Source: Candidatus Thiosymbion oneisti
GTDB taxonomy: Bacteria; Pseudomonadota; Gammaproteobacteria; Chromatiales; Chromatiaceae
Direction: 5' to 3'
DNA: 38,218 bases
Assembly: GCF_900092655.1 (NCBI RefSeq)
Contig: NZ_FLUY01000577.1
Location: 1-38,218 of the forward strand
In this document: piece by piece, positions 1 to 38,218 of the stretch
How positions within the stretch are numbered: the first letter of the stretch is position 1
Layout of the letters: the number at the start of each line of letters is the position of its first letter
Notes under the pieces: model-generated
The model's input: only the letters and a program-made list of their open reading frames with translations
The model's database searches: none
Told to the model about the DNA's origin: nothing
Translations under genes and position numbers: made by a program

Positions 1-51
1 CACAAGGCGTCTGCTCTGACCGTTGCCGACAGCTGGTCATTGGGTGCGTAA

Positions 52-222
52 GCCGTCTGAAAGACGGCGGTCCCAGCCGCACTCGCGTCCCCGCAACGCC
101 GACATGTTGTCGGCCCCTAGGACCGCCGACATGTTGTCGGCTCCTGGGACCGCCGACATGTTGTCGGCCCCTGGGATCGCCGACATGTTGTCGGCTTCCG
201 GGACCACCGATATTTCGTTGGC
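52..222. repeat. Palindromic 27-bp tandem repeats
   Basis: Four near-identical copies of a 17-bp palindrome (GCCGACATGTTGTCGGC) start at 98, 125, 152 and 179. Each is followed by a 10-bp linker close to CCCTGGGACC, giving an exact 27-bp period. A fifth, decayed copy starts at 206. A different perfect hairpin (GCCGTCT-GAA-AGACGGC) lies just before, at 52-68. Since 27 is a multiple of three, an open frame runs through the array as a 9-residue repeat, but no start signal or family supports it as a gene. I see no other gene in 1-455. Confidence 0.8.
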
Positions 223-392
223 CCTTCTGGCTAGCGGCTAGGATCCCTTGAGGGAACCAGACTTTTACAAATGAGTCAAATTCGTGCAGGGCATAAAAGG
301 ATGGGATTCCCTGTTTTGATCCTCCGCGCTTGCTATTTTGGTATGCATTGCACGAAAAATGCACGTCTTGTCGGTCTGAGGCGAAGCCTCGC

Positions 393-469
393 TAGGTTTT
401 GTCGGGTTAAGACGCTTTCAGGTCGGTTTGCAGCGCTCGATCCGGAGATACGTGCCTAACCCGACCTAC
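393..469. repeat. 77-bp dispersed repeat, copy 1
   Basis: This 77-bp sequence recurs in the same orientation at 2416-2492 with only scattered mismatches. Both start TAGGTTTTGTCGGGTTA and end TAACCCGACCTAC, so the ends are partly inverted (GTCGGGTTA / TAACCCGAC). The two copies bracket the beta-helix gene. The stop codon of that gene (456-458) lies inside this copy, so the repeat supplies its last few residues. Confidence 0.8.
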
Positions 470-2291
470 CACGCCTTCGATACTGCTCGCAGTCGGTCAG
501 CTTGGCGTCCAGGATGCCTACGTCGTCGCCTTGGGCGCCGAGCAGGATGTCCAAGGCGATATGGGACAGGCCGTACTCGGTGGCGCCCTCGTCGCTGCCG
601 GCATGGTCGGCGCGCCAAGCCTCGCGGTAGGATGCCAGGCGCGCGAGATAGAACGCCAGCCCGCCGGGCTCGGCCGTGCGATCGAACACGTTCCGATACA
701 GGTTGTGGATCAGCTCGGCGTCACTCAGCCCGCTGAAGCGCTGGGTGTATTCCTGGGAGGTGCCAAAGGCGGCGATGATGGGAGTCAGATCGGTGCCGCC
801 GCCTTCCGCATCCAGGCGTTCGCACCAGTAGCGAAAGCCGCCGCACTCGGCACAGCGCCCGTAATAGCCGCGATAGGCCCGATGGATCCACAGCTTGGCC
901 GCGTCGCTGCACTGGATGTCGGCGCGGCAACCACTGCCGGTGTTTGGCGTGCCGGCGGTGCCGGTGGTCGTGCCGGGGGACGGGTCTTCAGGACTACCGG
1001 TCCCGGTGAAACCGGACTCGTAGGCACCCATATCCACGGCTGCTCCCTGGACGCGCGGCTGTCCCCGTTGATCGGTGCTCAGCGTCGTCGTACCGCCGGC
1101 GTCGATGGCCGGGCTGCCCGACTGCAAGGCATGGGTCTTGACACAGGCGCCGCCGGATGGGGTCGTACAGCCGTTGTCTGCGAGTGATCCCAGCCGCGGG
1201 GCCTGCTCCCCGATGAGGTTGCCGTCGGTCGCGCTCAGATCGCAGGCCTGGGCGCCGGTCGCCTGGAGCAGGCTGTTGGCGGCGGTGACGGCGGCACTCG
1301 ATTCCTTTTCGCAATCGCTGGCGCCGGCGCTGGTACCGGCGCCCTTGGTATTGCCCGCCAGGATGCTGCTAGTGAAGGTGGCCGTGCCGGTAAAGAGATA
1401 CACCCCGCCGCCCTTGGCGCCCCCGCGCGTGGCGTTCTTCGTGACCGTGCTGTTGGTCAGGGTGACGGTTCCTTTGCTATAAATCCCACCGCCATCGGCG
1501 TTGCCCCCTTGCGTGTAGTTCCCCGAAACGGTGCTGTTGGTCAGCGTGACAGTGCTGCTGCCATAAATCCCACCGCCCCTGCTGTTGCTGCCTTGCGTGT
1601 AGTTCCCCGAAACGGTGCTGTTGGTCAGCGTGATCCCTGCACTGCTGGCAATCCCGCCACCAGAGGCGTCTTCCGTGTAGTTCTCCGAGACGGTGCTGTT
1701 GGTCAGGGTGACGGTCTGGTGGCCAAAAATCCCGCCGCCATTAGTGCCGGAGCGCTCCGTGTGGCTCCCCGAGACGGTGCTGTTGCCTAATGTCAGGTCG
1801 CCCTCCGCGCAGATTGCCCCACCCCCGCCCGTGGTCTTGGCGCAATCAAAACCGCTTCCTATCGCCGTGGTCTTGGCGTTGGTCAGGGTCAGCTGCTCCA
1901 GGGTCACCGCCACCCGTTCGGTGACCCCGAAGATGCGTCCGGTGCGGCTGGCTTGATTGCCGTCGATGGTCAGACCGGTCGTGGGGCCAGTGATGGTCAG
2001 GGCCTGGGTGATGTCGATCTGATCACCGGTCAGGACGATGGGGCCCGTCACGCCGGCGGCGAAGGTGATGCGATGGGGCCCGGTACCGGCGGCGTTGGCT
2101 TGGGTTACTGCCTCGCGCAGGCTGCCGGTGCCGTTATCGTTCGCATTGGTGACGGTGAAGTCCTGCGCCTGGGCGGCGCCGGCGCCCATAGCCAGGAGGG
2201 CGACCGCCAAGGCCAGGGCGACCGCCCGGAGCCGGGAGACACGGATGCAATCCCTTCCCGCGACCTTGGGGTCAACGAAAAAACGGGTCAT
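456..2291 (-). CDS. Secreted beta-helix repeat protein with DUF4214-like C-terminus
   Basis: The product has 611 residues and is likely exported. A signal peptide is visible (hydrophobic stretch around residues 24-41, AQA-QD cleavage site near 42-44). The next part begins FTVTNANDNGTGSLREAV, typical of secreted right-handed parallel beta-helix ('choice-of-anchor Q') proteins. Residues about 160-310 carry five or so copies of a roughly 25-residue unit containing TLTNSTVSGNYT and GGGIY, seen in DNA as repeats across 1440-1800. A 'SPAIDAGG...DQRGQPR...VDMGAYE' section follows, usual in this family. After a Gly/Thr-rich linker the last 150 residues contain LYRNVFDRTAEPGGLAFYLA, close to the DUF4214 pattern. 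DUF4214 occurs in some surface proteins; a surface or matrix role is inference. No partner gene is adjacent. Its C-terminal residues come from the flanking repeat, so the original end may have been lost. Confidence 0.75.
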   Translation of the reverse strand: MTRFFVDPKVAGRDCIRVSRLRAVALALAVALLAMGAGAAQAQDFTVTNANDNGTGSLREAVTQANAAGTGPHRITFAAGVTGPIVLTGDQIDITQALTITGPTTGLTIDGNQASRTGRIFGVTERVAVTLEQLTLTNAKTTAIGSGFDCAKTTGGGGAICAEGDLTLGNSTVSGSHTERSGTNGGGIFGHQTVTLTNSTVSENYTEDASGGGIASSAGITLTNSTVSGNYTQGSNSRGGGIYGSSTVTLTNSTVSGNYTQGGNADGGGIYSKGTVTLTNSTVTKNATRGGAKGGGVYLFTGTATFTSSILAGNTKGAGTSAGASDCEKESSAAVTAANSLLQATGAQACDLSATDGNLIGEQAPRLGSLADNGCTTPSGGACVKTHALQSGSPAIDAGGTTTLSTDQRGQPRVQGAAVDMGAYESGFTGTGSPEDPSPGTTTGTAGTPNTGSGCRADIQCSDAAKLWIHRAYRGYYGRCAECGGFRYWCERLDAEGGGTDLTPIIAAFGTSQEYTQRFSGLSDAELIHNLYRNVFDRTAEPGGLAFYLARLASYREAWRADHAGSDEGATEYGLSHIALDILLGAQGDDVGILDAKLTDCEQYRRRGRSG

Positions 2292-2415
2292 GGGCTGGGG
2301 CCCTCTCTGGATCGAATTGATGGTAGGGTCCGCTGTGCGGACTGCTGGGATGTTGCGGTCATTTGCGTCGATTTGCGGCTAAATTTTCTATTTCGCTCGT
2401 TGAGAGCATACGTAC

Positions 2416-2492
2416 TAGGTTTTGTCGGGTTACGGCGCCTTCAGGTCGGTTTGCATCGCTCGACCCAGCGACACGCGCCTAACCCGACCTAC
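2416..2492. repeat. 77-bp dispersed repeat, copy 2
   Basis: Direct-orientation partner of the copy at 393-469, with the same TAGGTTTTGTCGGGTTA start and TAACCCGACCTAC end. Just upstream, 2371-2388 (ATTTGCGGCTAAATTTTC) is shared exactly with 10370-10387 in front of purF, so two repeat families abut here. Confidence 0.8.
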
Positions 2493-2700
2493 TTTTTTCG
2501 CGGTGGATCCGCATCCGCTTGGTCGATCTCAATCTCTATCGCCCGTGACGCGACCTCGGGTTCGACCAGCTCGATCCACCCGGATGGTCCCAGGAGCTCG
2601 CAAGGCTGAGGACAGGCAGACGATCTTCGATAATTGATGGTGACGTCATTGTCCGCCGTGAGTGTCAGGGTGACCTGTTGGTCGCCGGTGGCCGTGGCCA
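2490..2700 (-). pseudogene. Possible C-terminal gene fragment, family unknown
   Basis: An open frame of about 97 codons ends in this interval. Its first third (about 2705-2782) is repeat-like intergenic DNA (runs of 'AATCCTG'), so only the lower part could be coding. The residues ending IEIEIDQADADPPRKK read like a plausible protein tail, and the stop codon falls in the adjoining 77-bp repeat. I recognise no family. It could be a relic cut by the repeat or a chance frame. Confidence 0.2.
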
Positions 2701-2869
2701 AACATTTGTATCTAAAATGCAAGAATCTTGTGAATCCTGGGTAATCCTGTAAATCCTGTCCTATTATAGGATTGCGCGACAAATAATCCAGGACCGCGCC
2801 TTAGTAATGGCATTGGGCTGGAGCATAGGGTGGGGGGGCCGGCACTCCTGCAACTAACTCCTCTCCCTC

Positions 2870-2987
2870 CGAGGGTGTCGCAAAAGGCACCGATCTTTGC
2901 CCTTTGACCCCCTCTCCCCACCCCCTCTCCCTCCAGGAGGGTGTTGTAAAAGGGCTTTCTCGCGTCATTTAAATATTAACCACCACC
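2870..2987. repeat. Decayed copy of the GGTAGTGG element
   Basis: The stretch holds the 'CCCCCTCTCCCTCC' core and ends TTAAATATTAACCACCACC, matching the right end of the complete element at 21760-21885 (TTAGATATTAACCACTACC). I cannot find the left end, so the copy looks truncated. The rest of the gap from 2783 to 3241 is AT-rich and shows no other feature. Confidence 0.4.
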
Positions 2988-3241
2988 CTTTTTTCAACTC
3001 AAGAATCCCCTACTGGCGTTTGAGCTCAATCGTAGTGGTATCCATCCGGCCAAATAGGAAAAGAAAGGCTCAACCCTGATATACGGTTCAAAATATCGGA
3101 AAATATAAACAACTGAGGCAGGCCACGTTCCGTCTTTTAAACAAAATAAGAAAAATTAATGGCTTTGTATACCGCTCTCATATGATTTTTGAGTTTAAGA
3201 ACCGCGCGTAACCAGCTGAAGATACTTGTAACATATAGGGC

Positions 3242-3817
3242 ATGCTCGACTACACGCTTTCAACCGAACAGCTCGCCGAACTGCGGGCGGCGCATCGCAG
3301 CGCCCATGAGAAGCGCGCCGCTGACCGAATCAAGGCGGTAGTGTTGCTTGCCACCGACTGGACAGCGAAACAAGTAGCCGAAGTCTTGTCGGTCGATACC
3401 ACTACCGGGCGCAACCATTTCAAACGCTATCGCCAAGGCGGTATCGAGGGGTTGCGTCGTGTCGGTACCGAGGTTGGCGGAAGCACGTGCGCGCTCGCCG
3501 CAGATGATCTGGCGAGCTTGGACGCTCATCTGCAAGCGCACCGGGACCTGTCGGCCAAGGCGATCGCGCACGGGGTGGAAGACACCGTCGGGATCTCCTA
3601 CACCGAGAGCGGCATGACTGCGGTGCTGCATCGCTTGGGCGACGTCTACAACAAGCCGAAGTTGGTCCCTGGCAAAGCCGACCCGAAGGCGCACGAACAA
3701 TTCCTCCGCGATTACGAGAACCTGAAAAAAACCACGGCTAAAGACGACCCGGTATACTTCATGGATGCCGTCCATCCGCAACACAATCTCGTGTGTTTTG
3801 AGAAGGCTTGGGTATAA
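3242..3817 (+). pseudogene. IS630-family transposase, N-terminal half only
   Basis: The 191 residues match the front part of IS630-type (Tc1/mariner superfamily) transposases. A helix-turn-helix occupies about residues 25-75 (DRIKAVVLLATDWTAKQVAE, then HFKRYRQGGIEGLRR). A second DNA-binding segment runs to about 145. The first catalytic aspartate of the DDE triad appears in VYFMDAVHPQHN near residue 175. Family members are usually about 340 residues; here homology stops after QHN and the frame ends 12 codons later. The second and third acidic residues are missing, so it cannot transpose by itself. I could not find a matching pair of terminal repeats. The next 100 bases contain an unrelated inverted repeat (CGTTCCGGC...GCCGGAACC). 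Confidence 0.85.
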
Positions 3818-3927
3818 TCAGCAATGACGGGTAGCTAACCCACCAGATCGTCGTTCCGGCTGGGACGCCGGAACCCAGCGGCCAAGGATGGCACGTCCGC
3901 AAGAAGCAGACCGCGGATCTCCATTCC

Positions 3928-7151
<3,224 letters not shown>

Positions 7152-7345
7152 TCGAGGCCTCTTCGACTTAAGGAAGTGCACAGATGGTGTGTAAGTATAA
7201 TCCCAGAAACGCCCCGCGATCACGCTATGCGACGATCGTTCAGCAATCCTGAATTATCCGGCGCTGGTTGGGAGGCCGGACTGCGGATTAAAAAATCCGC
7301 GCCCGCCTAGCTTCGGATCCCCGCGTGTATGCAGGAACGGGATCA

Positions 7346-8623
7346 ATGAGATTCGACGACCTCCAAAGCTGGCTGCGTTGGCAGGAGACCCTGCACCCAA
7401 GGACTATCAAGCTGGGGCTGGAGCGTAGCGCGGCGGTCTGGTCCCGGCTGCAACGCGACTCGGTGGCTTTCCCCGTCATCACCATCGCCGGCACCAACGG
7501 CAAGGGCTCTTGCGCCGCCATGCTCGAGTCCATCTACCGTGCCGCCGGCTATCGGACCGCCTGTTATACCTCCCCCCACCTGCTGCGCTACAACGAGCGC
7601 ATCCGCCTGAATGGGCTGGAGATCCGGGACGCTACCCTGTGCGCCGCCTTTGAGCGCGTCGATCGGGCACGCGGGGCCTCGACCCTGACCTATTTCGAGT
7701 TCGGCACCCTGGCCGCCCTGGACCTATTCGTCCGTGCCCAACCGGATGTTGCGATTCTGGAGGTGGGTCTCGGCGGACGGCTGGACGCGGTCAATATCCT
7801 GGACCCGGACGTTGCGGTAGTGGCCACCATCGGTATGGACCACGCCGCATGGCTCGGTGACACCCCGGACCGGATTGCTGCGGAGAAGGCCGGCATTTTC
7901 CGGCCCCACCGGCCTGCCGTCGTGGGGCATCGGGCACCCTCCGGGGCCTTGCTCGAGCGGTCCGAAACGCTCGGCTGCGATCTGTTCGTCCTGGGGCGCG
8001 ATTTCGATTGGGAAGACGAGGGTTCCACCTGGCACTGGCTGGGCCCTGAACTGGTGCAGACAGGTCTGCCCGCGCCCGCCCTACGTGGGATCTTCCAACG
8101 CGACAATGCCGCCACTGTCCTGATGACGGTCGCTTGCCTGAATCCGCGTCTACCGGTGGCGATCCCTCACCTGAGCCTGGGTTTGCAGCGGACACACCTG
8201 CCGGGGCGCTTCCAGATCGTGCCGGGCGCGGTGACCTGGCTCCTGGATGTCGCCCACAATGCGCAGGCGGCCGCAGCGCTGGCGGCCAACCTGCGCGCCT
8301 TCGATTGCCCAGGTCGCATGCATGCGGTGCTCGGGGTCCTGCAGGACAAGGACCCGCAGGCCATCGCCGAACCCCTGGCCGGGCAAGTCGATGCCTGGTA
8401 CCTGGGGCAAAGTGCAGACCCCCGGGCCTTGCCCACCGCCGAGCTGCGCGCGGGGTTGGAGGGCCTGGCAGCGGAGCGGGATCTGCACGGATGCGAGGGC
8501 ATTACCGAAGCGCTCCGGACCGCGGCGGACAGGGCCCGGGCAGGCGACTGCATCCTGGCATTCGGATCCTTCACCACTGTCGAGGCGGCCTTACGCTATA
8601 TCCACGGCGCGGCGGCATCCTGA
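7346..8623 (+). CDS. folC: Bifunctional folylpolyglutamate/dihydrofolate synthase FolC
   Basis: FolC adds glutamate to dihydropteroate (making dihydrofolate) and to reduced folates, using ATP, in the cytoplasm. The P-loop is ITIAGTNGKGS near residues 46-56. The Mur-ligase family core is clear: TSPHLLRYNERIRLNG, FEFGTLAALDLF, EVGLGGRLDAVN, and a C-terminal domain with WLLDVAHNAQAA. I prefer the start at 7346 (MRFDDLQSWLRWQETLHP, 425 residues) because AGGAACGG lies at a good distance upstream and homologues begin similarly; another ATG lies 7 codons earlier. It opens the folC-dedD-cvpA-purF block. The 195-bp gap to zipA contains the divergent promoters and a dispersed 'CAATCCTGAATTATCCGGCG' repeat end. 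Confidence 0.96.
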   Translation: MRFDDLQSWLRWQETLHPRTIKLGLERSAAVWSRLQRDSVAFPVITIAGTNGKGSCAAMLESIYRAAGYRTACYTSPHLLRYNERIRLNGLEIRDATLCAAFERVDRARGASTLTYFEFGTLAALDLFVRAQPDVAILEVGLGGRLDAVNILDPDVAVVATIGMDHAAWLGDTPDRIAAEKAGIFRPHRPAVVGHRAPSGALLERSETLGCDLFVLGRDFDWEDEGSTWHWLGPELVQTGLPAPALRGIFQRDNAATVLMTVACLNPRLPVAIPHLSLGLQRTHLPGRFQIVPGAVTWLLDVAHNAQAAAALAANLRAFDCPGRMHAVLGVLQDKDPQAIAEPLAGQVDAWYLGQSADPRALPTAELRAGLEGLAAERDLHGCEGITEALRTAADRARAGDCILAFGSFTTVEAALRYIHGAAAS

Positions 8624-8672
8624 TATAATCTTTGGAACATTCCACTCGGGCAACGCTGTTGCGGGAAGGCTT

Positions 8673-9587
8673 ATGGAGGAAGGAGCAAAACGACGTCTGA
8701 TAGGCGCGGCGGTCATCGTCGTGCTGCTGGTGATCTTTCTCCCCATGCTCCTGGAGGAGGAGGAGACCTTACAGCCGGTATCGGAACAGGAAATGGCGAT
8801 TCCTCCAGCGCCGGACTTCGACCAGGGCTATGATGCTTCTGTCCAGGAGCCTCCGGTCGAGCCCCCCGTGTCCACGTTCTCCGAGTATCAGGAGCCGACG
8901 CAGGGGGATCCGTCGCTACCGCAGGAGCTCCCGCCGCCGGAGTTCTTCGAGACACCCGCAATCAAGAGACCCGAGCTCGGGCCCGAGCCGGACCTGGTCC
9001 CGGTCGAGGAAGCACTGCCCGCGGCCGAGCCGAAACCGGCACCCAAGGCGACCGCGATCCCCAAACCGAAAACACCGCCCGCGGCCAAGCCGAAGCGGGC
9101 GCCCAAGGCAACCGCGACCCCCAAGCCGAAAGCGCGGCCCGCGGCCAAGCCGAAGCGGGCGCCCAAGGCAACCGCGGCCCCCAAGCCGAAAGCGCGACCC
9201 GTGGCCAAACCGAAGCGGGCGCCCAAGGCAACCACGACCCCCAAACCGAAAGCGCGGCCTGCGGCCAAGCCGAAGCGGGCGCCTAAGGCAACCGCGACCC
9301 CCAAACCGGCACCCTCGCAACCCGCGGCTCCGGCCCGGTCGTCCACGAGCCCCTCCTCCTGGGTCATCCAGGTGGCCAGCGTGCGGGAGTACGCACGTGC
9401 CGACACGCTGGTGCAGGATTTGCGCGTCAAGGGATTTCCCGCCTTTATCCAGGAAGCACGGGTGAAACAGAAACTGTGGTACCGGATCCGCATCGGGCCG
9501 GAATTGACGCGCAAACGCATCGAGTCGGTGGCCGCTAAGCTGCGGAGGAAAACGGGGCGGAAGGGCCAGATTCAGCGTTACCCCTGA
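8673..9587 (+). CDS. dedD: SPOR-domain cell division protein, DedD-like
   Basis: DedD is a bitopic inner-membrane protein that binds denuded septal peptidoglycan through its SPOR domain and helps constriction. Starting at 8673 (GGGAAGG upstream), the 304-residue protein opens with a short cytoplasmic stretch. A membrane helix ending VIFLPMLLEEEE follows, a DedD hallmark. A Pro/Glu-rich periplasmic linker comes next, then about five 20-residue Lys/Pro/Ala repeats (KPKRAPKATATPKPKARPAA) at 9030-9310. The SPOR domain occupies the last 80 residues (SWVIQVASVREYARADTLVQ, WYRIRIGPELTRKR). It lies 49 bases after folC and 25 before cvpA. The long repetitive cationic linker is unusual in its regularity. 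Confidence 0.88.
   Translation: MEEGAKRRLIGAAVIVVLLVIFLPMLLEEEETLQPVSEQEMAIPPAPDFDQGYDASVQEPPVEPPVSTFSEYQEPTQGDPSLPQELPPPEFFETPAIKRPELGPEPDLVPVEEALPAAEPKPAPKATAIPKPKTPPAAKPKRAPKATATPKPKARPAAKPKRAPKATAAPKPKARPVAKPKRAPKATTTPKPKARPAAKPKRAPKATATPKPAPSQPAAPARSSTSPSSWVIQVASVREYARADTLVQDLRVKGFPAFIQEARVKQKLWYRIRIGPELTRKRIESVAAKLRRKTGRKGQIQRYP
9030..9310 (+). repeat. 60-bp tandem repeats in dedD linker
   Basis: Four to five units with an exact 60-bp period encode KPKRAPKATATPKPKARPAA-type segments. Units differ by a few substitutions only. The repeat is in frame and probably varies in copy number between strains (inference). Confidence 0.9.
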
Positions 9588-9612
9588 GGGGCAAACAAGC
9601 GGCAAATCAAGC

Positions 9613-10155
9613 ATGGCCTGGGTCGATTACACCATCATTGGGGTCATTGCCCTGTCCGCCCTCATCGGGTTCGTGCGCGGGTTCGTGCGCGAAGTGCTCT
9701 CTTTCGTTATCTGGTTTGTTGCCCTGTTTGTCGCCTGGACCTTCCATAAGGAACTTGCCGGTGTGCTCGCGCGTTGGATCGCGAGCGCCTCCCTCCAGGA
9801 GGAACTTACCGAGGAGCTCGCGCGCTGGATCACGAGCCCCAATTTCCAGATCATCGTCGCCTTCCTGATCCTGGTCCTCGGGGTATTGGTCCTCGGGGCA
9901 ATCTTAGGCTACCTGCTTTCCGTACTGTTGAAAAAGAAGGGGTTTACCGGCATAGATCGCGTCCTGGGAAGCCTGTTCGGTGCGGCCAGGGGGGTAATTC
10001 TGGCAGCAATGTTGGTGTTCCTCGGGTCGCTCACGTCTTGGCCGGAAGACGCCTGGTGGCGGCAATCGTCCCTTATCGGCCACTTCCAGGTCCTGGCCGA
10101 GCGTATCCTGGAGCAAATCCCGGTGCAGGTGACGGACCGGTTGAAGGATCTGTAG
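9613..10155 (+). CDS. cvpA: CvpA family inner-membrane protein
   Basis: This 180-residue integral membrane protein belongs to the CvpA (colicin V production) family. Members have four membrane helices, and the precise activity remains poorly defined. Helices are visible at about residues 5-22, 28-48, 80-106 and 120-142. The family motif near the N-terminus is YTIIGVIALSALIGFVRGFV, followed by EVLSFVIWFVALFVAW. The order dedD-cvpA-purF is the one known from E. coli, where cvpA and purF share an operon. Here cvpA is separated from purF by 331 bases of repeat-bearing DNA, so cotranscription is less certain. Confidence 0.93.
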   Translation: MAWVDYTIIGVIALSALIGFVRGFVREVLSFVIWFVALFVAWTFHKELAGVLARWIASASLQEELTEELARWITSPNFQIIVAFLILVLGVLVLGAILGYLLSVLLKKKGFTGIDRVLGSLFGAARGVILAAMLVFLGSLTSWPEDAWWRQSSLIGHFQVLAERILEQIPVQVTDRLKDL

Positions 10156-10486
10156 CGCGCGCCGAGTCCGGACCCGTCGAGCCCGGCGATTCATCGGTGA
10201 AGGCGATATCGGATCTACCCGTCATACCCAGGTCGTGTTGACATTTATCCGGGCGACATCCTTTATTGTCCGCAGATTTTTACAGCGGGAATTCTTTTTT
10301 TGCCGCCAATGAACGCCAATCGATTGCGATTGGCTCGCCATCATCGACGCTTTTAGTCCATTGACGTTTATTTGCGGCTAAATTTTCCGTGGAGATCCTG
10401 CCAGCTCAATGGTATCGGTCGTTGAGGGCATCCATATTAGATTTTCCGCCCCGATACAGGTCGCTTGCATCCGCTAGAGGTACGTC
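10156..10486. other. cvpA-purF intergenic region with repeat fragments
   Basis: No gene is apparent. The stretch contains a solitary TIR-like sequence TGTTGACATTTATCCGGGCGA at about 10238-10258, similar to the left end of the element at 28369. It also contains an AT-rich patch with 'GAACGCCAATCGATTGCGAT' and an 18-mer (10370-10387) shared exactly with 2371-2388. The purF ribosome site is the AGAGGTA just before 10487. Confidence 0.5.
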
Positions 10487-12001
10487 ATGTGCGGCATCGT
10501 CGGCATCGTCGGCCAGGGGCCGGTCAACCAATCCCTTTATGACGCCTTGCTGGTCCTGCAACACCGCGGACAAGACGCCGCCGGCATCGTCACCAGCGAA
10601 GGCGAGAAGCTCCATCTGCGCAAAGACAGCGGCCTGGTCCGGGACGTCTTCCGCACCGAACACATGCTCTACCTGCGGGGTAACATGGGCCTGGGGCACG
10701 TGCGCTATCCCACGGCGGGCCTTTCAAGCTGCGCGGAGGCCCAACCCTTCTACACCAATTCTCCATACGGGATCGTGCTGGCGCACAACGGCAACCTCAT
10801 CAATGCCGAGGCGCTCAAGCGCGATCTCTACGCCGAAGATCTGCGCCACCTGAACACCGCATCGGACTCGGAGGTCCTGCTCAATATCTTCGCCCACGAG
10901 CTGCAGCTTCAAGGCAAGCTGCGGATCGACGAACGGGATATCTTCGATGCCGTGGCAGGGGTCCATCGGCACTGCCGCGGGGGCTACGCGGCGGTCCTGA
11001 TGATTCCGGGGTTCGGCGTCTGCGGCTTTCGGGATCCCCACGGCATTCGGCCCGCGGTCTACGGCAAGCGCAAGACCGACGCGGGCATCGAATACATGAT
11101 CGCCTCCGAGAGCGTGGCCCTGGACACCCTGGGCTTCAAACTCATCGCGGATATCGCGCCGGGCGAGGCGGTATTCATCGACGCCGAGGGTCGGCTGTAC
11201 AGGAAACAATGCGCGGAACAGCCGGTACTCTCGCCCTGCATCTTCGAGTTCGTCTATTTTGCGCGGCCGGACTCCATCATCGACAACATCTCGGTCCACC
11301 GGGCGCGCCTGCGCATGGGGAAAAAGCTGGCCGCGAAGATCAAGCGCGAGTGGCAGGACCATGACATCGACGTGGTCATCCCCGTACCCGAGACCAGCCG
11401 CACCGCTGCCCTCCAGGTCGCCGACGGGCTGGGCATCGGTTTCGCGGAAGGTTTCATCAAAAACCGTTACATCGGGCGCACCTTCATCATGCCGGGGCAG
11501 AAGGTGCGCAAGAGGTCTGTGCGCCAAAAGCTCAACGCCATCGATCTGGAGTTCCGGCGCAAGAACGTACTGCTGGTGGACGACTCCATCGTCCGGGGGA
11601 CCACGTCCCGGCAGATCATCCAGATGGCACGGGACGCGGGTGCCAAGCGGGTCTATTTCGCCTCCGCGGCCCCACCGGTACGTTATCCCAATGTCTACGG
11701 CATCGACATGCCCACCGCGAGCGAGCTCATCGCCCACGGCCGTTCCGAGGATGAAGTCTGCCGCCTGCTCCGAGCGGACGGCCTCATCTTCCAGGATCTG
11801 GACGACCTGATCGAGGCGGTCCAGAAGAAGAACAAGAGCGATGTGGACCGCTTCGACACCTCGGTATTCGACGGCGAATACGTGACCGGAGACGTCACCA
11901 CTCGGTATCTCGATCAGCTCGAGCAGAACCGTAGCAACAGCATCAGGGAATCCGCCTCCAGGCCCAGCGAAACGGTCATCGAGCTCTACAACACGGCCTG
12001 A
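10487..12001 (+). CDS. purF: Amidophosphoribosyltransferase PurF
   Basis: PurF catalyses the first committed step of purine synthesis: PRPP + glutamine gives 5-phosphoribosylamine. The 504-residue protein starts [15 protein letters not shown]; Cys2 is the N-terminal nucleophile of the glutaminase after Met removal. Other glutaminase landmarks are [20 protein letters not shown] and LAHNGNL. The C-terminal PRTase domain has [12 protein letters not shown]-like and [17 protein letters not shown] motifs, the latter binding PRPP. Length matches the proteobacterial form (about 505). It would normally be followed by metZ in this block, but a restriction-type cassette lies between. Confidence 0.98.
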
Positions 12002-12050
12002 TCCCATGCCCAGTCGCCTCGTATCCTACAGTTGTCAGGGGGCAGTCACT

Positions 12051-12079
12051 CTCGTTCCCACGCGCCGCGTGGGAACGAG
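12051..12079. repeat. Perfect 13-bp hairpin between purF and the methyltransferase
   Basis: CTCGTTCCCACGC (12051-12063) pairs exactly with GCGTGGGAACGAG (12067-12079) across a 3-base loop. No T-run follows, so it is not a clear intrinsic terminator. A related, less perfect hairpin sits at 31460-31485, so this is probably another dispersed repeat. It ends 14 bases before the methyltransferase start and could affect its expression. Confidence 0.7.
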
Positions 12080-12093
12080 AAATAAGGTTTATA

Positions 12094-14958
12094 ATGAAAA
12101 GCCATTCTCTCCGGTTAGTTGATTTTACTGATGGTGACGGAGATCCTACTACAGGATTAGTGCCTGTAGGGAGTGCTTCCAATACGCTCAATCTCGAAAC
12201 TGACGAAAAAGTAGCACTTTTTGAAGCTGAGCTATTCGAGCATATAGGTTTCGTATTCTTCCGCCGTTTCTCAGATGGTCGGTCGTCTCAAATTTCAGCT
12301 TATGTCGTTGATAACTCTGATGAGCATCTTAATGAAAAAGAATTAGCTGAACTTCATTTAAAAGTCTGGCTTCATGGTACTGCGCCATTGCTTTATATCG
12401 CTTGGCCCAGCCGAATTGATGTATTAACCTGTGCTCGAGGACCAGACTTTTGGGAGTCTGATGCTAAAGAGTGTCAGTATAATCCCGTAGACAAAATAGA
12501 TAGTAAAACTTTGAGGACTGCTGGTGCTATAAATGTTGAACTACAAAGGTTTTCAGCACTGGGGCTGGCTGATGGAACTTTTTGGGAAGAACCTATTAAT
12601 AAGGAATTAGCAGATCATAACAAGGCCGCACACCAATCTTTAATCCAGGCCGTAGTGGAAGCTGATAGCGAGCTTGATGGAGAAGAGAAGCCCATTCTCC
12701 GTCGTTTACTTTTGTTAATGGTATTGATCAAATATCTCGAAGATCGTCGTGTTTTCCCGAATGGTGGTTGGTTTGGTGAATTCCATAAGGGGGCCAAAAG
12801 TTTTTTTGATGTATTGCGAGGCGGTAAACCCGAGAATGTATATAACCTATTGAACTTTTTGGAACAAAAATTCAATGGTGATATTTTTACCGTCCGTCGT
12901 GAAGATATTACAAAACCAATCCTTGAAACATTTTCAGATGTTGTCGAGGCCAGAACTCTAAACAAACAGCGATACCTTTGGCAGCAATTCTCTTTCGAAC
13001 ATCTCCCTGTTGAAATTATCAGTCATCTGTATCAACGTTTCGTTAAAGGGGGGCACGGTACTGTTTATACTCCTCCATTTTTGGCATCTCTATTATTAAA
13101 TCATGCCATGCCTTACAACAAGCTCACTGGCAACGAACGCGTTCTAGATCCAGCATGCGGATCAGGTGTTTTTCTTGTTGGAGCATTCAGGAGGCTCGTT
13201 AATGTATGGCGGAGCCGTAATAATTGGCAACGTCCGGATGTCGATACGCTTAAACGAATCCTCAAGGAAAGTATTTATGGGTTTGAATTGGACGCAGGAG
13301 CTATTGATTTGACCGCATTTAGTTTGAGCCTGGCTATTTGCGATGCATTGCAACCCGACGTGATTTGGGGAGACTTGAAGTTTGATTATCTCCGTGAATC
13401 AAACCTATTTGGAGTAGATTTTTTCAGTGCTATTATCGGGCCTGAAAAAATAGAGTTCAACCCCTGTAAAGAAGATTTCGAAATAATTATAGGTAATCCT
13501 CCTTTTGAATCAAAGCTCTCACCAGCCGGAGAGGAAGCAAATAGCATTGCGAAACAGCATAATACTGAGCGTGGAGAACTACCGGACAAACAGGTAGCTT
13601 ACCTATTTCTGGAACAGGCACTAAATCTTCTTCGACCCAGTGGACAAATTTGTTTAATTCAACCTTCCGACCTACTGCATAACGATAAAACTAAAAATTT
13701 TTTCCGTAATGCCATAGCTCGAAAATGTAGAATCAAAGCAATTCTTGATTTTACTTCTATTCGCAACCTATATGAAGCGGATCCTAAGACCATTGCAATC
13801 TTAGCCGAAAAGGGAATTCCCGAAGGGGATAATTTGATCGCTCACTGGACTTTTCGTAGAACGGTAAGCGTTCACGAACGGATCTGTTTTGAATTGGATC
13901 ACTATGATCGGCATCGTATCACGCAAAGACAAGCTGAAGAGTTTCCTTTTATATGGCGAGTGAATCTTCTTGGTGGAGGGCGATTATTAGATATATCGCA
14001 ACGCCTTCGAGATATACGTAAGCTTGCTGAATTTGTGCGGCACAAAGGCTGGGGTTATGGCGAAGGGTTTATTGCAGCCAAAACGGGAAGGCGAACACCA
14101 GCGCCGTTTCTGGAAGGGAAACCCCTCCTTCCTACCGATGCACTTACTGATTCCGGCATAGATGAAGCAAAAATTTCCAATGTGAAAGAAAGACTCTTCT
14201 GTTCCGCCCGTACTGAAGACCGCTACACTACACCGCTTGTTTTGATAAAAGAGACAGATTCTCTCCCTATCGTTTTCTGGGATAAAGGGTTTATCGCATA
14301 TCGGCACCAAATTATTGGTATTCATACCCCTCCGTCGCAGGTATCTGATTTACATCATTTTTATGAATTTCTTATCAAGAATCATGCGCTCTATCGATTT
14401 GCTTGTACATTGAACGGAACTCGATCTTTAGTGGGAAAATCCACCTCGATTCTCAAGCGAGATATCGACATTCTGCCTTACCCCGAAGCAGCCGAAGAAA
14501 TTTCTCTCTCTTTCTGGGAAAATGCCTTGTGCGAGGATGTACTTGAATATATAACCTCCTATGTGCGACTTGGGCAGAATTCAGACTTATTACGAACTGC
14601 CGCTGAAGAGCAGGCACTTCGGAATTATTCAAGCCTGTTTGTCCGTATGCTGGGCAGCGTATATGATAATCTGAAAGCATCTGCCCCTGTTTTTCTTGAT
14701 GGTCTAATCTGTCAGCCATTCTATTTTGGTGAACGCCCAAACCTCGAATGGCTTGCAGAGCACCCTGAAATCGAGCTTCGAAAACTTGTATATTATAAGG
14801 AGAATCACAGCCATCTACAAACAGTCCGTTTATTACGCATTTATTCTGAAAATGTCTTATTACTCATAAAACCGGATCGCTTACGCTACTGGATCCGTTC
14901 AACTGCAGTTCGGGATGCTGATGAAACCCTTTTAGATCTACGTAAACAGGGATATTGA
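12094..14958 (+). CDS. N6-adenine DNA methyltransferase, Eco57I/HsdM-like
   Basis: The 954-residue protein is a SAM-dependent DNA adenine methyltransferase. Motif I is VLDPACGSGVFL (350-361) and the catalytic motif IV is NPPF (468-471 in IIIGNPPFE), so the gamma-class layout is complete. About 340 residues precede motif I, including a beta-rich stretch (LLYIAWPSRIDVLTC, about 100-115) and a helical part before YTPPFLASLLL. The C-terminal third (about 620-820) resembles a target-recognition region ending SLVGKSTSILKRDIDILPYP. I see no convincing PD-(D/E)XK motif within it; the next gene supplies one. The DNA is visibly AT-richer than its neighbours and the codon use differs, which suggests transfer. 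It could be the modification half of a restriction system or a standalone defence methylase. No S subunit is present. Confidence 0.85.
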   Translation: MKSHSLRLVDFTDGDGDPTTGLVPVGSASNTLNLETDEKVALFEAELFEHIGFVFFRRFSDGRSSQISAYVVDNSDEHLNEKELAELHLKVWLHGTAPLLYIAWPSRIDVLTCARGPDFWESDAKECQYNPVDKIDSKTLRTAGAINVELQRFSALGLADGTFWEEPINKELADHNKAAHQSLIQAVVEADSELDGEEKPILRRLLLLMVLIKYLEDRRVFPNGGWFGEFHKGAKSFFDVLRGGKPENVYNLLNFLEQKFNGDIFTVRREDITKPILETFSDVVEARTLNKQRYLWQQFSFEHLPVEIISHLYQRFVKGGHGTVYTPPFLASLLLNHAMPYNKLTGNERVLDPACGSGVFLVGAFRRLVNVWRSRNNWQRPDVDTLKRILKESIYGFELDAGAIDLTAFSLSLAICDALQPDVIWGDLKFDYLRESNLFGVDFFSAIIGPEKIEFNPCKEDFEIIIGNPPFESKLSPAGEEANSIAKQHNTERGELPDKQVAYLFLEQALNLLRPSGQICLIQPSDLLHNDKTKNFFRNAIARKCRIKAILDFTSIRNLYEADPKTIAILAEKGIPEGDNLIAHWTFRRTVSVHERICFELDHYDRHRITQRQAEEFPFIWRVNLLGGGRLLDISQRLRDIRKLAEFVRHKGWGYGEGFIAAKTGRRTPAPFLEGKPLLPTDALTDSGIDEAKISNVKERLFCSARTEDRYTTPLVLIKETDSLPIVFWDKGFIAYRHQIIGIHTPPSQVSDLHHFYEFLIKNHALYRFACTLNGTRSLVGKSTSILKRDIDILPYPEAAEEISLSFWENALCEDVLEYITSYVRLGQNSDLLRTAAEEQALRNYSSLFVRMLGSVYDNLKASAPVFLDGLICQPFYFGERPNLEWLAEHPEIELRKLVYYKENHSHLQTVRLLRIYSENVLLLIKPDRLRYWIRSTAVRDADETLLDLRKQGY

Positions 14959-14960
14959 CC

Positions 14961-15695
14961 ATGAATAGGGATCATGTCGAGCCTGAAATGCCATCCATTG
15001 GTCAAATCACATCCGGGATTGAACCGAAGGCAGAAAAGATTGTTCCCAAAACCATTTCTTTTGTTCATCAGCAGCTACCGCATTGGCGTGATGACCCTGA
15101 TAGACCGGATAAAAAATCAGAAGATGAACTGAATTTGCAATTATGCAAATTCCTCGACACACAGGCGCGGAATGATTTTCCAATGGTTCGCTTTAATCAT
15201 GAAGAGCCTCAGATTGACCGCCGACGGGTAGGTCTCTCAGCGTCACCTGTGAAGGCAGTGACAATTGACGCACGATTATACACCATCTATGATCCTGTCT
15301 TGGTCTTTGAATGTAAACGATTTCCTGCTCCTTCTCCAAAAGGGCGTGAAAAGGAGTACGTTACAGGAGGCGACGCTAAAAGTGGCGGAATCCAACGTTT
15401 CAAGCTCGGCCTTCATGGGGCCGATTTAAATTCGGCAGTGATGATCGCTTACGTGCAAAAGGACTCGCCTCGCCATTGGTTCTACAAAGTCAATGAGTGG
15501 ATTGTAGAACTTGCCACAGGCAGAGTTGAAGATATTTGCATCTGGAATAGAAATGAGTTGCTTGAGATGATAGATAAATGCCATCCAAAGAGAATAATCC
15601 GCTGCAAATCTGTTCATCTCAGAACTGACAGCGTTACAAATAATATCCGGCTCTTTCATTTTGCTATTGATATGAATATGGAGAGTTATCGATGA
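14961..15695 (+). CDS. Candidate PD-(D/E)XK restriction endonuclease
   Basis: The 244-residue product has no name I can assign, but it shows a nuclease-like motif set: an acidic residue in a helix (SEDEL, E54/E56), then D103 in VTIDARL, then E117-C-K119 in VLVFECKRF. This is the spacing expected of PD-(D/E)XK enzymes. It lies 2 bases after the methyltransferase stop and shares its AT-rich composition, so the pair probably forms one restriction-modification cassette (inference). The start could be ATG at 14961 or a TTG at 14955 overlapping the upstream stop; I chose ATG. Its TGA overlaps the ATG of metZ (ATGA), and the metZ ribosome site lies inside its coding end. Confidence 0.6.
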   Translation: MNRDHVEPEMPSIGQITSGIEPKAEKIVPKTISFVHQQLPHWRDDPDRPDKKSEDELNLQLCKFLDTQARNDFPMVRFNHEEPQIDRRRVGLSASPVKAVTIDARLYTIYDPVLVFECKRFPAPSPKGREKEYVTGGDAKSGGIQRFKLGLHGADLNSAVMIAYVQKDSPRHWFYKVNEWIVELATGRVEDICIWNRNELLEMIDKCHPKRIIRCKSVHLRTDSVTNNIRLFHFAIDMNMESYR

Positions 15696-16876
15696 GCACC
15701 CTGGACGCGTTCGAACTCGCCACCCTTGCCATCCGCGCCGGCCACCACAGGACCCCGGAGGGTGAGCATGGGGAACCCATCTTCACCACCTCCAGCTACG
15801 TCTTCACCAACGCCCGCGAGGCGGCGGCCCGCTTCAGCGGCGACGAGCCCGGAAACATCTACTCCCGGTTCACCAACCCCACCGTAGCCATCTTCGAGGA
15901 GCGGCTAGCGGCCATGGAAGGGGGTGAACGCTGCGTCGCGACCGCCTCGGGCATGTCCGCCATCCTGAGCCTATGCCTAGGGCTGCTGAAGGCGGGGGAC
16001 CGGATCCTCTCCTCCCGCAGCATCTTCGGTTCCATTACCATCCTGTTCAACAAGTATCTGACCCGCTTCGGAATCAAGACCCACTATGTACCCTTGGCGG
16101 AGCCGGCTGCCTGGGAGCGGGCAATCGACCCCGACACCCGGTTATTGTTTCTGGAGACACCCTCGAACCCCCTTACCGAGATGGCGGACATCCGGGCCCT
16201 GGCCGAGCTCGCCCATGCCCACGGCTGTCTATTGGTGGTGGACAACTGCTTCTGCACCCCGGCCCTGCAACGGCCCCTGACCTTGGGGGCGGACCTGGTA
16301 GTACACTCCGCCACCAAATACCTGGACGGGCAGGGCCGGTGTGTCGGCGGCGCCGTGGTCGGCAACCATAAGCTCGTAGGCGAGGAAGTCTTCGGCGTAC
16401 TGCGCACCGCCGGCCCCAGCATGAGCCCCTTCAATGCCTGGGTCTTTCTCAAAGGGCTGGAGACCCTGGAGCTGCGGATGCTGGCCCACGCACGCAATGC
16501 CCAGGTACTTGCCGCCTGGCTTGAAAGACAACCCGGCGTGATCAAGGTCTTCTATCCGGGGCTCGATGCCCACCCCCAGCATCACCTGGTCGGGACCCAG
16601 CAGCGCACCGGCGGCGGGATCGTCGCCTTCGAGGTGCGCGGCGGAAGAGCGGCCGCCTGGCGGGTCATCGACGCGACGCGCCTGCTCTCGATCACGGCCA
16701 ATCTAGGGGACACCAAGACCACCATCACCCACCCCGCTACCACCACCCACGGCCGTCTTACCGATGAGGAACGGGAGCTGGCGGGGATCGGCGAGGGCCT
16801 GATCCGAATCGCCGTCGGCTTAGAAGCGATCGCAGACATCAAAGCCGATCTGGCGCGGGGGTTTGCTAGGCTATAA
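15692..16876 (+). CDS. metZ: O-succinylhomoserine sulfhydrylase MetZ
   Basis: MetZ makes homocysteine directly from O-succinylhomoserine and sulfide, a PLP-dependent step in methionine synthesis. The 394-residue protein is of the Cys/Met metabolism family. It has an N-terminal TLAIRAGHHRTPEGEHGEPIF region, YSRFTNPTV, and the PLP lysine K209 in HSATKYLDGQGRCVGG. The SATKY..GQGR form points to MetZ rather than cystathionine synthase or lyase (family knowledge). In gammaproteobacteria metZ often follows purF; here the nuclease gene sits directly before it with a 4-base overlap. Its expression may therefore depend on read-through from the cassette, or on a promoter inside it. A dispersed inverted repeat follows the stop. 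Confidence 0.93.
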   Translation: MSTLDAFELATLAIRAGHHRTPEGEHGEPIFTTSSYVFTNAREAAARFSGDEPGNIYSRFTNPTVAIFEERLAAMEGGERCVATASGMSAILSLCLGLLKAGDRILSSRSIFGSITILFNKYLTRFGIKTHYVPLAEPAAWERAIDPDTRLLFLETPSNPLTEMADIRALAELAHAHGCLLVVDNCFCTPALQRPLTLGADLVVHSATKYLDGQGRCVGGAVVGNHKLVGEEVFGVLRTAGPSMSPFNAWVFLKGLETLELRMLAHARNAQVLAAWLERQPGVIKVFYPGLDAHPQHHLVGTQQRTGGGIVAFEVRGGRAAAWRVIDATRLLSITANLGDTKTTITHPATTTHGRLTDEERELAGIGEGLIRIAVGLEAIADIKADLARGFARL

Positions 16877-16912
16877 AGGTAGAGTCGGTCTGTTTTTTTT
16901 GAACCGCAATCT

Positions 16913-16982
16913 ATCCGTAGATTACGCCGATTATCGCAGATTAAAAAGAAATAATCTGTGGGAATCTGCGTAATCTGCGAAT
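16913..16982. repeat. AATCTGCG inverted repeat, copy A
   Basis: Imperfect inverted repeat of the form ATCCGTAGATTACGCCGATT...AATCTGCGTAATCTGCGAAT, placed after metZ. The same family appears at 35832-35892 and 37011-37081, and as a half copy near 18066-18100. It is strand-neutral and may also act as a transcription-ending hairpin between convergent metZ and comF. Confidence 0.75.
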
Positions 16983-17034
16983 AGAAAAGATAGGCGACAA
17001 AAATAGTTCCCATTTCGGAACCACCCGGCGGAGA

Positions 17035-17839
17035 TCAGGGCGTACGCGCCACCGCCCAGACGTCCACACGCTCGACGCCAGCCCTCAGCAGCACCCTGGT
17101 CAGCTCCGTGACGGTGCTGCCAGTGGTGACCACGTCGTCCAGAATCGCCACCCGTTCGACGCCTGGCGGGTGCAGGACCCGGAATGCCCCGCGCACATTA
17201 CGCTGCCGCTCCTTGCGCGCCAATCCGGCCTGGGGTGGCGTGGCCGAGACCCGCACACAGCTCTGGATGTCCACCGGAATCGAAAGTTCGCGACCAATGG
17301 TGCGGGCAAGCTCGAGGGCCTGGTTGTAACCCCGCTCGCGCAATCGCTTCGCGTGTAACGGCACCGGCACAATCAGGTCCGGCAGCTCGGCGCCACACTC
17401 GCCCAGGGTACTTGCCAGGCATTGCCCGAGCAGCCGGGCCAGATTCAGACGGGCCCGGAACTTGGCCCCACCCACTAGTACCTAGTTTCGATTGATACTG
17501 CTGGCTTTGACGCTGGAGCATGAGAGCCAACCAGAGGTTATGAATTTGCAATATCGGTCGAAACTAGGTACTTAGGATAGGCAGGGGTCCCTCGTAACGG
17601 AAGGCGGCGTAACAGACGGCGTAGGGCGGCAAGCGGCGTTGGCACTCACCGCACAGAGCGCCCGGCGGCAGCTCGGCGGGCAGGGGCAGCGCGCAGCGGC
17701 GGCAGCAATGCCGGTTCCTCGGTAGATCCGCCAGACAGGGGGCACACAGATCCAGCCCACCCTGTCCCTGAGCGCCGCAGAGCACACAGGTCGGTGGGTA
17801 GAGTCGTTGCAATATCCCGTCTGAGAATTCACGCAACAT
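17035..17839 (-). pseudogene. comF: comF, phosphoribosyltransferase-like competence gene, interrupted by a MITE
   Basis: ComF proteins carry an N-terminal zinc ribbon and a PRTase domain, and act in DNA uptake and recombination. The N-terminal part (17839 down to about 17575) has PTCVLCGAQ, LCAPCLADLP, CCRRCALPLP and LCGEC cysteine pairs. The C-terminal part (17475 to 17035) has PVPLHAKRLRERGYNQA and the PRPP loop VAILDDVVTTGST. Between them a 95-bp element plus a duplicated TA (97 bp in all) shifts the frame and adds a stop 10 bases in. Deleting it joins the halves as PLPILVGGAKFRARL, giving 235 residues, the normal family length. As written the gene should be inactive. bioB and other biotin genes, common comF neighbours, are not adjacent. 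Confidence 0.93.
17478..17572. mobile_element. 95-bp MITE with TA target duplication, inside comF
   Basis: The insert begins GTACCTAGTTTCGATTGATA and ends with its near-inverse, TATCGGTCGAAACTAGGTACT. It is flanked by TA at 17476-17477 and 17573-17574. Excising it with one TA restores the comF frame exactly. Terminal inverted repeats of about 20 bp, no coding capacity and TA duplication are the marks of a Tc1/mariner-IS630-type MITE. No other copy of this end is seen in the window, and the truncated IS630 gene at 3242 has no matching ends. Confidence 0.9.
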
Positions 17840-18501
17840 GAGCAGTTCCGGTGAGACGCTAGATCCTGTTATTTAACTCTAACCGACTGTTTTCACATGT
17901 TAAATGGCTGCAACATCGCCGCGGTCCGCACAGCGGACCCTACAATCATCAGATGGTTAGCGTAGGGTCCACCTCACAACGCCAAACAATTCAGGATTGG
18001 TTTTCTCATTCGATCCTGGCGCTGTTCGGCGTTATTCGGCGTTGTCCGCAAAGGCGTCTTTTTAATTCGCAGATTACGCAGATTTCCACAGATGAAAAAC
18101 GAAAGGCTCTTTTGGAGTGCACCGGCAAAGCGGCGCGGCCGAATCGAACCTCAGTGATGGGGGATACCAGCAGCGTTTGCCAGGGACCTGGGCGCTGAAT
18201 TCCGCACGCGCCGCGGCGACGGCGCTTTCCCCTGGCTGCAACGCCGTATGCATCGCTAAATCCAAAGCGGCGGCGGGCAGGTGCTCTATAGCTAACCCTG
18301 TGGTTACCTTGAGCACCGCGAATTCCGGCAAGGACCGGGAAAAGGTTGCCGCCGCACTCCAAAACGTCCGGTAGCATCTTTCCATGGTCGTTAGCAGTCT
18401 GGAATCCATAAAGCGCCAAAGCAATTTGCCTCAGAGCGTTTGTCTCCTAACACGACAATCGATATAACGATGAGTACGGGAAGCATTGCGGGAGGCACTG
18501 A
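17840..18501. other. Repeat-bearing gap with no recognisable gene
   Basis: 17987-18100 holds a dispersed repeat (CAATTCAGGATTGG, then CGGCGCTGTTCGGCGTTATT) and half of an AATCTGCG repeat, closely matching 36933-37035. 18120-18424 is open on both strands in several frames (about 116 and 137 codons on minus, 85 on plus), but none shows a ribosome site, a familiar motif or a convincing start. It could be a decayed gene remnant. Confidence 0.4.
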
Positions 18502-18849
18502 ATGAGCTTCTTATCGAATTTGCTCCAAGGTCTGTCCGGACGCCGGCGGCTGTTTCTCTTCGCCCTCCTGGTTGCCCTGTCGGCGGTCCTCCTGACCTTA
18601 TGGGCCAGTGACGATCTGCTCACGACTTCCGTAGTTGGGGGCATCGTGGTGCTCCTGTTCGCGCTCGCCAGCCCCTTATGGCGCCCCCGTGATTACGGCC
18701 GCATGCGGGTTCGTCTCTATTCTCTGGCAATCATCTCAGGAACGGCTCTCTCCTACGGGTTTTGGTCCGCCAGCCTGACCGCCATTGCCCAACCGTTTCT
18801 CGGCCACTTCGAGCTAAATCTCCCCCAACTACGGTACCTGTGGCCGTGA
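18502..18849 (+). CDS. Small three-helix membrane protein coupled to the NACHT gene
   Basis: The 115-residue protein is unrecognised. It has three hydrophobic segments at about residues 16-34 (LFLFALLVALSAVLLTLWA), 40-59 (TTSVVGGIVVLLFALASPLW) and 74-97 (LAIISGTALSYGFWSASLTA). A basic Arg-rich patch lies before helix 1 and between helices 2 and 3. Its stop TGA (18847-18849) shares one base with the ATG of the NACHT gene (18849), the TGATG arrangement of translational coupling. The next gene also starts with a membrane helix. Two readings are therefore possible: two subunits of one membrane complex, or one protein split by a frameshift near 18840. It starts about 150 bases after the last repeat, with GGGAGGCACTGA before ATG. 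Confidence 0.65.
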   Translation: MSFLSNLLQGLSGRRRLFLFALLVALSAVLLTLWASDDLLTTSVVGGIVVLLFALASPLWRPRDYGRMRVRLYSLAIISGTALSYGFWSASLTAIAQPFLGHFELNLPQLRYLWP

Positions 18850-21686
18850 TGGTCTTCGTTCTCATGGGGGTGCTGATCGTCAACTACTTCACGCGCGACA
18901 CGACCACGATGCGTGAGCATCTTTCGGCCCTAGAGCTCTCTGAATCCGAAGGGTTGATGCGTCTCGGACGTGTCCTCCGCAACGACCTCGCTCACCAAGA
19001 CATCGAAACCCACTGGAGCGGGGAATTCTTCGAGCCCCTGGATGCCGAGGTCGAAGTCAAACGTCGGGGGCGTATCATGCGCCGCACGGCCAGTCTGCTC
19101 GAGGCGATCACCAAGGAGCATGCGGCTTCCACCCTCTTGGTGCTGGGCGATCCAGGCTCCGGGAAGAGCGTTGCCCTGCGCAAGCTCGCGGGCGACCTTG
19201 TCGATGAAGTGGCGAAAACCAGGCGCCTACCCCTCTACATCAATCTACGTGACTGGCGGCCGAACCGCGTCTGGTCCCGAGAAGATCCACCGACCCCCGG
19301 CGATTTCGAGGAATTCCTGCTGTCCCATATAAGCGGCCGTGATCTCTTCGCCGATCGGTACCTGAATGAGCAGATCGGGGACCAAAGCAGGTTCGCTCAC
19401 CTCCTGGCCGACCGGAGGATCTTTCTGATCCTGGATTCCTTCGACGAGATCCCCCAGCTGCTCGATCAGAGCGAGGCATCCTGGCTCATCGATGCGCTTT
19501 CCGATGTCATCTATGGCTACATTGCCGGGGGCCACAATGGCCGGGGTATCCTCGCCTCTCGGTATTTTCGCAGGCCTAGCCTCAAATACCGGGCGGATGC
19601 GACGTTCGAAATCCGGCCATTTTCCGACGAGCAGCTTGCCAGCTCCCTCGAACGGCGCTCAGCCTTCGGGCCATCGCAGGTCTTGGCCCTTTTTAGAGAA
19701 CGACCCCACCTGATTCCGGCCCTGCGGAACCCTTTCATCGCAGGCTTAGTGCCGGGTTTCTCGAAGATCAATCCCGAGCGCCTTCCCGATTCGGAGCTGG
19801 ACCTCTTCGAGACCTACCTCGATGAGCGACTTGGGGAATGCATCCGTGGAGCACGCGGGTCCGGGGATACGCCGCGGTCGGACCTGAATCGCCTGACACA
19901 TGCCGCGACCGATATCGCGGTTACCCTGGTCGACAACTTCGGCTTGGAAGCACCCCTCGCGGAGCTGACCCAAGCCGTCGGTGCCCACACTGGAACCACC
20001 GCCGAGACCGCTGAGATCGCCGCCAGGACATTAAGATACGGTAGGGTCGTGCGTATCGGATCCGGCATCGACGCCAGCTTCTCCTTCGTACATCGGCGCT
20101 TCACGGAGTTCTTTCTCGCCAAGCACCTTCAAAACGATCACGATCGCTTACCTTTGGGGGACATACCCAATGACGGGCGCTGGCGTGAGGCCCTGACACT
20201 CTTCGCCGGGGTTGCACCTCCCGCGGAAGCCGAAGTGATCGCGAAATACTGCATAGAATACGCATGTCGTCTTCCGGCCGCTTCGCGCAATCCCACTTCG
20301 CACGACTTTCTCGCAGGCGTCCATGCCCTCCGGTTCCTGTCCGCCAGCTTCCGGGCAAGACGAGAGGTTCTCGCGCCGCACGACCCTCAACTCGTGAACA
20401 TTGTTCGGAACCTACTACGCCCCAGCACCCCTACCCTCGCGGCAAAGATCGGATCGGAAGCCATTGGGCTGCTGCCGAGCACCTCCCTGTCCAGGCTGGT
20501 ACCGAAGGCACTCGCCTTGCCAAGCGATTGGATCGGACAAACGGCCATCAGATCCTGTCGGCACTTGGCTGGCCTCAGTAAAAAGGTAGTGGGAAGTATT
20601 CGCGGATTTGTGATCAAGCTGCCTCAAAAGGATTTCAGCTTGAGGCATCGCGAGCTGAGATTCTCGCTCTCTTTAACGGAAAATCTGGCATCCGTCGCCC
20701 GGACAGTTCAGTTTCGCCGATTCGATACTCTGCTCGCACTCGGTGCGCCATTGCCATTGTTGGCAGTCGACGTAACGATGATTATTGCGGCAATAATTCT
20801 GTTTCTATTCACATTTTTTATTTTTAAATATTATTTTCTGTTCCTCATTGATATACATGGTTGGCTGAGAGCCAAATACAAGGAAAAAAAGCGAAAAACG
20901 GTCACTAATCGTAAAGCTATAGATCGCAAAATTCGCCATTGGATGCGGATGCTAATTCCCCCTTGGTTATATCGCTTACGCGGCGTAGTCAGGCTGCGCC
21001 AACAGATGCGACGACGACACATGGCAACCAGTTTGAATCGTAACTTCGATTGGGGGTCCACCTTAGTGTTCTTCCTGTGGCGTCTTCTGCTATTGGTAAT
21101 CGGTGCCTCAATTCTTGCTAAGGGTGACTCGAATTTCTGGTCATTTGCCCAGGTCTTGCTTCCCGATGAACTGCTGTACGCGGGATCGATAACAGGCATG
21201 ACGCTTGCTGTTCCCTGGTTCCATAGCTGGGTTGCAATTCGGAATATCGTTAAAAATCCACACCTCATTTACTTCCTGGTTATCCTTTTATTGCTTGTAG
21301 GACTCTCCGCTCTGTTAGTCTGGATAATCGACATCGTCATCAAGTTGTTACCATTCCTCACGCCCCTTATCTTTGGGGGCGGTACCCTGGTTTATTTGGG
21401 ATTCTTTGTTTGGTCTGCGGTCCGACTGATACGACAGTCGCGCCATGACGCCGTACAGCTTCGGAGTATAAAACCGAATCGATCATGGACGCGTGAGCAG
21501 ATCGCGGCGCAATTGTCGGCTTTCGAGTCGAGCAAAGGACGACTGAAATTTCTCTCCATGCTCGATGAACAGCGAGTCACACCGGAGGGAGAATGGCCGG
21601 AGCCCGGCATACCTAGCCTGAACAATACACAGCTTGACACGGTACTCGCCCAACTCGAAGAACGCTGGTTGGGCCTGAATGGTTGA
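18849..21686 (+). CDS. Membrane-embedded NACHT-type STAND NTPase
   Basis: The 945-residue protein has an N-terminal membrane helix (MVFVLMGVLIVNYF, 1-14), then about 80 residues with FEPLDAEVEVKRRGRIMRRT. The NACHT NTPase follows: Walker A GDPGSGKS (100-107), YINLRDWRP, Walker B RIFLILDSFDEIP (about 190-202) with the extra acidic residues of NACHT proteins, and a sensor-like ILASRYFRRP. A helical region to about 640 contains FSFVHRRFTEFFLAKHL, common after NACHT domains. The last 300 residues are AT-rich DNA and hold about six hydrophobic helices, ending in a soluble tail. No leucine-rich or tetratricopeptide repeats are apparent. Bacterial NACHT proteins include antiphage defence members (established), but a role here is inference. 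A longer frame opens at 18762; its extra 29 residues are unlike a natural N-terminus. Confidence 0.82.
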   Translation: MVFVLMGVLIVNYFTRDTTTMREHLSALELSESEGLMRLGRVLRNDLAHQDIETHWSGEFFEPLDAEVEVKRRGRIMRRTASLLEAITKEHAASTLLVLGDPGSGKSVALRKLAGDLVDEVAKTRRLPLYINLRDWRPNRVWSREDPPTPGDFEEFLLSHISGRDLFADRYLNEQIGDQSRFAHLLADRRIFLILDSFDEIPQLLDQSEASWLIDALSDVIYGYIAGGHNGRGILASRYFRRPSLKYRADATFEIRPFSDEQLASSLERRSAFGPSQVLALFRERPHLIPALRNPFIAGLVPGFSKINPERLPDSELDLFETYLDERLGECIRGARGSGDTPRSDLNRLTHAATDIAVTLVDNFGLEAPLAELTQAVGAHTGTTAETAEIAARTLRYGRVVRIGSGIDASFSFVHRRFTEFFLAKHLQNDHDRLPLGDIPNDGRWREALTLFAGVAPPAEAEVIAKYCIEYACRLPAASRNPTSHDFLAGVHALRFLSASFRARREVLAPHDPQLVNIVRNLLRPSTPTLAAKIGSEAIGLLPSTSLSRLVPKALALPSDWIGQTAIRSCRHLAGLSKKVVGSIRGFVIKLPQKDFSLRHRELRFSLSLTENLASVARTVQFRRFDTLLALGAPLPLLAVDVTMIIAAIILFLFTFFIFKYYFLFLIDIHGWLRAKYKEKKRKTVTNRKAIDRKIRHWMRMLIPPWLYRLRGVVRLRQQMRRRHMATSLNRNFDWGSTLVFFLWRLLLLVIGASILAKGDSNFWSFAQVLLPDELLYAGSITGMTLAVPWFHSWVAIRNIVKNPHLIYFLVILLLLVGLSALLVWIIDIVIKLLPFLTPLIFGGGTLVYLGFFVWSAVRLIRQSRHDAVQLRSIKPNRSWTREQIAAQLSAFESSKGRLKFLSMLDEQRVTPEGEWPEPGIPSLNNTQLDTVLAQLEERWLGLNG

Positions 21687-21759
21687 TTACAATCCATCCG
21701 GGACGCCATAAAGGGGCCATACAATTTTTCCCTCTTCCTCCCACCTGCGACAGGTAGGG

Positions 21760-21885
21760 GGTAGTGGTAAATTCATTAGTGTTAACGTAGAGAGATTCAT
21801 CTTTTTGATCCCCTCTCCCAGAGGGAGAGGGGGTATAGCGGCCAGTGCCGTTGGTCATGTTACAACTTAGATATTAACCACTACC
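21760..21885. mobile_element. 126-bp element with GGTAGTGG ends and 8-bp target duplication
   Basis: The element starts GGTAGTGGTAAATTCATTAG and ends ATATTAACCACTACC, giving inverted ends of about 12 bp. It is flanked by perfect 8-bp direct repeats, AGGTAGGG at 21752-21759 and 21886-21893. The interior includes a C/T-rich core (GATCCCCTCTCCCAGAGGGAGAGGGGGT) that folds back. A related copy in the opposite orientation is at 27762-27926 and a decayed one at about 2870-2987. No coding capacity. Confidence 0.85.
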
Positions 21886-21893
21886 AGGTAGGG

Positions 21894-22435
21894 AATCCTA
21901 CCCAGTTTTCCCATACTCAATATGATCCGGGCGATTCCGTGGTTAAGAATCACGGCTTCATCAAAACTAAGAAGCTGTTTGGTTAAAACGAATCCGAGCA
22001 TCGTGTTGCGTTATGCCACGTTCGACGCCGTGCCTGTCCGGGCGCGGTCCTGGGTTATTTGGCGTTGGCTGTGGGATCTGACGTGTTGGGTTACGGCGCG
22101 TTCGGCCCTGTCGCTGTGCTTCAGGACCGGGCAGCGCGCCTAACCCAACCTACACCCAAAGCGAGGTCCACGCGGGCAGGCTGCGCGGGGGGTAATGTAG
22201 GTGTAGGTTGCGTTGAGACGCAGGCACTCACCTGGATGTCGATCAACGAGCCGTTGGGCGTCGAAACGCAACACGCCAAATCCTTCAGACAACGCCAAAC
22301 AATTCAGCCCGCATAGGGCGGATAAGCTTACGCCATCCGCCGTATGCCAGCTATCTCTGTCGCCCTAGCCTGACCTGACCTACGACGGGCTACCTGTATA
22401 ATTACCACGTCCCACGGAAAAACCTGCACCACAAT
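21894..22435. repeat. Dispersed TAACCCAACCTAC repeats between NACHT and glycosyltransferase genes
   Basis: I see no gene here. 21969-21985 (AAGAAGCTGTTTGGTTAAAA-like) recurs at 31215-31235. 22085-22153 is bounded by TTGGGTTACGGCG and CGCCTAACCCAACCTAC, resembling the 77-bp repeat family. 22199-22280 carries a GTAGGTTGCGTTGA...CGCAACACGCC inverted pair related to 31275-31350. 22290-22320 has the CGCCAAACAATTCAG motif. Confidence 0.6.
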
Positions 22436-22639
22436 ATGTCCCTCCGGACACTTCAGGAATGGTACGCACGGCAGCCCCAACTTTTCAAAAAAAATCCTCG
22501 TAATCATCCGGGACCTGACAGCCAACGAAATATCAGTAGTCCCGTGCTCTCGGGTACGATCGACCCACCTCGCTTACCGAAATATTCACGTGCAACGGGT
22601 ATAATCACCCCTAGCGGCGCTACTGGAAAGGTGGACGAC

Positions 22640-23614
22640 TTGAACGAGACGCAGCATAAGACTACCGGTGCCGAGCTTTCGGTGGTCATCCCCGTCTCCA
22701 ACCAGGAGGCGGTGTTGACAAAGCTGTTCGACCGTCTCTACCCGGTGCTCGATGGTCTCGGTATCGCCTATGAGGTCGTGTTTGTCGACGCCGGCAGCCG
22801 CGATCGCTCCGCGACCTTGCTGCGCCAGCAGTACAAGCTGCGCCCGGATGTCACTCAAGTGCTTCTGCTGCGCGGTAACGCGGGCCGACCTGCGGCCGTC
22901 ATGGCGGGCGTCGAGGTCTCCGGCGGCGACCGGCTGGTGACCTTGGACGCGGACCCGCGCCATCCCCCCGAAGCGATACCTTGGCTCCTGGCCGAGATGG
23001 ACCGAGGGCACGACTATGTGGGCAGCTTTCGCCGTCGGTATCAGGACAGCAGATGGCGGGCCTTGGTGTCCAAGGCCATGAATCGCTTGCGGGAGCGGGT
23101 GACCCGGATCCGGATGACGGATCCGGGCTGCATGCCGTGCGCCTATGACCGAGCGATCGTGGATGCGATCCGGACTGCCGACGAGCTACTCACCCCGGGC
23201 CTGGCCTATATCTATGCCGCCAATCCCACCGAGATCGGGGTCGAAAACACTCAGCAGGCGACAGGCAAACCCAAATACCCCCTTTATGAGTCCATCCATC
23301 CCAACCTGGATCTCATGACCGGCTTCTCGTTGATCCCCTTGCAGCTCTTCTCCCTGGCAGGTATCGGGATCGCTCTGGTTTCCTTTGTCCTTGCCGTCTT
23401 ACTGGCCCTTCGGCGTCTCGTCATCGGACCCGAGGCCGAGGGTGTATTCACCCTGTTCAGCGTCCTCTTCTTCCTGGTGGGCATGATCCTGTTCGGTATC
23501 GGTTTAGTGGGTGAGTATGTGAGACGTCTCTGCGAGCAGTCCCGCAGCCGGCCGAACTTCCCTGTGCGGGAGCATCTGCACCCGCGGTCGGGGCCGGCGC
23601 AGCCCGAGGTGTGA
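22640..23614 (+). CDS. Family 2 glycosyltransferase, ArnC/GtrB/DPM-like
   Basis: Members transfer a sugar from a nucleotide donor to undecaprenyl or dolichyl phosphate at the cytoplasmic membrane face. The GT-A domain has LSVVIPVSNQEAVL, VVFVDAGSRDRSA and the metal-binding LVTLDADPRHPP. Two C-terminal membrane helices are near residues 232-258 and 272-292 (GIALVSFVLAVLLAL and VLFFLVGMILFGIGLVGEYV), followed by a basic tail. I choose the TTG at 22640 because AAGGTGG lies five bases upstream, and 324 residues is the usual size. The frame stays open to 22436, but the added residues look non-coding. GTG at 22631 is an alternative. The donor sugar cannot be read from sequence. No lipid A or O-antigen genes are adjacent. 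Confidence 0.85.
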   Translation: MNETQHKTTGAELSVVIPVSNQEAVLTKLFDRLYPVLDGLGIAYEVVFVDAGSRDRSATLLRQQYKLRPDVTQVLLLRGNAGRPAAVMAGVEVSGGDRLVTLDADPRHPPEAIPWLLAEMDRGHDYVGSFRRRYQDSRWRALVSKAMNRLRERVTRIRMTDPGCMPCAYDRAIVDAIRTADELLTPGLAYIYAANPTEIGVENTQQATGKPKYPLYESIHPNLDLMTGFSLIPLQLFSLAGIGIALVSFVLAVLLALRRLVIGPEAEGVFTLFSVLFFLVGMILFGIGLVGEYVRRLCEQSRSRPNFPVREHLHPRSGPAQPEV

Positions 23615-23635
23615 TCTATCGGCCCTAATCCGGGG

Positions 23636-23974
23636 TGGGAGATCGGAGCGGTCAGGGAGGTAACGAAGCGGCTGCAGCCTTACGATGTAAAGGACCATCA
23701 AAAGCGTTACCGGGCAAGTCCGGGAGGCCAGGTTTTGATCCCCGAAACGAACGGCAAGCAGCGTTCGTTTGGCATTCCCACGATCCGAGACCGGGTGGTC
23801 GGGACGGCAGCGAGCCTGGTACCGGCGCCGATCATCGAGGCCGATCGACAACCGGAGCAATATGCCTACCGAGAGGGGCGCAATGCGCAGCGAGCGGTAC
23901 GCCAAATCCACAAGCTGCTGAACACCGGCGACACGGACTTTTCTTTGGTTGTTGAAGTGTGCGCCAGGCGCTAG
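23636..23974 (+). pseudogene. Group II intron reverse-transcriptase fragment
   Basis: An uninterrupted frame reads VTKRLQPYDVKDHQKRYRAS, then PETNGKQRSFGIPTIRDRVV and EADRQPEQYAYREGRNAQRA. These match the early RT domain of LtrA-type proteins (PNGK.RPLGIPT.RDR and QPEQYAYRPGR). The match ends at about LLNTGDTDF; the catalytic YADD box, maturase and endonuclease domains are absent. No natural start codon or upstream intron RNA is visible. It is a short relic between the glycosyltransferase and TAXI genes and should be inactive. Confidence 0.85.
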
Positions 23975-24073
23975 AGTGGAGTGTCAGGTTATACGGTCGG
24001 TATCGGTGCCGATGCTTGAACGACTGCCGATCGCCGAGTAAATCGCAAACATCACCCACCACAGGAGCGCCTC

Positions 24074-25045
24074 ATGAAGCTGAGCTTGAGAATGATCCTT
24101 ACCGCAAGTGCCGTCCTGCTGGCCTGCACGCTCGCCATCCCCTCCGTCGGCCTTGCCGCTGAACGCATCGTGTTCGGCGGCGGCCCCGCGGGCGGCACCT
24201 TCCAGATCGTCGCCAACTCCATTCAGACCTATGGGCCCGTCAAGGCAGCCAAGGACTATCGGGTCAAGGCCCAGTCCTCCGCCGGATCGGTCGAGAACCT
24301 GCGCAAGGTAAACGCCGGTAAGATGCAGTTCGGCGTCGTCTACTCCGGACACCTGTATCTCGGTCGCGAAGGCAAGTTGAAGAACGACGGGAGAAAATAC
24401 GAAGACGTACTGGCAGTAGCTTATCTCTACGGGGCCCCCGCCCAGTTGGTCGTGCGCAAGGACTCCGGAATAACCCGCGTGCAGGACTTGAAAGGGAAAA
24501 AGGTCGGCGTGGGCAACGCAGGCTCGGGCGCCTTCGCCAACTGTGAGCTCTTCTTCGCCCACTTAGGTGTCTGGGACAAGATCGAGCGCAACGCCATGGG
24601 CTATAACGACGCCGCCAATGCCTTCGGGAACAAGCAGCTCGATGCCTTTTGGCTGTTTACCGCTTTTCCTTCCGGCGCCGTGATGATGGCCGCCCGGACC
24701 AACGCTATCGATCTCGTCGATCTCAACAAGGACGCGGCCGAGAGCGGCTTCTATGAGAAATATCCCTACTTTACCCAGGTCGAGATCCCGGCAGGAATCT
24801 ACCAGGGCGTTGACGAAGGTGTTGCTTCCTTCCAGGACTCGGCTCTGTGGGTCGCCAATGCCGAAGTCTCGGATGAGATCGTTTACGATCTGCTGTCCAA
24901 GCTCTATACGGACGAAGGGCTCGCCTATATGGCCGGCCAGAAAAAGACCTTCAAAGAGATGGGCGTAAAAACCGGCATCAAGGGCATCGTTACCCCCCTG
25001 CATCCGGGTGCCGAGAAGTTCTGGAAGGAGAAAGGATTGCTCTGA
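24074..25045 (+). CDS. TAXI-family TRAP transporter substrate-binding protein
   Basis: The 323-residue periplasmic protein belongs to the TAXI (TRAP-associated extracytoplasmic immunogenic) group. A signal peptide is clear (MKLSLRMILTASAVLLACTL to VGLAAE, cleavage near 28). Family hallmarks follow: FGGGPAGGTFQIVANSI near the N-terminus, AQSSAGSVENLRKVNAGKMQ, and the DLKGKKVGVGNAGSGAFANC segment. The substrate is unknown; some relatives bind glutamate or other dicarboxylates. The fused TRAP permease that normally accompanies such proteins is not in the window, so the partner must be elsewhere or the protein acts otherwise. CAGGAGCG precedes the ATG at a good distance. The next gene starts 121 bases downstream. 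Confidence 0.92.
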   Translation: MKLSLRMILTASAVLLACTLAIPSVGLAAERIVFGGGPAGGTFQIVANSIQTYGPVKAAKDYRVKAQSSAGSVENLRKVNAGKMQFGVVYSGHLYLGREGKLKNDGRKYEDVLAVAYLYGAPAQLVVRKDSGITRVQDLKGKKVGVGNAGSGAFANCELFFAHLGVWDKIERNAMGYNDAANAFGNKQLDAFWLFTAFPSGAVMMAARTNAIDLVDLNKDAAESGFYEKYPYFTQVEIPAGIYQGVDEGVASFQDSALWVANAEVSDEIVYDLLSKLYTDEGLAYMAGQKKTFKEMGVKTGIKGIVTPLHPGAEKFWKEKGLL

Positions 25046-25166
25046 AGATGCAGCGGACCATACTATACTCCTAGCCGAGATAGGATCGACACGGCGCCAC
25101 CATACGCTGGGGCCGTAGATTTCCCTGATGAGGACTAACGGAACAAAACGGAGAGGTAATCAGTCC

Positions 25167-25898
25167 ATGTGCAACATCAAACTCAAGGTCAGTCTGCTCT
25201 CCCTGCTCGTGGTAAGCCTGGCAGCGTTCGACGCGTGGGCGGAGGGGAGCTATCTCGACCGGAACGCCTCGCGTGCGCAGGTATTGAAGGCCCTGAAGAA
25301 TACCCGTTCGATCAGCAAGGCGCCCACTCGGCGCGCGCATTCAAAATCTTCCCGCACCTCTTCGAGATCCTCCCGCACTGCTTCGAGGTCCTCCCGGGTC
25401 TCTGCCAGGTCTTCTCGCGTCTCTGCAAAGGGCTCGAAATCCAAGCGCGTACGACAGATAGTCCGGGAACCCCTGCCTACCTCCGAGGGCAACCCGAACG
25501 CCGGACCGGTCTCCTTTCGCCTCCAGTTCCGGATCAACTCGGCCCAACTGGATCCGAAGACGATCCCCTTCCTGGATACGATCGGGGAGCTGTTGCATCG
25601 CGAGGAGTTGAAGGGATATTCGTTCGTGGTCGAGGGACATACGGATGCCTCAGGGTCCGAAATATACAATCGTGACCTGTCGCAACGACGGGCCGAGGCG
25701 GTGCGCAACTACCTGGTGGAAAAGCACGGTGTCGATGGGGAACGTTTGACGATTCGCGGTTGGGGCGAATCCCGACTGATGAACGGAACCAACCCCTATG
25801 ATGCCGTCAACCGCCGGGTGACCTTCTCGGCCCCGGAGGAAATCGAGGCGGAGCGTTCCGTCTCCAAGGCGATACCCGCCGCGCCTGAAGGCTCTTAA
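25167..25898 (+). CDS. OmpA-like peptidoglycan-binding outer-membrane protein
   Basis: From the ATG at 25167 (GGAGAGG upstream) the protein has 243 residues. A signal peptide (MCNIKLKVSLLSLLVVSLAA to AWA-EG) is followed by an Arg/Ser-rich stretch at about 50-100 made of short SSR.S repeats. The C-terminal OmpA domain starts near residue 115: VSFRLQFRINSAQLDP, VVEGHTDASGSEIYNRDLSQ, RRAEAVRNYL, GWGESRLMNG, and NRRVTF. The domain binds the diaminopimelate of peptidoglycan (established). No beta-barrel precedes it, so it is probably a periplasmic tether. It lies 107 bases before a TpsB-type transporter in the same direction, which suggests a shared role. Another ATG at 25128 would place 13 extra residues before the signal peptide. 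Confidence 0.88.
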   Translation: MCNIKLKVSLLSLLVVSLAAFDAWAEGSYLDRNASRAQVLKALKNTRSISKAPTRRAHSKSSRTSSRSSRTASRSSRVSARSSRVSAKGSKSKRVRQIVREPLPTSEGNPNAGPVSFRLQFRINSAQLDPKTIPFLDTIGELLHREELKGYSFVVEGHTDASGSEIYNRDLSQRRAEAVRNYLVEKHGVDGERLTIRGWGESRLMNGTNPYDAVNRRVTFSAPEEIEAERSVSKAIPAAPEGS

Positions 25899-25919
25899 GA
25901 ACAAACTGAAATGATGGAC

Positions 25920-25947
25920 GGGTGGTGGGTCTTGGTTCTCACCACCC
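25920..25947 (+). terminator. Possible hairpin terminator after the OmpA-like gene
   Basis: GGGTGGTG pairs with CACCACCC across a 12-base loop, then CTCTCTAT follows. The T-tract is weak, so termination may be partial and the downstream tpsB-like gene could still be read through. Confidence 0.45.
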
Positions 25948-26005
25948 CTCTCTATACGTGGAATAATGACGGACGATTGTTCGGGCGAGTCGGGAGAGAC
26001 GAGCT

Positions 26006-27745
26006 ATGGAGTTTTTCAAAAGGGGGGGTCGGTACCTTGCCGTTTACGGACTGCTGACCCTAGGTTTGCTTGATACGGCCCTGGCTCAAACCCAGCCTGC
26101 GGCGCCGCGTCTTCCGCTCCGATCCGGTGAGCCCGATGTCCGGGTGCACACGCTGGAGGGGAATCGCCCGGTCCTACCCCGGAGCGGCCCGGCCGTCCCC
26201 CCGGGTCATGAGTCATTCGCGCCGAGCGGTGCGGAGCAGATCCGCTTCAAGCTCCACAACATCGATGTTAAGGGTGCTACCGTCTATTCCCCCGAGGAGC
26301 TGCAAACGGTCTTCAGCAGCCGTTACGGCACGGTCGTGTCGCTGGCTGAAATCTATGTCCTGGCCGGTGAGATCCAACGCCGTTATCGGGATGCCGGTTA
26401 TTTTCTCTCGCAGGTCATCGTGCCTCCCCAGCGCATCGTCGGCGGGCGCATGTACGTGGAGGTACTGGAGGGATATATCGACAGCGTCGTGATCGAAGGC
26501 GCGGTCGGGCCCGTCGAGCGGTTGATCAAGGGCTACCTCGAGCATGTCACCATGGAGCGCCCGCTCAGGTTGAGCACCCTGGAGCGGGGTCTGCTGCTGG
26601 CCAACGACCTGCCGGGTATCGAGGCCAAAGGGGTGCTCCAGGCCTCCGAGGCCGCCGTCGGCGCCTCCCAGCTGGTGGTGATTGCCGGCCGCAAGCGGTT
26701 CGATGGCTTGGTGCTGCTCGACAACCTCGGCAGCACCTTCACCGGCCAGTGGGAGGTCGCGGTCCGCGCCGGCACCAACTCCTTCACCCGCTTTGGGGAG
26801 AATATCGGCATTACCGGTCTGGTCAGCGATCCGGACAAGGGTTTCGGGGGCAACCGCAAGAACCAGCGCGTCGGCATGCTCACCAGTTCGCTGCGGATCG
26901 GCGATCGCGGCACCTACCTGTCCGGCTTCCTGTCTTACGGCGATTCCAACCCCGGTGACTTTCTCTCCGAATTCGATTACGACTCCACCAAGCTCCTGGC
27001 CAACCTCAAGGTCGTCCACCCGATCATTCGCACCCGGTCACACAACCTCTTTGTCGAAGGCGGCTTCGACTTCATCGACAGCAAGACGGATATCTTCGGC
27101 AACCTATCCTTCATCGAAGACCATCTGCGGGTACTCAGCCTGGCGGTGGCCTATGATTTTCGGGATCCCTGGGGTGGCTCGACCTACTTGAACCTGGGTG
27201 TGCGCCAAGGACTCTCGGGATTCGGATCCACCGACGCCGGGGATCCCATGGCATCCCGATTCGATGCCGACGGTAAGTTCACCAGTATGCAATTGACCGC
27301 ATCGCGGTTGCAGACCCTCACCGACACCCTCGCCCTCTATGCCCTGGTCAAGGCCCAGTATGCGTTTGATCCGGTCCTCGCCGACGAAGAGTTCAACCTG
27401 GGCAGCATCGATTTCGGCCGTGGCTATGACCCCAAGGAGCTGAGTGGTGACGACGGCATCGGCACCACCCTCGAGCTCCAGTACACCAGGTCCTCACCCT
27501 GGTCATTCCTGGAGCGGTACCAGCTCTTCGGCTTTTATGATTTCGGCGCGGTGCGGCAAAAGTCCAACCATTTGCTCCCGTCCAGCGAAAGCTCACTGGC
27601 CTCGTCCGGCGTCGGGCTCCGCACTTGGCTCACCCGAGGTCTATCCCTTGAGCTGCAAGTCGCCAAACCTTTGACACGCCGGAGCCAGCGGGCCGATGAC
27701 AGCAAAGACCCCGAATTTTTACTGCGGGCGATTGCACGCTTTTAG
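26006..27745 (+). CDS. TpsB/ShlB/FhaC-type outer-membrane transporter
   Basis: TpsB proteins are 16-strand outer-membrane barrels that export a large TpsA partner (two-partner secretion). The 579-residue product has a signal peptide (to about LAQTQPA). A POTRA region covers about residues 75-165 (FKLHNIDVKGATVYSPEELQ, EIQRRYRDAGYFLSQVIVPP, YVEVLEGYIDSVVIEG). Beta-barrel sequence follows to a C-terminal Phe (LLRAIARF), the usual assembly signal. GGGAGAG precedes the ATG. No TpsA-like gene (large, haemagglutination-activity domain) lies nearby, so its cargo is unknown; the beta-helix protein at 456 has a Sec signal but lacks a visible TPS domain. The TAG stop falls inside a TTAGGTATTGTTGACATTTA repeat end. 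Confidence 0.92.
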   Translation: MEFFKRGGRYLAVYGLLTLGLLDTALAQTQPAAPRLPLRSGEPDVRVHTLEGNRPVLPRSGPAVPPGHESFAPSGAEQIRFKLHNIDVKGATVYSPEELQTVFSSRYGTVVSLAEIYVLAGEIQRRYRDAGYFLSQVIVPPQRIVGGRMYVEVLEGYIDSVVIEGAVGPVERLIKGYLEHVTMERPLRLSTLERGLLLANDLPGIEAKGVLQASEAAVGASQLVVIAGRKRFDGLVLLDNLGSTFTGQWEVAVRAGTNSFTRFGENIGITGLVSDPDKGFGGNRKNQRVGMLTSSLRIGDRGTYLSGFLSYGDSNPGDFLSEFDYDSTKLLANLKVVHPIIRTRSHNLFVEGGFDFIDSKTDIFGNLSFIEDHLRVLSLAVAYDFRDPWGGSTYLNLGVRQGLSGFGSTDAGDPMASRFDADGKFTSMQLTASRLQTLTDTLALYALVKAQYAFDPVLADEEFNLGSIDFGRGYDPKELSGDDGIGTTLELQYTRSSPWSFLERYQLFGFYDFGAVRQKSNHLLPSSESSLASSGVGLRTWLTRGLSLELQVAKPLTRRSQRADDSKDPEFLLRAIARF

Positions 27746-27761
27746 GTATTGTTGACATTTA
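27742..27761. repeat. Solitary TTAGG..TGTTGACATTTA end
   Basis: TTAGGTATTGTTGACATTTA matches the terminal repeats of the element at 28369-28626 and directly abuts the GGTAGTGG element at 27762. It contains the stop codon of the TpsB-like gene. Confidence 0.6.
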
Positions 27762-27926
27762 GGTAGTGGTTAAGGTCTAAATGGAAGCATAGCCACTAGC
27801 AGTGTGTTGGGCACGCCACGCGCCACCCCCTCTCCCTCCGGGAGAGGGTTGGGGAGAGGGGATCAAAAAAATAGAGCGTGGTTAATGAATCCTTCTACGC
27901 TGACCACTTAAAAATTTGCCACTACC
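27762..27926. mobile_element. GGTAGTGG element, second copy (165 bp, inverted)
   Basis: Starts GGTAGTGGTTAAGGTCTAAA and ends AAATTTGCCACTACC. It is related to the 21760-21885 element in reverse orientation, including the CCCCCTCTCCCTCCGGGAG core and the 'ATTCATTAACCACG' arm. I see no target duplication here, so this copy is older or rearranged. The remaining DNA to 28093 holds another CGCCAAATAATTCAGGATTG motif and no gene. Confidence 0.7.
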
Positions 27927-28093
27927 GAAAACTGGTCCCGACGCAGGAGGGATTTTTTCCCCCAAACCGCGCCAAATAATTCAGGATTGCTGGAGAGAAA
28001 CATGATCAGGCGCCTTGAGAAGTGATCGGTCGAGGTGCCGCGACGAATCGAAAACCAGTAACCAAGGCCAATCTTGGCCCGCAGAGACAAGCC

Positions 28094-28372
28094 ATGTCAG
28101 AACTTACGAAAGAACAACAGATCCTCATCGCCATGCGCAAGACCTTGGCCGCGGTCATCAAGGACGTCACACCACCGCCGGGGATGAAACATCCCCTCTC
28201 CGAGCAGACCATCACCGACGTTCGCCAATGCCTGGGGCTGATCTCCGTTCGGGAGAAGGAGCTCGCCGCTGCCCAGGGCCGCACCGGCGAGCGGCCCTAT
28301 TACGCCGATGAACCCCAGTCCGCGCAGGTGGTGCCCATCGCCGGATTGGGCAAAGGCAAGCAGCAAGATTAG
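28094..28372 (+). CDS. Small conserved protein of unknown function
   Basis: This 92-residue protein starts MSELTKEQQILIAMRKTLAA and contains VTPPPGMKHPLSEQTITDVR, then a helical REKELAAAQGRTGERPYY stretch and a VVPIAGL end. It looks like a soluble, mainly helical protein. I recall similar small proteins in gammaproteobacteria but cannot assign a role. I prefer ATG at 28094; the frame is open to 28022 without a ribosome site. The TAG stop lies within the left terminal repeat of the element starting at 28369, so that element borders the gene exactly. Confidence 0.65.
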   Translation: MSELTKEQQILIAMRKTLAAVIKDVTPPPGMKHPLSEQTITDVRQCLGLISVREKELAAAQGRTGERPYYADEPQSAQVVPIAGLGKGKQQD

Positions 28373-28626
28373 GGGCTGTTGGCATTTATCCGAGCGAGGC
28401 GGGTAGGTCGGGTTAGTCACAGGGACGTGGTGTAACCCGACGGAGCGGTGGCTGCTCACGCCCTGGGCAGGATCTATCCGATGCGCCGGATCGAAATCGA
28501 AATCGGGATCGCAATCGCAATCGCAATCGCAATCCCGACTTCGATCCCGATCCCGATTTCGACTGGCCAAACCCTCCAACAGTTGGTTGGGCACAAGCTA
28601 TCAGGTTAAATGTCAACAGCACCTAA
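28369..28626. mobile_element. 258-bp foldback element with TTAGG-GCTGTTGACATTTA ends
   Basis: The ends TTAGGGGCTGTTGGCATTTA and TAAATGTCAACAGCACCTAA are inverted repeats of about 23 bp with three mismatches. Inside, an arm of AATCGAAATCGGGATCG (from about 28495) and its inverse CGATCCCGATTTCGA (to about 28563) surround a GCAATC hexamer run. GTCGGGTTA...TAACCCGAC (28407-28441) lies near the left end. No coding capacity. A further right end lies at 28721-28740. Confidence 0.7.
28495..28563. repeat. Hexanucleotide run (GCAATC/GAAATC/CCGATC)
   Basis: Repeating six-base units, with four GCAATC-type copies in the middle, flanked by GAAATCGGGATC and its inverse. The run forms the centre of the foldback element and could form a long hairpin. 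Confidence 0.75.
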
Positions 28627-28631
28627 ATAGA

Positions 28632-28693
28632 ACCACGAATGAACACGAATGGACACGAATCCTCATTCGTGTGAATTCGTGTCCATTCGTGGT
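28632..28693. repeat. ACGAATGGACACGAAT inverted repeat
   Basis: ACCACGAATGAACACGAATG... (28632-28660) pairs imperfectly with ATTCGTGTGAATTCGTGTCC... (28665-28693) over 29 bases. It lies between two TGTTGACATTTA right ends (28626 and 28740), as though a second small element sits there. Nothing else is seen before bioA. Confidence 0.7.
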
Positions 28694-28799
28694 TCGTGTT
28701 CCCTACACCCGCAGGTATGTTAAATGTCAACAGGCCCTAATCGAGAGATCTCCGATAACTAGCTCTACCGCGACGGGTGACCGTGATAAGGCCGTTGAA

Positions 28800-30092
28800 A
28801 TGACGAAGGTTACCGATCTGATCGCTATCGATGAGGCCCACGCCTGGCACCCCTATACCTCGACCATCGGCCGCGACCCGGTCTATCCTGTGGCTTCGGC
28901 CCATGGGTGTCTGATCGAGCTCGCCGACGGGCGTACCCTCATCGACGGTATGTCGTCCTGGTGGTGTGCCATTCACGGCTACAACCATCCGGTCCTGAAC
29001 CAGGCGGCCAAGGATCAGCTCGCGCGCATGTCCCACGTCATGTTCGGCGGGCTCACTCACGAGCCGGCGGTCCGGCTCGTGGAACGTCTGGTGGGGCTGA
29101 CGCCCGAGCCGCTCCGGCATGTCTTCCTCTGTGATTCGGGCTCCGTGTCCGTCGAAGTGGCCATCAAGATGGCTATCCAGTACTGGTACGCCAAGGGTAG
29201 ACCCGAGAAGCACCGACTGTTGACCGTTCGTTCCGGCTACCACGGCGATACCTTTGCCGCCATGTCCGTGTGCGATCCGGTCACCGGCATGCACCGCCTG
29301 TTCTCCGGTCTACTGCCGCAACAGCTCTTCGCGCCCGCGCCCGCCTGCGGATTCGACGCAACCTGCCGGGATCAGGACATCGCGGAGCTGAACACACTGC
29401 TGGCCGAGCATCATCGGGAGCTGGCCGCCGTCATTCTGGAGCCGATCGTCCAGGGTGCGGGGGGGATGCGTTTCTACTCGCCGCACTACCTGGAGCGGGT
29501 GCGCGAGCGCTGCGACCGCTACCAAGTCCTCCTCATCGCGGACGAGATCGCCACCGGCTTTGGACGCACCGGACGGCTCTTCGCCTGCGAGCACGCAAGT
29601 GTAGCGCCGGACCTCATGACCGTCGGCAAGGCACTCACCGGCGGCTATTTGACCCTGGCGGCGACCCTGGCCAGCGCGGAGGTGGCCCATACCATTTCCT
29701 CCGGCGATCCGGGGGTATTCATGCATGGCCCGACCTTCATGGGCAATCCCTTGGCCTGCGCCCTGGCTAATGCCAACATCGACCTCTTGTTGGCGTCTGA
29801 CTGGCGGGCCAATATTCGCCGCATCGAACAGATCCTTCGGGACGGGCTCGCCCCCTGTGCACGGCTGCCGGGTATAGTAGAGGTACGGGTGCTGGGTGCG
29901 ATCGGTGTGGTGGAGCTGGAACATCCCGTGCGAATGCGCGAGATCCAGCGCCGCTTCGTCGACCGTGGCGTTTGGGTGCGGCCCTTCGGCAGGTTGGTCT
30001 ACCTGATGCCGCCCTACATCATTACCGACGCGCAGCTCGCTGTGCTGTGCCGGGCCATGGTCGAGGTGCTCTCCGAATTCGGCGCGGCCTGA
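28800..30092 (+). CDS. bioA: Adenosylmethionine-8-amino-7-oxononanoate aminotransferase BioA
   Basis: BioA converts 7-keto-8-aminopelargonate to 7,8-diaminopelargonate with SAM as amino donor, in biotin synthesis. From ATG 28800 (430 residues) the protein begins [20 protein letters not shown], the usual BioA N-terminus. Motifs include [62 protein letters not shown] and the PLP lysine K277 in [12 protein letters not shown]. The frame extends upstream to 28587 through the inverted repeat, but that part is not coding. ATAAGG precedes the ATG. No bioB, bioC, bioD or bioF lies here, so the pathway is split. Confidence 0.96.
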
Positions 30093-30240
30093 GAAGGTGT
30101 CTGTCCGGCGTTATTCGGCGCGAATCGGGAAGGCGTCGTGTTGCCGGATATGACGTGGTTCTTGCCATACTTTCATCAACCAGGATACCATTCGTCGCTT
30201 TGACGATTTGAGCCGAATAAAGAGGCCCGGAGCAGCGGAC

Positions 30241-30669
30241 ATGAGGACTGAGAGTACCAAGCCTGCACAGGTCCGCCATGAGTGGTACCTGGTTGATGCG
30301 CAAGGCAAGACGCTTGGCAGGCTCGCTTCGGAGCTGGCACGGCGCCTGCGCGGCAAGCACAAGGTAGAGTACACTCCCCATGTGGACACAGGTGACTATA
30401 TCGTGGTCGTCAATGCCGAAAGGGTGCGGGTGACCGGCAATAAGCTCCGGAACAAGCTGTATCATCACCACACGGGTTATATTGGGAGTCTCAAGTCCAT
30501 CAGCTTGGGGAAACTGCTCGCTAAGGCGCCGGAGCGGGTGATCGTCCATGCCGTCAAAGGGATGCTGCCACGTAATCCGCTCGGTCGCGCCATGCTCAAA
30601 AAGCTGCGGGTATACGCCGGTCCGCAACATCGCCATCAGGCCCAACAACCCCAACCACTCGACATCTGA
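30241..30669 (+). CDS. rplM: 50S ribosomal protein L13
   Basis: L13 is an early-assembly large-subunit protein. The 142-residue product matches the family throughout: [56 protein letters not shown] and [19 protein letters not shown] start at 30241, where homologues begin (MRTESTKP); an ATG at 30208 would add 11 residues not seen in the family. CCGGAGCAG lies upstream. rpsI follows after 25 bases, the standard rplM-rpsI operon. Confidence 0.97.
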
Positions 30670-30694
30670 GTCTTGAGTACAGGAAGCCACATCC

Positions 30695-31084
30695 ATGTCG
30701 GATTTCAACTACGCAACCGGGCGTCGCAAGAGTTCCGCGGCCCGCGTCTTCCTGACCACGGGTTCAGGCAACATCACCGTCAATGGTCGGCCCCTGGATC
30801 GGTTCTTCGGTCGAGAGACCGCGCGCATGATCGTCCGTCAACCCCTGGAAACCGTCGCGATGCTGGATCGCGTCGACTTGCGGGTTACCGTTACCGGCGG
30901 CGGTACTTCCGGGCAAGCAGGTGCGATACGCCATGGTATCGCCCGCGCCCTGGTCGATTATGACGAGGGGCTGCGCCAGCCGCTGCGCCAGGCCGGTTTT
31001 CTGACCCGTGATGCCCGCGCGGTCGAGCGCAAGAAGGTGGGGCTGCACAAGGCACGCAAACGACCGCAGTACTCGAAGCGCTAA
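30695..31084 (+). CDS. rpsI: 30S ribosomal protein S9
   Basis: S9 lies in the small-subunit head, with its C-terminal tail reaching the P-site tRNA. The 129 residues include [60 protein letters not shown] and the universal tail [18 protein letters not shown]. It is cotranscribed with rplM. The ATG follows AGGAAGCCACATCC. Confidence 0.98.
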
Positions 31085-31135
31085 ATAGAGAAAGGGCACA
31101 GGGAAAGGGCCTGGAACCGAGGGATCGGGTTCGAT

Positions 31136-31209
31136 TGGGGGATCGTCTAGCGGCAGGACTACGGACTCTGACTCCGTCAACCTAGGTTCGAATCCTAGTC
31201 CCCCAGCCA
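31136..31209 (+). tRNA. tRNA-Gln (anticodon CTG)
   Basis: A complete cloverleaf can be folded. The acceptor TGGGGGA (31136-31142) pairs with TCCCCCA (31199-31205). The D-arm is around CTAGCGGCAGGAC. The anticodon stem ACGGA/TCCGT encloses CTCTGAC with anticodon CTG. The T-arm CTAGG-TTCGAAT-CCTAG is perfect. The discriminator is G31206 and CCA is encoded at 31207-31209. The anticodon and the UGGGG start identify Gln (CAG codons). Confidence 0.95.
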
Positions 31210-31533
31210 AGATGCTTAAGAAGCTGTGTGGTTAAAAGCAATCCTGAATGATTCGGCATTGTCGGAGGGTTCGACGTGTTGCGTTCGACGCGCTAAGGCT
31301 CGCTGATCGTCTGCTTAGGTCTGTGCCAGCGTCTTAACGCAACCTACACCCACATGATCCCCCGCGCGGCCTGTGGGCGTGGATCCGCCGACGCTCCAGC
31401 GTCGACTAAGCGCCTCTATCCGCACAGAGGAGCTGAGTCCGCTGGAGCGGACAAGACGGCGTTCCCACGCTGGAGCGTAGGAACGAGCGTGAAATTTACG
31501 GTTTTCGATATGATTTTACCGGCAGGCCAGCTG
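31210..31533. repeat. Repeat-filled gap between tRNA-Gln and infA
   Basis: 31215-31255 repeats AAGAAGCTGTGTGGTTAAAA and GCAATCCTGAATGATTCGGC as found near 21969 and 17990. 31275-31350 is bounded by GTGTTGCGTTCGACGC and TTAACGCAACCTACACCCA. 31460-31485 is a CGTTCCCACGC-TGGA-GCGTAGGAACG hairpin resembling that at 12051. No gene is apparent. Confidence 0.6.
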
Positions 31534-31752
31534 TCAGCGGGCACGGTAGGTGATGCGCCCCTTGGACAGGTCGTAAGGGGTGAGCTCGACCGTCACCTTG
31601 TCCCCGGTTAGGATGCGGATATAGTGTTTTCGCATCTTACCCGAGATATGGGCGGTGACTAGGTGTCCGTTTTCAAGCTCCACGCGAAACATGGTATTAG
31701 GCAAGGTATCAATCACCGTACCTTCCATCTGGATTACGTCTTCTTTGGCCAT
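31534..31752 (-). CDS. infA: Translation initiation factor IF-1
   Basis: IF-1 binds the A site of the 30S subunit during initiation. The 72-residue protein is an S1-type OB fold: [20 protein letters not shown], then [20 protein letters not shown] and [19 protein letters not shown]. It is near-identical to other proteobacterial IF-1. The frame is open upstream to 31986, but the family starts at MAKED. On the minus strand TATACT (plus 31804-31809) could be a -10 element about 50 bases before the start; I see no good -35. It is monocistronic and convergent with rpsI. Confidence 0.97.
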
Positions 31753-31903
31753 CGATTGCTTGAACTCAAGTGCAGGGATTGGGTTGCCATACGAAATTAC
31801 CCAAGTATAGCACAGGTCTTGGGGCTCCCCGACCAGGGCAAAATCCTGTCGGACGACTGAGCCGCAAAGGCCCGCAGGATGCACAGGAATCGTAGCCACG
31901 CCC

Positions 31904-32092
31904 ATGAAAAGTGCCGAGGTCATCAAACGGCTGGAAGCGGAAGGTTGGATGTTTGCGGGCGGCAAAGGCGACCATCGAAAATACAAGCATCCCGGAAAAA
32001 TAGGTCATGTGGTTGTACCCCATCCCCGCAAGGATCTTCCGATCGGCACCTTGCGTAACATCTATCGACAGGCCGGTTGGGCATGGAAATAA
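31904..32092 (+). CDS. hicA: HicA toxin (mRNA interferase)
   Basis: HicA toxins are small double-stranded-RNA-binding-fold proteins that cut mRNA until bound by HicB. The 62-residue product has the standard layout: [20 protein letters not shown], the catalytic histidine H24 in [11 protein letters not shown], then [20 protein letters not shown]. HicB is downstream in the same direction, but 147 bases away instead of the usual few. The gene is divergent from infA, with about 150 bases between them. Confidence 0.93.
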
Positions 32093-32172
32093 TCTTTATG
32101 AGACTGCTAGAACCTTATACCTCGTAAATCAGTTAGTTATGAGTAAGTCTCGGCTTGTTTCCGGATAACGGT

Positions 32173-32204
32173 TTGCCATCTTCGACAATAATGATTTTAA
32201 AATC
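32173..32204 (+). promoter_or_regulatory. Possible hicB promoter with palindromic operator
   Basis: TTGCCA (32173-32178) and TTTAAA (32196-32201) are 17 bases apart and could be -35 and -10 boxes. A perfect 12-bp palindrome GATTTTAAAATC (32193-32204) covers the -10, a position where a ribbon-helix-helix antitoxin such as HicB could repress. The surrounding 147-bp gap is AT-rich. Motif-based inference only. Confidence 0.35.
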
Positions 32205-32239
32205 AATATGTTAGTTATTAGAAGTCTCTAAGGTAGATC

Positions 32240-32635
32240 ATGCTGTACGCAGTCTATGTTCATCCTGGTGATGAGACCCACGCTCACGGGGTCACCTTGC
32301 CGGATTTTCCCGGATGCTTTTCAGCCGCGGATCGCTGGGAGGACATCCCCGCAAAGATTCAGGAGGCGGTAGAGCTGTACTTCGAGGGTGAGTCTTCGGA
32401 GGTCCCGGTTCCTACCCCGTTGGACCGACTTCGTGATGACCCGCAGTACACCGACGGAGAATGGATACTTCTCGATATCGACCTCACGCGTCTCCGACCA
32501 AGGACCAGGCGCATCAACGTCACTTTGCCGGAGCCCCTGCTGGAAAGGATCGATGCCTATGCACAAGCGCATCAGATGAGCCGATCCGGTTTCATCTCGC
32601 AAGCGGCCACCAAAGCAATGGAAGAAAAGTGTTAA
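32240..32635 (+). CDS. hicB: HicB antitoxin
   Basis: HicB binds and blocks HicA and represses the operon. The 131-residue protein has an N-terminal degenerate RNase H-like HicB domain ([40 protein letters not shown]) and a C-terminal ribbon-helix-helix ([30 protein letters not shown]). ATG 32240 follows TCTAAGGTAG. A separate promoter may lie in the long gap after hicA, which would let antitoxin be made in excess. Confidence 0.93.
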
Positions 32636-32684
32636 GGATAAGAGAACACCGATAGCAATTCCTCACCACCCCTTCGGAGGTCCC

Positions 32685-33317
32685 GTGCGTAACAACGTCG
32701 TTTGGCACCATCACCCTGTCGATCAATCCGTGCGGGCAGGGCAGAAGGATCAGCGTCCGGTCGTCATCTGGTTCACGGGCCTGAGTGCCTCGGGTAAGTC
32801 AACCCTGGCGGGCGCCTTGGAAGGGATCCTCACGGCTCAGGGTTACCATACCTATCTGCTCGACGGGGACAATGTCCGCCATGGTCTGTGCAAAGACTTG
32901 GGCTTCAGCGATGCCGACCGCACGGAGAACATCCGCCGGGTCGGCGAAGTGGCCAAATTGATGGCCGACGCGGGCCTGATCGTGATGGCCGCCTTTATCT
33001 CCCCGTTCCGGGCGGACCGCCAGATCGTGCGCAAAATCCTCCCCCCGGGGCAGTTTGTCGAGGTCTTCATGGACGCCTCCCTGGAGGTGTGCAAGGAACG
33101 CGATCCCAAGGGGCTCTACATCAAGGCGGAGCGGGGTGAGATCAAGCAGTTCACGGGTATCGACAGCCCCTACGAGGTACCCCTGGAGCCCGAGGTCCAC
33201 GTCGACGCGGATCGACTCAGCGTGCCCGAAGGGATAAACCTGCTGCTCGACTACCTACACGAGCAGGAAATCCTCCGGGGGGGATACCAACGGGTCGAGG
33301 AAAGTATCGTCGCCTGA
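32685..33317 (+). CDS. cysC: Adenylyl-sulfate (APS) kinase CysC
   Basis: CysC phosphorylates adenosine 5'-phosphosulfate to PAPS, for sulfate assimilation or sulfation. The 210-residue protein carries the P-loop GLSASGKS (32-39), [46 protein letters not shown] with the usual phosphoryl-acceptor serine, and [18 protein letters not shown]. The start is GTG at 32685, preceded by CGGAGG. There is no cysN or cysD here, so it stands alone. Its stop is 12 bases before the next gene, perhaps one transcript. Confidence 0.96.
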
Positions 33318-33329
33318 TGGAGGGGTGCT

Positions 33330-34655
33330 GTGCGGCTTGGGAGTCTACGCGGGATGAGCCTGATCAAGCACTGGTGGCAGGCCTTCGGGACTGCAGGGAG
33401 GGAACCGGGTCGGCTGGCCCGGGCAGGGATCTTTTCGATCCGTCTGCTCGCGGGCATTCCGGGAAAGTTCCGGGACGGGAAGCTGCACCTGCAATCGACC
33501 AGCCTTGCCTATACGACTCTGCTGTCCCTGGTCCCCCTCCTGGCCGTTACCTTTTCCGTGCTCAAAGGCTTCGGGGTCCAGAATCAGCTCGAACCGATGC
33601 TCATGCAATCGTTGGAGCCCTTGGGCGAGAAGGGCGCCGAGATCGGCCGGCACATCCTGACCTATGTGGGCAATCTCAACTTTGCTGTCCTGGGCTTTTT
33701 TGGCATTGCCCTGTTGTTCTGGACCGTCGTCTCGTTGCTTACCAGGGTGGAGGAGGCCTTCAACACCATTTGGCACGTACCCGGCATTCGCAGTTGGCCC
33801 CGCCGTTTCAGCGACTATCTGAGCGTGGCCCTGGTAGGGCCCGTGTTTATCTTCGCCGCACTTGGTGTTACCGCCATCGTATTCCGCAGCGAGAACATCC
33901 ACCGGGTCGTCGGCATCGAGCCCCTCGACCAGCTCATCGTCGGGCTGGGCCGATTGGCTCCCTACCTGCTGGTGTGCCTGGCGTTCGCCTTCCTGTACGC
34001 CTTCCTCACCAATTGCCGGGTCCGCCTGCTACCCGCCCTGGCGGGTGGTCTCTTCGCCAGCGTAGCCTGGCATAGCGTTGCCTATCTGTTTGCCCGGTTG
34101 GTTGCCGGCTCCTCGAAATATTCGGCCGTCTACTCCGGTATGGCCGCGGCCGTACTCTTCATTATCTGGCTCAATGTCGGCTGGCTGATCGTCCTGGTCG
34201 GAGCGCACATCGCCCGCTACACCCAGCACCCTCACCTGTTGCGGCGCCACTTGGATGGTCCACAGGTCGGGCAGGTCCATGATCAAGCGCTCGCCCTGGA
34301 TGTCATGGCCGCGATCGGTCGCACCCATTACTTCGATGAGTCCAAATGGACGCTCGAAGCCCTGACCGCGGCTGGCTGCTACGGCGCGCCGGATCAGGTC
34401 GAGCAGCTCCTCCAATCACTGCGGGCGGGGGGGCTCATCGTGGCGACCAACGACGAGCCCGAGACCTATCTCCCGGCCCGTGCGATCGAGACCATCGGCC
34501 TGCGGGAGATCCTGGATGTAGCCCACGCGCGCGGCGACAAGTCGGCATGCCAGACGGCGGTGCAAGCGGTCATCGCCGACCTCGAGCAGGCCGTTGCCGG
34601 GAGCCTGGAGGGGAAGACCTTGAAAGACCTGGTGGTGGCTGCGGTAGCGCCTTGA
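33330..34655 (+). CDS. YihY/BrkB family inner-membrane protein
   Basis: This 441-residue protein belongs to the YihY family (formerly mis-named RNase BN). Family signatures include LQSTSLAYTTLLSLVPLLAV, FWTVVSLLTRVEEAFNTIW and SSKYSAVYSGMAAAVLFIIW. About six membrane helices span 50-280. A soluble helical domain fills 290-441, including LEALTAAGCYGAPDQVEQLL, which resembles a winged-helix segment. Relatives are linked to envelope lipid transport. I chose GTG 33330 because GGAGGGG lies 5-6 bases upstream; ATG 33354 is the alternative and would remove 8 residues. It follows cysC closely and precedes an LpxL-type gene. Confidence 0.88.
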   Translation: MRLGSLRGMSLIKHWWQAFGTAGREPGRLARAGIFSIRLLAGIPGKFRDGKLHLQSTSLAYTTLLSLVPLLAVTFSVLKGFGVQNQLEPMLMQSLEPLGEKGAEIGRHILTYVGNLNFAVLGFFGIALLFWTVVSLLTRVEEAFNTIWHVPGIRSWPRRFSDYLSVALVGPVFIFAALGVTAIVFRSENIHRVVGIEPLDQLIVGLGRLAPYLLVCLAFAFLYAFLTNCRVRLLPALAGGLFASVAWHSVAYLFARLVAGSSKYSAVYSGMAAAVLFIIWLNVGWLIVLVGAHIARYTQHPHLLRRHLDGPQVGQVHDQALALDVMAAIGRTHYFDESKWTLEALTAAGCYGAPDQVEQLLQSLRAGGLIVATNDEPETYLPARAIETIGLREILDVAHARGDKSACQTAVQAVIADLEQAVAGSLEGKTLKDLVVAAVAP

Positions 34656-35641
34656 GACCAATCCAGTGCGGCTTACCAGCCTTCGCGCCCTCTATTCAAC
34701 CCCTTACTTTGGACCGACGCCTCCTCTCCCCCCGTCATTGGCCGAGCTGGCTCCTGGTGGGGGGGTTCTGTCTCAGCGGGTTCCTGCCGTTTCCCCTGCT
34801 CTGGGCTCTGGGCATGGGAATCGGGTATGTGGGTTATTTCCTTGCGGGTGCCCGTCGGCGCGTGGCCTTGCGCAACCTCGCGCTCTGTTTTCCGGACCTG
34901 ACAGACCGGGCGCGCAGAGGGCTTGCGGTCTGGCACTTCGGCTACCTGGGGGTCGCCGTCTGCACCCAGGGATTGGTGTGGGTAAGCTCCCGGCGCAGGT
35001 TGGAGCGCATCGTCAAGCTCCGGCACCGGGAACGGGTCGATGAGCCGCTCCGCAACCGGCGTAACCTCATCGTCATGGTGCCCCACTTCGTGGGATTGGA
35101 GCTGGGCGGTGCCGCCTTCACCGCCTTGGTTCACCCCGGATTGTACATGTACCAAAAGATCCGTAACCCCGTCATCGACCATCAGATGCACCGTAGCCGC
35201 TCGCGTTTCGGCGCGGTCTCGATAGAGCGCAGCGACGACCTGCGGCGGATGGTGCGGGAGATCCACAAAGGCACCCCCTTGTTCTATCTGCCCGATCAGG
35301 ACCCGGGCCGCCGCGGCATCTTTGTACCCTTTTGCGGCACACCTACCGCTACGGTTCCCATGCTGAGCCGGTTCGCACGCCTCAGCAAGGCCCAGGTGAT
35401 CCCGGTCCACACCCGCTATCTGCCCTGGGGACGCGGCCTGGAGCTGATCTTCGACCCGCCATTGGATCCCTTTCCCACGGCCGATCAGGCGGCGGACACG
35501 GCCCTGATGAACCGGACCATCGAGGCCCGCATCCGCACCACGCCGGAGCAATATTTCTGGGTGCACCGCAGATTCAAGACCCGCCCGCCGGGAGAGCCGC
35601 CGATCTATCCGTCGCGACGGCGCGCAGGACGCAAAATATAG
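34652..35641 (+). CDS. Lipid A late acyltransferase, LpxL/HtrB-like
   Basis: LpxL-type enzymes add a secondary acyl chain to Kdo2-lipid A precursors at the inner membrane. The protein has an N-terminal hydrophobic helix (WLLVGGFCLSGFLPFPLLWA), RVALRNLALCFPDLTD as in HtrB, the catalytic H-x4-E motif in VPHFVGLELGG, YMYQKIRNPVID and FYLPDQDPGRRGIFVPFCGT. The start is uncertain. TTG 34652 overlaps the previous stop and gives 329 residues; TTG 34709 (before DRRLLSPRHW, closest to E. coli LpxL) gives 310. Neither has a good ribosome site. Which acyl chain is transferred (LpxL, LpxM or LpxP type) cannot be told. A GC-rich hairpin follows. Confidence 0.88.
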   Translation: MRPIQCGLPAFAPSIQPLTLDRRLLSPRHWPSWLLVGGFCLSGFLPFPLLWALGMGIGYVGYFLAGARRRVALRNLALCFPDLTDRARRGLAVWHFGYLGVAVCTQGLVWVSSRRRLERIVKLRHRERVDEPLRNRRNLIVMVPHFVGLELGGAAFTALVHPGLYMYQKIRNPVIDHQMHRSRSRFGAVSIERSDDLRRMVREIHKGTPLFYLPDQDPGRRGIFVPFCGTPTATVPMLSRFARLSKAQVIPVHTRYLPWGRGLELIFDPPLDPFPTADQAADTALMNRTIEARIRTTPEQYFWVHRRFKTRPPGEPPIYPSRRRAGRKI

Positions 35642-35651
35642 GATGTGGTGA

Positions 35652-35680
35652 GCCGCCGGGCGCGGGACGCGCCCGGCGGC
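35652..35680. terminator. Strong GC hairpin after the acyltransferase gene
   Basis: GCCGCCGGGCGCG pairs perfectly with CGCGCCCGGCGGC over a 3-base loop, 11 bases after the stop. There is no T-tract, so it may slow or end transcription without being a classical terminator. A direct repeat GCGAACCGCATC follows at about 35679 and 35738. Confidence 0.5.
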
Positions 35681-35831
35681 GAACCGCATCAATGGTGTGG
35701 TAAGCGCCTGTCTGCGTGCAGGGACGCCCAGGCAGGCAGCGAACCGCATCGCCGGAACTGGCCCTGACTCCGGCGTCACGCAATAAGGGACAGGATTGAA
35801 CATGGAAAAAACGATCAGGTTGTTTCAATCC

Positions 35832-35892
35832 ATCCGCAGATTACGCAGATGAAGAATGAAACAATCTGTGAAAATCTGCGTAATCTGCGGAT
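35832..35892. repeat. AATCTGCG inverted repeat, copy B (perfect arms)
   Basis: ATCCGCAGATTACGCAGAT (35832-35850) and its exact inverse (35874-35892) form a 19-bp stem around 23 bases. Same family as 16913 and 37011. It lies 64 bases before the next gene. Confidence 0.85.
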
Positions 35893-35955
35893 ATAAAATT
35901 GAGCATAGGAAAAATCCCATGGCTTCAATGTCTTATACCCAGGTATAGTCGCTGC

Positions 35956-36903
35956 ATGAGACTGCGGGCACTCCGGGATTCCGGACCCTGGATCGGACGG
36001 GCCCGGGACTGGGGTCTGGGCGGTATCCTGCTGGTCGTGGTGGTCGCCGGCGTGGCGCTGACGCTGGGTTGGGGACCCATACTGGCCCCCTGGCGGGCGT
36101 TGACCCCGGCCGAGCTGTTGCCCCCCATGGCGCTTACGGCCCTGAGCTATTGCCTGCGTGGGGTCCGGATCCATGATTACTTTCGTCCCCGGCTTCGGGG
36201 ACGCTTCCCTGCCGTACTGAGGCTCTCAGTCCTGCACACCACGGCCAACAACCTGCTGCCGATGCGGGCGGGAGAGCTGGTCTTCCCATGGCTCATGAGG
36301 CGTTATTTCGGTCACGGGTTCCTCAGCACCACCGCGTCCCTGATCTGGATTCGGCTGCTGGATCTGCATTTTCTAGGGCTGATGGGCATCCTCATCCTTT
36401 GGCTTCGCCATCCGACCTGGCTCTGGTCCCTGGTTGCGCTGCCGTGGCTGCTGCTGTTACCGATCATGGGCCGGCTGGGCCACCGCCAGCCGAACGGGCA
36501 GGGCCGGCTCGGAAAGGCGTTCCGCCTGCTGATCGACGCCGCCCCGGCCTCCACCTCAAGGGCGCTGCGTATCTACCTGTGGACGGCGCTTATCTGGATC
36601 AGCAAGCTCCTCGCCTTCGCGCTCGTGCTGCGGTATTTCCTGGCGGCGGAACCTTGGGAGGTCCTGCTCGGGGTCATGGGGGCGGAGCTGTCCAGCGTCC
36701 TGCCCTTCCATGGGATCGCCGGCAGCGGCAGCTACGAGCTGGCGGTGATGACGGCCCTGTTGCCGTTGGGCATCGATGCAGCCACGGCCCTGACGGGGGC
36801 GATAAATCTGCACCTGTTCCTGCTGGGGGTAACCCTGCTGCTCGGTGCGCTCGCATTCCTGCTGCCCGTGCGCAGGGACAAGCAAGTAACCAATGTATTG
36901 TAG
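35956..36903 (+). CDS. Flippase-like (LPG synthase TM / UPF0104) membrane protein
   Basis: The 315-residue protein belongs to the family of membrane domains found in lysylphosphatidylglycerol synthase (flippase-like, YbhN-type). The family motif TANNLLPMRAGELVFPWLMR is at about 94-113, and FHGIAGSGSYELAVM near 253-267 matches the second conserved block. Seven or so hydrophobic helices are visible. No aminoacyl-transfer domain follows, so it is a standalone flippase-like protein; the lipid or glycan moved is unknown. ATG 35956 begins MRLRALRDSGPW; the frame opens earlier at 35899 within repeat DNA. With yihY and the LpxL-type gene it makes an envelope neighbourhood. Confidence 0.85.
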   Translation: MRLRALRDSGPWIGRARDWGLGGILLVVVVAGVALTLGWGPILAPWRALTPAELLPPMALTALSYCLRGVRIHDYFRPRLRGRFPAVLRLSVLHTTANNLLPMRAGELVFPWLMRRYFGHGFLSTTASLIWIRLLDLHFLGLMGILILWLRHPTWLWSLVALPWLLLLPIMGRLGHRQPNGQGRLGKAFRLLIDAAPASTSRALRIYLWTALIWISKLLAFALVLRYFLAAEPWEVLLGVMGAELSSVLPFHGIAGSGSYELAVMTALLPLGIDAATALTGAINLHLFLLGVTLLLGALAFLLPVRRDKQVTNVL

Positions 36904-36932
36904 AGTGGGTCTTCGGGCATCGTAACGCAATA

Positions 36933-37081
36933 CGCCATTATTCAGGATTGCTCATTCGATCCCGGCGCTGTTCGGCGTTATTTGGCGTTGCCTGAAGAGG
37001 CATCTTTTTAATCCGCAGATTACACGGATTTTCACAGATTGTTTCGTTCTTAATCTGCGGAAATCGGCGTAATCTGCGGAT
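36933..37081. repeat. TTCAGGATTG/CGGCGTTATT repeat joined to AATCTGCG inverted repeat, copy C
   Basis: 36933-37010 matches 17987-18065 (ATTCAGGATTG, TCATTCGATCC.GGCGCTGTTC, GGCGTTATT.GGCGTTG). 37011-37081 is the AATCTGCG inverted repeat. The two occur in the same order at both places, so they form one composite repeat of about 110-150 bp. The rest of the gap to 37203 shows only a short direct repeat (GGTGTTCAGCC). Confidence 0.75.
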
Positions 37082-37203
37082 CAAATAAGGAATGTAAACC
37101 GCATCTTTGGATGGCCCCGCGCCCAACATACGGTGTTCAGCCTACCCGGTGTTCAGCCCCCCTACGAAATAGGCCTCCTGGTACAAGGCTATCCACCCGC
37201 CAC

Positions 37204-37797
37204 TCAGAGGGGCTTGGACAAGGTGAAGGCCCCCCGGATGTCTCCGAGGGAAAAGCCCTTTGCCTGGTCTTGCGGATAGGCCCTGTCAAGGGCCGTGTCG
37301 ACAGCGGGGGCGAGGGCTTTACCGTGGCAGGCGAGGCAGAGCCCGCCGGTGGGGATCGCCTGCATGTATCTGAATCGCTTTTCCCCATTCACTTGGGTTA
37401 CCTCGGCGACGGCCATGGTCTTGACGTCCTCGCCGCCCGCCTTGCGTTCTTCGAACTTGAGCAGGACCTGCTGCTCCCAGGCATCCGGCGCGTTCGCCGC
37501 GGGGTTGCGCAACTTCAGGCTGGTACGCCCTACATCCCAACCGGTCCGGGCGGAATAATCCGCGGCGATGGCCGGTGCCCTCTCCTTACAGACCCGGATG
37601 GCGTTTGTCGGACCGCCGGCGTTCAATGCGGCCTGAAGCTCGGCCTGCAAGCTGGAGGAGAAGGCCTTGATGATGCCCTTTGCCTCCTCCAGGTTCGCGT
37701 CCCCCCCGGTCTCGGCGAAACCGGAGGACATCAGGGTGATACCGGAGGTGATTGCGATCAGAACGCGTGTTCTCTTCTTTTTCAGCGTGTTGAGCAT
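37204..37797 (-). CDS. DUF3365 (Tll0287-like) haem-binding protein
   Basis: DUF3365 proteins are periplasmic or sensor-linked haem-binding domains; the function of free-standing forms is not settled. From 37797 the protein has 197 residues: a signal peptide (MLNTLKKKRTRVLIAITSGI to GFAE), helical VCKERAPAIAADYSARTGWD, RTSLKLRNPAANAPDAWE, a Cys-containing CLACHG haem site (CXXCH at 154-158), and GFSLGDIRGAFTLSKPL, which matches the family's GD.RGA ending. GAAGGTCAAGAT lies before this ATG; in-frame ATGs at 37821 and 37845 are less likely. A redox or gas-sensing role is possible. It is convergent with the flippase-like gene. Confidence 0.9.
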   Translation of the reverse strand: MLNTLKKKRTRVLIAITSGITLMSSGFAETGGDANLEEAKGIIKAFSSSLQAELQAALNAGGPTNAIRVCKERAPAIAADYSARTGWDVGRTSLKLRNPAANAPDAWEQQVLLKFEERKAGGEDVKTMAVAEVTQVNGEKRFRYMQAIPTGGLCLACHGKALAPAVDTALDRAYPQDQAKGFSLGDIRGAFTLSKPL

Positions 37798-37883
37798 ATC
37801 TTGACCTTCGATCATTAGCATACTGTTTTGATAGCGTACCCTCACGACCAGAGGATAGTGATTACCCTACCACGGATCGGAAA

Positions 37884-38177
37884 TCAACCTTGATAAAGAA
37901 GCGCTTGCAACCGCTCTACTGCCTGTTTCATCCGCGGTGCACCACCGAACAGCTCGGCAATTTCCATGACGTTACCCTGCTCGGAGATGGGCGGCACTTG
38001 CAGGGCCTCCGATATGCTGAGCTGGCCGGGGCCGAAATCGGCATATTTGTCGAGCAGCACGATGAGGATGGCCCGCGCTCGTGGCCCGTACTGATTTACG
38101 GAGCCGAGCATCAAGATTCGCAGCCCCGACCAACGGGCAAACCCAGGGCGAGCGCGTATAAATCCTCCCGAAAACAT
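37884..38177 (-). pseudogene. C-terminal fragment resembling type I restriction R subunit
   Basis: The last 70 residues (QYGPRARAILIVLLDKYADF, LQVPPISEQGNVMEIAELFG, RMKQAVERLQALLYQG) resemble the EcoEI-R C-terminal domain of HsdR-type subunits, which contacts the methylase complex. The frame stays open to the window edge. Its upstream part (from about 38110) does not look like HsdR, and a GCCCAACCTAC repeat lies at 38185-38195. It is therefore probably a relic, although an intact gene disturbed only by the edge cannot be excluded. No hsdM or hsdS is here. Confidence 0.5.
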
Positions 38178-38218
38178 GATCTTGTAGGTTGGGCAAGGGC
38201 CGTAAAGATGTGGTGAGC

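Follow-up and report, generated by a model that had tools for sequence, protein, structure and literature searches.

A split membrane NACHT locus of Candidatus Thiosymbion oneisti is probably a single NLR-like defence gene interrupted by a frame change

A 38,218-nucleotide stretch of Candidatus Thiosymbion oneisti DNA (contig NZ_FLUY01000577.1, here called the window) carries on its forward strand a 115-residue ORF (18502..18849) followed by a 945-residue NACHT ORF (18849..21686). The stop codon of the small ORF and the ATG at 18849 share one base within TGATG, as an earlier note on this DNA had described. That note took the pair for a two-gene membrane NACHT system in which a small membrane protein is the coupled partner of the NACHT protein. 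The locus therefore raises the question of whether these are two genes or two pieces of one.

Relatives of the same layout were collected by a genome scan with a two-row alignment, which returned those of a Thiotrichaceae gammaproteobacterium, Methylobacter, Sulfurovum and Sulfurimonas, and by family and viral-contig searches, which added those of one more Pseudomonadota genome (G709) and of the IMG/VR contigs L020 and L021. All seven carry the small-ORF part and the NACHT part in one continuous reading frame, and in none is the partner a separate gene. The continuous ORFs are 1042 aa long in Thiotrichaceae, where the N-terminus includes the equivalent of the small ORF, 1011 aa in Methylobacter, 1039 aa in Sulfurovum, 972 aa from the first ATG in Sulfurimonas (976 from the listed TTG), 1088 aa from the ATG in G709 and 1056 aa in L020; L021 supplies a continuous N-terminal fragment of 448 aa. 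Continuous homologues were the very observation that the earlier note had named as speaking against its reading.

The position of the break was located by tblastn on the window. Residues 3-100 of the Thiotrichaceae protein align with the small-ORF frame as far as 18810 (E 3e-8); from 18855 it is the NACHT-ORF frame that matches, over residues 116-1041 (E 4e-150). In the case of the Methylobacter protein, the match of residues 4-89 ends at 18786 and residues 117 onwards resume at 18840. A profile HMM of the homologues' first 150 residues matches only 2 of the 733 six-frame segments of the window, and the two matches are consecutive, with the small ORF covering profile positions 2-100 (1.4e-9) and the NACHT ORF positions 120-150 (2.7e-6). 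Because the homologue matches and the N-terminal profile are both divided between the frames at this point, the frame change lies between 18810 and 18855, in the fourth membrane helix or immediately ahead of it. As measured by the end of small-frame homology and the resumption of the NACHT frame in tblastn, the zone of frame change relative to all continuous relatives is 18811..18849. By this homology the small "partner" appears to be the NACHT gene's own detached N-terminus, with TM helices 1-3, and the proposal of a coupled two-gene system is not supported.

The NACHT NTPase was said to be complete, and this proved correct. Pfam places the NACHT domain at residues 95-265 of the NACHT ORF (19131..19643; PF05729, E 3.3e-8, 34.0 bits against a cut-off of 26.7). 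Walker A (GDPGSGKS), the DxxDE-type Walker B (LILDSFDEIP) and the FSFxHRRFxE motif, with the conserved His of the WHD region, are all kept in the homologue alignment. NCH3, the NACHT C-terminal helical domain 3, occupies residues 872-943 (21462..21677; PF22729, E 5.7e-20), scoring 71.4 bits in the window protein against a cut-off of 27, and 76.5 bits on the genome. Both Pfam domains are present in the scanned TM-type relatives, the Sulfurovum NCH3 lying below the gathering score. NCBIfam gave only marginal P-loop matches, PADLOC gave no good model match (best 0.0049, in the P-loop region only) and a PDB sequence-profile search returned no match.

For the continuous Thiotrichaceae relative, AlphaFold gives a model (pLDDT 68, pTM 0.59) that is poor in its membrane parts and well predicted in its core, about residues 130-720. 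This core matches NOD2 (Foldseek E 2.6e-11) as well as NLRP3 and NLRC4 (Z about 15, rmsd 5-6 over 410-440 residues), which is an NLR-type fold. The order of parts in the NACHT ORF is the start of TM4, the NACHT NTPase, a winged-helix and helical-repeat region, a C-terminal TM block and NCH3. From its domains and from the homologue's model, the window gene belongs to the NACHT clade of STAND NTPases, with a predicted NLR-type NACHT-HD-WHD layout of the NCH3 type.

Hydrophobicity, both in the window and in the relatives, bears out the claim that membrane segments flank the NACHT domain on both sides, although the count of helices had to be revised. The small ORF, described as a three-helix protein, has two strong membrane helices and a third that is weaker. 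The NACHT ORF does have a membrane helix at its N-terminus, as reported, but this is a truncated fourth helix with the ATG inside it. The C-terminal block (20766..21410) was put at about six helices; the window copy has four strong hydrophobic segments (residues 640-658, 739-757, 809-827 and 836-854), and the corresponding number in continuous relatives is four to six; at the N-terminus these relatives have three to four. Positive charge at the N-terminus of the small ORF and in its TM2-TM3 loop agrees with an N-in topology, which would place NACHT in the cytoplasm. The C-terminal block is the fastest-evolving part of the protein, with a mean pairwise identity of 0.17 and 37% gaps compared with an identity of 0.42 in NACHT. 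Such low conservation is as expected for a putative sensor, though membrane segments also drift fast. The N-terminal bundle was modelled poorly, both within the full-length protein (pLDDT about 50) and alone (pLDDT 62, pTM 0.31), so these low-confidence models give no structural support for a pore.

These results are best explained by a single NLR-like bacterial NACHT defence gene, interrupted here by a one-step frame change near 18811-18849, a reading to which we give a probability of about 0.78. In this genome the gene would be either broken, working as two translationally coupled pieces, or intact and misrepresented by an assembly error. Apart from the break, the 2.8 kb of the NACHT ORF carry no lesion, which may point to a gene still in use or to a faulty assembly. 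The latter is a serious though tentative possibility, in which the organism itself has an unbroken gene and a wrong base was introduced in the CCCCC run at 18822-18826, inside the frame-change zone, or nearby. The fragmentation of the genome (1891 contigs), the C homopolymer within the frame-change zone and the undamaged remainder of the gene are all consistent with such an artefact. Five C residues are a short homopolymer, however, and the comF gene 1 kb away is broken by a genuine repeated insert, which shows that real gene damage occurs in this region.

If the frame change is real, the TGATG-coupled halves might in this lineage come together as the two subunits of a functional receptor, which we consider unlikely. 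Among simulated random 1-nt deletions in continuous relatives, 0.7-8% produced an ATG sharing precisely one base with the resulting stop, and 11-33% a start codon of any kind with an overlap of 1 or 4 nt. The exact overlap found here has some weight in favour of a functional fission, as does the fact that the NACHT ORF has no second lesion and keeps 79 of the 94 columns that do not vary among six relatives, a share inside the span seen for intact relatives (0.79-0.94, leave-one-out). Because simulated deletions give such overlaps at these rates, however, TGATG is only somewhat unusual, may arise by accident and is not proof of design. A GTG-ATG (Val-Met) codon pair in the membrane helix yields it by itself. 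Moreover, the fourth TM helix is itself cut, with the NACHT ATG within VPVAVMVFVLMGVLIVNYF; the sequence upstream of that ATG shows no clear ribosome-binding site; and no second split was found among the relatives of this layout. In its full form this proposal is slightly more doubtful still: a natural, still working fission in which coupled translation yields one subunit with the three N-terminal TM helices and another with TM4, NACHT, the C-terminal TM block and NCH3, in a bacterial NLR subfamily whose effector and sensor both sit in the membrane. Two further readings have little to recommend them. The small-ORF and NACHT frames overlap and differ by -1, the NACHT frame being open upstream to 18693, an arrangement in which programmed -1 ribosomal frameshifting could fuse the two frames into one product. 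This is very improbable and was rejected, because inspection of the zone (A AAT CTC CCC CAA CTA) revealed no canonical X XXY YYZ slippery site; all relatives are also continuous without one. Two separate genes, the small one coding for an independent membrane partner, would agree with the layout and with the strong putative ribosome-binding site at about 18489-18496 (ggaagcattgcGGGAGGcactgaATG), whose GGGAGG (18489..18494) was seen on inspection to sit 5-10 nt upstream of the small ORF and which would serve the whole gene in the preferred reading. A real two-gene TGATG layout does exist in one NACHT relative, but its partner is a metallophosphoesterase with a common adaptor-like segment, and the homology of the small ORF to the N-terminus of continuous relatives makes an independent partner here scarcely credible.

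The features from which the earlier note suggested acquisition of the gene are present. Its 3' third is less GC-rich (40-55% GC after about 20600, compared with 57-65% before), and the neighbourhood is rich in repeats. A comF-like gene on the reverse strand (17035-17839), with zinc-ribbon and phosphoribosyltransferase parts, is split by an insert at about 17474-17573. This insert is about 99 bp long, and it is MITE-like because it is palindromic, with 25-nt inverted ends, and has about 50 listed matches in the same genome. Copies of a 34-37-nt repeat, ATCTGCGTAATCTGCG, lie on either side of the broken comF (16910-16990 and 18057-18099), and an interspersed repeat of about 310 bp, directly upstream of the NACHT gene (18104-18427), has about 30 matches at 71-80% identity in a congener (G003). 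In three congeners metZ, comF, the glycosyltransferase and the TAXI-type genes are placed differently, and the gene order of the window is not kept. Between purF and metZ (12094-15695) lie an Eco57I/type IIG-like methylase of 954 aa and a 246-aa ORF that overlaps it by 4 nt and has no family match; together these are likely a restriction-modification pair.

Relatives of the gene are rare. They turned up in 2 of 369 genomes sampled from the class, a count that includes the genome of the window itself, in 4 of 210 genomes of the family (with a lax profile), and in 1 of 249 and 1 of 43 genomes of two orders. This sporadic distribution spans Gammaproteobacteria, another Pseudomonadota order, Sulfurovum, Sulfurimonas and phage-like contigs. 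Judged from sequence, the L020 relative lies near a tyrosine-recombinase-type integrase and the L021 relative near phage structural genes. Plasmid and phage collections gave no protein match and plasmids no DNA match, and a search of viral contigs with the junction DNA was likewise negative.

The N-terminal position is occupied by different modules in related NACHT proteins. The G911 relative (L030 5482-9956, reverse strand) agrees with the window family in its core, its C-terminal TM block and NCH3, but has no N-terminal TM bundle. Its NACHT protein starts with a 36-aa segment that is 50% identical to the C-terminus of an adjacent metallophosphoesterase, and the two genes are joined by a TGATG overlap. 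This pair is a genuine two-gene NACHT system with an adaptor-like common segment, resembling the effector-associated adaptor pairs described previously (PMC7159879). Two more distant NACHT relatives have C-terminal TM segments and no NCH3 match. One of these (G918; L032 3522-7208, reverse strand) begins with a DUF4062-like (TIR-like) region that at 20.7 bits falls below the Pfam cut-off of 24.7, and the other (G905) with a single TM segment. Nuclease-NACHT proteins have been shown experimentally to be antiphage (PMC12169576), the metallophosphatase-NACHT system DS-8 is proven antiphage with both activities needed (PMC13092281), and DUF4062 is an antiphage NADase (Swarozyc, PMC13174449). Since this position holds other effector-type modules in NACHT relatives, the N-terminus is likely an effector slot and the TM bundle likely the effector here. 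By this analogy a membrane-disrupting defence effector, as the earlier note had imagined, is plausible.

Family and context suggest that the gene is a probable phage-defence gene. Against the defence reading, no phage-defence genes flank it closely in the window except the type IIG-like methylase 3.5 kb upstream, and its PADLOC matches are marginal. The intact protein would be a membrane-anchored receptor with about four N-terminal TM helices, a cytoplasmic NACHT-WHD-helical-repeat switch, a variable C-terminal block and NCH3. The C-terminal block and helical repeats may sense infection or a disturbance of the membrane, upon which NACHT would exchange nucleotide and oligomerise. The clustered N-terminal TM bundles could then permeabilise the inner membrane and halt phage growth. 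A false two-component system is thus replaced by a testable one-gene family, whose NCH3 NACHT proteins carry membrane segments at each end, and the exchange of N-terminal modules predicts where its effector lies and how it might act. The kind of system is already known and the split is local to the window genome; what is of interest here is chiefly the membrane NLR family, not the split.

Among known systems, bNACHT25 and bNACHT32 (PMC12169576) share with this family the central NACHT, the effector-NACHT-sensor order, an NCH-type C-terminus and a sporadic distribution. They carry NCH1 and a PD-(D/E)XK nuclease, whereas the window gene has NCH3, an N-terminal TM bundle and an additional C-terminal TM block, and is split in this copy. 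DS-8 (PMC13092281) is alike, by its description, in joining NACHT to a metallophosphatase as the G911 relative does, but it is a single protein with an enzyme effector. The TIR-like NADase DUF4062 of Swarozyc (PMC13174449) resembles the N-terminus of the G918 NACHT protein, at a score below the Pfam cut-off; the window family has membrane helices at that position instead. The mammalian NLRs NOD2, NLRP3 and NLRC4 are comparable in the predicted NACHT-HD-WHD-helical core of the continuous homologue. The window family differs from them in being membrane-embedded, and no LRRs, CARD or PYD were recognised in it. KAP P-loop NTPases likewise combine a P-loop NTPase with membrane segments, but there the TM segments are inserted within the NTPase, whereas in the window family they flank it.
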